Assembly (NCBI RefSeq): GCF_900636575.1 | Contig: NZ_LR134293.1 | Coordinates: forward strand, 1,365,501-1,429,500 | DNA: 64,000 bases | Reading direction: 5' to 3' | Source of the DNA: Streptococcus canis | GTDB lineage: Bacteria > Bacillota > Bacilli > Lactobacillales > Streptococcaceae | Part shown: positions 1-64,000 of the stretch, one piece after another | How positions within the stretch are numbered: position 1 is the first letter of the stretch | Layout: each line of letters begins with the position of its first letter | Translations under genes and position numbers: made by a program | The notes under the pieces: model-generated | Seen by the model: only the letters and a program-made list of their open reading frames with translations | The model's database searches: none | What the model was told of the DNA's origin: nothing

Positions 1-479
1 GATTAGCCACGCTTTTATCCGTTAGGATAGTTTCTTCAAACTTATCTTGGGTATCAAAGTCTTCTAGAAGGTTTAAATCCTCATGGATAATCATCTCTAA
101 GAAATCGTAGAGAAAACGTTCTAGACTGTTTTTTTCATTTTTTATTGACTTGAATTTGTGCCAGAATATCAGCTATATGGCGATGTTCATCAATAAAGAC
201 AATACCTCTTTCATCAAGGGCAAAGGAAAAATCCATGGCCTGCTCGAGCAAGTCTTTTTGATTGGGAATTTTAAAGATTCCAGTGAGGGAATCACTGTTG
301 ACTTCAGTCTTGGTCGAATGAGTAAAGTCAATGATAAACTCCATATCAATATCCATATTGAACAGGTCATGGTGGCGCCGCCATTCGTCCGGAGTTAAGA
401 TAGCAACATAAGGAGAAGTGCTGTTTAGACAGCCTGTCAGGGAGACAGTGGTTAATTTTTCTAAAATTAAGTAGCACAT
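1..479 (-). pseudogene. CorA-family divalent-cation transporter, frameshifted and cut by the window edge
   Basis: The intact frame covers 135-479 (114 residues) and resembles the soluble N-terminal domain of streptococcal CorA-like proteins: a TPDEW segment, then an FIDEHRHIADIL segment. It stops at TGA just after a run of six A (minus strand). One frame over, the protein resumes at once with ERFLYDFLEMIIHEDLNLLE, a typical CorA helical-domain sequence, and stays open to position 1. Removing one A from the run would join the two halves. The C-terminal membrane part with the usual GMN motif lies outside the window. A sequencing error in the homopolymer is possible. Family call is from recalled similarity. 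Confidence 0.6.
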
Positions 480-485
480 AGTGTC

Positions 486-491
486 ATTATA
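486..491 (-). promoter_or_regulatory. -10 box of the corA-like gene, only 6 nt from its ATG
   Basis: A perfect TATAAT on the minus strand is followed after six bases by the ATG at 479. Transcription would start at or next to the start codon, so the message may be leaderless. The -35 region (TGGCTT at 17-bp spacing) is weak. Confidence 0.45.
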
Positions 492-503
492 GGCTTACCC
501 AGT

Positions 504-533
504 CAAAAAAGCCAGTGCAAGACTGACTTTTTA
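504..533 (-). terminator. Terminator of pepS
   Basis: AAAAGTCAGT pairs with ACTGGCTTTT (one G-U pair) and is followed by a T run on the minus strand, just after the pepS stop codon. Confidence 0.75.
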
Positions 534-539
534 ATCAAT

Positions 540-1781
540 TTAGATAGCCCATTCTCCACCGCGGAAGATAGGGACTACTTGGCCATCTTTGGTGATACCA
601 TCAATATCCATGTGTTCTGAACCAATCATAAAGTCCACATGGGCTGTTGAGCGGTTTAAACCAGCTGCTTTTAATTCTTCATTGGTCATTTCAGTACCAC
701 CTTTAATACTGAAAGCATAGGCAGCGCCGATGGCAAGGTGGTTAGAGGCATTTTCGTCAAAAAGAGTATTAAAGAAAGTTAAACCAGATAGTGAAATTGG
801 CGTCTTATGAGGAACCAAGGCTACCTCACCAAGGGCACGAGCACCGTCATTTTCCTCAACCAATCGCTTAATAGTTTCCTCGCCTTTTTTAGCTGTCACC
901 TCAACAATGTGACCATCTTTGAAGGTAAAGGTCATGTCTTCAATCACCACGCCAGCATAGGAAAGTGGTTTAGTAGATGAGACATAACCGTCAGCTCTAC
1001 GATAGTCTGGTGCGGTAAAAACTTCTTCGGTTGGCATGTTAGCAATGAATTCTTCTCCTTGAGCGTTGATGCTACCAGCCGCTTCCCAGACGTGGTTTTC
1101 AGGCATGCCGAGAGTTAAATCAGTTCCAGGTGCCATGTAATGTAAGGCATCAAATTGATACTCATTTAAAAGGTTGGCTTTGGAAAGAAGACGTGCTTGG
1201 TGATCGTCCCAAGCTTTCACCGGATCCTCATCGTAGATACGATTCATTTTAAAAATGGCATCCCAGAGGGCATCCACCTGTTCTTCTTCTGATGTTAAAT
1301 TTGGGAAAACCATGGCAGCCCATTCTGGACTTGCTGCGGCTACCAAATTCCAACTAACTTTGTTGGCTTGAGTAGCAGCACGTTGCTTTTCAAGAGCGAT
1401 TGAGGTGGCACGTGTTGCACCAGATAGTCGGTCTGAGTCAACGCCTGCAAAGACATTTGGATCAGCTGAACGGACAACTAAACGGCTAGCTTTTTTGCCA
1501 AGTAAATAATTTGATTTTTCAACCACATAGTTAGGAACATTTAGGAGACGCTCTTCGTCAGCCTTCAAGAGTTTTTCGCGTGTGATTTGGTCATCAATGT
1601 AATCGACAACAACTTCAGCAGCCCCAGCCTCATATGCCTTTTTAGTTAAAAGACGAGCGAAGTGATAGTGCTCAGCTGCAATAGTAATCAAAAGGGTATG
1701 GCCTTTTTGAACATTGACGCCTTTTTTGATCAGTAAGTTAGCGTATTTTTCAAGATTGTGTTCGAAATGTGGTAAAACCAT
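540..1781 (-). CDS. pepS: Aminopeptidase PepS (M29 family metallopeptidase)
   Basis: A cytoplasmic exopeptidase of 413 residues that releases N-terminal residues from peptides; M29 enzymes use two metal ions. Metal-ligand candidates are visible: a Glu near 253 (TEEVFTAPD), Glu319 (ALGEVALVP), His348 (SNHLAIG), and His381 with Asp383 (STAHVDFMIG), with Tyr355 nearby. Length matches the family (about 410). The ATG at 1781 follows GGAGATTCCC on the minus strand. It appears to be a single gene, since a terminator follows it and the upstream gene is on the opposite strand. Nothing looks damaged. Confidence 0.93.
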   Translation of the reverse strand: MVLPHFEHNLEKYANLLIKKGVNVQKGHTLLITIAAEHYHFARLLTKKAYEAGAAEVVVDYIDDQITREKLLKADEERLLNVPNYVVEKSNYLLGKKASRLVVRSADPNVFAGVDSDRLSGATRATSIALEKQRAATQANKVSWNLVAAASPEWAAMVFPNLTSEEEQVDALWDAIFKMNRIYDEDPVKAWDDHQARLLSKANLLNEYQFDALHYMAPGTDLTLGMPENHVWEAAGSINAQGEEFIANMPTEEVFTAPDYRRADGYVSSTKPLSYAGVVIEDMTFTFKDGHIVEVTAKKGEETIKRLVEENDGARALGEVALVPHKTPISLSGLTFFNTLFDENASNHLAIGAAYAFSIKGGTEMTNEELKAAGLNRSTAHVDFMIGSEHMDIDGITKDGQVVPIFRGGEWAI

Positions 1782-1954
1782 GGGAATCTCCTAAACATTA
1801 TTTTGTAAATTCTAATGTACCATATTCAGAGAAGATTCACAAGAAATTGCGAAAAAGGATGGCTTTCCCGAGAGAAATACCTATCTGATGTTTGCTTAAA
1901 ATAGTCATTCATGTTAAGATATAAGAAGAAAAATCAATAGATGAGGTATTTAAC

Positions 1955-2083
1955 GTGGCATTTGGAGAAAATGGACCTCGCAAAAAAACAACCTTTGAAA
2001 AAGTGACAATGGTCGTTGTTATCCTAATGGTTCTTGTAACTGTTGGTGGGCTTATTGCGAGTGCCCTATCAGTATTGATGTAA
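1955..2083 (+). CDS. DUF4044-family micro-protein (42 aa), GTG start
   Basis: This short frame encodes 42 residues: a polar start (AFGENGPRKKTTFEK) followed by one hydrophobic helix (VTMVVVILMVLVTVGGLIASAL). The FGxNGxRKKT.FEK start plus a single transmembrane segment is the DUF4044 signature as I recall it. GTG is chosen because GATGAGG lies 9-14 bases upstream; the ATG at 1941 is in another frame. The function is unknown. It has its own terminator and precedes obg. Confidence 0.75.
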   Translation: MAFGENGPRKKTTFEKVTMVVVILMVLVTVGGLIASALSVLM

Positions 2084-2084
2084 G

Positions 2085-2107
2085 AAAACGCTGAAAGGCG
2101 TTTTTTT
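2085..2107 (+). terminator. Terminator after the DUF4044 gene
   Basis: AAAACGC, a 6-nt loop, GCGTTTT and a run of seven T directly follow the stop codon. Confidence 0.8.
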
Positions 2108-2137
2108 AAAGTAAAAGAAAGTTAGAGAATAAAAAGT

Positions 2138-3451
2138 ATGAGTATGTTTTTAGATACGGCAAAAATTAGCGTCCAAGCAGGCCGTGGTGGCGATGGTATG
2201 GTAGCCTTTCGTCGTGAAAAGTACGTCCCAAACGGCGGTCCTTGGGGAGGAGATGGTGGTAAAGGTGGCTCAGTTATCTTTCGAGTGGACGAAGGTTTGC
2301 GTACCTTGATGGACTTCCGTTATAATCGTAAATTCAAGGCAAAATCTGGTGAAAAGGGCATGACCAAAGGCATGCACGGTCGTGGTGCAGAAGACTTGAT
2401 TGTCTCTGTCCCTCAGGGAACAACGGTTCGTGATGCTGAAACTGGTAAGGTAATTACAGACTTAGTAGAACATGGGCAAGAAGTGGTCATTGCTAAGGGT
2501 GGCCGTGGTGGCCGTGGGAATATCCGTTTTGCAACCCCTCGTAATCCTGCGCCGGAAATTGCTGAGAATGGTGAACCGGGTGAAGAACGTCAGTTAGCGT
2601 TAGAACTAAAAATTCTTGCAGATGTTGGCTTAGTTGGCTTTCCATCTGTTGGAAAATCAACCTTATTAAGCGTAGTCTCATCAGCTAAGCCTAAAATTGG
2701 TGCCTATCATTTTACAACCATTGTCCCAAATTTGGGCATGGTTCGCACCAAGTCTGGCGATAACTTTGCCATGGCAGACCTGCCAGGTTTGATTGAAGGC
2801 GCCAGCCAAGGGGTCGGTTTAGGAACTCAATTTCTCCGTCATATCGAGCGGACACGGGTTATTCTTCATGTGATTGACATGTCTGCTAGTGAAGGCCGTG
2901 ATCCTTACGAAGATTATGTTTCCATTAACAACGAGTTGGAAACGTATAACTTGCGGTTGATGGAGCGTCCACAGATTATCGTGGCTAATAAAATGGACAT
3001 GCCTGAAGCTCAAGAAAACTTGAAAGTCTTCAAGGAAAAATTGGCTGCCCAATATGACGAGTTTGATGACTTGCCAATGATTTTTCCAATTTCAAGTTTG
3101 GCACATCAAGGGTTAGACAATTTATTAGAAGCAACAGCAGAATTACTCGCTAAGACAGATGAATTCTTATTGTATGATGAATCTGATCTGGTGGACGAGG
3201 AAGCTTACTATGGTTTTGCTGAGGCTGAGAAAGAATTTGAGATCACACGTGACGATGACGCTACTTGGGTCTTGTCCGGTGAGAAGTTAGAACGTCTCTT
3301 TGTTATGACCAATATGGAACGTGATGAGTCCATCATGAAATTTGCCCGTCAATTGCGCGGTATGGGGGTTGACGAAGCCCTTCGTGAACGTGGGGCAAAA
3401 GACGGGGATCTTGTTCGTATTGGTAAATTTGAATTTGAATTTGTGGATTAA
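2138..3451 (+). CDS. obg: Obg/CgtA GTPase, ribosome assembly
   Basis: Essential GTPase acting in large-subunit assembly and stress signalling; 437 residues. Residues 1-160 form the glycine-rich Obg fold ([27 protein letters not shown]). The G domain follows, with G1 GFPSVGKST at 167-175, G3 DLPGLIEG near 213 and G4 NKMD near 285. The last 85 residues form the OCT domain usual in Firmicutes. The second Met (codon 3, MFLDTAK) is an alternative start. The genes before and after each have their own terminator or start region, so it may be transcribed alone or with the next small gene. Confidence 0.97.
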
Positions 3452-3519
3452 TGTGGTCTTTAGAGATGGCATTGCCATAGCAACCTTGTGTTTTATCTTT
3501 AAGATGGAGGTTTCTGATT

Positions 3520-3678
3520 ATGGGTGATAAACCGATATCCTTTAAGGATAAGGATGGTAACTTTGTTTCAGCAGCAGATGTTTGGAATGCTGAGAAATTA
3601 GAAGAATTGTTTAATCTTTTAAATCCCAATAGACGTTTGCGCTTAGAACGTGAAAAATTGAAAAAGGATGAGGCTTAG
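3520..3678 (+). CDS. Conserved short streptococcal protein, 52 aa, function unknown
   Basis: A 52-codon frame with a good ribosome binding site (GGAGG, 9 bases before ATG). The product is charged and soluble: MGDKPISFKDKDGNFVSAAD, then a predicted helix rich in Leu, Arg and Glu ending LEREKLKKDEA. I cannot assign a family. It lies 68 bases after obg, with no terminator between, so co-transcription is plausible. The stop codon sits inside the stem of the following terminator. Confidence 0.7.
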   Translation: MGDKPISFKDKDGNFVSAADVWNAEKLEELFNLLNPNRRLRLEREKLKKDEA

Positions 3679-3696
3679 GCCCTCATCCTTTTTTGA
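3660..3696. terminator. Bidirectional terminator between the 52-aa gene and pnuC
   Basis: AAAGGATGAGG pairs with CCTCATCCTTT around a short loop, with A runs and T runs on either side, so it can work for both converging genes. It overlaps the last codons of the plus-strand gene. Confidence 0.85.
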
Positions 3697-4378
3697 CCTT
3701 TTTTTCTTGGTAACGTTGGAGCATTAGCCAATTATAGAAAGTGTAACTATCATTAATAAGAAAGGTAGCAAAGCAGATAACCACAGCATATTGGCTAGAA
3801 TCTGTTTGAGCAGCATGCATCCATAAGAGAATGAGGACTAGATCATTGAGCCCGTATGCTAAGGCAAAATAAGGGCTGCGCTTATAACTGAGATAAACGG
3901 CTGAAAAAGAAGTAGCAATGGATAAGGTGGAAACAAGTAAGTAGGCTGTCTTAACAGCAGCCAAGATGCCATAAAAAATAAGGGTGACAATTACCGTAAA
4001 AATGACTAACCGTAAGCTATCAGATTTTTTTAATCGTGAAATAGTAACTTGTGATTTTTTCCCTTCAAAAGGATGGTTTAACCAAGTAAAGAGTGAAAAA
4101 ATAGCCATTGGTAGGGTCATGAAAAGATAGGTCATTAACTCTCCATAGTAACTGTTTTGTAATGAAAGATAGGCATAGATAATGGAAAAAATAATGACGA
4201 GCCCTTGACCAATAGGGTTAGCTTTGGCACTGAAAATCAAAGAGGTTACTCCAATCAAAGAGGCTATCAATGCTAAGGGGGCTTGGTCTCCAAATAAAAA
4301 GGCACTTATCAGAATAGCCGAGACAGAACTTAACCAAAGTGCCCACTCGGTTTTTGTAAAGTAGTTTAAATAAGCCAT
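3683..4378 (-). CDS. pnuC: Nicotinamide mononucleotide transporter, PnuC family
   Basis: Membrane transporter for NMN or nicotinamide riboside, feeding NAD synthesis. The 231-residue protein starts FTKTEWALWLSSVSA and has about seven hydrophobic helices, ending with the FLINDSYTFYNW segment that PnuC proteins share. I start it at ATG 4378; the reading frame is open to a TTG at 4390, which has no ribosome site. AGGGG lies only one base before this ATG, unusually close, and is paired with CCCC in the leader, suggesting translational control. Confidence 0.88.
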   Translation of the reverse strand: MAYLNYFTKTEWALWLSSVSAILISAFLFGDQAPLALIASLIGVTSLIFSAKANPIGQGLVIIFSIIYAYLSLQNSYYGELMTYLFMTLPMAIFSLFTWLNHPFEGKKSQVTISRLKKSDSLRLVIFTVIVTLIFYGILAAVKTAYLLVSTLSIATSFSAVYLSYKRSPYFALAYGLNDLVLILLWMHAAQTDSSQYAVVICFATFLINDSYTFYNWLMLQRYQEKKVKKG

Positions 4379-4467
4379 ACCCCTATTCAAACATAGGCTA
4401 AGGGATCTGTCAATAGGGGCTTGGTTGTGATAAGAAGTAGTAAGGCAGGTTAGATAGGCTCTTTAAG
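4379..4467 (-). promoter_or_regulatory. Structured pnuC leader, possible NAD+-II (pnuC motif) riboswitch
   Basis: The leader is about 80 nt. CCCCTATT (4412-4419) pairs perfectly with AATAGGGG (4380-4387), which contains the only candidate Shine-Dalgarno sequence. Upstream is an ACAACC segment that could take part in a pseudoknot. NAD+-II riboswitches are known to occur upstream of streptococcal pnuC. I could not match the full consensus, so the class is an inference. Confidence 0.4.
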
Positions 4468-4496
4468 ATAATGAAGGAAGATTGTCACTATTTCAA
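4468..4496 (-). promoter_or_regulatory. pnuC promoter
   Basis: TTGAAA, 17 bp, CATTAT on the minus strand, about 90 bp before the start codon. Confidence 0.6.
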
Positions 4497-4530
4497 ACTT
4501 AAAATCACTTATTTTCCGTGATGATAAGGA

Positions 4531-4580
4531 AAAAACAGGTTTTTTAAAGCGTTTACATCACCTGTTTTTCTTCTTATAAT
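4531..4580 (+). promoter_or_regulatory. Promoter of the beta-glycoside operon with a cre site and a 10-bp inverted repeat
   Basis: TTTACA (4552-4557), a 17-bp spacer and TATAAT (4575-4580) form a strong promoter. A cre-like site (4544-4557) differs from TGAAAGCGTTTACA at one base and covers the -35, the expected layout for CcpA repression. A perfect inverted repeat, AAAAACAGGT (4531-4540) and ACCTGTTTTT (4560-4569), brackets the -35 and may be a second operator. Confidence 0.75.
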
Positions 4581-4614
4581 AAAAAGAGAAGTGAGTAAAG
4601 AAAGGACAAAGGAT

Positions 4615-6015
4615 ATGCAACAAAGAAAACACCGTTATCAATTTCCAGATGGCTTTTTATGGGGAAGTTCCACATCTGGTCCTCAAAGCGAAGGAACGGT
4701 TTCTGGAGATGGCAAAGGACCTAGCAACTGGGATTACTGGTTTAGTATTGAGTCAGCTAAGTTTCATCACCAAATTGGCCCAGAAAAGACCTCAAGCTTT
4801 TATGAAAACTATAAGGGTGACATTGCCCTTTTGAAAGAAACAGGCCACACGGTTTTTCGGACCTCAATCCAGTGGTCTCGATTGATTCCAGAAGGAGTTG
4901 GGGAGGTTAATTCAAAGGCGGTGACATTTTACCGAGAAGTATTTCAAGACATTATTGCTCAAGGTATTAAATTGATTGTTAACCTCTATCATTTTGACCT
5001 CCCTTATGCCTTGCAAGAAAAAGGGGGCTGGGAAAACAAAGCTACTGTCTGGGCTTATGAAACCTACGCAAAAACCTGTTTTGAGCTTTTTGGTGATTTA
5101 GTAAACACTTGGATTACCTTTAATGAACCAATTGTTCCAGTCGAATGTGGCTATTTAGGTTATTATCACTACCCTTGTAAAGTAGATGTCAAGGCAGCAG
5201 TTCAAGTGGCTTACAACACACAACTGGCCAGTTCACTGGCGGTCAAAGCTTGTCATGAGCTTCATCCCGACCACAAGATTAGTATTGTGCTTAACATGAC
5301 ACCTGCTTATCCTCGGAGTGATGCTCCTGAAGATGTCAAGGCTGCTAGAATCGCAGAGCTTTTCCAAACCAAATCCTTCCTAGATCCATCAGTTTTGGGT
5401 GTTTACCCAGCAGAGTTAGTTTCCATTTTAGAGGAAGCTGATTTATTACCCCAATATAGTGCTGATGAATTAGAGATTATCAAAAACAATACTGTTGATT
5501 TTTTGGGAGTAAATTATTATCAACCTTTGCGAGTTCAGGCACCTAGTAAGTCACAGCAAGAGGGTGCCCCCCTTAGCTTAGATATTTATTTTGACCCTTA
5601 TGATATGCCTGGTAAAAAAGTCAATCCTCACCGGGGTTGGGAAATTTATGAACCAGGACTTTATGATATTGCCCTTAATTTAAAAGAACACTATGGTAAC
5701 ATCGAATGGCTAGTCACGGAAAATGGTATGGGTGTCGAAGGTGAAGAAGCTTTTTTAGCAGATGGCCAAATACAAGATGACTACCGCATCACCTTTATCG
5801 AGGATCATCTTATCCAGCTTCATAAGGCTTTGGAAGAAGGAGCCAACTGCAAAGGCTACCTCTTGTGGACTTTTATTGATTGCTGGTCTTGGTTAAATGC
5901 TTATAAAAATCGATATGGTTTGGTAGCTTTGGATTTAGAGAGTCAAAAGCGAACCATAAAAAAATCAGGTTACTGGTTTAAGGCGTTGAGCGAGTCAAAT
6001 GGTTTTGATAAATAG
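4615..6015 (+). CDS. Glycoside hydrolase family 1, 6-phospho-beta-glycosidase type
   Basis: Cytoplasmic enzyme expected to cleave beta-glycosides phosphorylated during PTS uptake; 466 residues. The general acid/base is Glu171 in TFNEP and the nucleophile Glu369 in VTENG. An upstream GTG at 4591 would sit almost on the transcription start, so ATG 4615 with AAAGGA before it is preferred. Near the C-terminus, SWLNAYKNRYGL aligns with the phosphate-binding SxxxxxxKxY motif of 6-phospho-glycosidases, but Asn occupies the Lys position and a Lys lies one residue earlier. The exact substrate is therefore uncertain. It is the first gene of the operon. Confidence 0.88.
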   Translation: MQQRKHRYQFPDGFLWGSSTSGPQSEGTVSGDGKGPSNWDYWFSIESAKFHHQIGPEKTSSFYENYKGDIALLKETGHTVFRTSIQWSRLIPEGVGEVNSKAVTFYREVFQDIIAQGIKLIVNLYHFDLPYALQEKGGWENKATVWAYETYAKTCFELFGDLVNTWITFNEPIVPVECGYLGYYHYPCKVDVKAAVQVAYNTQLASSLAVKACHELHPDHKISIVLNMTPAYPRSDAPEDVKAARIAELFQTKSFLDPSVLGVYPAELVSILEEADLLPQYSADELEIIKNNTVDFLGVNYYQPLRVQAPSKSQQEGAPLSLDIYFDPYDMPGKKVNPHRGWEIYEPGLYDIALNLKEHYGNIEWLVTENGMGVEGEEAFLADGQIQDDYRITFIEDHLIQLHKALEEGANCKGYLLWTFIDCWSWLNAYKNRYGLVALDLESQKRTIKKSGYWFKALSESNGFDK

Positions 6016-6023
6016 GAGGCAAT

Positions 6024-7118
6024 ATGGTTGATTTAGGATTTTCTCTATACCCTGAGCGGCATGGTGTTACTAAGAGTAAAGCTTATATTGACTTATGTCA
6101 TAGCTATGGAGCCAAGCGCTTGTTTATGAGTCTCTTACAGCTGGCACCAGCTGATCACCAGATGTTTCATTGCTACGCAGAGCTCATTGCTTATGCAAAT
6201 CAATTAGGCATTCAAGTGATTGCTGATGTTAGTCCAAGCTTTATTAGCCAAGCTGGTTGGTCAGACCAGCTTATTGAACAGGCTCATGCCTTCGGGTTGG
6301 CTGGCTTACGCTTAGACGAGGCTCTCCCTCTAGCAGAGATTGTAACTTTAACAAAAAATCCCTTTGGGCTTAAAATTGAACTTAATATGAGCACTGATAA
6401 ACAATTATTGATGTCATTACTAGCGACAGATGCAAAACGGAGCAATATTATTGGTTGCCATAATTTTTACCCACATGAATTTACCGGTCTGTCATGGCAA
6501 CATTTTAAGGATATGTCACGCTTTTATCATGAGCATGATATTGAAACGGCTGCTTTTATCACCGCTCAGTCAGCATCTGAAGGCCCTTGGCTACTGGCAG
6601 AAGGCTTGCCGACAGTGGAAGACCATAGGCACTTGCCCATTGGCCTGCAAGTAGAATTAATGAAAGCGATAGGAACCATTGATAATATCCTCATCTCTAA
6701 CCAATTCATTTCGGAAGTTGAATTGGAAGCATGTACTCAGGCTTTAGCAAGACCAGTCACAACGATCAAGGTTAGGCCTATCATCGATTTGACAGAAGTT
6801 GAGGAGCAAATCATTGGCTATCCGCATTGTTATCGTGGCGATGTATCTGATTATGTGATTCGATCAACCATGCCACGTCTAGTTTATGCTCAGGAATCGA
6901 TTGCTCCCAGAGATCAATCTAAGGAGGTCAAACGAGGTAGTATTATCATTGACAATGACCACTATCATCGATATAAGGGAGAACTGCAAATTGCTTTGAA
7001 AAATTTTACGGTTAGTTCAAAAGCTAATGTGGTTGCTGAGGTCAGAGAGGACTATCTTAGTTTGTTAGATGATTTGCGACCTTGGCAGGAATTTTGTTTG
7101 GAGATTGACCCATCATAG
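6024..7118 (+). CDS. MupG-family TIM-barrel protein (formerly DUF871)
   Basis: 364 residues. The opening (LGFSLYPERHGVTKSKAYID), the HNFYPHEFTGL segment near residue 146, and a C-terminal small beta domain (RGSIIIDNDHYHRYKGELQI) are characteristic of the DUF871 family. A characterised member, S. aureus MupG, hydrolyses MurNAc-6-phosphate-GlcNAc from cell-wall turnover. It starts 8 bases after the GH1 stop with a GGAGG site, so it is surely co-translated. Its real substrate here is unknown; the cellobiose-type PTS downstream suggests a PTS-phosphorylated disaccharide. Confidence 0.82.
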   Translation: MVDLGFSLYPERHGVTKSKAYIDLCHSYGAKRLFMSLLQLAPADHQMFHCYAELIAYANQLGIQVIADVSPSFISQAGWSDQLIEQAHAFGLAGLRLDEALPLAEIVTLTKNPFGLKIELNMSTDKQLLMSLLATDAKRSNIIGCHNFYPHEFTGLSWQHFKDMSRFYHEHDIETAAFITAQSASEGPWLLAEGLPTVEDHRHLPIGLQVELMKAIGTIDNILISNQFISEVELEACTQALARPVTTIKVRPIIDLTEVEEQIIGYPHCYRGDVSDYVIRSTMPRLVYAQESIAPRDQSKEVKRGSIIIDNDHYHRYKGELQIALKNFTVSSKANVVAEVREDYLSLLDDLRPWQEFCLEIDPS

Positions 7119-7171
7119 ATTCTTTTCACAATCAATGCGGAAAATGATGGTCACCTTTTTCGGAAAATATT

Positions 7172-7204
7172 TGTTACACTAAAAGAGGGTAGAAAGCGTT
7201 TTCT
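7172..7204 (+). promoter_or_regulatory. Extended -10 promoter with downstream cre site before the PRD activator
   Basis: TGTTACACT (TG at 7172, box 7175-7180) is an extended -10. A symmetric cre-like site, AGAAAGCGTTTTCT (7191-7204), lies just downstream, where CcpA would block elongation. Confidence 0.6.
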
Positions 7205-7223
7205 AAAGTAGTAAGGAGGACTA

Positions 7224-9218
7224 ATGTTATCAAAAAAAGAACTGGCCATCATAACATTTCTAATCCATCACAAAGAGCAGTTTGTCTCTAGTGCAACTCT
7301 GGCTGAGGTTATTGGTATGAGTGACCGTACGGTTAGGAAATACCTCAAAGAACTGATCAGTAGCCTTCCTGAACACGGGGCTCACATCATTTCTAAACAA
7401 GGTCGAGGTTACTGCTTAGAAATTGACCATTCTATGGCATTTGACATCTTTTGGCAAGAAAGTGTGACGTCTAAAAAACGTTTGGCAGATGTGACTCAAG
7501 TGGAAGAATCGGTTGATCGAGAAGATTATGTGCTTCATAAATTCTTTTTTGAAGATGCCGTTCAGGATTTTGAAGAGCTTTGTCAAGAATTGTATATCAG
7601 TCGGACAACGTTAAAACATGTTTTAGCAGGCATTAAGGAGCGCATAATACCTTACCAGTTAGAGCTTGAAATAACTCACCAACATATTCAAATAAGAGGT
7701 AAAGAAGAGGACATTAGGCATTTTATCATGGACTATTTTTTTGTTACTAGTTTTGATAATATCTTGTCCACCATGGTAGGTAATACCTTTCTTGAAGGTA
7801 TTAATTTCGCAGAAATCATGATTATTGTCTTGGATGAATGTCGGGATGCTAAGTTGAAACTTTCTGATTTTGTCATGAATAATCTAGTTTTGCATATTGC
7901 CCTAATGGTTCAGCGTATTCGATCGGGGTATCCATTAGGACTGTTTTCCATTCCAATAGCGATTCGTCAGTCTGATGAGTATCAAGTAGCTCTGCGCATT
8001 TTGTATCGAGTGGAAGAAGTGATGGGGATACGTTTTCCAAAAGAGGAGGCTAATTATATTGCACTGCATCTAAAGGTCAAACATTCTGTCGGTAAGCATT
8101 GGCAAGATGATAATACCGACGAAAAGTTGCAGGACCATTTAAAAGCATGTATTGCCAAGGTTAGTCAATTGACAGGCATGACTTTAGAAACAGATACCAA
8201 TTTACTTCAAGGTTTATTAGCCCACATGATGCCCTTGACTACACGTCTTGAAAACCATATTCAGCTGACCAATCCTTTAACTGAGGAAATTAAAAGCCAG
8301 TATCCTGAAATATTTACCCTTACCAAGCAGACCTTTGCGGATTTGCCTGTCTGTCAAAAGAATGATGTTTCAGACGATGAATGGGCTTATATTAGTTTGC
8401 ATTTAATGGCAGCCATTGAGCGTTATTCAAACCGTCATAAAGTGAGGGTTCTAGTAGTTTGTGCCACAGGTTATGGTAGTGCCATGATGTTGAAAAATCG
8501 CTTGGAAAAGGAATTTGAAGGACGTTTGCGTATTGTCGATGTTATCAGTTACTATGAAATAACTGAAGAGCGACTGAAAACCGTTGATGTGATTATTTCC
8601 TCTATCAGCCTTGCTAATCTGATGTTTTTAACACCAGTGATTACCGTCAGTGTCTTTTTGTCAAATCAGGATATTGAAACTATTCGAGAGTTTATTGGAG
8701 AACAAGAAGGCATCAAAAAAGAGGTCAAGTTATCGTCACAGATGAGTTTAGCAAAAGCAGATCAGCTTCTAACAGGTGTTTTTAGTCCTAATCGTTTTCT
8801 TTATTTAGACGAGAAAATCTCAAAGGAAGACTTGCTTTTACGGATGATTGCTTGTCTTGATGAGGTGGGGACAGAAACGTTTGTAGAGGACTTCTATCAT
8901 CAAATGGTACTGAGGGAAAATTACAGTCCAGTTATTTATGGAGAAGTGCTTGCCTTTCCGCATCCTGCTAATCCCATGACTTATTCTGAACAGGTAGTAG
9001 TGGCTATTTGCCGAGAGCCTCTTGAGTGGGATGAGGTGCATCAAGCTGTTCATTTTGTCTTTTTATTATCTCCGTCTAAAGGGCATAATCATAAGTTAAA
9101 ATATGTATCACCAGGTTTGGCATCTTTTGTCAATCAGGTGGAGCTTCAGCAAAGGTTACTAGAAGAACCAAATTATTCCAAATTCATGGAAGTGTTTACC
9201 TCACTTATTCATGATTAA
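7224..9218 (+). CDS. PRD-domain transcriptional activator with EIIB and EIIA modules (LicR/CelR type)
   Basis: 664 residues. An N-terminal HTH (SSATLAEVIGMSDRTVRKYL, 22-41) is followed by a second winged helix, and then by two PRDs with conserved His in LVLHIAL, IALHLKV, LLAHMMP and ISLHLMA. A GatB-like EIIB module carries Cys in VVCATGYGSA, and a C-terminal EIIA module carries His in LAFPHPA. Such proteins sense PTS phosphorylation and switch on the neighbouring sugar operon. RBS AAGGAGG precedes the ATG. It sits between the hydrolases and the EII genes and most likely controls both. Confidence 0.92.
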   Translation: MLSKKELAIITFLIHHKEQFVSSATLAEVIGMSDRTVRKYLKELISSLPEHGAHIISKQGRGYCLEIDHSMAFDIFWQESVTSKKRLADVTQVEESVDREDYVLHKFFFEDAVQDFEELCQELYISRTTLKHVLAGIKERIIPYQLELEITHQHIQIRGKEEDIRHFIMDYFFVTSFDNILSTMVGNTFLEGINFAEIMIIVLDECRDAKLKLSDFVMNNLVLHIALMVQRIRSGYPLGLFSIPIAIRQSDEYQVALRILYRVEEVMGIRFPKEEANYIALHLKVKHSVGKHWQDDNTDEKLQDHLKACIAKVSQLTGMTLETDTNLLQGLLAHMMPLTTRLENHIQLTNPLTEEIKSQYPEIFTLTKQTFADLPVCQKNDVSDDEWAYISLHLMAAIERYSNRHKVRVLVVCATGYGSAMMLKNRLEKEFEGRLRIVDVISYYEITEERLKTVDVIISSISLANLMFLTPVITVSVFLSNQDIETIREFIGEQEGIKKEVKLSSQMSLAKADQLLTGVFSPNRFLYLDEKISKEDLLLRMIACLDEVGTETFVEDFYHQMVLRENYSPVIYGEVLAFPHPANPMTYSEQVVVAICREPLEWDEVHQAVHFVFLLSPSKGHNHKLKYVSPGLASFVNQVELQQRLLEEPNYSKFMEVFTSLIHD

Positions 9219-9240
9219 AACGATTAAAAGGAGAAACCTT

Positions 9241-9552
9241 ATGAAATCTATTATGTTAGTTTGTAATGCCGGTATGTCAACTAGTATGTTGGTGACTAAG
9301 ATGCAAAAAGCAGCCCAAGCGCGTGACCTTGAAGTTTCTATTTGGGCAGTTCCTGTGAGTGAAGCTGACAACGAAGTGGCTGCTAATAGCATTGACGTTC
9401 TCTTGTTAGGCCCACAAGTCAAATTCTTACTAAAGGATTTTAAAGATAAGTTTGAACCAGATATTAAAGTAGATGCCATTAACATGGCTGATTATGGTCT
9501 TATGAACGGTAAAAAAGTCCTTGAAACAGCCCTAGCGATGATGGAGGAATAG
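9241..9552 (+). CDS. PTS EIIB component, lactose/cellobiose family
   Basis: Cytoplasmic phosphocarrier of 103 residues. The phosphorylated Cys8 lies in LVCNAGMSTSML, the family signature. The frame is open upstream to 9211, but ATG 9241 with AAAAGGAGAAACCTT before it gives the canonical N-terminus MKSIMLVCNAG. It starts 22 bases after the regulator stop and ends two bases before the EIIA start, so it belongs to the same operon. Confidence 0.94.
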   Translation: MKSIMLVCNAGMSTSMLVTKMQKAAQARDLEVSIWAVPVSEADNEVAANSIDVLLLGPQVKFLLKDFKDKFEPDIKVDAINMADYGLMNGKKVLETALAMMEE

Positions 9553-9554
9553 GC

Positions 9555-9890
9555 ATGACGGAACCATCCAATTTAGAAGCTATTATGGGCTTAATCATGT
9601 ATGGAGGCGAAGCCAAGGGCAAGGCCGTGGAGGCTATTCATGCAGCACGAGATGGGCAGTTTGAGGAGGCTCAGCACTTACTTCAAGAAGCGACAAACTC
9701 GTTAAATATTGCCCATAAATCGCAGACCCATTTGCTCTCCCAAGAAGCAGCTGGTGATGCGGTTGAATTGTCTTTATTGATGGTGCATGGGCAAGATCAC
9801 ATGATGACTGCCTTAGCCTTTATTGATTTAGCCAAGGAATTGGTTACCGTTTACGACAAAATGTCAGCAATACAAAGGGGTGAATCATGA
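9555..9890 (+). CDS. PTS EIIA component, lactose/cellobiose family
   Basis: 111-residue helical phosphocarrier. The active His lies in LMVHGQDHMMTA near residue 77, as in LacF/CelC proteins. It passes phosphate from HPr to the EIIB encoded just upstream. The stop overlaps the next start (ATGA), implying coupled translation. Confidence 0.94.
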   Translation: MTEPSNLEAIMGLIMYGGEAKGKAVEAIHAARDGQFEEAQHLLQEATNSLNIAHKSQTHLLSQEAAGDAVELSLLMVHGQDHMMTALAFIDLAKELVTVYDKMSAIQRGES

Positions 9891-10336
9891 TCATTTCAGC
9901 AGAAGGGGATGTTTCCATTCATCATTGTTTTGAAGCCATGCTGGTATCGCTTCAAGAAGATTACCGACAAAATACCTTGAGACAGTTGTCAAGAGATGAT
10001 ATCAAAGCGGGGATAAACTATGTTAAACATTATGGTAAACACAAAGAGCATACAGTTAGGGTGCTTATTACCGCCCTAGAGGCTCCGCAATTATATACTG
10101 CTTGTTTTAGTTCCAATCATGGGATAAAAGAACTGGCTTATCAATTAGAGGCTCTGGGGGAGAATCGGACCAGAATTACCTATTCTTATGACTATCATCC
10201 TCTAGATATTTTTCAAAAAGCAAATCAATTTATTGTTGGCAAACTGTTCAAAAAAAGTCTAGAACGCCAATCTCAAGCTCAGTTAGCAGCCCTTATCCAA
10301 TATGCTAAGCAGTTGCAGCAACTATCATCTCTGTGA
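9887..10336 (+). CDS. DUF3284 protein of the PTS operon
   Basis: 149 residues, no signal peptide or membrane segment. The pattern (DVSIHHCFEAMLVSLQEDYR, and a C-terminal helical tail with LFKKSLERQSQ) fits DUF3284, a family of unknown role, possibly lipid- or ligand-binding, that recurs in cellobiose-type PTS operons. It overlaps the EIIA gene by four bases. Conservation in such operons suggests a PTS-linked accessory role, not proven. Confidence 0.8.
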   Translation: MIISAEGDVSIHHCFEAMLVSLQEDYRQNTLRQLSRDDIKAGINYVKHYGKHKEHTVRVLITALEAPQLYTACFSSNHGIKELAYQLEALGENRTRITYSYDYHPLDIFQKANQFIVGKLFKKSLERQSQAQLAALIQYAKQLQQLSSL

Positions 10337-10511
10337 AGATTACTCACAGATCTTGAATGAGAGAAGGAGTCATTTGGATAAGAGACGATTATCGGTTATC
10401 TCTAAGCATCACGCTTAACAAGGATGACTTTGAGATAATTGTGTTAGGCAGACACCGCCGCTTTTAAGGTTACCTTTGTTACATTAAAAAAATAAAAAGA
10501 GGAGAAGATTT
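10337..10511 (+). promoter_or_regulatory. 175-nt gap before the EIIC gene with local hairpins
   Basis: Contains a small hairpin TAAGC-ATCAC-GCTTA, a near-palindrome AAGGTTACCTT, and two segments resembling each other (ATTATCGGTTATCTC and GAGATAATTG in opposite sense). No convincing terminator. It may be an mRNA-processing or balancing element between the soluble EII genes and EIIC. Confidence 0.3.
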
Positions 10512-11891
10512 ATGTCGTATTTTTCTGATAAGTTTATGGAGATTTCAGGAAAAATTGGGTCACAACGGCATTTAGTAGCTATTCGTGATTCCTTTATTTC
10601 AATGATGCCTATTACCATGGCAGGTTCAGTTGCTGTTTTATTGAACGTTTTTTTACGCGATATTCCAAATAATATGGGATGGACAGGATTTGTAAAAGCT
10701 ATGCAACCTGTTATCGACATCAATGGCTATGTTTATTTTGGGACAATTGGTATCATGGCGCTCTTTTTTGCCTTTGCTTTCGGTTACAATTTAGCTGTTA
10801 TGCATAAGATTAATCCATTGGCAGGAGGTTTGATTTCTTTTGCCTCATTTATTGCCACCCTACCTCAGACTTTAACCATTTCGACACCACTTGAAAATGC
10901 CTCTGCTAGCTTAATTAGCAATTTGAAAGAAATGGGGCTTTCAGTCGTTACTGCGAGTGGAGCTTCAAGTATTGAAACCAGTCAGTGGGGAGCAATAGCT
11001 CTAAAGTATGTTGGTGCCACAGGCTTGTTCACAGCCTTAATTATTGGCTTTTTGTCAAGTTTTGTGTATGCGGCTTTGACCAAACGTAACATTACCATTA
11101 CCTTACCAGACAATGTACCACCTGCGGTTAATAAAGCCTTTGCTGCTATTATTCCAGGAACAGTTGCGATTTACGCTTCGGCAGTTTTCGCCTACCTCAT
11201 CTTTGCATTAACAGGTTCTTCCCTAAGTGATGTCATTTCAACCTATATCCAATTGCCATTGCTAGGCTTGTCACAGGGTATTGGTTCAGTTATTTTGTTA
11301 ACCTTCTTAGTTCAACTGCTCTGGTTCTTCGGCTTGCATGGTCATAATGTCTTAGCCCCAGTGATGGATGGTATTTATATGGTAGCTTTAACAGAAAATA
11401 CAGCTGCTTACAATACAGCGCATAGCGCTGCTAATTTACCATACCTTTGGACACGTGGGTCCTTTGATGCTTATGCTCAAATGGGTGGTTCAGGAGTAAC
11501 CTTGGCATTGATTATTGCTATCTTCATATTCTCAAAACGAGAAGAGCATAAAACCATTGCCAAATTGTCCGCACCAATGGGTGTTTTCAATATCAACGAA
11601 CCAATTACATTTGGGATGCCAATTGTTTTGAATCCAACCTTTGTGATTCCGTGGCTAATTGTGCCACCAATTTGTGCTAGCATAGCTTATTTTGCTACTG
11701 CAATAGGTTTGATTCCACCGGTATTCTTATCAGTACCTTGGATTACCCCTGTTGGACTTTATGCTTACCTAGCTACTGGAGGTAATATTATGGCAGGTTT
11801 GGTTTCACTGTTTAACCTCTTTGTTGCCTTCCTTATCTGGGCACCATTTGTCATTTTGGCCAATAAAGAAAAAGCGAGTGACCTTGCATGA
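10512..11891 (+). CDS. PTS EIIC permease, cellobiose/diacetylchitobiose family
   Basis: 459-residue membrane permease with about ten hydrophobic segments. The conserved stretches LWFFGLHGHNVLAPVMDGIY and NINEPITFGMPIVLNP (substrate site, Glu in NEP) identify the CelB-type EIIC. RBS AGAGGAG precedes ATG. With the upstream EIIA and EIIB it completes one transporter; the GH1 and MupG-family proteins would use the imported phospho-sugar. Confidence 0.94.
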   Translation: MSYFSDKFMEISGKIGSQRHLVAIRDSFISMMPITMAGSVAVLLNVFLRDIPNNMGWTGFVKAMQPVIDINGYVYFGTIGIMALFFAFAFGYNLAVMHKINPLAGGLISFASFIATLPQTLTISTPLENASASLISNLKEMGLSVVTASGASSIETSQWGAIALKYVGATGLFTALIIGFLSSFVYAALTKRNITITLPDNVPPAVNKAFAAIIPGTVAIYASAVFAYLIFALTGSSLSDVISTYIQLPLLGLSQGIGSVILLTFLVQLLWFFGLHGHNVLAPVMDGIYMVALTENTAAYNTAHSAANLPYLWTRGSFDAYAQMGGSGVTLALIIAIFIFSKREEHKTIAKLSAPMGVFNINEPITFGMPIVLNPTFVIPWLIVPPICASIAYFATAIGLIPPVFLSVPWITPVGLYAYLATGGNIMAGLVSLFNLFVAFLIWAPFVILANKEKASDLA

Positions 11892-12040
11892 CAGAAAAAA
11901 ATGGAGCAACTTTTTTAATGGCTGTTGGCTTTTTTCTCGTTGCCATTAGTCCGCTGGCTAGTAACAAATACTTACACATAGTGACGGGACTAGCTCTTAC
12001 GGGATTAGGTTATTACCTAACGAAACGTAAGCGCCCGTAA
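11888..12040 (+). CDS. 50-aa membrane protein translationally coupled to EIIC
   Basis: ATG overlaps the EIIC stop as ATGA, and the frame runs 50 codons. After MTEKNG come two hydrophobic segments (TFLMAVGFFLVAISPLA and HIVTGLALTGLGYYL), and the C-terminus is positively charged (TKRKRP), typical of a two-helix hairpin membrane protein. I recognise no family. The overlap and the location before the operon terminator argue for a real gene, perhaps a regulator or stabiliser of the permease. Confidence 0.65.
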   Translation: MTEKNGATFLMAVGFFLVAISPLASNKYLHIVTGLALTGLGYYLTKRKRP

Positions 12041-12050
12041 TAACGTATAT

Positions 12051-12097
12051 AGGGATACTCTTATGAAGGAGAGAGTGATAAGGGTATCTCTATTTTG
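12051..12097 (+). terminator. First terminator of the PTS operon
   Basis: AGGGATACTCTTAT pairs with ATAAGGGTATCTCT using G-U pairs; TATTTT follows. Confidence 0.6.
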
Positions 12098-12122
12098 CTG
12101 ATTTGAATAATAACAGTAACCC

Positions 12123-12156
12123 AAAAAGGCAAGGAGATATGTTTCCTTGCCTTTTT
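12123..12156. terminator. Strong bidirectional terminator between the PTS operon and the amino-acid transporter
   Basis: AAAAAGGCAAGGA and TCCTTGCCTTTTT form a perfect 13-bp stem with an 8-nt loop, able to stop both converging operons. Confidence 0.9.
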
Positions 12157-12189
12157 ATGTTTTTGGAAGTTAGTATGGTGTCTGCTCTA

Positions 12190-12930
12190 TTAGACATTTA
12201 AGACCTTGTCTAAAAATTCAATGAGACGAGGGTGCTTAGGATGATCAAAAATCTCTTCAGGAGTGCCATCTTCCAAGAATTGGCCACCGTCTGTAAAGAT
12301 AACACGATTAGCTACTTGGCGAGCAAATCCCATTTCGTGAGTAACAATTAACATGGTCATGCCTTGTTCAGCTAAGTCTTTCATAACGTTTAAAACGTCC
12401 CCGACCATTTCTGGGTCAAGAGCAGAAGTTGGTTCGTCAAAAAGCATAATATCTGGCTTCATGGCTAAACTTCTTGCAATAGCTACACGTTGTTTTTGCC
12501 CACCTGATAGGCTGCCTGGGAAAGCATCAGCCTTATCTGATAGACCAACTTTTTCAAGAAGCGCCATTCCGCGTTTTTTAGCAACTTCTTTAGAATCTTT
12601 ACCGAGTTCAACAGGAGCAAAAATAATATTTTCAAGAACGGTCATGTGAGGGAAAAGGTTGAAATGTTGGAACACCATCCCGATATTTTCACGCGCCTTG
12701 TCAATATTTGTTTTAGGGTCTGATAGTTCAAAACCGTCGACCACAACCTTACCGCTAGTAATACTTTCAAGAAGATTGAGGGTACGGAGAAAGGTCGATT
12801 TTCCAGAACCAGAAGGACCAATGATACAAACGACATCGCCTTCGTAGAATTTGGCATCAATCCCTTTTAATACTTCGTTTTGTCCATAAGATTTGTGTAA
12901 ATCTTGGACATCAATTTTTAATTCTGCCAT
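12190..12930 (-). CDS. glnQ: Polar amino-acid ABC transporter ATP-binding protein (GlnQ type)
   Basis: 246-residue ATPase powering the membrane-bound partner encoded upstream. Walker [10 protein letters not shown] at 38-46, Q-loop Gln88, signature LSGGQKQR at 141-148, Walker B ending in catalytic Glu166 (LFDEP), H-loop His in LIVTHEMG. Its start codon overlaps the partner's stop (TAATG). The gene symbol reflects the family; glutamine as substrate is inferred. Confidence 0.93.
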
Positions 12931-15107
12931 TAGTTAAGCCTCTTTTCTAAACGTTTTGCAAGTCTTGTTAAGAGTGTAATCATGATGAGGTAAATAATTG
13001 CTAAAATAGCATACATACGGAATGACTGGTAGTTTCTAGCGATAATGATTTTACCTGTTTGGAAGAGTTCTACCAAACCAATTGCTGAGACAATGGTTGT
13101 GTCTTTTAGCGAGATAACAAATTGGTTGATAAAGTTAGGTAACATCAGTTTCACAGCTTGTGGCAGAATCACTTTTCTCATTGTGGTTCCGTAAGACAAA
13201 CCAAGACTGCGACTAGCTTCCATTTGTCCTGCTGGGACAGCTTCAATACCACCGCGAACAATTTCAGCAATATAAGCACCGCCATTAAGCGATAGGGCAA
13301 TAGTAGCTGCTAAGAAATCATTAATCGGTGATTGGTGGCCAGTCATGCTCTCGATAAGGTTTGGTACTCCCCAGAAAATGAAGGCAGCGACAATCATCAA
13401 AGGAATTCCTCGAACGACGTCCACAAAGACTGTTGAAATGAGTCGAAGTGGTTTAGTTGGTGACACGGCCATCATACCAAAGATGATTCCGATAATCATA
13501 GCAATAGCAAATGAAATAAGAGTTAGGCTGAGGGTTGTTCCAAGACCAGCCCACAATTGTTTATAGTTGTTAGAGAGCAGTCCTGCGATAGTTGATTCAT
13601 CAACACTTTTTTCAGTTGGTGTAGCCGCCTTTTTTGAATCTAGATAGCTGTCGATAATGTCATCATATTTACCAGATTGTTTTAAGGCAGCTAAACCATT
13701 GTTGAACATTTCGATTAATTCAGGATTAGTCCCTTTTTTCACGGCAAAACCAACTTCACCAGTGGAGATGCCATCAAGAGGGGTCTTAAAACGACGGCCT
13801 TGGGAAATTGCGTATTTGAGGACTGCTTCATCATCCATAATAGCTGAAACAGAACCTGAATTTAAACTGTCATACATGGTTGACCCGTCATCAAATGCTT
13901 TGACCTTATAGCCATATTTAGCAGCGTTTTCTTTCAACCACGTATAAGAAGATGTTCCGTTTTTAGCACCGACCGTTTTTCCATCTAAGTCTTCATAGTT
14001 CTTGATGTTTTTTCCAGCCTTAACAGCTAAAATGATATTAGAAGTATAATAAGGATCAGAAAAATCAAAGATAGCTTTACGAGCGTCAGTAATAGTAGCA
14101 CCAGCGATGACACCATCTGCTTGGCTAGATTGCACAGCGTTTAAAGCAGCATCGAACCCTGGGTTAGCAATCTCGAGTTTGAAACCTTGTTGCTTAGCGA
14201 TAGCCTTAATTAATTCCATGTCAATGCCGACATATTTGCCCTTGTCATTTTGGAATTCAAAAGGTGCAAAAGAGGAGTCAGAAACAATTTTATAGCTAGT
14301 TTTTACTGGGGTTGCCTTAGCAGAGGCATCCCCTATTGCTTGGCTTGTAGTGGCTTTGTCGTCTGTTCCTAACCATTTCGCCATGATGGCTTGATAGGTA
14401 CCATCAAGCTTCATTTCTGCAAGAGCAGTGTTGAAATCATCAATTAAATAGTCATAACCGCTGCCTTTTTTGACAGCAAACCCAAAACTACCAATGGCCT
14501 CACCTTTCATATTAATGGCAAGATCTTGGTTTTGGCTGATAGCGTATTGAATGACTGGTTCATCGTCCATGACAGCTGCAATCGAACCAGCAGACAAGCT
14601 ATTATACATGAGGTCGCCCGTGTCAAATGTTTTGACAGTATAACCATACTTTTTTTTGTATTTATCTAAAAAGGATTGGGCTGCAGTTCCATTTTTAACC
14701 CCAACCGTTTTTCCTTTTAGCTCACTGTATTTTTTAATAGGGCTAGCCTTGCGCGTTGCAATAACGATTTTGGTATCGTAATAAGGGTCTGAGAAATGGA
14801 AGACTTTCTTACGGGCCTCAGTAATGGTCGTGCCAGCCATAAGCGCATCAGCTTGACCAGATTGGATAGCATTCACAGCAGCGTCAAATCCCGGGAAAGT
14901 CATGTTATAATCCCAAGCTTGACGTTTGGCTACTTCATTAATAATATCAACATCAATTCCTTTATAAACCTGATCTGAATCTTTAAATTCAAATGGGGCA
15001 TAAGCCGTATCCGAAACAATATCAATTATTTCAGCGCTTGCAATACCACTTGTCATGACAAAGATAGATACTATGGCAAGCAGTAATGCTTTTAATTTGT
15101 ACGTCAT
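12930..15107 (-). CDS. glnP: Glutamine-type ABC transporter: two fused substrate-binding domains plus permease
   Basis: 725 residues. Signal peptide ([22 protein letters not shown]), then two tandem extracytoplasmic binding domains of the SBP_bac_3 type. Each repeats the patterns APFEFKD or APFEFQN, PGFDAA(V/L)NA(I/V)QS and FSDPYY. The last 220 residues form the permease, with the EAA loop [20 protein letters not shown]. Start at ATG 15107 preceded by AAGGAG; the frame is open 61 codons further but without a site. Tandem binding domains fused to the permease are known in Gram-positive GlnP proteins. Confidence 0.94.
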
Positions 15108-15141
15108 ACTAATCTCCTTATAAAAATAAAAAATATGACTA

Positions 15142-15170
15142 ATTATAGCAAATTTCTTTAAGGAAAGCAA
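15142..15170 (-). promoter_or_regulatory. glnPQ promoter
   Basis: TTGCTT, 17 bp, TATAAT on the minus strand, 35 bp before the start. Confidence 0.75.
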
Positions 15171-15185
15171 CAAATTTCTCTTTTC

Positions 15186-15230
15186 TATGTAAGGAAACCT
15201 AACATCGTTATGGGAGGTTTTCGATGTTTT
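15186..15230 (+). other. Mutually exclusive hairpins upstream of uvrB
   Basis: AACATCG can pair with CGATGTT, which runs into TTTTT like a terminator. The overlapping pair AAACCT/AGGTTT would exclude it. This lies between the divergent glnP and uvrB genes. It could be an attenuator or a chance palindrome; no plus-strand promoter upstream of it is evident. Confidence 0.25.
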
Positions 15231-15294
15231 TAAAAGCTTATTCCTTCCTGTCTGTGTTAAAATAAGAAGGAGATAGATGTTAGAGGACACGAGA

Positions 15295-17277
15295 ATGATT
15301 GATAAACGCGATGATAAACCATTTAAATTAGTTTCAAAGTATGAGCCATCAGGTGATCAGCCTCAGGCCATTGGGACCTTAGTAGAAAATATCGAAGGTG
15401 GAGAGAAGGCTCAGATTCTTTTGGGAGCGACCGGTACTGGGAAGACTTATACCATGAGTCAAGTGATTAGCAAGGTCAATAAACCGACCTTAGTCATTGC
15501 TCACAATAAAACCTTAGCTGGTCAACTTTATGGGGAATTTAAAGAATTTTTCCCAGATAATGCCGTGGAATATTTTGTTTCCTATTATGATTACTACCAG
15601 CCAGAAGCTTATGTGCCATCCAGTGATACCTATATTGAAAAAGATAGCTCAGTTAATGATGAAATTGATAAACTTCGTCATTCAGCAACTTCGGCTTTGT
15701 TGGAACGTAATGATGTGATTGTGGTGGCTTCTGTTTCCTGTATTTATGGGTTAGGGTCTCCAAAAGAATATGCGGATTCGGCCGTTAGCCTTCGTCCCGG
15801 ACAAGAAATTTCCCGAGACCAACTGTTAAATCAATTAGTAGATATCCAGTTTGAGCGTAATGACATTGAGTTTCAGCGGGGACGTTTTCGAGTGCGGGGC
15901 GATGTGGTTGAGGTTTTTCCGGCTTCACGAGATGAGCATGCTTTTCGGGTGGAATTCTTCGGGGATGAGATTGACCGTATTCGTGAAATTGAAAGCTTGA
16001 CTGGAAAAATCATCGGTGAGGTTGATCATTTAGTCCTCTTTCCTGCCACTCACTTTGTGACTAATGACGAACACATGGAGCAATCCATTGCTAAAATACA
16101 AGCAGAACTTGAAGATCAATTGAAGGTCTTTGAGGCAGAAGGTAAATTGCTTGAGGCGCAGCGATTACGCCAGAGAACAGAATATGACATTGAAATGTTG
16201 CGTGAAATGGGCTATACCAATGGGGTTGAAAATTATTCTCGCCATATGGATGGCCGATCAGCAGGAGAGCCTCCTTATACCCTGTTAGATTTCTTTCCAG
16301 AAGATTTTCTAATTATGATTGATGAAAGCCACATGACTGTGGGGCAAATCAAAGGGATGTATAATGGAGACCAAGCTAGAAAACAAATGCTGATTGATTA
16401 TGGTTTTCGTTTACCATCTGCCCTTGATAATCGTCCCTTAAGGCGCGAGGAATTTGAAAGTCATGTGCATCAAATTGTTTATGTTTCAGCAACACCAGGC
16501 GATTATGAAATGGAGCAGACGGACACTATCGTTGAACAAATCATTCGACCGACAGGGCTACTTGACCCTGAAGTTGAAGTGCGGCCTAGCATGGGGCAAA
16601 TGGATGATTTATTGGGAGAAATTAACCAACGTGTAGACCGCGGGGAGCGAACCTTTATCACAACTTTAACAAAAAAAATGGCAGAAGATTTGACAGACTA
16701 TCTGAAAGAAATGGGGGTCAAGGTCAAGTATATGCACAGTGATATTAAAACCTTAGAGCGAACAGAAATTATTCGTGATCTACGACTTGGTGTTTTTGAT
16801 GTGTTGATTGGAATCAACCTGCTCCGTGAGGGGATTGATGTGCCAGAAGTTAGTCTTGTAGCCATTTTGGATGCTGATAAAGAAGGTTTTCTCCGCAATG
16901 AACGCGGCTTGATTCAAACCATTGGACGTGCGGCTCGAAATGCTGATGGACATGTTATTATGTATGCGGACAAGATGACGGATTCTATGCAACGAGCGAT
17001 TGACGAAACGGCTCGTCGTCGTGAGATTCAGATGGCTTATAATGAGGAACATGGCATTATCCCGCAAACCATAAAGAAAGATATTCGAGATCTTATCAGC
17101 ATTAGCAAGACAAGTCAGACTGATGTAGCAGAGTTAGCGGTTAATGATGAAACCATGTCTGCATCAGAACGAAAAGAAGCTATCAAAACCTTACAAAAAC
17201 AAATGCAAGAAGCAGCAGAGTTGCTTGATTTTGAATTAGCTGCCCAAATTCGTGACATGATTTTAGAACTTAAATGA
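15295..17277 (+). CDS. uvrB: Excinuclease ABC subunit B
   Basis: DNA-repair helicase-like subunit that verifies damage and recruits UvrC; 660 residues from this start. Walker A GATGTGKT at 44-51, the beta-hairpin region with [15 protein letters not shown] box in MIDESHMT, motif [11 protein letters not shown], and the C-terminal UVR domain ([11 protein letters not shown]). An ATG six codons upstream (15277) has AAGGAG too close to it; ATG 15295 has GAGG at 8 bases and gives the normal MIDKRDD N-terminus. Both starts are possible. Confidence 0.96.
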
Positions 17278-17303
17278 ATGGACTGAGTATTACTGTCCTC
17301 AGG

Positions 17304-17332
17304 AATCAGTCAAGAAACTGGCTGATTTTTTA
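17304..17332 (+). terminator. uvrB terminator
   Basis: AATCAGTC pairs with GGCTGATT (one G-U), followed by a T run. Confidence 0.75.
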
Positions 17333-17469
17333 ATTGTTTTTTCCGTTAAGAAAACTTTAAGTTAATCTCCTAAAATAATGCTTAAAGAGCCATTGATAGG
17401 AAACTAAGATTAAGATTTTAGAGAGTTTTGTATTAAATAAATTTTCTTTTTAATAATTTAACTTTTAGC

Positions 17470-17498
17470 TTGTCAAGTGAGGCTTTTTCGAGTAGAAT
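17470..17498 (+). promoter_or_regulatory. dlt operon promoter
   Basis: TTGTCA, 17-bp spacer, TAGAAT, about 40 bp before the dltX start. The AT-rich 17333-17469 stretch before it shows no gene. Confidence 0.65.
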
Positions 17499-17537
17499 TT
17501 TTTAGTACATTATTTCACTAATACAAGAAGGTAAAGT

Positions 17538-17681
17538 ATGATAAAAAACAAATCAAGAATGAGAGAAATTGCTGTTTTTATTGGTAAAACAATCTTATTT
17601 TATCTGATTTTAATGTTGCTGGTCTATTTCTTTGGTTATCTAGGACATGGTCAAAGTAACTTTATTTACAATGAATTTTAG
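17538..17681 (+). CDS. dltX: DltX, small membrane protein of the D-alanylation system
   Basis: 47 residues with one transmembrane helix (KTILFYLILMLLVYFFGYL) and the conserved FIYNEF C-terminus that defines DltX. In other Firmicutes that C-terminal peptide is thought to act as an acyl carrier between DltC/DltB and DltD at the membrane. AAGGTAAAGT precedes the ATG. It ends 11 bases before dltA, so it is the first gene of the operon. Confidence 0.92.
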   Translation: MIKNKSRMREIAVFIGKTILFYLILMLLVYFFGYLGHGQSNFIYNEF

Positions 17682-17692
17682 GAGATTGACTG

Positions 17693-19231
17693 ATGATTAA
17701 GGATATGATTGACAGTATTGAGCAGTTTGCTCAGACACAGGCTGATTTTCCAGTCTATGATTGTTTGGGGGAACGTCGCACCTATGGACAACTCAAAAAA
17801 GATTCTGATAGCATTGCCTCATTTATAGATAATTTAGGGTTACCGGCAAAATCTCCAGTTTTAGTTTTTGGGGCTCAAACTTATGATATGTTAGCTACTT
17901 TTGTAGCCTTGACCAAATCAGGTCACGCCTATATCCCAGTAGATGTGCATTCAGCACCAGAACGTATTTTAGCGATTATTGAGATTGCTAAGCCAAGTTT
18001 AATCATTGCTATTGAGGACTTTCCTGTTACTATCGAAGGAATTTCCCTTGTCTCACTAGCAGAGATTGAGTCGGCAAAATTAGCAGAGATGCCCTATGAG
18101 CGAACACATTCTGTTAAAGGAAATGATAATTACTACATTATTTTCACCTCTGGAACGACGGGTCAACCAAAAGGGGTGCAAATTTCACATGACAATCTTT
18201 TGAGCTTTACCAACTGGATGATTGAAGATTCGGCATTTGACGTACCCAAACAGCCACAAATGCTGGCGCAGCCACCCTATTCCTTTGACCTTTCTGTCAT
18301 GTACTGGGCACCTACCTTGGCTTTAGGTGGAACCCTATTTGCACTTCCGAAAGAATTGGTGATAGACTTTAAACGGTTATTTACGACAATTGCGCAACTA
18401 CCTGTTGGCATTTGGACATCAACACCTTCATTTGCTGATATGGCCATGCTTAGCGATGATTTTTGCCAAGCTAAGATGCCAGCCTTAACGCATTTTTACT
18501 TTGATGGTGAAGAATTAACGGTTTCTACAGCTCGCAAACTCTTTGAACGTTTCCCAAATGCCAAGATTATCAATGCCTATGGACCAACCGAAGCGACGGT
18601 AGCCTTATCTGCTATTGAAATTACCAGAGAAATGGTGGATAATTATGCCCGTTTGCCGATTGGCTACCCAAAACCAGATTCTCCCACCTATATCATTGAT
18701 GAAGATGGTAAGGAGCTAGCTCCAGGAGAGCAGGGTGAAATTATTGTTACAGGGCCTGCTGTGTCAAAAGGTTACCTCAATAATCCTGAGAAGACAGCAG
18801 AAGCTTTCTTCACCTTTAATGGACAAGCTGCTTACCATACAGGGGACATTGGCTCACTGACAGAAGATAATATTTTGCTGTATGGTGGCCGTTTAGACTT
18901 TCAAATTAAATACGCTGGTTATCGTATTGAATTGGAAGATGTTTCCCAGCAGTTGAATCAATCACCAATGGTGGCATCGGCTGTGGCTGTTCCAAGATAC
19001 AATAAAGAACATAAGGTTCAAAATCTCCTTGCCTATATTGTTGTGAAAGACGGTGTTAAAGAGCGTTTCGATAGGGAATTAGACCTAACAAAAGCTATTA
19101 AAGCTTCTGTAAAAGATAAGATGATGGCCTATATGATGCCCTCGAAATTTATCTACCGAGACAGTCTTCCGTTGACTCCAAATGGTAAGATTGACATTAA
19201 AGCTTTGATTAATGAGGTCAATAACCGATGA
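17693..19231 (+). CDS. dltA: D-alanine--D-alanyl carrier protein ligase DltA
   Basis: Adenylating enzyme of 512 residues that activates D-alanine and loads it on DltC. Core motifs: [13 protein letters not shown] (P-loop, near 153), [19 protein letters not shown], and the C-terminal Lys in [25 protein letters not shown] before ATG. The stop overlaps the dltB start by four bases. D-alanylation lowers teichoic-acid charge and raises resistance to cationic peptides. Confidence 0.96.
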
Positions 19232-20484
19232 TGACGTTTTTTGATCACGTTCCCTATATGGAACCTTATGGGAATCCTATTTATTTTGTTTACCTTATCT
19301 TGGCATTCTTACCTGCCATTATTGGGATTTTTAAGCAAAAGCGCTTAAGCACTTATGAAACCTTGGTCAGTTTGGTTTTCATTTTCTTTATGTTTGGGGG
19401 AGACCACTATCTGCAATTATTAGCTTTTTTCTTTTATCTCATTTGGCAGGTAGTTAGCGTCTTTGCTTACAAGAAATACCGGGAGAAAGCCAATAGTGCA
19501 GGAGTATTTTACCTAGCTATTGCGATGGGCTTATTCCCCCTTATCTGGGTCAAAGTGGCCCCCTTAACAGGACCTTCTCCTCAAACTCTCTTTAGCTTTC
19601 TAGGGATTTCTTATTTGACCTTCAAAAGTATTGGGGTGATTATTGAATTGCGAGATGGTACCCTCAAAGAGGTTAGCTTGTCTGACTTTATTCGCTTCAT
19701 GATTTTTTTCCCAACCTTTTCAAGTGGTCCTATTGATCGCTTTAGGCGTTTTCAAGAAGATTATCATACTCTTCCTGACCGCAATACCTATCTGGCCATG
19801 CTCAACAAAGCAGTGATGTATATCATGTTAGGTTTCCTCTACAAGCATATCATTTCTTATTGCTTGGGTGGGATTTTACTCCCTATTATTGAAAATAAGG
19901 CCCTAATGGTTGGAGGTTATTTTAACAAAGAGACCATCCTTGTCATGTATGTCTATGGCTTGAATCTCTTTTTTGACTTTGCTGGTTATTCGATGTTTGC
20001 GATTGGTATTTCCTACCTATTAGGCATTCGGACGCCAGAAAACTTTAACATGCCTTTCTTATCAGCAAGCTTGAAAGACTTCTGGAATAGATGGCACATG
20101 AGTTTGTCTTTCTGGTTTAGAGATTATGTCTTTATGCGATTGGTTCATTTATTAATCAAACATAAGGCCTTTAAAAATCGAAATGTTACCTCTGGTATTG
20201 CCTATTTGGTTAATATGCTGGTCATGGGATTTTGGCATGGCTTGACTTGGTATTACATTGCCTATGGACTCTTCCATGGGATTGGGTTGATTGTCAACGA
20301 TGCTTGGATTCGCAAGAAAAAAGAAATGAATCGTCTTCGTAAGAAAAAAGGTCTTTCACCCCTCTTTCAGAGCAAGGCATTCCATGTCTTATGTATCGTG
20401 ATAACCTTCCACGTTGTCATGTTTTCACTTCTGTTATTCTCTGGATTTTTAAATGATCTTTGGTTTAACAGACCACTACATTAA
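19228..20484 (+). CDS. dltB: DltB, MBOAT-family D-alanyl transferase
   Basis: 418-residue multi-pass membrane protein of the MBOAT acyltransferase family. The active-site His is in [13 protein letters not shown] near 335, and [15 protein letters not shown] near 288 is the other conserved block. It takes D-alanine from DltC-phosphopantetheine across the membrane. The start (ATGATG) overlaps the dltA stop; the second ATG is equally possible. Confidence 0.96.
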
Positions 20485-20499
20485 TAAAGGAAGTATAAA

Positions 20500-20739
20500 A
20501 TGTCTATTGAAGAAACTGTAATTGAATTATTTGATCGTTTATTTATGGAAGATGTTTCAGAGATGATGGACGAAGACTTGTTTGATGCAGGTGTTTTGGA
20601 TAGTCTTGGGACAGTGGAACTGATTGTTGAGCTGGAGTCAACCTTCAATATCAAAGTGCCTATTTCAGAATTTGGTCGTGATGATTGGAATACCGTGACT
20701 AAGATTGTTCAAGGTGTAGAGGAATTACAGCATGCTTAA
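20500..20739 (+). CDS. dltC: D-alanyl carrier protein DltC
   Basis: 79-residue acyl-carrier protein. The phosphopantetheine Ser lies in [12 protein letters not shown] near residue 36, and the protein is acidic as expected. RBS AAAGGAAG before ATG. It overlaps dltD by eight bases. Confidence 0.97.
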
Positions 20740-21994
20740 GAGACTCTGGTTAATCCTAGGTCCTCTTCTTATTGCCTCCCTTTTGGTTATTGTCACTATT
20801 TTTAGTTTTCCGACTAAACCTGATCATTCCTTAACTCAGGAAAAATCAAATGCTGTTGCCATCACGGATAGTTCCTTTAAGAATGGCTTAATTAAAAGAC
20901 AAGCCTTATCTGATAGAAGTTGCCGCTTTGTTCCTTTTTTTGGTTCCAGCGAATGGAGTCGAATGGACGGTATGCACCCGTCGGTGCTCGCAGAGCGCTA
21001 CAAGCGGAGTTATAGACCATTTTTAATTGGCAAAAGAGGATCAGCTTCTTTATCACATTATTATGGTATGCAACAGATTTCCAAGGATATGCAAGGGGAA
21101 AAGGCAGTTTTTGTAGTGTCTCCTCAGTGGTTTACTCCACAGGGGACCAATCCAGGGGCAGTTCAAATGTATTTGTCCAATACCCAAGTGATTGAATTTT
21201 TACTACAAGCGAAGACTGATAAAGAATCACAATTTGCTGCTAGGCGTTTGCTTGAGGTAAATCCCGGAGTTTCTAAATCACATTTACTTAAAAAGATTAG
21301 CAAGGGTCAAACGCTTAGTCATTGGGATAGGGCTATTTTGAAATGTCAACATCAAGTGGCCCTTCGAGAAGAGTCTCTCTTTAGCTTTTTAGGTAAATCA
21401 GCTAATTATGAGACTAAGATTGTGCCGCGGGTCAAAGGATTGCCGAAAACATTTTCCTATCAACGATTGAATGAGCTAGCAACTAAAAGAGGTCAACTGG
21501 CAACGACTAATAATCGTTTTGGCATTAAGAATACCTTTTATAGTAAGCGCATTGCTCCCCAGTACAATCTGTATAAAAATTTCCAAGTTAATTATAGTTA
21601 TCTTGCTTCCCCAGAATACAATGATTTTCAGTTGCTCTTATCAGAGTTTGCCAAGCAAAAAACAGATGTTATTTTCATCATCACACCTGTGAATAAGGCT
21701 TGGGCAGATTATACAGGACTCAATCAAGACAAGTATCAAGAGGCAGTTCGCAAGATTAAGTATCAATTAAAATCACAAGGCTTTCATCATATTGCTGACT
21801 TCTCAAAAGATGGTGGCGAATCCTATTTCATGCAAGACACCATTCACATTGGTTGGAATGGCTGGTTAGCTTTTGATAAAGAAGTTCAACCATTTCTAGA
21901 AACGAAGCAGCCAGCGCCAAGCTATCGGATAACCCCTTATTTTTATGGTAAAGAGTGGGCAAACAAGCGCTTGGTTTCCGAAGCTGAAGAATAA
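20732..21994 (+). CDS. dltD: DltD, extracytoplasmic D-alanyl transfer protein
   Basis: 420 residues: an N-terminal signal-anchor ([20 protein letters not shown]) and an SGNH-like domain. The nucleophile Ser is in FFGSSEWSR near 71, and the partner Asp/His in [11 protein letters not shown] near 370. It moves D-alanine to lipoteichoic acid outside the cell. Last gene of the operon; a terminator follows. Confidence 0.95.
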
Positions 21995-22063
21995 CATCAT
22001 AAGTTTAATAAGACTGAAACAAGATGATTCTCTCTTGTGACAGCTGCTATTTTAGCCTGTCCT

Positions 22064-22092
22064 GAGACCATCTAAGTTTGGTCTTATTTGTT
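22064..22092 (+). terminator. dlt operon terminator
   Basis: AGACCA, 8-nt loop, TGGTCT, then TATTTGTTT. Confidence 0.6.
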
Positions 22093-22194
22093 TGCGGCGA
22101 GGTGCAAAAGGTGTAGAGAAAGAAGAAGGGTCAGACTTGTTTTCAAGTATAGCAAAATGAAATAAATAGAGTACATTTATGATATAGTGGCTTT

Positions 22195-22960
22195 ATGGCA
22201 TAGTCACTAGATTTTCGTAAAAAAGTTCTCGCATACTGTGACAAAACTGGCGGCATTTCTGAAGCATCTCTCGTTTTTCAACTATCACGTAACACTACTT
22301 ATCAACGGCTAAAACTAAAAGAGAAAACAGGCGCGCTTACTCACCAAGTTAGAGAAAACAAATCAAGAAAAGTTGATAGGGATAACTTAAAAAAACTATC
22401 TTGAAATTTATCCAGCTGCTTATTTGATTGAAATAGTTTCTGAGTTGGGCTGTCAGCCAACCGCTATTTAGTAGGTTCTCAAAGCTATAGGGTATAATCG
22501 AAAAAAGTGCTCTAGCTATTAGGAGCAAGCTCCTGAACAAGTAGCTCTGTTCCTTAACGCATGTAACCACTTAGGGCACCTGACTCTTGTTTCTAGTGAT
22601 GAGACAGGGGAAACCATAGTTTATCAAGACTATGGTCCTTTCTTAAAAGGTCAGGTTTCTGAAAGAAAGTACTGGCGACTATCTTTAGTTGCAGGTCTCT
22701 TAAATGGTGAGCTTATAGCCCCCATTATTTACAAAGAGCCTATGACTAGTGACTTGTTCCAAAAAGTCTTACTCCCCGCTTTAGATACATTGGTTGTCAT
22801 TATGGACAAGGCAACGTTTCATAGGAGGAGTAGGCTAGAGGTCTTGTGTAAGGAGCAGGGACATAGACTTTTACCCCTTCCTCCGTACTCACCTGAGTAT
22901 CATTTTATTGAGAAAATACGGACTCATATCAAAAACACCTCAGCAAAGTATTGTCAGAAC
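22195..22960 (+). pseudogene. Degenerate IS630-family transposase (IS630-Spn1-like)
   Basis: The N-terminal HTH is readable (SLDFRKKVLAYCDKTGGISE), but codon 3 is TAG, a frameshift occurs near 22385 and further stops follow. The catalytic domain is recognisable as SSDETGETIVYQDYG, then IMDKATFHRRSRLE with its Asp and LPPYSPEYHFIEKI with its Glu, so this was a DDE transposase. Sequence past about 22960 no longer matches the family. The element is inactive. It lies between dlt and a decayed regulator, marking an accessory junction. Confidence 0.8.
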
Positions 22961-23198
22961 GATACTTTTTTAAGTCACTTTTGTCTTGCTCCTGTTTCAG
23001 TTGACTATAGTAAACACAATTTAGAGACTGATGAGAGATGTAAGTCAGATCTTGTTATTAGATTAGACATCAAAAAAACCTTGCTCCTTTATCTAAAGAG
23101 GCAAGGTTTTGAGTTACAAGAAATTAGTCGAGATAGATCACTCCTCTCGGACTTTACACCAGAAGGTTATGGTTTTTATCAGGCTGGCATTTTTTGGC
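22961..23198. other. Gene-free stretch between the IS remnant and the LacI pseudogene
   Basis: A plus-strand frame stays open here as a read-through of the IS fragment, but its composition is not protein-like and it spans a terminator hairpin. No gene is supported. Confidence 0.5.
23072..23110 (-). terminator. Terminator of the LacI-family pseudogene
   Basis: On the minus strand AAAACCTTGC, a loop with an inner TTTA/TAAA pair, GCAAGGTTTT and further T. Confidence 0.75.
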
Positions 23199-23949
23199 CT
23201 ATTCAATAGCATCTAAAATTAACTGTCCTTTTGGGAGATGAACTGTTGGCAGGTAAAGGTTCTGTGGCTTGTGGTCAAAGAGTTGGTTTAAACTCTCATC
23301 AATCAGCAAAAGATTATTTTTTTCAAAGTGGGTTAGCTCACGAAGGTCTTTTATAATGTGCAAACTTGGAAAGAGGGCAGAAACGTGCTCATATCGCTCA
23401 TGATTAGTAATAGGCAAGGAAAGCAGGGGATAAGGTTTTTTGTTGAAAAACTGTTCTGTCTGGTTTTTGAGAGCAGCATAATCTGTATTAATCTGGAAGA
23501 AGAGGGGGTCATTAACAAAGCTATCAATGGCAATTAGGGTTTTGAAATGAAGTTTCCCAATCTTTTAAAAATGTCATTATCAATGTCTAAGGTCAAGATG
23601 AGGTCAGCCTAATCAAATTTTTCAATGCTATCTTCATTTAGGCAAACCAGTTGATAGTCCTGCTCGTGCAGGAGACGGGATAGAAAACTAATGGTATGCA
23701 GTTGTTTAGCCCTAGCTAAAATGGTATCTACATATTTGTAATACAGGACAACACTGTTTGATTATTGTGTGACAATGATCTGGCTGCCTGATTAGGCGTA
23801 TAGTTAAGAAGGTTGCTAATATGAAGGGCCTTATTGCGGGTTTCTTCACTAATTTTTTGATCATTGCGCTGGTGTAACACGTAAGAAACGGTTGTTACAG
23901 AAATCTCGACTTCTCGCGCAATATCTTTAATAGTAATTTCAGATGTCAT
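23199..23949 (-). pseudogene. LacI-family regulator, inactivated
   Basis: The first 73 codons (23728-23949) encode a good LacI HTH (ITIKDIAREVEISVTTVSYV, then LNYTPNQAARSL). A frameshift near 23740 stops it. In the next frame the ligand-binding part continues (YYKYVDTILARAKQLHTISF), is broken again by TAG near 23607, and reads on to the stop at 23199. Two independent lesions argue against sequencing error. The restored protein (about 250 residues) is also shorter than usual for LacI (about 330). Its position behind malG suggests it once regulated sugar genes. Confidence 0.8.
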
Positions 23950-23994
23950 AGTTTTGTTATATCCGAATTCATGGTAAAAGTCAAGGAATCATTG

Positions 23995-24034
23995 ATAGAT
24001 TTAGCTGGTAAGAAGGAGTACCAGCTAAATCTAT
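23995..24034. repeat. Perfect 16-bp inverted repeat
   Basis: ATAGATTTAGCTGGTA and TACCAGCTAAATCTAT separated by 8 bases. No T run follows on either strand, so a simple terminator is unlikely. It lies between malG and the LacI pseudogene. Confidence 0.7.
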
Positions 24035-24054
24035 TATCGACTGTCTTATTTATC

Positions 24055-24093
24055 AAAAACCTTCTAAAGGCAAGTCCTTTAGAAGGTTTGGCA
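24055..24093 (-). terminator. malXFG operon terminator
   Basis: AAACCTTCTAAAGG pairs with CCTTTAGAAGGTTT around a 5-nt loop, then TTT, downstream of the malG stop on the minus strand. Confidence 0.9.
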
Positions 24094-24102
24094 TTTTGTA
24101 AC

Positions 24103-24939
24103 TTATTTAACAGAACCGCCTGTGATTCCTTCAACATAGTATTTTTGCATAAACATGAAGAGGAGGGTAATTGGAATGGCGATGAGAACAGAACCAGCAG
24201 TGAAGGCCATAAACCAGTTGTTAATGGTATCGGGCTGGAGCATTGAAAAGAGTCCAATAGCAACTGTGTATTTGCTTGTGGCGTCTCCTAAAATAACTTG
24301 GGCAAAAATGAAGTCAATCCAAGGGCCCATGAAAGCTAGTAGAGCAGTATAGACAATAATTGGTTTTGACAGTGGAAGGGTAATCTTGAAGAAGATATCC
24401 ATTCGTGTAGCTCCGTCAATCATGGCTGATTCGTCGAGCGAGTAAGGAATGGTGTCAAAGAACCCTTTTGCGATGTAAAAACTAAGGGCAGCACCTGCTG
24501 AATAAACCAAAACAAGAGCTGTCAGGGTTTGGGTAAGGCCTAAAGCTTTCAAGATATAATAGATAGCAATCATGCTCATGAAACCAGGGAACATGTTTAA
24601 AATAAGAGCCAGTTTCAAGAAGCGATTACGGAATTTAAACTTGATACGGCTAAGTGAATAAGCTATAGCCACCGTAATAAAAGTTGAGATAATACAAGTG
24701 AAGGTTGCCACGATAAAGGTATTCATAAACCATCGACCAAATGGGAAAGTCTCATTGGTAAAGAGCTTGATGTAATGATCTAGCGTGAAGGTTTTTGGAA
24801 TGAAATAATTCACATAGGCTGTCCCTTCGCCACGGAAACTAGTGAGAAGGACCCAAGCGATTGGGAAGAGCCAAATGATTGAGAGGATGATTAAAGTGGC
24901 ATAAACGAGGCCAAGTTGAAATCGACGTTTGTTTTTCAT
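24103..24939 (-). CDS. malG: Maltodextrin ABC transporter permease MalG (MalD)
   Basis: 278-residue inner permease with six hydrophobic segments and the EAA loop ESAMIDGATRMDIFFKITLP near residue 180, where the ATPase docks. No ATPase gene is nearby; streptococci usually use a shared MsmK-type ATPase encoded elsewhere. The start overlaps the malF stop (TAATG). Confidence 0.93.
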   Translation of the reverse strand: MKNKRRFQLGLVYATLIILSIIWLFPIAWVLLTSFRGEGTAYVNYFIPKTFTLDHYIKLFTNETFPFGRWFMNTFIVATFTCIISTFITVAIAYSLSRIKFKFRNRFLKLALILNMFPGFMSMIAIYYILKALGLTQTLTALVLVYSAGAALSFYIAKGFFDTIPYSLDESAMIDGATRMDIFFKITLPLSKPIIVYTALLAFMGPWIDFIFAQVILGDATSKYTVAIGLFSMLQPDTINNWFMAFTAGSVLIAIPITLLFMFMQKYYVEGITGGSVK

Positions 24940-26300
24940 TATTTAGCCGCTCCTTCCTTGTATGATGCTGTTCGAGTATAGGCAAGTAAGCTAAAGATAG
25001 CCGAAACTGTAAAGATTAAGATACCGATAACAGAAGCTAGATTGTAGTCAGCAGCAGTAACGGTTAATTTATAGAGCCAAGTGACCAGCAAGTCTGTTGT
25101 TCCCGCCTGATAGTATTCGGAATTTGTTGGGCCACCACCAGTAAGAAGGTAGATTACATTAAAGTTATTAATATTTCCGATGAATTGTTGGATCAAGTTT
25201 GGTGTCATGATCAAGAGGATTTGAGGGAAAGTGATAGATTTGAAGACTTGGAATTTGCTCGCTCCATCAATTTCAGCAGCTTCAATTTGTTCACTTGGAA
25301 GGTTCATGATGATACCAGTTGCAATCAACATGGTAAATGGGATACCGATCCACATGTTGACAAAAATGATTGAGAATTTTGCCCAGAGAGGATCAGATAA
25401 AAATGGTATCGACCCATGAATCAAGCCGATTTTATTGAGGAGGGCATTTAGAGGACCTTCGTCATTGAGCAAGTTTCTCATAATCAATAATGAGATGAAT
25501 TGAGGAACGGCAATGGTAATAACGAAGATAGTACGCCACATTTTTTTCCATTTTAGCCCCTTGGTATTGATTAATAGGGCGAGAACAATACCAAAAAAGA
25601 AATTGGTTACTGTGGCAAAAACAGCCCAAATCAAAGTCCATGAGAAAACTGGGAAGAAAGTTCCAGCCATACGACCACTAAAAATATTACCAAAGTTAGC
25701 TAAGCCAACCCAATCAAATAAAGATTTTGGAGGTAAGTGATTATGATCAAAGTTGGTGAAGGCCAAACAGATCATGTAAATTAGAGGTAGAATAGTGAAT
25801 AATAGTACACAGATGAGTGGGATTGCCATCAAGGTCATGTGAAAACGACCGTTGGCAAGTGTCGCAAAGTCTTCTTTAAAGGTTGGAATTTTTTGTCCGT
25901 CTTGTTTGAGAAGATAAAGATTGCGAGCGCTTTTGAGGTTACACCAGTAAATATAAGCAAAGACTAGGCAGAAAATGAGTGATGCCAGACCAAAAATAAG
26001 CATCAACATGGAGTTGTCTCCATCAACGGCTACTTGGATTTTAATGCCATCAACGGTTTTGGTGGCCATTCCTTGAGTTTGGGTACCAAGGGTGAAGAGT
26101 CCACCAATAGCAGGAATGATTTGGGATACAAAAGCTATCAGGAATACCAGTTCACTGATTAAAAATAGGGTACCTTTGACAAATTGTTTGTTGGCGATAT
26201 TAGCAAATCCCATGATAATAGCAGAGAGCTTAATATCCCAACTTCCTTTTTTCATGGCTTCTGTCACAGATACTTGTGGTGTCAAACTTGACTGAGTCAT
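24939..26300 (-). CDS. malF: Maltodextrin ABC transporter permease MalF (MalC)
   Basis: 453 residues, about eight membrane segments, with a large insert after the second as in MalF/MalC. EAA loop EQIEAAEIDGASKFQVFKSI near 353. GGAGAATCG precedes the ATG. The 283-nt gap from malX holds a strong hairpin, so expression of the permeases may be lower than that of the binding protein. Confidence 0.93.
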   Translation of the reverse strand: MTQSSLTPQVSVTEAMKKGSWDIKLSAIIMGFANIANKQFVKGTLFLISELVFLIAFVSQIIPAIGGLFTLGTQTQGMATKTVDGIKIQVAVDGDNSMLMLIFGLASLIFCLVFAYIYWCNLKSARNLYLLKQDGQKIPTFKEDFATLANGRFHMTLMAIPLICVLLFTILPLIYMICLAFTNFDHNHLPPKSLFDWVGLANFGNIFSGRMAGTFFPVFSWTLIWAVFATVTNFFFGIVLALLINTKGLKWKKMWRTIFVITIAVPQFISLLIMRNLLNDEGPLNALLNKIGLIHGSIPFLSDPLWAKFSIIFVNMWIGIPFTMLIATGIIMNLPSEQIEAAEIDGASKFQVFKSITFPQILLIMTPNLIQQFIGNINNFNVIYLLTGGGPTNSEYYQAGTTDLLVTWLYKLTVTAADYNLASVIGILIFTVSAIFSLLAYTRTASYKEGAAK

Positions 26301-26583
26301 ATCGATTCTCCTTTATTTTAGGATACCAGAGTCGGTAAATCAGGTCATATCTCTTAATAGAAAAAACAACTAGCTAAGTGTTACGTAAACCTTTAAATGA
26401 TTAAAAATTTAAGTAGCACTAAGCTACTTAAATAACATCAAAAACAAGTAGGAGCGGGACTAACCCCCAACAAAACGTGATGGAGCTCAGTTCCACTCCT
26501 AAAAGATGAGTAGATAAGATAGCTTCTAGAAGTTACTCACCTCTGTGCTTGTTTCAGTATGGTATTAGTAAAACGAGATAAGA
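26301..26583 (-). other. malX-malF intergenic region with a repeat-like hairpin
   Basis: No gene. An imperfect inverted pair TAGGAGYGGRACT (26451-26463 against 26490-26502) resembles dispersed streptococcal intergenic repeats with a GGAGYGGGACT core. A second pair, GAGTA/TACTC, lies next to the malX stop. The terminator-like hairpin at 26404-26434 follows on the minus strand. Confidence 0.5.
26404..26434 (-). terminator. Internal terminator-like hairpin between malX and malF
   Basis: ATTTAAGTAGC, TTAGT loop, GCTACTTAAAT, TTTT on the minus strand. Partial termination here would yield more malX than malFG message. Confidence 0.7.
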
Positions 26584-27837
26584 TTATTTTGTTGCAGCGA
26601 TGTCTTTGTCAAATTGTTGCAATTTAGCAAGGTAATCACCTTCTTTGATTTTACCGTTGAAGGCATCACTAAGAATAGCAGCACTTTCAGTCCAGAATGT
26701 GCCCATTTGGCTAAGTTTTGGCATTACGACAGTATATTCTGAAGAAGAACCCATTGTGATAACCGTTTTAGCAAGTTCGTTTGATTGAACAGCTTCTGAA
26801 GATTGAACTTCTTTGTTAGCTGGGACAATATTACGAGTCTTGAATTGGTTTTCTTGGCTTTCAGCGTTAGTCAAGTATGATGCTAATTTGTAGCTAGCTG
26901 CGATACGTTTTGTATCACCTTTAGCTGGTGCTTGGTTGACTGCGTAGAGTTTTACACCCAAGAATGCCTTTTGTTGAACAGTTTCGCCACCAATAGTTAC
27001 TTTTGGATAAACAGCGACACCAAGGTTTTCTTTGCCGATAGCTTTTTGAGCAGCTTCGTAATCCCAAGGTCCTGATTCAAAGGAAGCCACTGAACCGTCA
27101 CCAAATTTAGACATAACGTTGTTGGCATCTAAGCTAACAAATCCTTTGTTTGAAGCTTGGTCTGCAATCCACTTAAGAACAGCAGCGCCTTTTTCATTGC
27201 CCCAGTTAGTTCCTTTAACATCTTCACCGTTTTCACCGAATAAAGTGTTACCAACTGACATGAACAATGGTCCAGTAACATAAGCGTTAGCTTGTTTGAA
27301 GGTACCACCGAAAGTTGCTTTTGCTGTAATGGTATCGTATGAAGCAACATCTTCAGCGGCTAATTTTGTTTTGTTGTAGAAAAGAACTTGAGATTCAATA
27401 CCAAATGGGAAGGCATAAGTTTTTCCTTTGTATTGAGCACCTACAATTGCTTGGTCAGTAGCAGTTGTAGCAATTTCTTTGGTGTATTCTTCTGGAACTT
27501 CTTGGATTGTACCAGATTCTACAAGTTGACCAAGTTGGTCATGAGGAAGCGAGAAGACATCGGCAGCAGTTGAAGCGTCTTTTTTGATTTTTTCTTGTGC
27601 TTTTGGATCTTCTGATTCGACGACTTTAACTTTATAGCCAGAATCTTTTTCAAATTTTGCAACAATATCTGCGTATGATTTTTTAGCTCCAGTTGGAACC
27701 CAAAGTTTAATCATTTTTGAATCAGAGCCTGCTGCTGATTCTGTTTTATTTTTTGAATCAGATCCGCATCCGACTAATAAGGTACTTGCAAGTGTCAAAC
27801 CTGCTCCACCGACGATAACTTTTTGCCATGATTTCAT
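26584..27837 (-). CDS. malX: Maltodextrin-binding lipoprotein MalX (MalE family)
   Basis: 417-residue extracellular solute-binding protein. The signal peptide ends in a lipobox LLVGC with Cys24 as the lipidation site, followed by a Ser/Asp/Lys-rich linker. The mature part shows the family patterns DVFSLPHDQLGQLVESG and YAFPFGIESQVLFYNK. It delivers maltodextrins to MalF/MalG. RBS GGAGGAAATAGCT. Promoter and operator upstream are described separately. Confidence 0.95.
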   Translation of the reverse strand: MKSWQKVIVGGAGLTLASTLLVGCGSDSKNKTESAAGSDSKMIKLWVPTGAKKSYADIVAKFEKDSGYKVKVVESEDPKAQEKIKKDASTAADVFSLPHDQLGQLVESGTIQEVPEEYTKEIATTATDQAIVGAQYKGKTYAFPFGIESQVLFYNKTKLAAEDVASYDTITAKATFGGTFKQANAYVTGPLFMSVGNTLFGENGEDVKGTNWGNEKGAAVLKWIADQASNKGFVSLDANNVMSKFGDGSVASFESGPWDYEAAQKAIGKENLGVAVYPKVTIGGETVQQKAFLGVKLYAVNQAPAKGDTKRIAASYKLASYLTNAESQENQFKTRNIVPANKEVQSSEAVQSNELAKTVITMGSSSEYTVVMPKLSQMGTFWTESAAILSDAFNGKIKEGDYLAKLQQFDKDIAATK

Positions 27838-27874
27838 AGCTATTTCCTCCTAAGATATATTTCTTACACTTAAT

Positions 27875-27903
27875 ATTATGCAACCGCTTGCAGAAAAAGT
27901 CAA
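27875..27903 (-). promoter_or_regulatory. malX promoter with MalR-type operator in the spacer
   Basis: TTGACT, 17-bp spacer, CATAAT on the minus strand. The spacer carries the near-palindrome TGCAACCGCTTGCA (27879-27892), a LacI-family operator; the same arrangement recurs before malM. Confidence 0.85.
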
Positions 27904-27981
27904 GCGTTTTTTTTAAAAACTTATCTTTTTTTAAATAGTCAGTGTCTCTTCCTTTCTTATTTTAAAAATACAAACTAGAAG

Positions 27982-28009
27982 TTGATTTTTTAAAAGATAA
28001 CTGTATAAT
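27982..28009 (+). promoter_or_regulatory. malR promoter
   Basis: TTGATT, 16 bp, TATAAT, divergent from malX. Confidence 0.65.
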
Positions 28010-28078
28010 GGAAACAAAATACAAGAGAAAAAGCTTGAGATAGGTATTATCTTAAGTAAATACAAGAACGAGGTGACT

Positions 28079-29110
28079 ATGGTAACAATTAAAGATGTTG
28101 CCCAAAAGGCAGGAGTAAACCCTTCGACTGTCAGTCGGGTACTAAAAGACAACCGCTCCATTTCTCAAAAAACTAAGGAGAAAGTGAGAAAGGCTATGGC
28201 AGATTTGGGCTATGTACCGAACGTTGCAGCGCAAATGCTTGCCAGTGGTTTGACCCATAATATTGGTCTTGTTTTTCCTCCTATTATGACAAGTGATCGG
28301 TTGAGTGAGCCCTTCTTCATGGAAATTCTTTCAACCATCACGAGTGAAGCCAAGAACCATCACTTTACGGTCTCAATTGCTACCGGCATGTCTTTGGATG
28401 ACTTGTTAGAGCAAGTCAAATTGATGCACCTTCAAAAGCGAGTGGATGGCTTTATTATTCTTTATTCAGTTCAAGAAGATCCTGTCAGAAAATATTTGAT
28501 GAGTAACAAGATTCCCTTTGTTATTGTAGGGGCTCCAGAAGGTGATGCCAATAAAATCACCTATATTGATAATGACAACCAATTGATGGCTAAAACAGCA
28601 GTAGATCACCTTTATCAAAAAGGACATCGTCAGATCTTATTTATTACAGATGACTTGGTATCAGAGGTGGCTTCAGAACGTTACATCGGCTACTTAAAAG
28701 GCTGTCTCAAGCTTTCTTTAGAAACCCAGCCTATGCTTTTATTTGATCGTAAGGATCCTGTTAGTGTGGAATCATTGATGGAAAATATTCGTGCTTTTAA
28801 AGCAACCGCCTTGGTGGTTATCGGGGACGTGTTATCAGTACGAATGGTGCAGTTATTGTCTTTTTACAACATCAAGGTACCAGATGATATGTCAATTATT
28901 ACCTTCAATAATTCGAGTTATGCCAAGTTGATTCATCCTTACTTGACAACTTTTGACATTAATGTTGCCAATCTTGGCAAAACCTCATTTAAACAGTTGC
29001 TAGATATTATCAATTCCAAGGAGCAAAGCCTTAGTCAAAAAATCTTTGTGCCTTTCACCTTGAAAAAACGGGAGAGTGTTCGTGACATCAATCCTTCATC
29101 AACTAACTAA
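28079..29110 (+). CDS. malR: Maltose/maltodextrin repressor MalR (LacI family)
   Basis: 343 residues. HTH at 1-25 (MVTIKDVAQKAGVNPSTVSR), hinge helix (PNVAAQMLASGLTHNIGLV), then the periplasmic-binding-like effector domain. ATG 28079 gives the standard MVTIKDVA start with GAGG five bases upstream. Divergent from malX and followed by malM/glgP; it should repress both by binding the operators within their promoters. Maltodextrin as inducer follows from family knowledge. Confidence 0.93.
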   Translation: MVTIKDVAQKAGVNPSTVSRVLKDNRSISQKTKEKVRKAMADLGYVPNVAAQMLASGLTHNIGLVFPPIMTSDRLSEPFFMEILSTITSEAKNHHFTVSIATGMSLDDLLEQVKLMHLQKRVDGFIILYSVQEDPVRKYLMSNKIPFVIVGAPEGDANKITYIDNDNQLMAKTAVDHLYQKGHRQILFITDDLVSEVASERYIGYLKGCLKLSLETQPMLLFDRKDPVSVESLMENIRAFKATALVVIGDVLSVRMVQLLSFYNIKVPDDMSIITFNNSSYAKLIHPYLTTFDINVANLGKTSFKQLLDIINSKEQSLSQKIFVPFTLKKRESVRDINPSSTN

Positions 29111-29115
29111 TCACT

Positions 29116-29147
29116 AGTAGCATGTCTTCAGAATGCTACTTTTTTTG
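29116..29147 (+). terminator. malR terminator
   Basis: AGTAGCAT, 9-nt loop, ATGCTACT, then seven T. Confidence 0.85.
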
Positions 29148-29155
29148 AAAAGTGG

Positions 29156-29184
29156 TTGACTTACGCAAACGGTTGCGCTATAAT
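29156..29184 (+). promoter_or_regulatory. malM-glgP promoter with MalR operator in the spacer
   Basis: TTGACT (29156-29161), 17 bp, TATAAT (29179-29184). The spacer contains CGCAAACGGTTGCG (29164-29177), a near-perfect palindrome sharing GCAA-CG-TTGC with the malX operator. Confidence 0.9.
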
Positions 29185-29219
29185 TTCATCATAACTAGAT
29201 TTCACGAGGAGAAAAAAGA

Positions 29220-30716
29220 ATGAATAAACGTGCAAGCGGTATCTTAATGCATATCAGTTCCCTTCCTGGAGCATATGGAATCGGAACTTTTGGGAAGGCA
29301 GCTTTTGACTTTGTTGATTTTCTAAAAGAAACCAAACAAACTTATTGGCAGATTCTCCCTTTAACAACAACAAGTTTTGGAGATTCTCCTTACCAATCTT
29401 TCTCTGCCATTGCAGGAAATACGCACTTTATCGACCTTGAGTTGCTTGTGGCAGATGGTTATTTGCAAGAAGATGATTTAATAGGTGTTGATTTTGGAGC
29501 CAATCCTGAAGCGGTAGATTATGCTCAGCTTTTTCAAGTAAAACGCCCATTATTGGAAAAAGCAGTCAAAGCCTTTTTAGCGACTGAAGCAGGCGTTAAA
29601 CAATTGATAGCTTTTGAGGCAGAAGCGAGCTGGTTAAATGACTTTGCTGAATTCATGTCTTTGAAAGAACATTTCCAAAATAAAGCCTTACAAGAATGGG
29701 ATGATAGGGCCGTTGTTAAACGGGAAAAAGCAGCGCTAACCCATTACCGCCAATTACTTGTTGACACGATTAATTATCACAAGGTTTGCCAATATTTCTT
29801 TTATCAGCAATGGTTGGCTCTAAAAGCTTATGCCAATGCTAATGGAATTGAGATTATTGGTGACATGCCAATCTATGTTTCTGCCGATAGTGTAGAAGTC
29901 TGGACAAAGCCTGACCTGTTTAAAGTGGATGCTGATAAAAATCCTTTATTCATTGCAGGCGTTCCTGCAGACGGTTTTAGCGAAGACGGACAACTTTGGG
30001 GAAATCCGATTTATCATTGGCCTGCCCATGAAGCGTCTAACTTTGCTTGGTGGATTTACCGTATTCAAGAAAGCTTCAAGTTGTATGACAAATTGAGGAT
30101 TGACCACTTTAAAGGTTTCTCAGATTTCTGGGAAATTCCTGGCGGGGATACCACAGCTCGAAATGGTCATTGGGAATCAGCTCCAGGACTAGCCTTATTT
30201 GCTGCGGTACGTGAAGCTTTAGGAGAACTTCCTATCATTGCAGAAAACCTTGGCTACATTGATGAAAAAGCAGAGCAGTTATTAGCATCCACAGACTTTC
30301 CTGGTATGAAGATTTTAGAATTTGGTCTTTTTGATACCACGAGTCAAAGTAGCGACTTGCCACATCACTATGGACATAATTGTGTGGTTTACACGGGCAC
30401 CCATGACAATGAAGTGGTCAATGGTTGGTATGCAAACCTTAGCAAGGAGCAAGTGGCTTTTGTTAATGATTACCTCCACAAAGGATCAGACGAGAGCATC
30501 ACCCAAGCTATGTTGCGCACGATTTTTGCAACAGTGAGCAACACGGCTATCTTGTGTATGCAAGATTTGCTTGATAAGGGAGCTGACAGTCGTATGAACA
30601 TGCCAAATACTGTTGGTGGCAACTGGCAATGGCGAATGCTTGAAGGTGATATCACTGAAGAGCATAAAGCCTACCTAACCCATTTGACTGAATTGTACGG
30701 TCGTGCAAATCGTTAA
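29220..30716 (+). CDS. malM: 4-alpha-glucanotransferase (amylomaltase, GH77)
   Basis: 498-residue cytoplasmic enzyme that transfers glucan segments between maltodextrins, releasing glucose. GH77 features: N-terminal [19 protein letters not shown], catalytic region LRIDHFKGF (nucleophile Asp), IAENLGYI (acid/base Glu) and TGTHDNEV (third acid). RBS GAGGAG. The phosphorylase starts 25 bases after it, and both are expected to be under MalR. Confidence 0.96.
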
Positions 30717-30741
30717 AGAGAACAAAAGAAAAGAGGAAGAC

Positions 30742-33006
30742 ATGAAACGCTTTACAGATTATGCTGAAACTAACTTAGGAAAACCCCTTGCCCAAGCCAG
30801 TAATGCAGAGATTTATCTATCATTATTAAACTTTGTCAAAGAGGAAGCTAGCCACAAAGCTAAAAATACTGCTAAACGCAAAGTTTACTATATCTCAGCG
30901 GAATTTTTGATTGGTAAATTATTATCAAACAACCTCATCAACCTAGGAACTTACAAAGATATTAAAGAAGAATTGGCTGCGGCTGGTAAATCTATCGCAG
31001 AAGTCGAAGACGTTGAATTAGAACCCTCCCTTGGTAATGGTGGTTTGGGACGTCTTGCTTCATGTTTCATTGACTCTATTTCATCTCTTGGCATCAATGG
31101 TGAAGGGGTTGGCTTGAACTATCATTGTGGGTTATTTAAGCAAGTTTTCAAACACAATGAGCAAGAAGCAGAGCCAAACTTCTGGATTGAAGACAATTCG
31201 TGGTTGGTTCCAACAGACATTTCTTACGATGTGCCATTTAAGAACTTTACCTTGAAATCTCGTCTTGACCGTATTGATGTTTTGGGTTACAACCGTGACA
31301 CTAAAAACTACCTTAATTTATTTGACATCGAGGGTGTTGATTATGGGTTAATCACAGGTGGTATTTCATTTGATAAAACTGAAATTGCTAAAAATTTGAC
31401 CTTGTTCCTTTACCCAGATGATTCTGATAAGAACGGTGAGTTGCTTCGTATTTACCAACAGTACTTTATGGTCTCCAATGCAGCTCAATTATTAATTGAC
31501 GAAGCTATCGAACGTGGTTCAAATCTTCATGATCTTGCAGACTATGCTTATGTGCAAATCAACGATACACACCCATCAATGGTTATTCCTGAATTGGTTC
31601 GTCTTTTGACTGAAAAACATGGTTTTGACTTTGATGAAGCTGTAGCTGTTGTGAAAAATATGGTTGGTTACACAAACCATACCATTCTTGCGGAGGCTCT
31701 TGAAAAATGGCCAATAGCTTATCTTAATGAAGTAGTTCCCCACTTGGTAACCATCATTGAAAGACTAGATGCTCTTGTTCGAGCAGAGGTATCTGATCCA
31801 GCTGTTCAAATTATTGACGAATCAGGTCGCGTGCACATGGCACACATGGATATTCACTTTGCGACAAGCGTAAATGGCGTAGCTGCTCTTCACACAGAAA
31901 TCTTGAAAACCAGTGAATTAAAAGCTTTCTATGACCTTTACCCAGAAAAATTCAACAATAAAACCAACGGGATTACTTTTCGTCGTTGGCTAGAATTTGC
32001 CAACCAAGACTTGGCTGATTACATCAAAGAACTTATCGGCGATGACTACTTGACTGATGCGACTAAATTAGAAAAATTGATGGCCTTTGCAGATGACAAA
32101 GCTGTCCATGCTAAATTGGCTGAAATCAAATACAACAACAAATTAGCTCTTAAACGTTATCTTAAAGATAATAAAGGCATCGAACTTGATGAAAACTCTA
32201 TTATTGATACCCAAATCAAACGTTTCCACGAGTACAAACGCCAACAAATGAATGCCCTCTATGTGATTCACAAATATTTGGAAATTAAAAAAGGCAACCT
32301 TCCAAAACGTAAGATCACTGTTATCTTTGGTGGAAAAGCAGCGCCTGCCTATATCATTGCCCAAGACATCATTCACTTGATCCTTTGTCTGTCAGAATTG
32401 ATCAACAATGACCCCGAGGTAAGTCCATACCTTAATGTCCATCTTGTCGAAAACTACAATGTGACAGTAGCAGAGCACTTGATTCCTGCAACCGATATTT
32501 CTGAGCAAATTTCACTAGCATCCAAAGAAGCTTCTGGAACTGGTAATATGAAATTTATGCTTAATGGTGCCTTGACCTTAGGAACTATGGATGGGGCCAA
32601 CGTGGAAATTGCAGAGCTTGCAGGCATGGATAATATCTATACCTTTGGTAAAGATTCTGATACAATCATCAATCTTTATGCGACAGCTTCTTACGTGGCC
32701 AAAGACTACTATGATAGTCACCCAGCCATTAAGTCAGCAGTTAACTTTATTATCAGTCCAGAATTACTTGGACTTGGAAATGAAGAACGTCTTGATCGTC
32801 TCTATAAAGAATTGATTTCAAAAGACTGGTTCATGACCTTGATTGACCTTGAAGAGTACATTGAGGTGAAAGAAAGAATGTTAGCAGATTATGAAGACCA
32901 AGACTTGTGGATGACAAAAGTGGTTCATAACATTGCCAAAGCTGGCTTCTTCTCGTCTGACCGTACCATTGAACAATACAATGAAGACATTTGGCATTCA
33001 AATTAA
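30742..33006 (+). CDS. glgP: Maltodextrin/glycogen phosphorylase
   Basis: 754 residues. Releases glucose-1-phosphate from maltodextrins using pyridoxal phosphate. Recognised by [14 protein letters not shown] near 95, the NDTHPSM block, and the cofactor-binding Lys in [14 protein letters not shown] near 605. The frame is open further 5' but AGAGGAAGAC precedes ATG 30742. Together with MalM it turns imported dextrins into glucose and glucose-1-phosphate. Confidence 0.96.
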
Positions 33007-33104
33007 ACACTGACCCAAAAGCGGATTTTCCGCTTCAGAACGTAGACAAACTCTATTTTTAGAAGGTGTCAATGGAAATGATTTAATGATCATGATGTCT
33101 ACTA

Positions 33105-33150
33105 ACTCTTGAAATGCCTATTTTATCGCGTTTCAGGAGTTTTTCTTTTT
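33105..33150 (+). terminator. glgP terminator
   Basis: ACTCTTGAAATGC pairs with GCGTTTCAGGAGT (G-U pairs allowed), then TTTTCTTTTT. Confidence 0.75.
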
Positions 33151-33208
33151 TAGAAGAGCAAAAAAGATTGAAGAAAAATTGTCCTAAATGGACTCTTTCT
33201 TCAATCTG

Positions 33209-33230
33209 AAGCGGATTTTCCGCTTTTTTT
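33209..33230 (+). terminator. Second terminator, AAGCGG palindrome
   Basis: AAGCGG, ATTT loop, CCGCTT and a T run. Confidence 0.75.
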
Positions 33231-33465
33231 GGTGATTTTAGGTTGATGCATTTTGAGAAGAAGTGGTTAAGGAGAACTCCTTGATTTGTTCTTCAAATTG
33301 TCAGGTTGATTTCCTATTTCTTTTAGTGATAAACCATCCCTAAAAACCAAAGCAAGCTGTATTGATAACCATTTATCCTATTAAGCTATTGCTAATCAAT
33401 GGTAGAAAGCCGTATCATCATAAAGTACTCCTGATAATGTTTCCAAACACGATTAGGAGGTAATA

Positions 33466-34004
33466 ATGAAAAAATAGGTGTTATTTTAGGAAGTATCAAG
33501 GACAAGTCCTTTTCAAAATATTTAGCTAAGGCAATGTTGCCATTTTTTCCTGAAGATATACAGGTATCTCTCAGTTGCATTGAGGGTCTCTCTTTATTTG
33601 ACCCAGATATTGATAAAGAAGGACGCAGATCAGTTTCTTGTGACCACTTTAGACGAGCATTCACGACCAAGACTTATCATTCCAGAATATAACCAAACGC
33701 TTCCTGCTGCCCTAAAAAATGCTATTGAGGTTGGGCCAAGACCTTATCAACAAGTAGCCTTTAGTGGTAAAACTGCCATGATTATTTCACAATCCAATGA
33801 CAGGTTAGATGGCTTTGGGACCAAGCATTAGTTAAGACAAAGTTTGATTTTTTTAATGTCCCTGTTACACTGCAAGCTGAAATATTTTTAGTGCATATTC
33901 ATACCCTTGTTAATGATCAAAGCGATTTTATTGATGCATCGGCTGCGCAATCCTTGGCAGAAGCCACACAAGCTTTTTTAGACTTTGCTCAATGGTTGAT
34001 GTAA
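33466..34004 (+). pseudogene. NADPH-dependent FMN reductase family protein, multiply frameshifted
   Basis: AGGAGG sits five bases before ATG 33466, but codon 4 is a stop: an A is missing from the run, after which the frame reads IGVILGSIKDKSFSKYLAK, a flavodoxin-like FMN-reductase start. A second shift near 33615 leads to RPRLIIPEYNQTLPAALKNA and QQVAFSGKTAMIISQS. A third near 33825 leads to WDQALVKTKFDFFNVPVTL and ends at 34004. Total span equals about 179 codons, the normal length, so it decayed by small indels rather than deletion. Confidence 0.75.
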
Positions 34005-34019
34005 CTTCTCTCGTGGCAC

Positions 34020-34054
34020 AAAAAAGCTAGCAACACTTGGTTGCTGGCTTTTTG
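34020..34054. terminator. Bidirectional terminator
   Basis: AAAAAGCTAGCAAC and GTTGCTGGCTTTTT with a 5-nt loop, between converging genes. Confidence 0.85.
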
Positions 34055-34072
34055 TCAGTGATTCTTCTATTC

Positions 34073-34375
34073 TTAGAGGAGGAATTTCTCAATAATAATT
34101 GGGTAATCCTTGTATTTGGTTTCCAAGATGGTAACCACCTCATCATAGAGCTCTCTAATCTGAGCTCTGTTTTCAGGCATGTTAAAGCCAATGTAGTGGA
34201 ATTGAGACTCAATGGTTGCAAATAAGTCATGAAAGAGTTGATTCATGATGTCAAGCTTATTGAGGAGTACCTGGTCATCTTTGATAAAGGCTGGTGGCTC
34301 TTGGTCCTCTCCTAAAGCAGCGTTCACAAGCGATAGCGGATAGGTTCCATATTCTAAACAAAGTTCGTAAGTCAT
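34073..34375 (-). CDS. Conserved streptococcal protein of unknown function, 100 aa
   Basis: Soluble, acidic, predicted helical (KLDIMNQLFHDLFATIESQF, then IRELYDEVVTILETKYKDYP). I recognise no domain. Two tandem ATGs exist; the second (34375) is spaced better from AAGGAGG. It stands alone between a bidirectional terminator and the divergent trhO. Confidence 0.65.
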   Translation of the reverse strand: MTYELCLEYGTYPLSLVNAALGEDQEPPAFIKDDQVLLNKLDIMNQLFHDLFATIESQFHYIGFNMPENRAQIRELYDEVVTILETKYKDYPIIIEKFLL

Positions 34376-34514
34376 CATAACCTCCTTGCCCTTATCTTAG
34401 CATTTTATAGGCAGAGCTTCTAATCATTTGTTTAAGAACTAACATGATAATGGCGATTTTTTAAAAAAACTTAATTAGTTAAGTTTTTTGTGAGAAAAGA
34501 GACAAGCAAATGGT

Positions 34515-34544
34515 TTGCTTAGATCTTATTTTGCTCGTTATAAT
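34515..34544 (+). promoter_or_regulatory. trhO promoter
   Basis: TTGCTT, 18 bp, TATAAT. Confidence 0.6.
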
Positions 34545-34577
34545 GGAATGTAATTGAATGATAATGAAGGAGAATAC

Positions 34578-35564
34578 ATGTCAGATAAGATTCGAGTTTT
34601 ACTCTACTACAAATATGTTCCCATTGAAAATGCCAAAGCCTACGCGGCTGAACATTTAGCCTTTTGTAAATCGATTGGTCTCAAGGGCCGTATCTTGATT
34701 GCAGACGAAGGGATTAACGGTACGGTTTCAGGTGACTATGAAACCACTCAAAAATACATGGACTGGGTACATAGCGATGAGCGTTTTGCAGACCTTTGGT
34801 TCAAAATTGATGAAGAAGATGAGCAAGCTTTCAAGAAAATGTTCGTCCGTTACAAAAAAGAAATTGTTCACCTTGGTTTGGAAGACAATGATTTTGACAA
34901 CGACATTAACCCACTTGAAATAACAGGAGCCTACCTATCACCCAAGGAATTTAAGGAAGCCCTGCTTGACGAAGATACGGTGGTCTTAGATACCCGTAAT
35001 GACTACGAATACGACCTTGGTCATTTCCGTGGAGCGATTCGTCCAGATATTCGTAACTTCCGTGAGTTGCCACAATGGGTACGAGACAACAAAGACAAGT
35101 TTATGGAAAAACGTGTTGTGGTTTACTGTACGGGTGGTGTTCGCTGTGAGAAATTCTCTGGCTGGATGGTCCGTGAAGGCTTTAAAGACGTTGGTCAGCT
35201 TCATGGGGGTATTGCCACTTATGGTAAGGATCCTGAAGTTCAAGGGGAACTCTGGGAGGGGGCAATGTACGTCTTTGATGAACGTATCTCAGTACCAATC
35301 AATCATGTGGATCCAACGGTTATTGGACGTGACCATTTTGATGGCACACCGTGTGAACGTTATGTTAATTGTGCCAATCCATTCTGTAACAAACAAATCT
35401 TCACTTCTGTAGAAAGCGAAGACAAATATGTGCGTGGGTGTTCGCCAGAATGTCGTGCCCATGATCGTAACCGTTATGTGGCAGAAAATGGCTTGAGCCG
35501 TCAAGAATGGGCAGCTCGTCTTGAAGCGATAGGTGAAACGTTACCAGAATTTGTAGGCGCCTAA
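34578..35564 (+). CDS. trhO: tRNA uridine(34) hydroxylase TrhO (rhodanese family)
   Basis: 328 residues. Forms 5-hydroxyuridine at the wobble position of certain tRNAs, as shown for the E. coli and B. subtilis homologues. N-terminal acylphosphatase-like part ([14 protein letters not shown]), central rhodanese domain with active Cys in [15 protein letters not shown] near 187, and C-terminal Cys-rich segment ([20 protein letters not shown]). AAGGAG precedes ATG 34578. Confidence 0.93.
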
Positions 35565-35875
35565 TATCTCAAAACAAATCAGGAAACTGGTTTGTTTTTG
35601 GTTATACAGATGATGAGACTGAATCGCAAAGACCTTTGCAACGAGATACCAGTGAACGTGGGTACCAAGCTCATTTTGTCATGCAGAGCCATCAACATCG
35701 AAGACGTCAATATCAACTTTATTTAGAATCCTGTCAAAAGGATTGTGAGTTTTGGTTGAACTAGTCTCAAGGTATGTGGTTCTTAGAAAGAAAAACATGA
35801 GGTAAGGATACTTTATTCCTGCAAAGGTTTTCAAAAAGTGTTATACTTAATTTAATACTAATTAGGGAGGAAATT
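35565..35875 (+). other. Intergenic region with a terminator and a possible gene remnant
   Basis: After the trhO terminator, one frame is open from about 35540 to the TAG at 35762-35764. It reads NWFVFGYTDDETESQRPLQ, then GYQAHFVMQSHQHRRRQYQL, without a start codon or ribosome site. It looks like a decayed reading frame, but I cannot name a family. The rest holds the start region of the next gene, including the extended -10 TGTTATACT. Confidence 0.4.
35572..35599 (+). terminator. trhO terminator
   Basis: AAACAAATCAG, GAAA loop, CTGGTTTGTTTTT. Confidence 0.8.
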
Positions 35876-36487
35876 ATGATGAAACTTTATTATGCTCCTG
35901 GAACCTGTGCCTTGGCTTGCTGGATAGCTTTGGAATGGGCACAACTGGATTATGAGGTAGAGAAGGTAAAACTGGGTTCTGAAGAGTACCTTAAAATCAA
36001 TCCTTTGGGAATGGTTCCAGCTTTACAGCTTGACGATGGGCAAATTGTTACACAGGCAGGTACTATCTTGGCCTTTATAGCAAAACAAGCTCCGAAAGCT
36101 CAGCTTATTCCCCAAGATAATCTTTTGGCAGAGTGTCGATTTAACGAAATCATGGACTTCTTAACAGGTGATTTCCATCCTGCTTTTTGGCCAATGTTTA
36201 GCCCTTATCGCTACACTATTTCTCAAGACAATCAAGCTCTTGAAGAAGTGAGACAAGCTTCTTATAAGCGGATTGATATTGCTATGACGCATTTAGATGG
36301 TCTTATTGGGGATAGTGGGCATGTTTATCAAGATCAAAAAACCATTGCAGATGCTTATGCTTATGTCATGGCGCTATGGTCTCAAAAAACACCAAAATCT
36401 TATGAGAATTATCCCCATCTGGCAACCTTTATGGCAAAAATGGAGGAAGATTCAGCTGTTCAAAAAGTGCTTAATGCAGCTCACTAA
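35876..36487 (+). CDS. Glutathione S-transferase family protein
   Basis: 203 residues. Thioredoxin-like N-domain with KLYYAPGTCALACWIALEWA (beta-class GST pattern, Cys where catalytic Cys or Ser is expected) and INPLGMVPALQLDDGQIVTQ, then a helical C-domain with the KTIADAYAYVM Asp motif. Start at the first of two ATGs, five bases after GGGAGG. Streptococci have variable glutathione supply, so substrate and role are open. Own promoter and terminator. Confidence 0.88.
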   Translation: MMKLYYAPGTCALACWIALEWAQLDYEVEKVKLGSEEYLKINPLGMVPALQLDDGQIVTQAGTILAFIAKQAPKAQLIPQDNLLAECRFNEIMDFLTGDFHPAFWPMFSPYRYTISQDNQALEEVRQASYKRIDIAMTHLDGLIGDSGHVYQDQKTIADAYAYVMALWSQKTPKSYENYPHLATFMAKMEEDSAVQKVLNAAH

Positions 36488-36499
36488 ATAAAATCAGAC

Positions 36500-36529
36500 A
36501 AGAGTAGGGAGAAATCTCTACTCTTTTTA
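36500..36529 (+). terminator. GST gene terminator
   Basis: AAGAGTAG, 10-nt loop, CTACTCTT, TTT. Confidence 0.85.
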
Positions 36530-36721
36530 AGTCGTGTGCTGATGTCCTTGTTTTCTTAACGACCCTGACATCATGAGCCAGTAGTTATTTTGTGAAGGAC
36601 ACACTTTTAATTATATTAGATTTGCTTTTTCTTGATAGATGCCTGTTACAGATAATCAAATTGTGATAAAATAAATAAAGTGATTTTATTAGGCCTGACT
36701 AGTGGCAGGCAAAGAAGGACA

Positions 36722-37642
36722 ATGATGAAACATCTCAAAAACCCACCCTTGGTCATGTCAGGATTGGCACTAGGTACACTTTCTTTGGGTAACCTCTTGG
36801 CATCTTATTTTTCTTTATTTAGTTCTTTAGGTCTCCTTGCTTCCCTCTTTATTTATGGTATCTTAGTCGTTGGTATAGTTCGGAACCTAAATGACACCAA
36901 AATGCAGTTAAGACAGCCTTTGATTGCATCTGTTTTTCCAACGTTTTTTATGACAGGAATGTTATTAGCTGCTCTCTTTTTGAAAATGCTAGGAGGGCAT
37001 TGGCTGGGCTTGGTGGCTTGGTGGTTATTCTTCTTGGGAAATCTTGTCCTGATTGCTTATTACCAGTATCGTTTTGTTTTTTCTTTTTCTTGGGACAATG
37101 TTTTTCCGTCATGGTCTGTCCTCTTTGTCGGAATTGCCATGGCAGCACTAACAGCACCTGCTAGCAAACAGTTCTGGTTAGGGCAAATTATTTTTTGGGC
37201 TTGTCTCATCTTAACAGCTATCATTTTACCCTTTATGGCAACAAAGGCTTATAGAATTGGCCTGCCTGAGGCAGCAATGCCTAATATCTCAACGTTCTGT
37301 GCCCCTCTGTCGTTATTATCAGCGTCTTATTTGGCAACCTTTCCTAAACCGCAAGAGACAATGGTTCTCTTTCTTCTCATCAGTTCACAGCTGTTATATG
37401 CTTTTGTGGTTTTACAGCTTCCTCGCTTACTTAATCGTCCTTTTAATCCAGGTTTTTCAGCCTTTACCTTTCCGTTTGTGATTAGTGCCACTTCCTTGAA
37501 AATGAATCTGTCTTTTTTAGGTTGGCAAGGATTAGGTTGGCAGATCCTTTTGCTAGGAGAGGTGTTGTTGGCGACAGCTTTAGTCACTTATGTTTATGGG
37601 GGTTCCCTGATATTTCTATTTCAAAATAAGAAGAGTAGCTAA
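36722..37642 (+). CDS. TDT-family (TehA/SLAC1-like) membrane transporter
   Basis: 306 residues, about ten hydrophobic helices. The starting PPLVMSGLALGTLSLGNLLA and the later AAMPNISTFCAPLSLLSASY fit the TehA/SLAC1 fold of anion channels and tellurite/dicarboxylate exporters. Start at ATG 36722 after GAAGGA; the frame extends upstream without a site. The solute cannot be told from sequence. Confidence 0.8.
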   Translation: MMKHLKNPPLVMSGLALGTLSLGNLLASYFSLFSSLGLLASLFIYGILVVGIVRNLNDTKMQLRQPLIASVFPTFFMTGMLLAALFLKMLGGHWLGLVAWWLFFLGNLVLIAYYQYRFVFSFSWDNVFPSWSVLFVGIAMAALTAPASKQFWLGQIIFWACLILTAIILPFMATKAYRIGLPEAAMPNISTFCAPLSLLSASYLATFPKPQETMVLFLLISSQLLYAFVVLQLPRLLNRPFNPGFSAFTFPFVISATSLKMNLSFLGWQGLGWQILLLGEVLLATALVTYVYGGSLIFLFQNKKSS

Positions 37643-37693
37643 CACCTGAACTCACAGAGATAGTTACTCTTAACTAGTTATTGATGATGAATG

Positions 37694-37734
37694 AAAAAAA
37701 GAGACTAGCACAGTCATGTGTCAGTCTCTTTTTA
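37694..37734. terminator. Bidirectional terminator
   Basis: AAAAAGAGACT and AGTCTCTTTTT arms with an inner AC/GT-rich loop, between converging genes. Confidence 0.85.
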
Positions 37735-37752
37735 TCGTCAGAATAAGGTGTA

Positions 37753-37929
37753 TTAGCGAGCTACACGACGGCGGGCTGCTTTTTTACGGTTTTCTTCAAC
37801 GAAAGCCGCTTTTTCTTCTTCAGGGTCAATGATTGTTTTTTTAACAGCAAAGACAGCACCAGCAACGGTAGCAGTAGTTGCTAGGACACCGGTTGCAAGA
37901 CCTTTAATAAATTGATATTTCTTAGCCAT
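37753..37929 (-). CDS. DUF3042-family small protein, 58 aa
   Basis: An N-terminal hydrophobic helix (FIKGLATGVLATTATVAGAV), then AVKKTIIDPEEEKAAFVEEN and a basic tail RKKAARRRVAR. This GLxTGVLAT...KKTIIDPEEEK pattern is the DUF3042 signature. GGAG is placed six bases before ATG on the minus strand. Likely a membrane-tethered protein of unknown role; divergent from miaA. Confidence 0.85.
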   Translation of the reverse strand: MAKKYQFIKGLATGVLATTATVAGAVFAVKKTIIDPEEEKAAFVEENRKKAARRRVAR

Positions 37930-38063
37930 GATAATTCTCCATTTCTAGCGAAGGATCTCAGTTGTCCTCCAATCTTATGTTATAATATATGGTAACGAAA
38001 AATAGTATAATTTTCAAGCAAAAGGCGTTTTTTGATACGCTTTTCTAATAGAAAGATAAGAAA

Positions 38064-38963
38064 ATGACAAAAATAAAAGTAGTTGTGATTGTTGGTCCGA
38101 CAGCGGTTGGAAAAACAGCACTTGGGATTAGCTTAGCAAAGGCTTTTAATGGAGAGATTATTTCGGGAGATAGCCAACAAGTTTATCGACAGTTGGATCT
38201 TGGAACAGCCAAGGCAACTCGAGAAGAGCAGGAGGAAGCGGTTCATCACTTAATTGATATTCGTGAGGTGACTGAGTCTTATTCGGCTTATGATTTTGTT
38301 CAAGATGCTCAAAAAGCTATTTCAGACATTGTTAGCCGTGGGAAATTACCGATTATTGTAGGGGGGACGGGTCTTTACCTTCAAAGCTTACTTGAAGGCT
38401 ATCATTTAGGAGGTCAAGTTGACCAAGAGGCGGTAAAAGCTTATCGACAGGAATTAGAGCAGTTATCTGATCAAGAGGTGTATGAACTCTTGACAATGAA
38501 AAGTATTACCATTGAGCAGCTTAACCGCAGGCGGGCCATTCGAGCCCTTGAGTTGAGTCAATTTGCTGATGAATTAGAGAATGCCGAAACGGCTTATGAG
38601 CCGCTTATTGTCGGTTTAAATGATGACCGTCAAGTTATCTATGACCGTATCAATCAGCGCGTGGATCGCATGCTTGAAGCAGGTTTGTTAGAAGAGGCAA
38701 AGTGGCTATATGACAACTACCCCAGTGCCCAAGCGAGCCGTGGCATAGGTTATAAGGAATTATTCCCCTATTTTGCAGGAGAAATGACCTTAACAGAAGC
38801 TAGCGAACAATTAAAGCAGAATACGAGACGTTTTGCCAAGCGACAGCTAACTTGGTTCCGCAATCGAATGGCTGTTACCTTCACTGCCATAACAGCTCCT
38901 GATTACCCGCAAGTAGTGTATGATAAGGTCAGAGATTTCCTTGCACAGACGGAGAAGTCATAA
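38064..38963 (+). CDS. miaA: tRNA dimethylallyltransferase MiaA
   Basis: 299 residues. Adds the isopentenyl group to A37 of tRNAs reading U-initial codons. P-loop GPTAVGKT at 11-18, [19 protein letters not shown] (substrate Asp), and [15 protein letters not shown]. First gene of a long co-oriented run; hflX follows after 72 bases. Confidence 0.96.
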
Positions 38964-38989
38964 CGCAAAATTAGCAGAATTTGGTGGAG

Positions 38990-39001
38990 ATATGCTATAA
39001 T
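38990..39001 (+). promoter_or_regulatory. Extended -10 promoter before hflX
   Basis: TATGCTATAAT: TG one base ahead of a perfect TATAAT (38996-39001). The -35 is weak. Confidence 0.5.
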
Positions 39002-39035
39002 AAAGTTTACGGAATTTGGAGGATTAGCAAGGGAT

Positions 39036-40274
39036 ATGATTGAGACAAAAAATCAGCAAGAAAGAGTGATTTTGGTAGGTGTTGAGCTTCAAACAACAGA
39101 ACACTTTGACATGTCCATGACCGAGTTAGCTAATCTGGCCAAAACAGCTGGTGCAAAAGTTGTGGCAAACTTTAGCCAAAAGCGGGAACGTTACGACAGC
39201 AAAACCTTTATCGGATCAGGAAAACTGGATGAAATCAAAGCGATTGTGGAAGCCGATGAGATTGATACCGTTATTGTGAATAATCGTTTGACTGCCAGAC
39301 AAAATGCCAATCTGGAAGCTGTTTTAGAGGTAAAAGTCATTGACCGTATGCAGTTGATTTTAGATATTTTTGCCATGCGTGCCAGAAGTCATGAAGGCAA
39401 ATTACAGGTTCACCTTGCCCAATTGAAGTACATGTTGCCTCGATTGGTAGGGCAGGGAATCATGTTAAGCCGTCAAGCAGGTGGTATTGGTAGCCGCGGA
39501 CCAGGTGAAAGCCAGTTGGAATTAAACCGCCGCTCGATTCGTCATCAGATTGCGGATATTGAACGTCAATTATCCCAAGTGGCGAAAAACCGCCAAACGA
39601 TTAGAAATCGTCGTGTGGGTTCAGACACCTTTAACATTGGTTTGATTGGCTATACCAATGCTGGCAAGTCAACCATTATGAACTTGTTGACAGATGACAG
39701 TCACTATGAAGCCAATGAATTATTTGCTACTTTGGACGCAACCACAAAACAACTTTATTTAGAAAATCAATTTCAAGCAACGTTGACAGACACCGTAGGC
39801 TTTATTCAAGACCTGCCAACGGAATTAGTGGCTGCCTTTAAATCGACCTTGGAAGAAAGCAAGCATGTGAATCTGCTCTTACATGTTATTGATGCGAGTG
39901 ATCCCAATCATAGTGAGCAGGAAAAGGTAGTTTTAGATCTCCTCAAAGAGTTGAACATGCTTGATATTCCACGCTTGGCTATTTATAACAAAATGGATAT
40001 GGCAGATCAGTTAACAGCCACCGTCTTTCCAAATGTCAGGATTTCAGCACGTTCAAAGGATAGCAAGGTTCTCTTGAGACGCTTAATCATTGATCAGATT
40101 AGAGATTTATTTGTTCCTTTTTCTATCAAAGTGCATCAAGACAAGGCTTACAAACTGTATGATTTGAATCGGGTTGCTCTTTTAGACCACTACACTTTTG
40201 ACCATGAAATAGAGGATATTTCAGGCTACATTTCCCCAAGACAGCAATGGAGACTTGACGATTTTTATGAATAA
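39036..40274 (+). CDS. hflX: Ribosome-splitting GTPase HflX
   Basis: 412 residues. Rescues stalled or heat-damaged ribosomes by splitting subunits. N-terminal HflX domain (TFIGSGKLDEI, and GGIGSRGPGESQLE before the G domain), G1 GYTNAGKST near 205, G3 DTVGFIQDLP, G4 NKMD. Overlaps the next gene by eight bases. Confidence 0.95.
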   Translation: MIETKNQQERVILVGVELQTTEHFDMSMTELANLAKTAGAKVVANFSQKRERYDSKTFIGSGKLDEIKAIVEADEIDTVIVNNRLTARQNANLEAVLEVKVIDRMQLILDIFAMRARSHEGKLQVHLAQLKYMLPRLVGQGIMLSRQAGGIGSRGPGESQLELNRRSIRHQIADIERQLSQVAKNRQTIRNRRVGSDTFNIGLIGYTNAGKSTIMNLLTDDSHYEANELFATLDATTKQLYLENQFQATLTDTVGFIQDLPTELVAAFKSTLEESKHVNLLLHVIDASDPNHSEQEKVVLDLLKELNMLDIPRLAIYNKMDMADQLTATVFPNVRISARSKDSKVLLRRLIIDQIRDLFVPFSIKVHQDKAYKLYDLNRVALLDHYTFDHEIEDISGYISPRQQWRLDDFYE

Positions 40275-40902
40275 TTATATTGATTTAGCTAAAACCTATG
40301 GTGGATTTACCAGTCTGGATACTAACTACCTAAACCATCTGTTAGCCGGTTTGACAGACCAGCAAAAACTAGCTTTTATCACGCCGCCACCGAGTGTTAT
40401 TAATGCCTACTTTGCTGAAATCTACCAGAAACAGTCACCACAAGCTGCGACCGATTATTATTTTAATCTTTCTAAGGCTTTGGGGCTTTTTACTGATTGT
40501 CCCTCTTTTGACGAAGTCAAACCTTTTGTAAGGCTCAATTTGGCTGGAAAAGCTTATGGTTTTGCTTACCAGAGTGACCAAGAAGTAGCCCTTGTTTTTT
40601 CTGAAAAAGCAGAGCCTAAGGATCCAAGCCTCCTTTTTGAATTGACACAAATTTTCCCACAGTATATGGTTTATGAAGATAAGGGGCAGCTTAAAATGCA
40701 GGCACAGTCATTTGACCAAGAAATCCAAGAAGACATTACACCAAAAGAAGCACTCTTGACCAAGATTTATCGTCTGGCAAACGGTGTTATCATGCTTAAA
40801 GGGTTTAATGTAGAGGAGTTATTGGCTCTTAGCCAAACATTTTCTGGTCAAAAGTATTATGGTTTTGCCCAACGAGAATTTATGATTTACATTACCCAAT
40901 AG
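40267..40902 (+). CDS. Conserved streptococcal orphan in the hflX-rnz operon, 211 aa
   Basis: ATG 40267 lies inside the end of hflX; GGAG is 15-18 bases upstream. Soluble, no signal peptide or membrane segment. Regions such as YGGFTSLDTNYLNHLLAGL and FITPPPSVINAYFAEIY are well-formed but match no domain I can name. Homologues have, I believe, been mislabelled cystathionine beta-lyase in some genomes; nothing here supports that, since there is no PLP-lysine motif or enzyme fold. Confidence 0.75.
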   Translation: MNNYIDLAKTYGGFTSLDTNYLNHLLAGLTDQQKLAFITPPPSVINAYFAEIYQKQSPQAATDYYFNLSKALGLFTDCPSFDEVKPFVRLNLAGKAYGFAYQSDQEVALVFSEKAEPKDPSLLFELTQIFPQYMVYEDKGQLKMQAQSFDQEIQEDITPKEALLTKIYRLANGVIMLKGFNVEELLALSQTFSGQKYYGFAQREFMIYITQ

Positions 40903-40916
40903 AAAGAATAGATTGA

Positions 40917-41846
40917 ATGGAATTACAATTTTTAGGAACCGGAGCTGGTCAACCAGCCAAACAACGCAATGTCTCAAGCCTGGTCTTGAAACTCTTAGAT
41001 GAAATCAACGAAGTTTGGATGTTTGATTGTGGCGAAGGGACCCAAAGACAAATTTTAGAAACCACCATCAAACCTCGAAAAATTAAAAAAATTTTTATTA
41101 CCCATCTGCATGGAGATCACATTTTTGGACTCCCAGGTTTCTTGTCTAGCCGTGCTTTTCAAGCCAGCGAGGAACAAACAGACCTTGATATTTATGGACC
41201 TGTTGGTATCAAAACCTATGTATTAACCAGCTTAAAAATTTCAGGCTCTCGTTTACCTTATACCATTCATTTCCATGAATTTGATGAGAAGTCGCTTGGT
41301 AAAATTATGGAAACAGATAAGTTTGAAGTTTATGCAGAGCGTCTGGCGCATACCATTTTTTGCATGGGGTATCGAGTGGTTCAAAAAGACTTAGAAGGAA
41401 CCCTAGACGCAGAAGCTTTAAAGGCAGCGGGTGTTCCTTTTGGACCACTCTTTGGTAAAATCAAAAATGGACAAGATGTTGAATTGGAAGACGGCCGTCT
41501 GATTTGTGCCAAAGATTATATTTCTGCCCCTAAAAAAGGTAAAATCATTACCATTATCGGTGATACACGCAAAACGTCTGCCAGTGTCAGATTGGCTAAA
41601 GATGCGGATGTTTTGGTTCACGAATCAACCTATGGCAAGGGCGACGAGAGGATTGCAAGAAATCATGGACATTCCACTAATATACAGGCAGCGCAGATTG
41701 CCCGTGATGCTGGTGTCAAGCGCCTCTTGCTCAACCATGTGTCAGCTCGCTTTTTAGGACGTGACTGTCGCCAGATGGAAAAAGATGCTGCAACGGTATT
41801 TGAAAATGTTAAGATGGTACGAGATTTAGAGGAAGTGATTATTTAA
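40917..41846 (+). CDS. rnz: Ribonuclease Z
   Basis: 309-residue metallo-beta-lactamase nuclease that trims tRNA 3' ends. Metal ligands in [13 protein letters not shown] near 62-70, the flexible-arm region around 150-180, DTRKT near 209, HEST, and [11 protein letters not shown]. Its stop overlaps the SDR start (TAATG). Confidence 0.96.
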
Positions 41847-42610
41847 TGGCACAAAGAATCATTGTTATGACAGGAGCTTCTGGAGGGCTGGCTCAGGAAA
41901 TTGTTAAGCAGCTGCCCAAAGAAGATGGACTGATTTTATTAGGACGTAACAAAGTGCGCCTAGAACACTGTTATCAGCATATTGATAACAAAGAATGCCT
42001 TGAACTGAACATTACCGATCCAGCAGCCATTGAAGAGATGGTTGCTCAGATTTACCAGCGCTATGGCCGTGTCGATGTCTTGATTAATAATGCTGGCTAT
42101 GGAGCTTTCAAAGGCTTTGAAGAGTTTTCCGCCCAAGAAATAGCTGATATGTTTCAGGTCAACACCCTAGCGAGCATTCATTTTGCCCGCTTGATTGGTC
42201 AGAAAATGGCAGAGCAAGGGCAAGGCCATCTCATTAACATTGTGTCCATGGCAGGATTGATTGCGTCAGCCAAATCGAGCATTTATTCAGCCACCAAGTT
42301 TGCCCTTATCGGATTTTCCAATACCCTTCGCTTGGAATTAGCGGATAAAGGGGTTTACGTGACCACCGTGAATCCAGGTCCCATTGCCACCAAGTTTTTT
42401 GAACAAGCGGATCCGTCTGGACATTATTTGGAAAGTGTTGGGAAGTTTACTCTCCAACCCAATCACGTGGCTAAGCGCTTGGTTTCCATTATCGGGAAAA
42501 ATAAACGAGAATTGAATTTGCCCTTTAGTTTAGCGGTAACCCATCAATTTTACACTCTTTTCCCCAAATTATCCGATTATCTTGCAAGAAAGGTATTTAA
42601 TTATAAATGA
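41846..42610 (+). CDS. Short-chain dehydrogenase/reductase (SDR)
   Basis: 254 residues. Cofactor motif TGASGGLAQEI at 9-19 (classical TGxxxGxG with the last Gly replaced), NNAGYGAF, catalytic Ser in NIVSMAG and YSATK (Tyr, Lys). Resembles the DltE/YqjQ subgroup of unknown substrate. Coupled at both ends: TAATG with rnz and ATGA with recJ. Confidence 0.9.
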   Translation: MAQRIIVMTGASGGLAQEIVKQLPKEDGLILLGRNKVRLEHCYQHIDNKECLELNITDPAAIEEMVAQIYQRYGRVDVLINNAGYGAFKGFEEFSAQEIADMFQVNTLASIHFARLIGQKMAEQGQGHLINIVSMAGLIASAKSSIYSATKFALIGFSNTLRLELADKGVYVTTVNPGPIATKFFEQADPSGHYLESVGKFTLQPNHVAKRLVSIIGKNKRELNLPFSLAVTHQFYTLFPKLSDYLARKVFNYK

Positions 42611-44814
42611 TTAAATCCAAATATAGCTGGAAAATAGAAGACAAGAAGCCAGATGATGGCTTCTTTAAGCTAGCAAAGGCAAAAGGTCTGACCCAGACCG
42701 CCGCTCAGTTGATTTATGAGCGAGGGATAAGGACTGAAGAAGCCTTAGATGACTTTCTGGTAGCTGATTTGTCGCAACTGCATGATCCCTATTTGCTACA
42801 TGACATGGCAAAGGCTGTCCCAAGGATTCGCCAAGCTATTGAAGAGGGCGAACGGATTCTCATTTACGGCGATTATGATGCTGATGGCATGACGTCGGCA
42901 TCTATTGTCAAGGAAACCTTAGACATGATGGGGGCAGAGCCTTTAGTTTACCTCCCTAACCGTTTTACAGATGGTTATGGTCCCAATCAGAGCGTCTATA
43001 AATACTTTATTGAGCAGGAAGCTGTGTCCTTAATTATCACGGTTGATAATGGAGTAGCAGGGCACGAAGCGATTAGCTATGCCCAAGCACAGGGAGTTGA
43101 TGTTATTGTGACTGACCACCATAGCCTGCCTGAAGAATTGCCAGAGGCCTTTGCCATCATTCACCCTGAGCATCCCGATGCTGATTATCCCTTTAAACAC
43201 TTAGCTGGCTGTGGCGTTGCCTTTAAATTGGCAACTGCTTTGCTAGAAAATTTGCCAACAGACTGCCTAGACTTGGTAGCCATTGGAACAATTGCTGATA
43301 TGGTAAGTTTGACAGGTGAAAACCGTGTCTTAGTCAAAAATGGCTTGACCATGCTCAAGCATACTGAGAGGATCGGTTTGCAGGAACTAATGACCCTATC
43401 ACCTATTGATTTAGAACATTTTAATGAAGATGCTATTGGTTTTCAGATTGCTCCGCAATTAAATGCTTTAGGCCGCTTGGATGACCCTAATCCAGCCATT
43501 GAGCTGCTGACAGGTTTTGATGACCAAAAAGCCCAAAATATTGCCTTGATGATTAAGGAAAAAAATGAAGAGCGTAAGGCCTTAGTCCAAGAGATTTTTG
43601 ATCAAGCGATGGCTATGGTTGACGATCAAAAACCTGTTCAAGTCTTAGCTCAAGCCGGCTGGCACCCTGGTGTTCTGGGGATTGTCGCTGGTCGTATCAT
43701 GGAAACTATTGGACAAACGGTAGTTGTCTTGACCATTGATAATGGCTTTGCAAAAGGCTCGGCCAGAAGTTTAGAAGCTATTAATATTTTTGAAGCTTTG
43801 AGTGGCAAGCGTGAATTATTTACAGCGTTTGGGGGGCATGCTGGTGCAGCAGGAATGACCCTTCCCCTTGATAACTTAGAAGCTCTCTCAGACTTGCTCT
43901 GTCAGTTTGTGATAGAGCGTGGCTTAGATCAGACTGCCAAAAATACACTGACTATTGATGAAGGTTTGTCATTGGAGGAACTTAGTCTTGATACTTTAAA
44001 GAGTTTAGATAAATTAGCTCCTTATGGTATGGATCATCCCAAGCCGGTCTTTTATGTCAAGGACATAACAGTTAGCCAAGCGCGTACCATGGGACAGGAC
44101 CAGAGTCATCTTAAATTCAAAGTCAGTCAGGGCAAAACTTCCTTTGATGTACTGGCTTTTGGTCAAGGAAGCCAGATACAAGACTTTCAACAAGCTACTG
44201 GTTTAGAATTAGCAGTGACCTTATCTGTCAACCATTGGAATGGGAACACGAGTCTCCAATTCATGTTAGTAGATGCTCGTGTTGATGGAGTACAACTTCT
44301 TGATTTAAGGACAAAAACGGCGAAAATTCCTGAAGGTATTCCGACTATTGAAGAAGATCCAAATGCCAAAGTCGTTCTGATTAATGACATTCCTGAAGAT
44401 TTCAAAAGCTGGCGTACCCAGTTCGCTAATAAGACTTTTGACGCTATTTATTTTAAAAATCAGATTAACCATCCTTACTACCTAACGGGATTTGGTAGTC
44501 GTGAACAGTTTGCTAAACTCTACAAAACCATCTACCAATTTCCCGAATTTGATTTGCGTCATAAGTTGACTGACTTGAGTCGCTACCTAAACATTGACAA
44601 ACTCTTATTGATTAAGCTCATTCAGATTTTTGAAGAGTTAGCTTTTGTGACGATTGAAGATGGATTGATGACGGTTAACCCACAAGCGCAAAAACGAGAG
44701 ATTTCAGAGAGTCACATTTACCAAGAGTTAAAAGAATTGGTGAAGTTTCAGGAAATCATGGCATTGGCTAGCCCGCAGGAGATGTACGATTATTTGGTCC
44801 ATTCCAAATCATAA
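42607..44814 (+). CDS. recJ: Single-strand DNA exonuclease RecJ
   Basis: 735 residues. 5'-3' exonuclease in recombination and repair. DHH-family motifs: YGDYDADGMTSASI near 80 (metal Asp), VDNGVAGHEA, VTDHHSLPE, and the DHHA1 motif GGHAGAAGMTLP near 414. The C-terminal 180 residues beyond the OB fold form the extension typical of Firmicute RecJ. Confidence 0.95.
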   Translation: MIKSKYSWKIEDKKPDDGFFKLAKAKGLTQTAAQLIYERGIRTEEALDDFLVADLSQLHDPYLLHDMAKAVPRIRQAIEEGERILIYGDYDADGMTSASIVKETLDMMGAEPLVYLPNRFTDGYGPNQSVYKYFIEQEAVSLIITVDNGVAGHEAISYAQAQGVDVIVTDHHSLPEELPEAFAIIHPEHPDADYPFKHLAGCGVAFKLATALLENLPTDCLDLVAIGTIADMVSLTGENRVLVKNGLTMLKHTERIGLQELMTLSPIDLEHFNEDAIGFQIAPQLNALGRLDDPNPAIELLTGFDDQKAQNIALMIKEKNEERKALVQEIFDQAMAMVDDQKPVQVLAQAGWHPGVLGIVAGRIMETIGQTVVVLTIDNGFAKGSARSLEAINIFEALSGKRELFTAFGGHAGAAGMTLPLDNLEALSDLLCQFVIERGLDQTAKNTLTIDEGLSLEELSLDTLKSLDKLAPYGMDHPKPVFYVKDITVSQARTMGQDQSHLKFKVSQGKTSFDVLAFGQGSQIQDFQQATGLELAVTLSVNHWNGNTSLQFMLVDARVDGVQLLDLRTKTAKIPEGIPTIEEDPNAKVVLINDIPEDFKSWRTQFANKTFDAIYFKNQINHPYYLTGFGSREQFAKLYKTIYQFPEFDLRHKLTDLSRYLNIDKLLLIKLIQIFEELAFVTIEDGLMTVNPQAQKREISESHIYQELKELVKFQEIMALASPQEMYDYLVHSKS

Positions 44815-44872
44815 TCATGCCCATTTCAGACGAGCGTCAATTATTTCATAAGGCAACGATTGGAAGTCTTAT

Positions 44873-44901
44873 TTTACGAAAAAAGCATTTCGTGATATAA
44901 T
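44873..44901 (+). promoter_or_regulatory. apt promoter
   Basis: TTTACG, 17 bp, TATAAT, with TG ahead of the -10 (TGATATAAT). Confidence 0.75.
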
Positions 44902-44947
44902 GAAGAGCATTTTATTTTTGGCGATTTGCCACTAGAAAGAATTAATT

Positions 44948-45466
44948 ATGGATTTAACAAATTATATTGCATCAATTGAAAACTATCCTAAAGACGGTAT
45001 CACTTTCCGCGATATTTCACCTTTAATGGCTGACGGAAAAGCTTACAGCTATGCTATTCGTGAAATTGCTCAGTATGCTTGTGACAAAGATATTGACATG
45101 ATTGTCGGCCCAGAAGCACGTGGTTTTATTATCGGTTGCCCTGTTGCAGTTGAACTGGGTATCGGATTTGCTCCAGTTCGCAAACCGGGTAAATTACCAA
45201 GAGATGTGGTGTCAGCTGATTATGAAAAAGAATATGGTCTTGATACCTTAACCATGCATTCAGATGCTATTAAGCCAGGTCAACGTGTGATGATTGTTGA
45301 TGATTTATTAGCAACTGGTGGAACAGTAAAAGCAACTATCGAAATGATTGAACAACTTGGTGGTGTTGTTGCAGGTTGTGCCTTCCTTATCGAGTTGGAT
45401 GGTTTAAACGGCCGTGATGCGATTGGCGACTACGATTGCAAAGTCTTGATGCAATTCCCTGGTTAA
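44948..45466 (+). CDS. apt: Adenine phosphoribosyltransferase
   Basis: 172-residue purine-salvage enzyme converting adenine and PRPP to AMP. PRPP loop [13 protein letters not shown] near 118-130, [10 protein letters not shown] near 57. Length matches the family. A hairpin without T run follows at 45505-45530. Confidence 0.97.
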
Positions 45467-45546
45467 TCAGACACATCGGTATCACATCAAACACTAAAAG
45501 TAGCGAAGGCTAGGGACTCTTGTCCTAGTCTCTTGATAGAGGGATT

Positions 45547-46230
45547 ATGAGTTTTTTAGAACATTATAAGTCAGGTAACTTGGTACTTCCAAGTACCTTG
45601 CTTTTTCATTACAAGGATATTTTTAAGAGCTCAGATGATTTTTTAGTCTGGCAATTTTTCTATCTACAAAATACGACAAAGCGTGATGATTTAGCTCCCA
45701 GTCAGATCGCCAATGCCCTAGGCAAATCAGTGGCAGATATTAATAAAATCATTTCATCTTTGACTAGCCAAGAGTTATTGGATATGAAAACCATTGAACT
45801 GGCTGGAGAAATAGAGATTATTTTTGACGCTAGCCCAGTCTTGGCTAAGTTAGACCAGCTCGTAGCTAAACAAACTGCTGCTGAGGCCACTCATCAAGAA
45901 GAACCTAATCATTTCAAACATCTCGTTGATGACTTTGAACGTGAGTTGGGACGCTTTTTGAGTCCTTTTGAGCTAGAAGATTTGGAAAAATCTCTTCATG
46001 ATGATAAAACGGATCCTGATTTGATCCGAGAAGCTCTTAAAGAAGCTGTTTTCAATGGCAAAACTAACTGGAAATACATTCAGGCTATTTTACGTAATTG
46101 GCGAAAAGAAGGCATTGTTAACCTTAGACAAGTAGAAGAGCGAAAACGGGCAAGAGAAGATCAGAATGCTTCTCAGGTTAGCGTATCTGATGATTTTCTT
46201 GCGGCCATGAACCTTTGGAGTGATTCATGA
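45547..46230 (+). CDS. dnaD: DnaD-family replication initiation protein
   Basis: 227 residues: N-terminal winged-helix domain (PSQIANALGKSVADINKII) and a C-terminal DnaD tail (FERELGRFLSPFELEDLEKS, NWKYIQAILRNWRKEGI). In Firmicutes DnaD helps load the helicase at origin and restart sites. It overlaps nth by four bases (ATGA), a pairing conserved in Firmicutes. Confidence 0.92.
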   Translation: MSFLEHYKSGNLVLPSTLLFHYKDIFKSSDDFLVWQFFYLQNTTKRDDLAPSQIANALGKSVADINKIISSLTSQELLDMKTIELAGEIEIIFDASPVLAKLDQLVAKQTAAEATHQEEPNHFKHLVDDFERELGRFLSPFELEDLEKSLHDDKTDPDLIREALKEAVFNGKTNWKYIQAILRNWRKEGIVNLRQVEERKRAREDQNASQVSVSDDFLAAMNLWSDS

Positions 46231-46883
46231 GAATAGGGAAAGAACGCTTACGCAAAGTTTTAGCCTTGATTGCTGAGATGTTTCCTAAAGCCAGAGGAGA
46301 GTTGGATTGGGAGAGCCCATTTCAACTCTTAATTGCTGTGATTCTATCAGCACAGACTACTGATAAGGCAGTTAATAAAATCACACCAGTCCTTTGGGCT
46401 AAATATCCTGAAATAGAGGATTTAGCCTCTGCAAATGTGGCAGATGTTGAAAATTGTCTACGGACCATAGGCCTCTATAAAAATAAAGCCAAAAATATCA
46501 TTAAAACAGCCCAAGCTATTTTAACCAATTTTGGTGGTCAAGTGCCAAAAACACACAAAGAATTAGAATCTTTGCCAGGAGTTGGCCGTAAAACCGCTAA
46601 TGTTGTCTTGGCAGAAGTTTATGGTGTGCCAGCAATTGCGGTGGATACTCACGTCTCAAGAGTGGCCAAACGATTGAATGTGTCAGCTCCTGATGCGGAT
46701 GTGACCGAAATTGAGCAAGATTTGATGGCTAAGATCCCTAAAAAAGATTGGATTATCACTCATCACCGCTTGATTTTCTTTGGTCGCTATCATTGCTTGG
46801 CTAAAAATCCCAAATGTGCGATTTGCCCCGTTCAAAGCTACTGCAGATACTATAAAGATACTTATGGAAAATCGAAGGCCTAG
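46227..46883 (+). CDS. nth: Endonuclease III
   Basis: 218-residue base-excision glycosylase/AP lyase for oxidised pyrimidines. HhH motif LESLPGVGRKTANVVLAE with the catalytic Lys near 120, Asp in VDTHVSR, and a 4Fe-4S site with spacing Cys-x6-Cys-x2-Cys-x5-Cys at the C-terminus. Its last codons form part of the terminator. Confidence 0.96.
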   Translation: MRIGKERLRKVLALIAEMFPKARGELDWESPFQLLIAVILSAQTTDKAVNKITPVLWAKYPEIEDLASANVADVENCLRTIGLYKNKAKNIIKTAQAILTNFGGQVPKTHKELESLPGVGRKTANVVLAEVYGVPAIAVDTHVSRVAKRLNVSAPDADVTEIEQDLMAKIPKKDWIITHHRLIFFGRYHCLAKNPKCAICPVQSYCRYYKDTYGKSKA

Positions 46884-46902
46884 CCTTTGGTTTTCTTTTT
46901 TT
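46868..46902 (+). terminator. nth terminator, overlapping the coding end
   Basis: AAAATCGAAGGC pairs with GCCTTTGGTTTT (two G-U), then CTTTTTTT. Confidence 0.75.
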
Positions 46903-46954
46903 ATGGGGATAATTTTGCTATAATAGAACCATTACGTTTTAGAAAGAAGTCAAA

Positions 46955-47641
46955 ATGGACAGTCATTTATCAAATCGTTTAGCTCAAGTTGCGACCTATG
47001 TTCCAAAAGGTGCCAAGCTTTTAGATGTTGGCAGCGACCATGCCTACCTCCCTATATTTTTGGTAGAAACCAATCAAATTTCAGCAGCCATTGCTGGTGA
47101 AGTGGTTAAGGGCCCCTATGAATCTGCTCTTAAAAATGTCACTCAGTCTGGCCTTGCCGATCATATTCAGGTACGCTTGGCCAACGGCCTTGCAGCCTTT
47201 GAGGAGGCTGATGGCGTTACAGCCATTACGATTTGTGGTATGGGTGGGCGTTTGATTGCTGATATTTTAGAGGCAGGTAAGGAAAAATTGCAGGGCATTG
47301 AGCGCTTGATTTTGCAACCCAACAATCGAGAGGATGATTTACGAACCTGGTTATCGGCTAACGCTTTTAAGATTGTTGCAGAAACCATTATGACCGAAAA
47401 TGACAAATATTATGAAATCATCGTGGCTGAGCCAGGCCAACAAGCATTGTCCGCGAGAGACTTGCGATTCGGTCCTTTCTTAGGACAGGCAAAATCAGCC
47501 GTTTTTGTAAGCAAATGGCAGCGGGAAGTCGATAAATTACAGTATGCCTTGTCCTGTGTTCCAGAAACCAACCGTCAGGACCGCGCAGCTATTCAGCAAA
47601 AAATACAACAAATAGAGGAGGTGATTGTTCATGAAAGCTAA
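46955..47641 (+). CDS. trmK: tRNA (adenine(22)-N1)-methyltransferase TrmK
   Basis: 228 residues. SAM-binding motif [19 protein letters not shown] near 20-38; [14 protein letters not shown] and [10 protein letters not shown] are family blocks. The C-terminal helices form a coiled coil. A TATAAT at 46919 lies upstream. It overlaps the NIF3 gene by 11 bases, an operon pair common in Firmicutes. Confidence 0.93.
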
Positions 47642-48419
47642 AACCTTAATTGATGCCTATGAAGCCTTTTGCCCCTTAGACCTCTCTATGGAGGGAGATG
47701 TGCGGGGGTTACAAATTGGTAGTCTCGATAAGGATATTCACAAGGTCATGGTCACCCTAGATGTTCGTGAACAAACTGTAGCTGAGGCAATTGCCAAGGG
47801 TGTTGATTTGATTATTACCAAGCATGCTCCGATTTACAAAGGGGTCAAAGACCTGGTGTCTTCCCCTCAGCGTGATATTCTGCTAGATTTGGTTAAACAT
47901 GATATTGCTGTCTATGTGAGCCATACCAATATTGACATTGTGTCAGGTGGCTTAAATGATTGGTTCTGTGACCTGCTAGAAATCAAGGAAACAACTTACT
48001 TGTCTGAAACCAAAGAGGGTTTTGGCATCGGTCGTGTTGGAACTGTTGAGCAACAATCGTTAGAAGAATTGGCAAGTAAGGTCAAAATGACCTTTGGCTT
48101 AGATGCGGTGCGTCTTATTCGCTACGACAAGGCCAACCCTTTGGTTTCCAAGGTTGCTATCTGTGGCGGAAGTGGCGACGATTTTTATCGCGCAGCCTTA
48201 CAAAAAGGTGCGGATGTTTACATTACAGGGGATATTTATTATCATACAGCACAGGAGATGTTGACAGAAGGGTTAATGGGAATTGATCCGGGTCATCATA
48301 TTGAAGTGCTGTTTACGGAGAAAATAAGGGAGATACTACAACAGTGGAAGGAAGAAAAGGCTTGGGACATCATAATAATGGCAAGTGAAGCCTCAACCAA
48401 TCCTTTTAGCCATTTGTAG
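47631..48419 (+). CDS. NIF3-like protein (YqfO/DUF34 family)
   Basis: 262 residues. Dinuclear-metal-binding family: [10 protein letters not shown] near 64, SHTNIDIV near 100, and the C-terminal [12 protein letters not shown] and [15 protein letters not shown] lies 8 bases before ATG 47631. Function is debated (GTP cyclohydrolase-like or metal chaperone); I give only the family. Confidence 0.9.
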
Positions 48420-48436
48420 GAGATTGAGGGATTAAG

Positions 48437-49258
48437 ATGGATTGGCTATTATCGCAAAATCTGTTATTATTAGCATTTTTAGCAGGTCTTTTTACTTGGG
48501 GCTGTACTATTTTAGGAGCGACTATTGTTTTCTTCTTTAGGAATATTAGTCGTCGATTATTAGATACTATGATGGGATTTGCGGCTGGTGTTATGATTGC
48601 AGCTTCTTTTTGGTCGCTCTTAGAACCATCTATTGCCTATGCTAAGGCTGATGGAAATGTCTGGTCTTGGTTTCCAGCGGCCTTTGGCTTTTTACTTGGT
48701 GGGCTTTTTATTAGATCCATAGATGCCCTTGTACCGCATTTGCATCTCGACAAAGATGTGTCAGATGTGGAAGGTCTGCAACCTCCGAAAAAATTATCTA
48801 GAACAGCCCTCTTGTTTTTAGCTATTACGATTCACAATATTCCAGAAGGATTGGCAGTTGGTGTTACCTTTGGTGCTTTAGCGTATGGTAAGGTCTCAAC
48901 GTCAGCACTGCTAGGTGCTATAGGTTTAGCCATTGGTATTGGCTTGCAGAATATCCCAGAAGGTGCGGCCCTGTCTATTCCTATTCGTGCTGATGGGAAA
49001 TCGCGTTTAAAAGCCTTTTATTGGGGTGCTATGTCAGCTATTGTTGAACCAATTGGTGCTGTTATGGGGGCAGCTTTAGTCTTGTTGATGCTTCCAGTCT
49101 TACCCTATGCTTTATCTTTTGCAGCAGGGGCTATGATTTTTGTGGTAGTGGAAGAATTAATTCCAGAATCACAGACCAATGGTAACACGGATGTGGCTAC
49201 TTTAGGGTTAATGTTAGGTTTTGTGATTATGATGGTTATGGATGTCGCATTAGGATAG
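48437..49258 (+). CDS. ZIP-family metal permease (ZupT/GufA type)
   Basis: 273 residues, eight hydrophobic helices. Metal-path motifs [14 protein letters not shown] near 134 and [14 protein letters not shown] near 174 mark the ZIP family; the short His/Asp loop between helices 3 and 4 ([11 protein letters not shown]) fits. Expected to import zinc or other divalent metals, or to serve an organelle-like low-affinity route. Metal not determinable. Confidence 0.9.
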
Positions 49259-49268
49259 AATATCAGAG

Positions 49269-50375
49269 ATGAAAATTGCAATTATTGGGGCGGGGATTGT
49301 AGGATCAACCGCCGCTTATTATTTACAAAAAAATGGTCAAAAAGAAGTTACCCTATTTGACTATGGTCAAGGACAAGCCACTAAGGCTGCTGCCGGTATT
49401 ATTAGTCCCTGGTTTTCAAAGCGTCGCCACAAGGCTTGGTATCGCATGGCTCGTTTAGGTGCTGATTTTTATCAACAGTTAGTCAGCGACTTACAGACTG
49501 ATGGCTTTGCAACGGATTTTTACCAGCAAAATGGGATTTACTTATTAAAAAAGCAAGAGGAGAAGTTAAAAGATCTTTATCAATTAGCTTTAAGTAGAAA
49601 AGAAGAATCCCCTTTAATCGGTCATTTGGAGGTAAAAAAACGTGAGGAGATACAAGAGGAATTTCCAGGCTTAGTTGGTTTTGACAGTTGTCTATACGCT
49701 TCAGGAGCTGCTAGAGTTGAAGGAGCCACCTTATGTGAGGTTTTGCTTGAAGCTAGTGGCTACCCAGTTATTCGCCAAAAAGTCAATCTGAAACAGCATG
49801 GAAGCAGTTACGAGATTGCTGGTCATGATTTTGATCAAGTGATTTTAGCAGCTGGAGCTTGGCTACCTGATTTATTAACACCGCTTGGTTATCAGGTAGA
49901 TGTTCGGCCACAAAAAGGACAACTTTTGGATTATGTTTGTGAGGATTGGGCCAGTGATGCCTATCCAGTAGTCATGCCAGAAGGTGAGTTAGATATTATT
50001 CCCTTTAATCAAGGTAAGATTTCTGTTGGTGCGAGTCACGAAAATGATAAAGGTTATGACCTTGAACCTGATTGGCAGGTCTTAGAAAAACTTGAAATGC
50101 AAGCTTTTACTTATTTGCCAACATTAAAAGAAGCCACTCAAAAAGCTTATCGTGTAGGGATAAGAGCTTACACAAGTGATTACTCTCCTTTTTATGGTCA
50201 GGTTCCTAATTTAAAACACCTTTATGTAGCTAGTGGTTTAGGCTCTTCTGGCTTGACAGTAGGCCCTCTAATTGGTCACGAATTGGTTCAGCTGTTATTA
50301 GGAAAAGAAGCTCGTCTAAGAGCTGCAGATTATCCTACAAATCGTTACCTCTTTCTAGCTAATGGTAAAGCGTGA
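49269..50375 (+). CDS. FAD-dependent amino-acid-oxidase-type oxidoreductase (DAO family)
   Basis: 368 residues. Rossmann dinucleotide motif IIGAGIVGSTAAYYL at 4-18, AAGIISPWFSKRRHK, and C-terminal YVASGLGSSGLTVGP binding FAD. Resembles glycine/D-amino-acid oxidases such as ThiO, but no thiamine genes are near, so the substrate is unknown. It starts 10 bases after the ZIP gene and ends 57 bases before rmlA. Confidence 0.87.
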   Translation: MKIAIIGAGIVGSTAAYYLQKNGQKEVTLFDYGQGQATKAAAGIISPWFSKRRHKAWYRMARLGADFYQQLVSDLQTDGFATDFYQQNGIYLLKKQEEKLKDLYQLALSRKEESPLIGHLEVKKREEIQEEFPGLVGFDSCLYASGAARVEGATLCEVLLEASGYPVIRQKVNLKQHGSSYEIAGHDFDQVILAAGAWLPDLLTPLGYQVDVRPQKGQLLDYVCEDWASDAYPVVMPEGELDIIPFNQGKISVGASHENDKGYDLEPDWQVLEKLEMQAFTYLPTLKEATQKAYRVGIRAYTSDYSPFYGQVPNLKHLYVASGLGSSGLTVGPLIGHELVQLLLGKEARLRAADYPTNRYLFLANGKA

Positions 50376-50400
50376 CACTGCTTTCAAAAAATGATAGAAT
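50372..50400 (+). promoter_or_regulatory. rml operon promoter
   Basis: GTGACA, 17 bp, TAGAAT with TG just ahead, between the oxidoreductase stop and rmlA. Confidence 0.65.
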
Positions 50401-50432
50401 AATAGGGTACATATAAGAATAGGAGCTCTAGT

Positions 50433-51302
50433 ATGAAAGGTATTATTCTTGCAGGCGGTTCGGGGACACGGTTGTATCCACTGACTCGTGCCGCATCAAA
50501 ACAGTTGATGCCCATTTATGACAAGCCAATGATTTACTATCCTTTATCCACTTTAATGTTGGCTGGTATCAAGGATATCCTAATCATTTCAACCCCACAA
50601 GACCTTCCTCGATTTGAAGAATTATTAGGAGACGGTTCTGAATTTGGGATTAGTTTGTCTTACAAGGAACAACCAAGCCCAGATGGTTTAGCACAAGCCT
50701 TTGTCATTGGTGAAGAATTTATTGGCAATGATCGTGTTGCCCTTATTTTGGGGGATAATATTTATCATGGCAACGGTCTCACTAAAATGCTTCAAAAGGC
50801 AGCTGCTAAAGAAAAAGGGGCTACTGTTTTTGGTTATCAAGTGAAAGACCCAGAACGTTTTGGAGTGGTTGAATTTGATGAAAATATGAATGCCATTTCT
50901 ATCGAGGAAAAACCAGAAGTGCCTAAGTCTCATTTTGCAGTCACAGGCCTTTACTTCTATGACAATGACGTGGTAGAAATTGCCAAAAACATTAAGCCAA
51001 GTGCGCGTGGTGAATTGGAAATTACAGACGTTAACAAGGCTTATTTGGAACGTGGCGATTTATCAGTTGAATTGATGGGACGTGGTTTTGCTTGGCTAGA
51101 CACTGGAACCCACGAAAGCTTGCTTGAAGCTGCTCAGTACATTGAAACTGTTCAGCGCTTGCAAAATGCTCAAGTAGCCAACCTTGAAGAAATCGCTTAT
51201 CGTATGGGCTATATTAGTAAGGAAGATGTGCATCATTTGGCACAGTCCTTGAAGAAAAATGAATACGGGCAATACTTGCTTCGATTGATTGGAGAGGCTT
51301 AA
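50433..51302 (+). CDS. rmlA: Glucose-1-phosphate thymidylyltransferase RmlA
   Basis: 289 residues. First step of dTDP-L-rhamnose synthesis, needed for the rhamnose-rich cell-wall polysaccharide. Nucleotide-binding [11 protein letters not shown] at 8-18, DNIYHG and [19 protein letters not shown]. Its stop TAATG overlaps the rmlC start. Confidence 0.97.
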
Positions 51303-51895
51303 TGACAGATACATTTTTTGACAAACCATTAGCTTGTCGTGAAATCGAAGAAATCCCAGGTTTATTGGAATTTGATATTCCTGTCCGTGGGGATAATCGT
51401 GGCTGGTTTAAAGAAAATTTTCAAAAAGAAAAAATGGTGCCTCTGGGCTTCCCAGAACATTTTTTTGCAGAAGGAAAATTACAAAATAATGTGTCCTTTT
51501 CTCGTAAACATGTACTGCGTGGACTTCATGCTGAACCGTGGGACAAGTATATTTCAGTAGCTGACGGTGGCAATGTTTTAGGGGCATGGGTTGACCTTCG
51601 TGAGGGAGAAACATTTGGAAATGTCTATCAGACGGTTATTGATGCCTCTAAGGGAATCTTTGTACCTAGAGGTGTGGCCAACGGCTTTCAAGTGCTTTCG
51701 GATACAGTATCTTACAGCTATCTCGTTAACGATTATTGGGCGCTTGAATTGAAACCGAAATACGCTTTTGTTAATTATGCTGACCCAAGTCTAGGGATTA
51801 CCTGGGAGAATTTAGCGGCAGCAGAAGTTTCTGAAGCTGACAAAAATCATCCACTATTGAGGAATGTCAAACCTTTGAAAAAGGAAGATTTATAG
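51302..51895 (+). CDS. rmlC: dTDP-4-dehydrorhamnose 3,5-epimerase RmlC
   Basis: 197-residue cupin-type epimerase. RGLHAEPWDKYISV carries the catalytic His of the RxxH block, and FVPRGVANGFQVLSD is a second conserved block. It overlaps rmlA by one base. The usual next enzyme, RmlD, is absent here; in S. pyogenes that activity is GacA in the group A carbohydrate cluster. Confidence 0.95.
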   Translation: MTDTFFDKPLACREIEEIPGLLEFDIPVRGDNRGWFKENFQKEKMVPLGFPEHFFAEGKLQNNVSFSRKHVLRGLHAEPWDKYISVADGGNVLGAWVDLREGETFGNVYQTVIDASKGIFVPRGVANGFQVLSDTVSYSYLVNDYWALELKPKYAFVNYADPSLGITWENLAAAEVSEADKNHPLLRNVKPLKKEDL

Positions 51896-53169
<1,274 letters not shown>

Positions 53170-53175
53170 AACATT

Positions 53176-53222
53176 AAAAACCTTGTCATGTTAACGTTTG
53201 TTGAAGATGTCAAGGTTTTTTG
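53176..53222 (+). terminator. rml operon terminator
   Basis: AAAAACCTTG...CAAGGTTTTT stem, extended by CAT/ATG, with a T run. Confidence 0.85.
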
Positions 53223-53382
53223 CTTTAGAAAGAGATGAAAAGAGGAGATCCCCTTAGTTTTGTTGGTGTTAGCATTCCATTTATTAACAGGTTTGCTGCA
53301 TGATGGAGTCATTGTCTATTTCAGAAATTCCTAGGTTTTTGGAGGACAAAACAGAATGTCGTCACTAGGCTTGGGATTAGAA
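53223..53382. other. Intergenic DNA, possible fragment of a membrane-protein gene
   Basis: A frame at 53242-53332 reads EIPLVLLVLAFHLLTGLLHD without a start in frame; it may be a decayed membrane segment. Nothing else seen. Confidence 0.25.
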
Positions 53383-53528
53383 AAGCGAATGGGGCTGGGT
53401 AAAAAGTCGAAATCTCACTGATTTATTCAAATTTTCGAAACAAGAAACAGCATGAAATCTTTCGTTTACAAACGTTGATTTCATGCTGCTTTGCTTATAT
53501 TAGACTTTTTGCCCAGCCCCATTCGCTT
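53383..53528. repeat. 146-bp nested inverted repeat (cruciform-type element)
   Basis: Outer arms of 26 bp (53383-53408 and 53503-53528) differ at one position. Inside, CAGCATGAAATC (53448-53459) pairs with GATTTCATGCTG (53477-53488), whose loop holds CGTTT/AACG, and TCGAAA pairs with TTTTCGA in the left half. No protein is encoded. Looks like a miniature dispersed element or a structured RNA. Confidence 0.8.
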
Positions 53529-53545
53529 AGTCAGGTCATGTTTAA

Positions 53546-53737
53546 TTATTTTCCAAATAGGCCTTTAACTTTGTCCAAAGCATCATTGATAAAATCATTG
53601 CCTTCGAGCATTGTTTTGGCCTTCTCAAAGTAGTCTCCTAGGCCTTCTTTGTGGTCTTCAATAAAGGTTTTTGCAGCTGAAAAATCTTTTTTCGCGATGA
53701 GGTCTTTGACCTGTTCAAATAGTTCTTGTGGTGTCAT
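53546..53737 (-). CDS. Small helical protein, 63 aa, function unknown
   Basis: MTPQELFEQVKDLIAKKDFS followed by AAKTFIEDHKEGLGDYFEKA and a C-terminal LDKVKGLFGK. Amphipathic helices, no signal peptide. AGAGG is eight bases before ATG. Small proteins of this type are widespread in streptococci, but I know no function. Confidence 0.75.
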   Translation of the reverse strand: MTPQELFEQVKDLIAKKDFSAAKTFIEDHKEGLGDYFEKAKTMLEGNDFINDALDKVKGLFGK

Positions 53738-53792
53738 TGGTTTACCTCTCTTTGTTTGGTTGTTTTCATTTAATCATAAAGAAAGCTCTTTA

Positions 53793-54812
53793 TCAAGTGT
53801 CTGCCTTGAAAGTGACACAAACAGCTTCTGGAATAATGATATCCGTTGAAAGGAGAGTTAGCTTCCCTGTTTGGTCATGACGTTTAAAGATAGTCACATT
53901 ATCAGAATCTTGATGGGCAACAATCAGATGGTTTTGGTCGGGACTAATGGTAAAGTCTCGTGGACACTTACCATTGGTCTTAACAGTCTCTAAATACTCA
54001 AGTTGCCCATCTTTACGCACCTTAAAGACAGCTAAGGAATCATGACCGCGATTACTGGTGTAAAGAAAGCGCCCATCTTGACTGAGACGAATAGCAGCGC
54101 AGGCATTGAAACCCTGAAAATTTGGGGGTAAGGTGGAAACGGTTTGAAGACGTTCAAAGTAGCCACATCCATCATAGACTAAGACTTCTACCCTTGCATT
54201 GAGTTCACACAGGAGGTAGGCTATTTTTTCATTAGGGTGAAAAACAAGGTGTCGGCTGCCAGCTCCCGCTTGTGACTGGTAATTAGCTATCTGATTTAAT
54301 TGCCCTTCAGCTGAAACAGCATAAGTGGTGACAGAATCAGTTCCTAAGTCACAGGTAACAAGGTACTTGTCTGGCGTCAAGCCAACAAAATGAGCATGAG
54401 ACTGTTCTTGATGTGGGTGAGGACCTGCTCCTTTACGTTTGATTTGATCAGCTAACACTAGAGAGCCATCAGGCATTATCCGATAAACCACAATCATACC
54501 TTGATGATAACTAGCCCCATAGAGCAATCGTCTGTTGGGGTCAAGAGTAATATGGCAAAGCGAGAATCCTTTTTCGCCAACACGATTAATCTCTTGACCT
54601 TGGCTGGTTAACGCAAGCACACCACCTGAAGTTGCTTCTTTAAAAATAGTGTAAAGGTTTCCTCTCTCGGAGATTGCCAAATAATTGGGGTTTTCTACTT
54701 TTGAAAAAAGCTTCACATCAGTTAGTTTCCCCATCTGAGGCTGCCAAGTAGCAGTGTAAATGCCTTGTGATCTCCTCTGGGTATAGGTACCAAAATAAAC
54801 CGTCTCTGTCAT
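53793..54812 (-). CDS. Lactonase family protein (6-phosphogluconolactonase, YkgB/YbhE type)
   Basis: 339 residues, seven-bladed beta-propeller expected. Family patterns: VYFGTYTQRRSQGIY, PNYLAISERGNLYTI, GAGPHPHQEQSHAHFV (conserved His and Arg region) and GAGSRHLVFHPN, NRGHDSLAVF. ATG 54812 lies ten bases from AAGGAG; the frame extends seven codons further without a site. Probably hydrolyses 6-phosphogluconolactone, though some members serve other lactones. Confidence 0.88.
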   Translation of the reverse strand: MTETVYFGTYTQRRSQGIYTATWQPQMGKLTDVKLFSKVENPNYLAISERGNLYTIFKEATSGGVLALTSQGQEINRVGEKGFSLCHITLDPNRRLLYGASYHQGMIVVYRIMPDGSLVLADQIKRKGAGPHPHQEQSHAHFVGLTPDKYLVTCDLGTDSVTTYAVSAEGQLNQIANYQSQAGAGSRHLVFHPNEKIAYLLCELNARVEVLVYDGCGYFERLQTVSTLPPNFQGFNACAAIRLSQDGRFLYTSNRGHDSLAVFKVRKDGQLEYLETVKTNGKCPRDFTISPDQNHLIVAHQDSDNVTIFKRHDQTGKLTLLSTDIIIPEAVCVTFKADT

Positions 54813-54862
54813 TGTCTCAACACTCCTTCCCATAATAAAATAATAGCATATTTTCTAGAGAT

Positions 54863-54871
54863 TGGTATAAT
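54863..54871 (+). promoter_or_regulatory. Extended -10 promoter of the NUDIX gene
   Basis: TGGTATAAT, 30 bp before the ATG. Confidence 0.55.
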
Positions 54872-54900
54872 AGAAACAAAGATGGAAAGGAAAGAGGCAA

Positions 54901-55380
54901 ATGACCCAATTAGCAACCATTTGTTACATAGATAATGGCGATGCTTTGCTGTTGTTGCACCGCAATAAAAAAGAAAATGATGTCCACGAAGGCAAGTGGA
55001 TTTCTGTTGGGGGTAAGCTTGAAGCAGGTGAAACCCCAGACGAGTGTGCCCGCCGTGAAATTTTAGAAGAAACTCATTTGACGGTTAAAAAAATGGATTT
55101 TAAGGGAATGATTACTTTCCCAGAATTTACCCTTGATCATGATTGGTACACCTATGTGTTTAAAGTAACCGAGTTTGAAGGAGAACTAATCTCAGATGAA
55201 GAATCCCGGGAAGGGACCTTGGAATGGGTGCCTTACGATCAGGTATTGGAAAAACCAACCTGGGAAGGGGACTATGACATTTTTAAATGGATTTTAGAAG
55301 ACCGTCCTTTTTTCTCTGCCAAATTTACTTACGACCAAAACAACCAACTCATTGATAAATCCGTGACGTTTTATAAATGA
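54901..55380 (+). CDS. NUDIX hydrolase, MutT-like
   Basis: 159 residues. NUDIX box GKLEAGETPDECARREILEE near 38-57 has all catalytic Glu and the Arg-Glu pair, but the Gly in the closing EExG is His (EETHL). Probably cleaves oxidised or surplus nucleoside triphosphates, as 8-oxo-dGTP diphosphatases of streptococci do; exact substrate not readable. Confidence 0.9.
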   Translation: MTQLATICYIDNGDALLLLHRNKKENDVHEGKWISVGGKLEAGETPDECARREILEETHLTVKKMDFKGMITFPEFTLDHDWYTYVFKVTEFEGELISDEESREGTLEWVPYDQVLEKPTWEGDYDIFKWILEDRPFFSAKFTYDQNNQLIDKSVTFYK

Positions 55381-55423
55381 GCCTCATGAACTTATCCCCT
55401 CAAAAGAAAGGAACCCTATTTTA

Positions 55424-56605
55424 ATGCCCTTAATACCTGATAAGTCTAAAACAGATAGCTTATTTTACAAATGGTTTTTAAATAATCAAGCTGTCATGGT
55501 GTTATTAATAACACTTTTAGTCTTTTTAACGATTTTTATCTTTACTAAAATTTCCTTTTTGTTGGCGCCAGTGATTTCTTTTTTTGCGGTCATCATGCTG
55601 CCCTTGGTTATTTCGACCATTCTTTATTATCTGACCAAACCCTTAGTTGACCTGATTAATCACTTGGGTCCGAATCGTACCACCTCTATTTTTATTGTTT
55701 TTGGTTTGATTATTTTACTTTTTGTCTGGGCGATTTCAGGCTTTGTTCCCATGGTACAGACCCAGCTTACCAGTTTTATTGAGGACCTTCCCAAATATGT
55801 TGGCAAGGTCAATGAAGAGGCCAATAAACTTCTTGAAAATGAATGGTTAGTTAGCTACAAGCCCCAACTCCAAGACATGCTTACCCATACAAGTCAAAAG
55901 GCTTTGGATTATGCGCAAAGTTTTTCAAAAAATGCCATTGATTGGGCAGGTAATTTTGCAGGTGCTATCGCTCGAATTACCGTGGCTATTATTATTTCGC
56001 CTTTTATCCTCTTTTATTTCTTACGAGATAGTAGCCACATGAAAAATGGCCTTGTGAATGTCTTGCCTCTCAAATTACGTGTGCCCATGACTCGAGTTTT
56101 GGGAGATATTAACAAGCAATTATCGGGCTATGTCCAAGGACAGGTAACCGTTGCTATTGTTGTCGGTTTTATGTTCTCAATCATGTTTAGTTTGGTGGGA
56201 CTGAAATATTCCATCACTTTCGGGATTATTGCTGGCTTTCTTAACATGATTCCCTACTTAGGAAGTTTCCTTGCCATGATACCTGTTGTGATTATGGCCA
56301 TGGTACAAGGCCCATTGATGTTGGTTAAGGTGCTTGTTATCTTTATGATTGAGCAAACCATCGAAGGGCGGTTTGTGGCACCGCTTGTTTTGGGGAATAA
56401 GCTGAGCATTCATCCCATTACCATTATGTTTTTGTTGTTGACCGCAGGGGCTATGTTTGGTGTCTGGGGCGTTTTCCTTGTCATTCCAATCTATGCTTCT
56501 GTCAAAGTCGTGATTAAAGAATTATTTGACTGGTACAAAAAAGTTAGCGGTTTGTATGATGAAGAAGTAGTGGTGATTGAGGAGGGTAAGGATCGTGTTG
56601 AATAG
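55424..56605 (+). CDS. AI-2E family transporter (UPF0118, YtvI/PerM type)
   Basis: 393 residues with about eight hydrophobic helices: two near the N-terminus, a soluble middle (QLTSFIEDLPKYVGKVNEEA), then a bundle with the conserved GFLNMIPYLGSFLAMIPVV and PITIMFLLLTAGAMFGVWGV. Members export signals or exchange ions; the name does not prove AI-2 transport. RBS AAAGGA. Overlaps the start of the TPR gene. Confidence 0.87.
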   Translation: MPLIPDKSKTDSLFYKWFLNNQAVMVLLITLLVFLTIFIFTKISFLLAPVISFFAVIMLPLVISTILYYLTKPLVDLINHLGPNRTTSIFIVFGLIILLFVWAISGFVPMVQTQLTSFIEDLPKYVGKVNEEANKLLENEWLVSYKPQLQDMLTHTSQKALDYAQSFSKNAIDWAGNFAGAIARITVAIIISPFILFYFLRDSSHMKNGLVNVLPLKLRVPMTRVLGDINKQLSGYVQGQVTVAIVVGFMFSIMFSLVGLKYSITFGIIAGFLNMIPYLGSFLAMIPVVIMAMVQGPLMLVKVLVIFMIEQTIEGRFVAPLVLGNKLSIHPITIMFLLLTAGAMFGVWGVFLVIPIYASVKVVIKELFDWYKKVSGLYDEEVVVIEEGKDRVE

Positions 56606-57842
56606 TGACAAAATGATTGCTTCCTTGGATCAGCAAGACCTAGCGCACGCTGAAAAATATTTCCAAGCAGCTTTAAAAGAAGACGATGCAGAGAGTTTAA
56701 TCGCTCTAGGAGAATATTTAGAAAGCATTGGTTTTTTGCCACATGCCAAGCGTATTTATTTGCAATTGGCTGAGGATTACCCAGAACTCAATGTTAACTT
56801 AGCTCAGATTGCAGCAGAAGACGACGCCATTGAAGAAGCCTTCTTGTATTTGGATAAGATTCCAAAAGATAGCCCGGATTATTTATCTGCTCTCTTAGTG
56901 ATGGCAGACCTTTATGACATGGAGGGACTGACAGATGTGGCGCGTGAAAAATTGCTTCAGGCAGTGGCAATCAGCCCAGAGCCACTGGTCATTTTTGGTT
57001 TAGCAGAAATTGACATGTCCTTGCAGTATTTTAAAGAAGCTATTGATTACTATGCGCAGTTAGACAATCGTCAAATCCTTGAATTGACAGGAATTTCTAC
57101 CTATCAACGCATTGGGCGAGCCTATGCAAGCTTAGGGAAATTTGAGGCGGCTATCGAATTCCTAGAAAAGGCAGTGGCCATTGAATACGAAGACGAGGCT
57201 GTTTTTGAATTGGCGACCCTCTTGTATGACCAAGAAAACTATCAAAAAGCTAACCTTTACTTTAAACAGTTAGAAACCATCAATCCAGATTATCCAGGTT
57301 ATGAATATGGCTATGCTTTGAGCCTTCATGAAGAGCATAAGACGCCAGAAGCCTTGCGCTTGGTTCAACAAGGTCTTCGCAAAAACGCATTTGATAGTCA
57401 ATTATTATTGCTAGCATCACAGTTTTCTTATGAATTACACGATAGCCAAAACGCTGAAAATTACCTGCTTCAAGCGAAGGAAGTAGCCGTTGATGATGAA
57501 GAGATTCTCATGCGATTAGCGACCCTTTATTTTGATGCCGAGCGTTTTGAGGAGGTTATTGCTCTTAATCGTGAGACGATTGATAATGTCCTAACCAAAT
57601 GGACCATTGCCAAGGCTTACCAGGTCTTAGAACAAGAAGAAGTTGCCTTGACCCTTTATGATGAGATTTCGGCTGATTTGGCAGAAAATCCAGAGTTTTT
57701 ACAGGATTATGCCTATTTATTAAGGGAGTTTGGCCAGTTTCACAAGGCTGCCCAAATGGTTATTGCCTATCTCAAACAAGTGCCTGATGATGTAAATATG
57801 CAAGATTTTCTTGACCATGTCAAGCACCAACAATCAGAATAA
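56598..57842 (+). CDS. Tetratricopeptide-repeat protein
   Basis: 414 residues from a TTG start (LNSDKMIASLDQQDL), with AAGGA five bases upstream; GTG 56595 and ATG 56613 are alternatives. At least eight TPR-like units follow, for example EYLESIGFLPHAKRIYLQLA, GKFEAAIEFLEKAVAIEYED and YQKANLYFKQLETINPDYPG. Cytoplasmic scaffold of unknown partner, translationally linked to the permease. Confidence 0.85.
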   Translation: MNSDKMIASLDQQDLAHAEKYFQAALKEDDAESLIALGEYLESIGFLPHAKRIYLQLAEDYPELNVNLAQIAAEDDAIEEAFLYLDKIPKDSPDYLSALLVMADLYDMEGLTDVAREKLLQAVAISPEPLVIFGLAEIDMSLQYFKEAIDYYAQLDNRQILELTGISTYQRIGRAYASLGKFEAAIEFLEKAVAIEYEDEAVFELATLLYDQENYQKANLYFKQLETINPDYPGYEYGYALSLHEEHKTPEALRLVQQGLRKNAFDSQLLLLASQFSYELHDSQNAENYLLQAKEVAVDDEEILMRLATLYFDAERFEEVIALNRETIDNVLTKWTIAKAYQVLEQEEVALTLYDEISADLAENPEFLQDYAYLLREFGQFHKAAQMVIAYLKQVPDDVNMQDFLDHVKHQQSE

Positions 57843-57888
57843 AAAACAGCTCTCCAACGGAAGTTATTTCCCTAGGAGAGCTGTTTTT
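57841..57888. terminator. Bidirectional terminator
   Basis: AAAAACAGCTCTCC and GGAGAGCTGTTTTT arms between the converging TPR and fbp54 genes. Confidence 0.9.
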
Positions 57889-57897
57889 AGTTGATTA

Positions 57898-59550
57898 TCA
57901 GGGTAATTTCATAGAGAGAATTTTGACTTGGTCAGGAGTAACCCGTAAGGTTTTTTGACCAGTATAAGTCACAAATCCTGGTTTAGCACCACTAGGTTTG
58001 TGCAATTTTTTAACTTCAATCATATCGACCTGAACGAGATTTGATAATCTGGCTTTCGAATAATAAGCGGCTAGTTCAGCAGCATCGGTTTTAACCTCAT
58101 CACTTGGATTAAGATTGTCTTTGATGATGACATGACTTCCAGGAATATCCTTAGCATGGAACCATAATTCTCCTTTTTTAGCCATTTTAAAGGTTAATTC
58201 TTCATTTTGGAGGTTATTGCGTCCCACCAAGAGAAGGGTTTTCCCATCTGAAGCTAGATATTGCTCAGGTTTTTTGCGTTTGTGACGCTTGTCACGGTGT
58301 CGATTTTTTAAAAAGCCAGCTTGGTACAATTCTTCACGGATATCTTCGATGTCGTCGATACTTGCTTGAGATAAATTGTATTCAACACTTTCAAAATAAG
58401 CAATACTTTGCTTGGTATCGGTAATCAGTCCAGATAAGTGTTTGACGGCTTCTTTTAATTTTTGATATTTTTTAAAATAACGTTGAGCGTTTTGGTTTGG
58501 AGTCAAGGCTTTGTCCAAGGCAATCTCAATCTGCTGACCAGTATAGTAATTGTCTAAACTCACTGTGTCTTGATTATTTGGAACCAGACTGAGGTAAGTG
58601 GTTAACAATTCCCCTTTTTGACGGAACAGCTCAGCATTTTCGGTGGCTAACAGCTCAGCCTCTTGTTTACGAAGCTTATTGCGAGTTTTGCTCAGTTCAG
58701 TTTGCACACGGTGGATCAAGTCGCTGGCTTGCTGATTGATACGGTCGCGCTCAGCCTTATCTTGATAAAAGTGATCAAGCATGTCGGACAAACAATCAAA
58801 TGTAGCATAACTATCTGAGAAAAGAACAGGTGCAAAAGAGGTTGTGGTCAGATTTGCCTGAGTAGGTCTGGCAAAAAAGTCACGGAACCGTTTTAATTTG
58901 TCTGTGGTCAGAAGTCCAGCTAATTCTTTTGCGGTGTCTCGCCCCAAACCTTGAAAATGCTGCTGCAAATTTTTAACGGACAAGTCTTGTGTTTGAAGGA
59001 TTTCAAAGAGAGGCACATCTGCAATCGTAAAAGGATTGACAGCAGCTGTTTTAGGGGGTTCAATATAGGTAGCGCCAGGTAAAATCGTGCGGTAAGAGTT
59101 TTGAGAGAAACCAACATGTTTAATGGATTCGATGATTTTATTTTCTGCACGGTCCACCAAAATGATATTGCTATGTTTGCCCATGATTTCAATGATCAGG
59201 GTTGCTTGAATAGCATCTCCGATTTCATTTTTATTAGATACCTTGATTTCGATAATGCGGTCATTATCAATCTGTTCCAACTGCTCAATGACAGCTCCCT
59301 GAAGGTATTTGCGCATAATCATGGTAAAGGTATTAGGTACCTGAGGATTTTGAAAGTCTGCTTGGGTGATTTGAAGTCGTCCAAAAACAGGATGGGCAGA
59401 CAATAGCAATTTATAATTCTTGCGATGGTTCCGAATGGTTAAAACAAGTTCCCGTTCAAAGGGCTGATTGACCTTTTGAATACGGCCGTAAAGCAAGTTC
59501 TCTTTTAATTCGTTGGTTAAATGGTGTAAGAAAAAGCCGTCAAAAGACAT
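57898..59550 (-). CDS. fbp54: NFACT family protein: Fbp54-type fibronectin-binding / RqcH
   Basis: 550 residues. NFACT-N domain (MSFDGFFLHHLTNELKENLL), HhH region near 200, long coiled coil about 260-410, and NFACT-R with ELWFHAKDIPGSHVIIKD near 455. In Bacillus, RqcH adds alanine tails to stalled nascent chains; in streptococci the same protein is reported on the surface as a fibronectin binder without a signal peptide, and none is seen here. No clear Shine-Dalgarno precedes the ATG. Confidence 0.93.
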   Translation of the reverse strand: MSFDGFFLHHLTNELKENLLYGRIQKVNQPFERELVLTIRNHRKNYKLLLSAHPVFGRLQITQADFQNPQVPNTFTMIMRKYLQGAVIEQLEQIDNDRIIEIKVSNKNEIGDAIQATLIIEIMGKHSNIILVDRAENKIIESIKHVGFSQNSYRTILPGATYIEPPKTAAVNPFTIADVPLFEILQTQDLSVKNLQQHFQGLGRDTAKELAGLLTTDKLKRFRDFFARPTQANLTTTSFAPVLFSDSYATFDCLSDMLDHFYQDKAERDRINQQASDLIHRVQTELSKTRNKLRKQEAELLATENAELFRQKGELLTTYLSLVPNNQDTVSLDNYYTGQQIEIALDKALTPNQNAQRYFKKYQKLKEAVKHLSGLITDTKQSIAYFESVEYNLSQASIDDIEDIREELYQAGFLKNRHRDKRHKRKKPEQYLASDGKTLLLVGRNNLQNEELTFKMAKKGELWFHAKDIPGSHVIIKDNLNPSDEVKTDAAELAAYYSKARLSNLVQVDMIEVKKLHKPSGAKPGFVTYTGQKTLRVTPDQVKILSMKLP

Positions 59551-59640
59551 GGTTTCTTATATTTATATTAGTGGATAGCTCCCGCTAGTATAAACCCTTT
59601 CTTTAATTATTTTTTAGATTTGTTTTATACTTAGTTCAGC

Positions 59641-59773
59641 GCTGTGGATTAGTACCATGTTTTAATCGCTTTGACGATTTAAAGGAGACTCTAACCACAG
59701 CTCTTTGTTTTATTGGTAATGAGAATGATAACGCTTTGACGTTTTATTTCGTGTAAGAATACAAGGCAAAGAG
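59641..59773 (+). ncRNA. Candidate IS110 bridge RNA (left-end noncoding region)
   Basis: Two adjacent stem-loops lie upstream of the transposase remnant. SL1: GCTGTGGATTAG (59641) pairs with CTAACCACAGC (59691-59701), inner stem TTTAATCG/CGATTTAAA. SL2: CTCTTTG (59701) pairs with CAAAGAG (59767-59773), inner stem AACG/CGTT. Both inner hairpins share the exact 10-mer CGCTTTGACG (59667-59676, 59732-59741), and both have large internal loops. This two-loop plan matches bridge RNAs of IS110 elements. A -10-like TATACT lies at 59627-59632. Confidence 0.55.
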
Positions 59774-59824
59774 TGCGTGGAACGAACAACAGCTGCTAAT
59801 CACTTGGAAAGGAATCAGAAACTT

Positions 59825-60963
59825 ATGTTCTATATTGGTATTGATATTGCCAAAACCAAACACGATTTAGCCTGTATCAATGAAACTGAAGAAACAGTGA
59901 TAACTAACTTCAGATTCGCCAATTCTTATCAAGGCTTTCATCAGCTTAAACTTAAACTAAAACAGCTCTCTCCTATCACACAAGATATCCATATAGCACT
60001 TGAAAGCACAGGACACTATAACTATAATATTGTTGCTTTCTTAAGAGAGTTAGGATATACCGTTTTCGCTTACAACCCTTTTATTATCAAACAATTTGCC
60101 AAATCTCAGTCTCTAAGGAAAACCAAAACAGATAAGCTCGTAAATTACGGTCTGATGTTACTCCTGAATATTATCAGACAGATAAAGTAATGGATGAGTT
60201 AAAAGAACTCACACGCTAGCAAAACCGTTTAATTCAGTCACGCTCTAAATGCAAGAACTTATATATCCGATTACTTGACATTATCTTTCCTGAGATTAAT
60301 AGCTACGTTAGTAATCTTCATAGTCATTTTGTCTATGAGTTATTGACTAAGTACCCTTCTGCTCAAAAGATAGCTCGTGCTAGAGTCTCATCGTTACTTA
60401 AAATCAAACGGCTAACCGCTGATAAAGCGCATCAGATACAAGAAGCAGCCAAACAAACGATTGGTAATGCTTCGTCAGCTTTATCCCTAGAGCTAGTGCA
60501 GTTAATTGAAAGTATTCAACACTATGATAAACAGATTAATCAAACTCAAGAAGAAATTAACCGATTGATGGCTGAATTGGATTCTTCCATCACCTCTATT
60601 TCTGGAATCGGAAGTCGTCTTGGTGCTATTATCCTAGCTGAAATTAAGACTATCTATAATTTCAAGAATCCAGACCAGCTTCAAGCTTTCGCTGGATTAG
60701 ACCCTGCTATTTACCAATCAGGACAGTTGGATAATACCGGTCATATGGTAAAACGAGGCTCCTCTTATCTAAGGTATGCCCTAATACAAGCTGCCAAACT
60801 CATCTCCATTTACTCACCGCATTTTAAAACCTATTTAAAGCTAAAAATCAGTCACGGCAAACACTATAATGTGGCTGTGACACTTATTGCCAAGAAGCTT
60901 ATTCGTGTCATTTATCATCTCCTCAAAACCAATCAAACCTTTGATGAGGCTAAACTAAGATAA
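59825..60963 (+). pseudogene. IS110-family transposase, inactivated
   Basis: N-terminal RuvC-like DEDD domain is intact (MFYIGIDIAKTKHDLACINE, then ALESTGHYNYNIVAFL) until about 60140, where a deletion/frameshift after TKTDKL leads to a stop at 60190. The next frame continues as TPEYYQTDKVMDELKELTR, hits TAG at 60217-60219, and resumes QNRLIQSRSKCKNLYIRLLD. The C-terminal Transposase_20 domain is present (ISGIGSRLGAIILAEIKT, GLDPAIYQSGQLDNTG), with the catalytic Ser region KRGSSYLRYALIQ. At least two lesions. Confidence 0.85.
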
Positions 60964-60989
60964 AAATACAGAAATCAAGAATGATTTTT

Positions 60990-61016
60990 AAAACTTGCTC
61001 AAGGGCAAGAGTTTTT
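60990..61016 (+). terminator. Terminator downstream of the IS110 remnant
   Basis: AAAACTTGC, TCAAGG loop, GCAAGAGTTTTT (one bulge). Confidence 0.65.
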
Positions 61017-61028
61017 GCGTGTCTAAAA

Positions 61029-61124
61029 TTGAGCTTTTAGACGAAAAGGTGTAAAATAATAAGTGCATCCTCCAGACGATTGAGTAACTTGCATTCAAGT
61101 TTATCGCAGTGGGGGTGTTTTTTT
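61029..61124 (+). ncRNA. Candidate small RNA with its own promoter and terminator
   Basis: TTGAGC (61029-61034), 17 bp, TAAAAT (61052-61057) would start a transcript near 61064. The predicted RNA folds as GCATCCTC (61065-61072) with GGGGGTGT (61111-61118), inner CGAT/ATCG and ACTTG/CAAGT pairs, then seven T. It holds TCCTCC, complementary to a Shine-Dalgarno. It could instead be part of the IS right end or simply a terminator. Confidence 0.35.
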
Positions 61125-61230
61125 ATTTTGTAGAATTTTCTCTTGACTTTTTATATAGAATGTCTCCTTTCTGAATTCTAATCTCTTCATTATACCACAA
61201 ATGTTTGGTTAAAAATATGAACGAAAGTTC

Positions 61231-61258
61231 TTGCAATTTCTTCAATTTAGGTTATAAT
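61231..61258 (+). promoter_or_regulatory. Promoter of the tryptophan-type transporter operon
   Basis: TTGCAA, 16 bp, TATAAT, 30 bp before the leader-peptide start. Confidence 0.75.
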
Positions 61259-61287
61259 GTTAAAAAAACGAGAAAGGAATTCCTAAG

Positions 61288-61335
61288 ATGACGCAAGCAC
61301 AACATCGGACAAATTGGCAAAGCTGGCATAGATAA
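61288..61335 (+). CDS. Leader peptide with two Trp codons (MTQAQHRTNWQSWHR)
   Basis: A 15-codon frame with AAAGGA upstream. Trp10 and Trp13 fall close together near the end, as in attenuator leader peptides. The second Trp codon is within the first RNA hairpin. It precedes competing hairpins and a terminator before the transporter genes. Confidence 0.7.
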   Translation: MTQAQHRTNWQSWHR

Positions 61336-61453
61336 GTTGTGTTTATGAGCTGTCATGGATACGACTTTTAGAGTACTTCTAAAAAGGTATCTATGCGCTG
61401 ACATTGGATTTCACAAGAGCGCCTAGTAGTAAATACTAAGCGCTTTTTCTTTT
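61321..61453 (+). promoter_or_regulatory. Transcription attenuator of the trpXYZ-like operon
   Basis: Hairpin 1: AGCT..CATA (61321-61330) with TATGAGCT (61344-61352), covering the second Trp codon. Hairpin 2: TGTCA (61351-61355), GATAC and CTTTTAGA with TCTAAAAG, GTATC and TGACA (61399-61403). Terminator: AGCGCCTAGTA (61418-61428) with TACTAAGCGCT (61434-61444), then TTTTCTTTT. GCGCT at 61395-61399 can also capture AGCGC at 61418-61422, opening the terminator. Order and overlaps fit attenuation by ribosome stalling at Trp codons. Confidence 0.65.
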
Positions 61454-61512
61454 GAGAAGGATTCTCATCATCAACAGTGTAAAGAGATTAACAAGAAATG
61501 TGAGGAATTAAG

Positions 61513-62508
61513 ATGAAAAATAAGAGCTTAATAGTAACTCTAATCATATTAATGGTAATGGTGATAGGCTCTCTATTAGCAAAAGGCATGGCAAAAGAGA
61601 AAGATGATTTGGCCAGTCAAAAAAACATTAAGATTGGTATATTACAGCTAGTGACCCACGAAGCCCTAGATGATATTGAACGCGGTATTGAAGATCAGCT
61701 TAGAAAGCAAACGCCTAAAGGGAAACACGTGACCATTAAGCTAATGAACGCCGAAGGGGATCAGAGTAAAATTCAGGCCATGAGCCGCCAGTTAACCCAG
61801 TCAGGAAATGATATTGTGATTGGAATTGCGACTCCAGCAGCTCAAGGATTAGCCGCTGCCACTAAAGATATTCCCGTTGTCATGTCAGCCATTTCTGATC
61901 CTGTTGGTGCGAAGTTGGTAAAGCACTTGGAGAGACCCGAAGGCAATGTGACAGGCTTGTCTAATAAAGTTCCCGTCAAGCAAACCATTGACTTGATGAG
62001 AGAATTGACTCCTGAGGCAAAACGAATTGGAGTGTTATATGCTAGTAATGAGGATAATTCCTTATCACAAGTAAAGTCCTTTAGTCAGCTGGCTCAGAAA
62101 AAGGGTTATCAAGTTATTCCCTATGCAGTCCCATCAACTAACGAAGTTCCTACGACCATGTCCGTCATGTTGAGTAAGGTAGATGCTATATTTATTCCGC
62201 AAGATAACACCATTGCAAGTGCCTTTTCATCTGTCATTACCGCCAGTAAAGCGTCAAAGGTTCCAGTTTACTCTAGTGTGGATACTATGGTTAAAGAGGG
62301 CAGCTTGGCCTCTATTTCTCAAAGTCAGTATCAATTAGGTGTTGAGACAGCTAATCAGGTTTTACGATTGATTAAAGGAAAAGCTGTTGCCGATATTTCG
62401 GTCAAGGTTATTGATCATGGTAAACCACTAATAAATAAAAAGGTAGCAGAAGAACTTGGAATTCCTATGTCACAACACCTTTTGGACACAGTCTCATTTG
62501 TAGAGTAA
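61513..62508 (+). CDS. trpX: ABC transporter substrate-binding protein, tryptophan type (TrpX-like)
   Basis: 331 residues. N-terminal membrane segment (SLIVTLIILMVMVIGSLLA) without a lipobox Cys, then an ABC_sub_bind-type domain: IKIGILQLVTHEALDDIERG, VIGIATPAAQGLAAATKDIP, SAISDPVGAKLV, NVTGLSNKVPV. Similar proteins with the same permease/ATPase pair are assigned to tryptophan uptake in streptococci. The Trp-rich leader supports that substrate. RBS GAGG, 11-14 bases before ATG. Confidence 0.85.
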   Translation: MKNKSLIVTLIILMVMVIGSLLAKGMAKEKDDLASQKNIKIGILQLVTHEALDDIERGIEDQLRKQTPKGKHVTIKLMNAEGDQSKIQAMSRQLTQSGNDIVIGIATPAAQGLAAATKDIPVVMSAISDPVGAKLVKHLERPEGNVTGLSNKVPVKQTIDLMRELTPEAKRIGVLYASNEDNSLSQVKSFSQLAQKKGYQVIPYAVPSTNEVPTTMSVMLSKVDAIFIPQDNTIASAFSSVITASKASKVPVYSSVDTMVKEGSLASISQSQYQLGVETANQVLRLIKGKAVADISVKVIDHGKPLINKKVAEELGIPMSQHLLDTVSFVE

Positions 62509-62525
62509 TAACAGAAAGGAAAAAT

Positions 62526-63395
62526 ATGATTATTTCATCAGTTTCACAAGGCCTCTTCTGGGGAATTTTAGGCTTGGGGATTTATTTGACCTTTAGGATT
62601 TTAAATTTTCCTGACATGACTACTGAGGGCTCCTTTCCCTTAGGCGGTGCGGTTACGGTCACGGCTATTCATTTAGGCTGGAATCCCTTTATGTCAACTT
62701 TTCTTGGCATGTTTGCTGGAGCTCTAGCAGGGCTTCTAACGGGACTTTTATACACTAAGGGGAAAATTCCAACGATTCTAGCTGGAATTTTGGTGATGAC
62801 TTCTTGTCATTCCATTATGTTAATGGTCATGGGAAGAGCTAATTTAGGGTTGCATGACAACAAGCGCGTTCACGATTACCTCCCCTTTTCAGCAGATGTG
62901 AGCAGTCTTCTAACAGGCTTATTGGTGGTTGTAATTGTCATTAGTCTTTTGATCTATTTCCTTTACACCAACCTTGGGCAGGCATATATTGCTACGGGTG
63001 ATAACAGAGACATGGCAAAAAGTTTTGGAATTGATACTGACCGCATGGAGGTCATGGGATTAGTTGTGTCCAATGCCTTGATCGCCCTATCAGGAGCCTT
63101 GGTTAGTCAACAAGATGGTTATGCTGATGTTTCAAAGGGAATTGGTGTTATTGTTATTGGTTTGGCCAGTATTATTGTTGGAGAGGTGCTTTATTCAACA
63201 GGTTTAACACTTTTGGAGCGGTTAATTGCTATTGTTGTGGGATCAATCCTATATCAATTTTTAATTTCAGCTGTCATTGCACTCGGATTTAACACCAACT
63301 ATCTAAAATTATTTAGTGCCCTTGTTTTAGCCCTATGCTTAATGGTGCCAGTATTAAAGCAACGTTTTTTTAAAGGGATGAGGTTATCACGATGA
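62526..63395 (+). CDS. trpY: ABC transporter permease, tryptophan type (TrpY-like)
   Basis: 289 residues, eight to nine hydrophobic helices, of the branched-chain-permease type (BPD_transp_2): FRILNFPDMTTEGSFPLGGA, NLGQAYIATGDNRDMAKSFG (cytoplasmic coupling loop) and IGVIVIGLASIIVGEVLY. RBS AAAGGAAAAAT. The stop overlaps the ATPase start (ATGA). Confidence 0.9.
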   Translation: MIISSVSQGLFWGILGLGIYLTFRILNFPDMTTEGSFPLGGAVTVTAIHLGWNPFMSTFLGMFAGALAGLLTGLLYTKGKIPTILAGILVMTSCHSIMLMVMGRANLGLHDNKRVHDYLPFSADVSSLLTGLLVVVIVISLLIYFLYTNLGQAYIATGDNRDMAKSFGIDTDRMEVMGLVVSNALIALSGALVSQQDGYADVSKGIGVIVIGLASIIVGEVLYSTGLTLLERLIAIVVGSILYQFLISAVIALGFNTNYLKLFSALVLALCLMVPVLKQRFFKGMRLSR

Positions 63396-64000
63396 CAAAA
63401 ATTATTGAATTAATCCATGCGACAGTGGCAGTTAATAATGGGTTTGATGACATTAAAACCATTTTGGATGATGTCTCTTTGACCATTTATGAACATGATT
63501 TTTTAACCATTTTAGGAGGAAACGGTGCTGGAAAATCCACACTCTTTAATGTGATTGCCGGAACACTAAGTTTGACACGGGGGCAAATTAGGATTCTTGG
63601 TCAAGATGTGACGAATTGGCCAGCAGAAAAAAGAGCTATCTATCTATCACGAGTTTTTCAAGATCCTAAAATGGGAACAGCCCCTCGGATGACAGTGGCT
63701 GAAAATCTCTTAATTGCACGTCAAAGAGGAGAAAGACGTTCCTTGATTTCTCGAAAAATAACAGAGCACTTAGCTAGCTTTGAGGAGTTGGTTAAACGAA
63801 CGGGAAATGGTTTAGAACACCATTTGGGAACACCAACTGGTCTTTTATCGGGTGGGCAAAGACAGGCCTTAAGTTTACTAATGGCAACCTTGAAAAAGCC
63901 AGAACTCTTATTGTTGGATGAACATACGGCTGCCCTCGACCCCAAGACAAGTCAGTCTTTGATGCGCTTAACGGATGAATTTGTGACAAAAGATCGGTTG
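63392..64000 (+). CDS. trpZ: ABC transporter ATP-binding protein, tryptophan type (TrpZ-like), partial
   Basis: 203 codons before the window ends. Walker A GGNGAGKST near 43-51, Q-loop SRVFQDP, signature LLSGGQRQALSLL near 150, Walker B LLLLDEHTAALDP. Note DEHT in place of the more common DEPT. The C-terminal part is outside the window. Confidence 0.9.
   Translation, partial: MTKIIELIHATVAVNNGFDDIKTILDDVSLTIYEHDFLTILGGNGAGKSTLFNVIAGTLSLTRGQIRILGQDVTNWPAEKRAIYLSRVFQDPKMGTAPRMTVAENLLIARQRGERRSLISRKITEHLASFEELVKRTGNGLEHHLGTPTGLLSGGQRQALSLLMATLKKPELLLLDEHTAALDPKTSQSLMRLTDEFVTKDRL

Follow-up and report, generated by a model that had tools for sequence, protein, structure and literature searches.

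The window, i.e. the whole stretch of 64,000 nucleotides of Streptococcus canis DNA that was analysed, contains an insertion sequence of the IS110 group, whose features are collected in Table 1. The element lies antisense to a gene encoding an RqcH/fibronectin-binding-like protein, at a site made of the Shine-Dalgarno (SD) sequence and start-codon region of that gene, which matches the NCBIfam models NF038240 and NF041120 with strong E-values, yet below their cut-offs. The core dinucleotide, CT, is also that of IS621. The empty form of the site was found within the same gene of a related genome (locus L125, genome G018), identical to the window flanks over ten left bases, one CT and eight right bases. 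The target duplication is confined to the core, the empty site being composed of left flank, CT and right flank, as is typical of the IS110 group; the site of a sister copy is likewise empty in G018, within a closely similar sequence. The element begins 85 nt to the left of the two stem-loops described below. An assignment of its first 84 nt to the host target was discarded, since these nucleotides are also found ahead of the RNA in relatives inserted elsewhere and are missing from the empty site.

Table 1. Features of the IS110-group element and of its target gene; coordinates are those of the window.
Feature	Coordinates	Strand	Basis
Target gene, RqcH/fibronectin-binding-like protein, SD split by insertion	57898..59550	-	NCBIfam matches, empty site
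IS110-group element, 1608 bp (one core counted)	59556..61163	+	Ends from two-copy comparison, relatives, empty site
Left core dinucleotide CT	59556..59557	+	GACATGGTTT-CT-CCTTTCTG unbroken in L125 (genome G018)
-10 box TATATT of the joined RE-LE junction promoter (predicted)	59558..59563	+	Junction spacing
Inverted repeat / 5' stem-loop, 13 pairs counted, also terminator-like score	59562..59594	+	Promoter/terminator scan
Predicted bridge RNA, ~206 nt	59570..59775	+	Start inferred from -10 box; fold
Target-binding stem-loop	59641..59701	+	Fold, covariation
Left target guide (LTG) ACCATGTTTT, start-codon side	59654..59663	+	Homology with other guides; own register uncertain by 1 nt
Target-loop tip hairpin, CGCTTTGACG	59667..59676	+	Sequence
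Right target guide (RTG) AAAGGAGAC, SD-like; pairs with right flank CTCCTTT	59681..59689	+	Guide/flank comparison
Donor-binding stem-loop	59702..59773	+	Fold, covariation
Left donor guide (LDG) AGAATG, same letters as element right end	59722..59727	+	Guide/end comparison
Donor-loop tip hairpin, CGCTTTGACG	59732..59741	+	Sequence
Right donor guide (RDG) GTGTAAG, pairs (two G-T) with left end CTTATAT	59751..59757	+	Sequence
Recombinase N-terminal piece (DEDD domain), cut by shared 19-nt deletion at ~60135	59825..60190	+	PF01548
Recombinase C-terminal piece	60343..60963	+	PF02371
-35 box TTGACT, in right end (predicted)	61143..61148	+	Junction analysis
Right end AGAATGT (left donor half)	61157..61163	+	Right ends of relatives, LDG match
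Right core dinucleotide CT, outside the 1608 bp	61164..61165	+	Relatives, empty site

The recombinase gene is broken, as the original prediction had stated. The DEDD (PF01548) and C-terminal (PF02371) domains that mark the IS110 group are recognised in two separate pieces, and the frame is destroyed by a 19-nt deletion, which shifts it, and by an in-frame stop; three intact relatives of 381-385 aa align with the gene. A PF01548 search across the whole genome returned three loci and no intact gene. The inventory of this genome comprises the window copy, the sister copy (~99% identical), a third, truncated remnant, a left end of 84 nt standing alone and an end-only derivative of 93 bp. The sister copy carries the same 19-nt deletion, without the in-frame stop, and lies between wholly different flanks; the two copies occupy two different, correctly cut SD sites. 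Their target loops are identical, their donor loops differ at three positions, and five differences between them are clustered in 18 bp (60571-60588).

Because copies with one and the same lesion occupy distinct sites, both correctly cut, a protein from outside would once have mobilised a dead copy in trans, or else the lesion would have spread by gene conversion. The latter, in which the deletion passed between two old copies and no dead copy ever moved, falls a little short of an even chance: the clustering of the five differences resembles that of conversion tracts, whereas the ~99% identity over 1.6 kb, together with the different flanks, is equally explained by one recent transposition.

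Upstream of the recombinase gene, two adjoining stem-loops with internal loops had been predicted at 59641-59773, and they are borne out. This stretch of 133 nt folds at -35 kcal/mol, compared to a mean of -24.45 (sd 3.38) for its shuffles (z -3.12), and none of 200 shuffles folded equally well. The predicted RNA is longer, beginning near 59570 with a third, 5' stem-loop, and as a whole it folds weakly better than its shuffles (z -1.9; 7 of 200 as good). It is located in the left end, 5' of the recombinase gene, as expected for the IS110 group, whereas in IS1111, which is marked by long (sub)terminal inverted repeats, the RNA is at the right end. A search of Rfam at gathering score gave no match over the bridge-RNA region.

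Covariation, which had been proposed as a check on the fold, was evaluated on an alignment of 36 of the 38 distinct sequences (L085 and L086 were left out, after an earlier removal of seven rows that were partial or false). Nineteen of the 42 pairs change on both sides among the 36 relatives, compared to 7.9 +/- 1.5 in shuffles, 19 being reached in none of 500; when partners were slid, 6-10 pairs showed two-sided changes. RNAalifold, unaided, finds 20 pairs, 12 of them with compensatory changes, and misses the donor loop's outer stem, in which gaps put the 3' arm out of alignment (72% of cells paired in the two-sided count). A free-register count for this stem (mean of 5.89 of 6 pairs versus 5.44 when swapped) was dropped because of wrong registers in several rows. 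By covariation, the RNA structure is real, with the two internal-loop stem-loops that characterize bridge RNAs.

An identical 10-mer at the two inner hairpins had also been pointed out. It is indeed present twice, at the loop tips, but it is not a conserved feature and was rejected as a signal: the second loop of the sister copy reads CGCTTGGACG (one base off), relatives differ, and only a CG...GACG-type tip is common among them. The repeat is of interest in another respect, since two copies from Streptococcus varani (L009 and L031, the same insertions as L042 and L043; genome G013) have lost the stretch between the tips, the 5' half of the target loop being fused to the 3' half of the donor loop. 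With their open recombinase frame and broken RNA, they are the mirror image of the window copy; they do not fit the regular expression used for parsing sites and are absent from the site counts below. A third S. varani left end (L151) is cut off within the tip by the end of its contig.

The internal loops were compared with the ends of the elements. In 24 of 26 elements, the LDG includes the right-end (RE) hexamer of the same element; swapped guides do so in 7.6 on average and in 16 at most (5000 swaps). The hexamers span five variants (AGAATG, AGTTTG, AGTTCG, AGTTAG and AGTTGG), and the two exceptions are L084 and L053, a chimeric Streptococcus gallolyticus element. Together with the RDG, which fits the left end (LE) by sequence, the donor loop matches the element ends as in bridge RNAs. 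As to the chimeras, four copies of S. gallolyticus BI02 (L053, L065, L067 and L069) look as if their target loop, donor loop and ends came from two IS lineages, apparently through natural recombination of bridge-RNA parts within one genome.

When the ends were joined in silico, the arrangement TTGAC, 17 nt, TATA(A/T)T was obtained for all 26 elements, 25 by regular expression and L072 by eye, the script having chosen another hexamer. The end-finding patterns had required a pentamer resembling TTGAC, a tip of the type AGNNNG and CTT(A/G)TAT at the start, so that these letters are partly selected; the 17-nt spacing and the swap test of the LDG lie outside what the patterns selected for. By sequence, a promoter is thus predicted across the RE-LE junction, as in bridge-RNA elements. 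In the integrated state, the left-end -10 box has no -35 partner other than the one in the right end, 1.6 kb away, and a weak scan (6 promoter-like sites found, 5.5 expected by chance) called none at the left end.

Two end-only derivatives, one of 93 bp in the same genome (L006) and one of 80 bp in genome G138 (L019), consist of left and right tips placed before a start codon, and are candidate non-autonomous IS110 elements; in L019 the TTGAC is lost. The idea that such mini-elements form an abundant family was rejected: 59 genomes gave known copies, one more S. varani left end and weak partial matches in four genomes.

Complementarity between the target loop and the insertion site, also put forward as a check, was found, in full for the right guide and less well for the left one. 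The RTG of the window copy matches its site through AAAGGAG, completely over the scored positions; the match of the LTG to its own flank is moderate, 7 of 10 positions agreeing when the best register is chosen and 6 when that of the relatives is applied. The corresponding values are 7 and 5 at the sister site, and the best fit of the three own sites, 9 of 10, is that of the third (L005).

In order to extend the comparison, guides were scored against their own flanks and against those obtained by swapping. Of 151 relatives, the best 80 were kept. From 121 loci, 54 rows fitted the regular expression; two false rows (L103, L113) and six without a recognised left end (L020, L027, L073, L074, L086, L090) were dropped, leaving 46 sites, with right ends found in 26. 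The mean identity of the LTG to its own left flank is 0.573, compared to 0.382 for swapped guides (46 sites; none of 5000 swaps as high). The sites are not all independent (45 distinct left flanks in 46, and several copies per genome); with one entry per distinct guide (n=28) the figures are 0.612 and 0.377 (none of 5000). For the RTG, the five bases after the core gave 0.708 against 0.339 (26 sites; none of 5000); they were used in place of a version including the constant core T, which gives 0.756.

A set of new sites was assembled from three sources, namely plasmids with annotation, one phage, and 395 genomes searched with a covariance model. In these the LTG scored 0.571 versus 0.423 when swapped (n=14; 3 of 5000 as high) and the RTG 0.800 versus 0.398 (n=10; none of 5000), some of the new sites reusing guides of the first set (e.g. 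L199). The 14 sites were parsed from 39 loci (L164-L202), the rest being duplicates of the first set or misfits to the pattern. The plasmid records were eight (H1-H7 and H9) of the 40 listed, from 4289 matching ones, and the phage was one of the 30 listed. In a separate search, 23 of 247 genomes had a match, with two candidates scored per genome, so that copy numbers there are minima. The two copies of genome G204 have a common guide that ends in ACACC, as do both of their flanks; L062 and L075 have non-SD targets, and their guides resemble the sites that they now occupy. The phage copy (L172, Faecalibacterium phage Roos) is an element of the clade within a phage gene cluster, and its five scored RTG positions match the flank. 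Target guides that match the flanks, added to the fold, the covariation and the donor guides, uphold the original view of the RNA as bridge-RNA-like.

The location of the sites with respect to genes was also analysed. At 34 of the 46 sites, an open frame of 40 aa or longer begins on the opposite strand at a distance of 4-19 nt from the core, with ATG as its start codon in 33; random positions in the same flanks gave a start codon in 1138 of 3926 cases on the matching strand (525 ATG) and in 531 of 3911 on the other (202 ATG). No start codon was found within 20 nt at 12 of the 46 sites, nor within 22 nt at 4 of the 14 new ones. Of nine annotated plasmid and phage copies, six have the start of the neighbouring CDS at 8-22 nt from the core; in phage Roos it lies directly at the core (with an in-frame TTG 9 nt off), in another copy 50 nt away, and in one there is none. 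An SD consensus of at least 5 nt is present in 29 of 36 reconstructed empty sites and in 8.7% of 20,000 random CT sites; for at least 4 nt the values are 33 of 36 and 31%.

The core occupies one of the two AG positions of AAAGGAGG, which defines two registers, 3 nt apart within the SD. In register 1 the length of the SD match is unchanged by the insertion in all of 21 sites, whereas in register 2 it is retained in only one of 13. The preservation in register 1 is suggestive and no proof of selection, since one element base contributes beyond the shared core. The window copy belongs to register 2, and the SD match of its gene drops from 6 to 3 nt. On a quick recombinase tree, built without bootstraps from 32 of 40 recombinases (eight with wrong or partial frames, or near-copies, were excluded) and with registers labelled by hand from sites or guides, the starred branches force at least 6 changes for register 1 and at least 4 for register 2. 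The registers are clustered on the tree, the 8 changes counted being as low in only 1 of 200 shuffles.

This clustering, and the fact that most guides belong to one clade, would suit an explanation in which SD targeting is a by-product of guides that are purine-rich by common ancestry and of SD motifs being common. Such an explanation is improbable, given that guides track their own flanks better than swapped guides do, that the registers alternate while both stay in the SD, and that the frequency of 5-nt SD matches at random CT sites is far below that of the empty sites. Taken together, the sequences suggest that these elements insert at the SD in many bacteria, with a guide that would copy the ribosome-binding signal.

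The feature at this locus is therefore, very probably, the bridge RNA of a dead IS110-group element, with a guide directed to the SD, transcribed from the circle, representative of a whole clade in two registers, and now most likely inactive. The ends, the core, the empty site, the guide matches, the covariation, the SD location and the broken genes were all read from sequence, and the steps by which the RNA would act can be outlined as follows. The element would be excised as a circle, whose joined ends would form a sigma-70-type promoter transcribing the RNA; the latter would be bound by the recombinase. The donor loop would read the joined ends, and the target loop the antisense strand of the SD and start-codon region, the right guide itself being an SD sequence. 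Recombination at the CT core would then insert the element antisense to a gene, within the SD of that gene, and the clade of relatives would behave likewise, in either register.

It had also been proposed that the RNA may continue to act in trans for sister copies, and this part is not supported for the present state of the genome. Continued production of the RNA, with guidance of sister copies by it, is very unlikely, even though the two full copies have the same target loop and differ at three positions of the donor loop, both copies share one recombinase lesion at two SD sites, and bridge RNA and seekRNA do work when supplied in trans, according to the available text of two reports (PMC11208160, PMC11187229). 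Against it stand the three broken PF01548 loci, with no intact recombinase found in the genome, and the -35 box placed 1.6 kb off at the other end, no promoter-like site having been called at the left end by the weak scan. On these grounds the bridge RNA is most likely silent and idle here, preserved in its own genome but now inactive, and what survives of the trans proposal is historical, i.e. either a past mobilisation of the dead copy or gene conversion. Scarcely credible is a fold acting as an ordinary regulatory leader (attenuator) of the transposase gene, with no guide RNA, which could call on the 13-pair terminator-like hairpin just upstream and would leave unexplained why loop bases covary with the flanking sequences and with the element's distal end.

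For the clade as a whole, we lean towards a broader interpretation, namely that of a widespread, predominantly Firmicutes group of IS110 elements with bridge RNAs imitating the SD, whose guides would have been re-tuned several times between two registers within it. The left tip in register 1 would keep the full SD match and make the insertion nearly silent for translation, so that the SD would offer a safe and universal landing site, and dead copies as well as end-only derivatives (80-93 bp) would be carried as passengers in trans.

The molecule itself is of a known kind, a bridge RNA (PMC11208160, PMC11187229), and SD targeting has a published precedent in IS900, as judged from the title of the report. 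The features described in the main text of Durrant et al. 2024 (PMC11208160) for IS621 recur here: an RNA in the left end with a 5' stem-loop, a target loop and a donor loop; the LTG/RTG/LDG/RDG layout with included core dinucleotide; a DEDD and serine recombinase; and a promoter across the RE-LE junction, acting as circle promoter. The example target of IS621 is provided by REP elements, whereas the clade of the window uses SD and start-codon regions, and the words Shine, ribosome and start codon are absent from that main text. ISEc21, the seekRNA system of Siddiquee et al. 2024 (PMC11187229), is similar in being an IS110-type element with an upstream non-coding region, a promoter in the circle with abutted ends and an RNA that works when supplied in trans; its target is a different one, and no SD target is described in the part of that report available here. 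Translation initiation signals are the target of IS900, an IS110-family element of Mycobacterium avium subsp. paratuberculosis, by the title of Doran et al. 1997 (listed in PMC8141618), according to which the targeting serves the expression of the antisense hed gene. IS900, known here by that title alone, resembles the window clade in its targeting and differs in the hed gene, the longest antisense open stretches in the clade being of 44-121 aa; a hed-like gene was accordingly rejected as a reason for SD insertion, such lengths being found in 26 of 26 elements. No paper linking bridge RNAs to SD targets was found in the literature searched, which included few subscription papers and no bioRxiv; the supplements of PMC11208160 and PMC11187229, whose target logos may contain such sites, were outside its scope.

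Guide pairing would provide a mechanism for the target preference reported in 1997 for an IS110-family element. The shift between registers would be a natural case of bridge-RNA retargeting inside one functional site, useful for learning guide rules, and the clade is a source of numerous natural pairs of guide and target in Gram-positive bacteria. Should the interpretation of a preserved SD be correct, an RNA-guided element can pick a site before nearly every gene without killing the gene.

A few minor observations concern recurrent sites and the surroundings of the element. L008 and L076 (S. equinus) and L089 (S. gallolyticus) have identical left flanks at the same gene and somewhat different guides, which may reflect an inherited or a parallel insertion. 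Just 3' of the window element, at 61352-61455, lies the Rfam trpB ncRNA motif RF04312 (63.9 bits), followed by an ABC-transporter-like operon with an ORF at 61513-62508 and a permease-like gene (PF02653) at 62526-63395, ~1.4 kb from the insertion. A degenerate copy in genome G044 (L014) is located before a gene closely resembling this permease gene.
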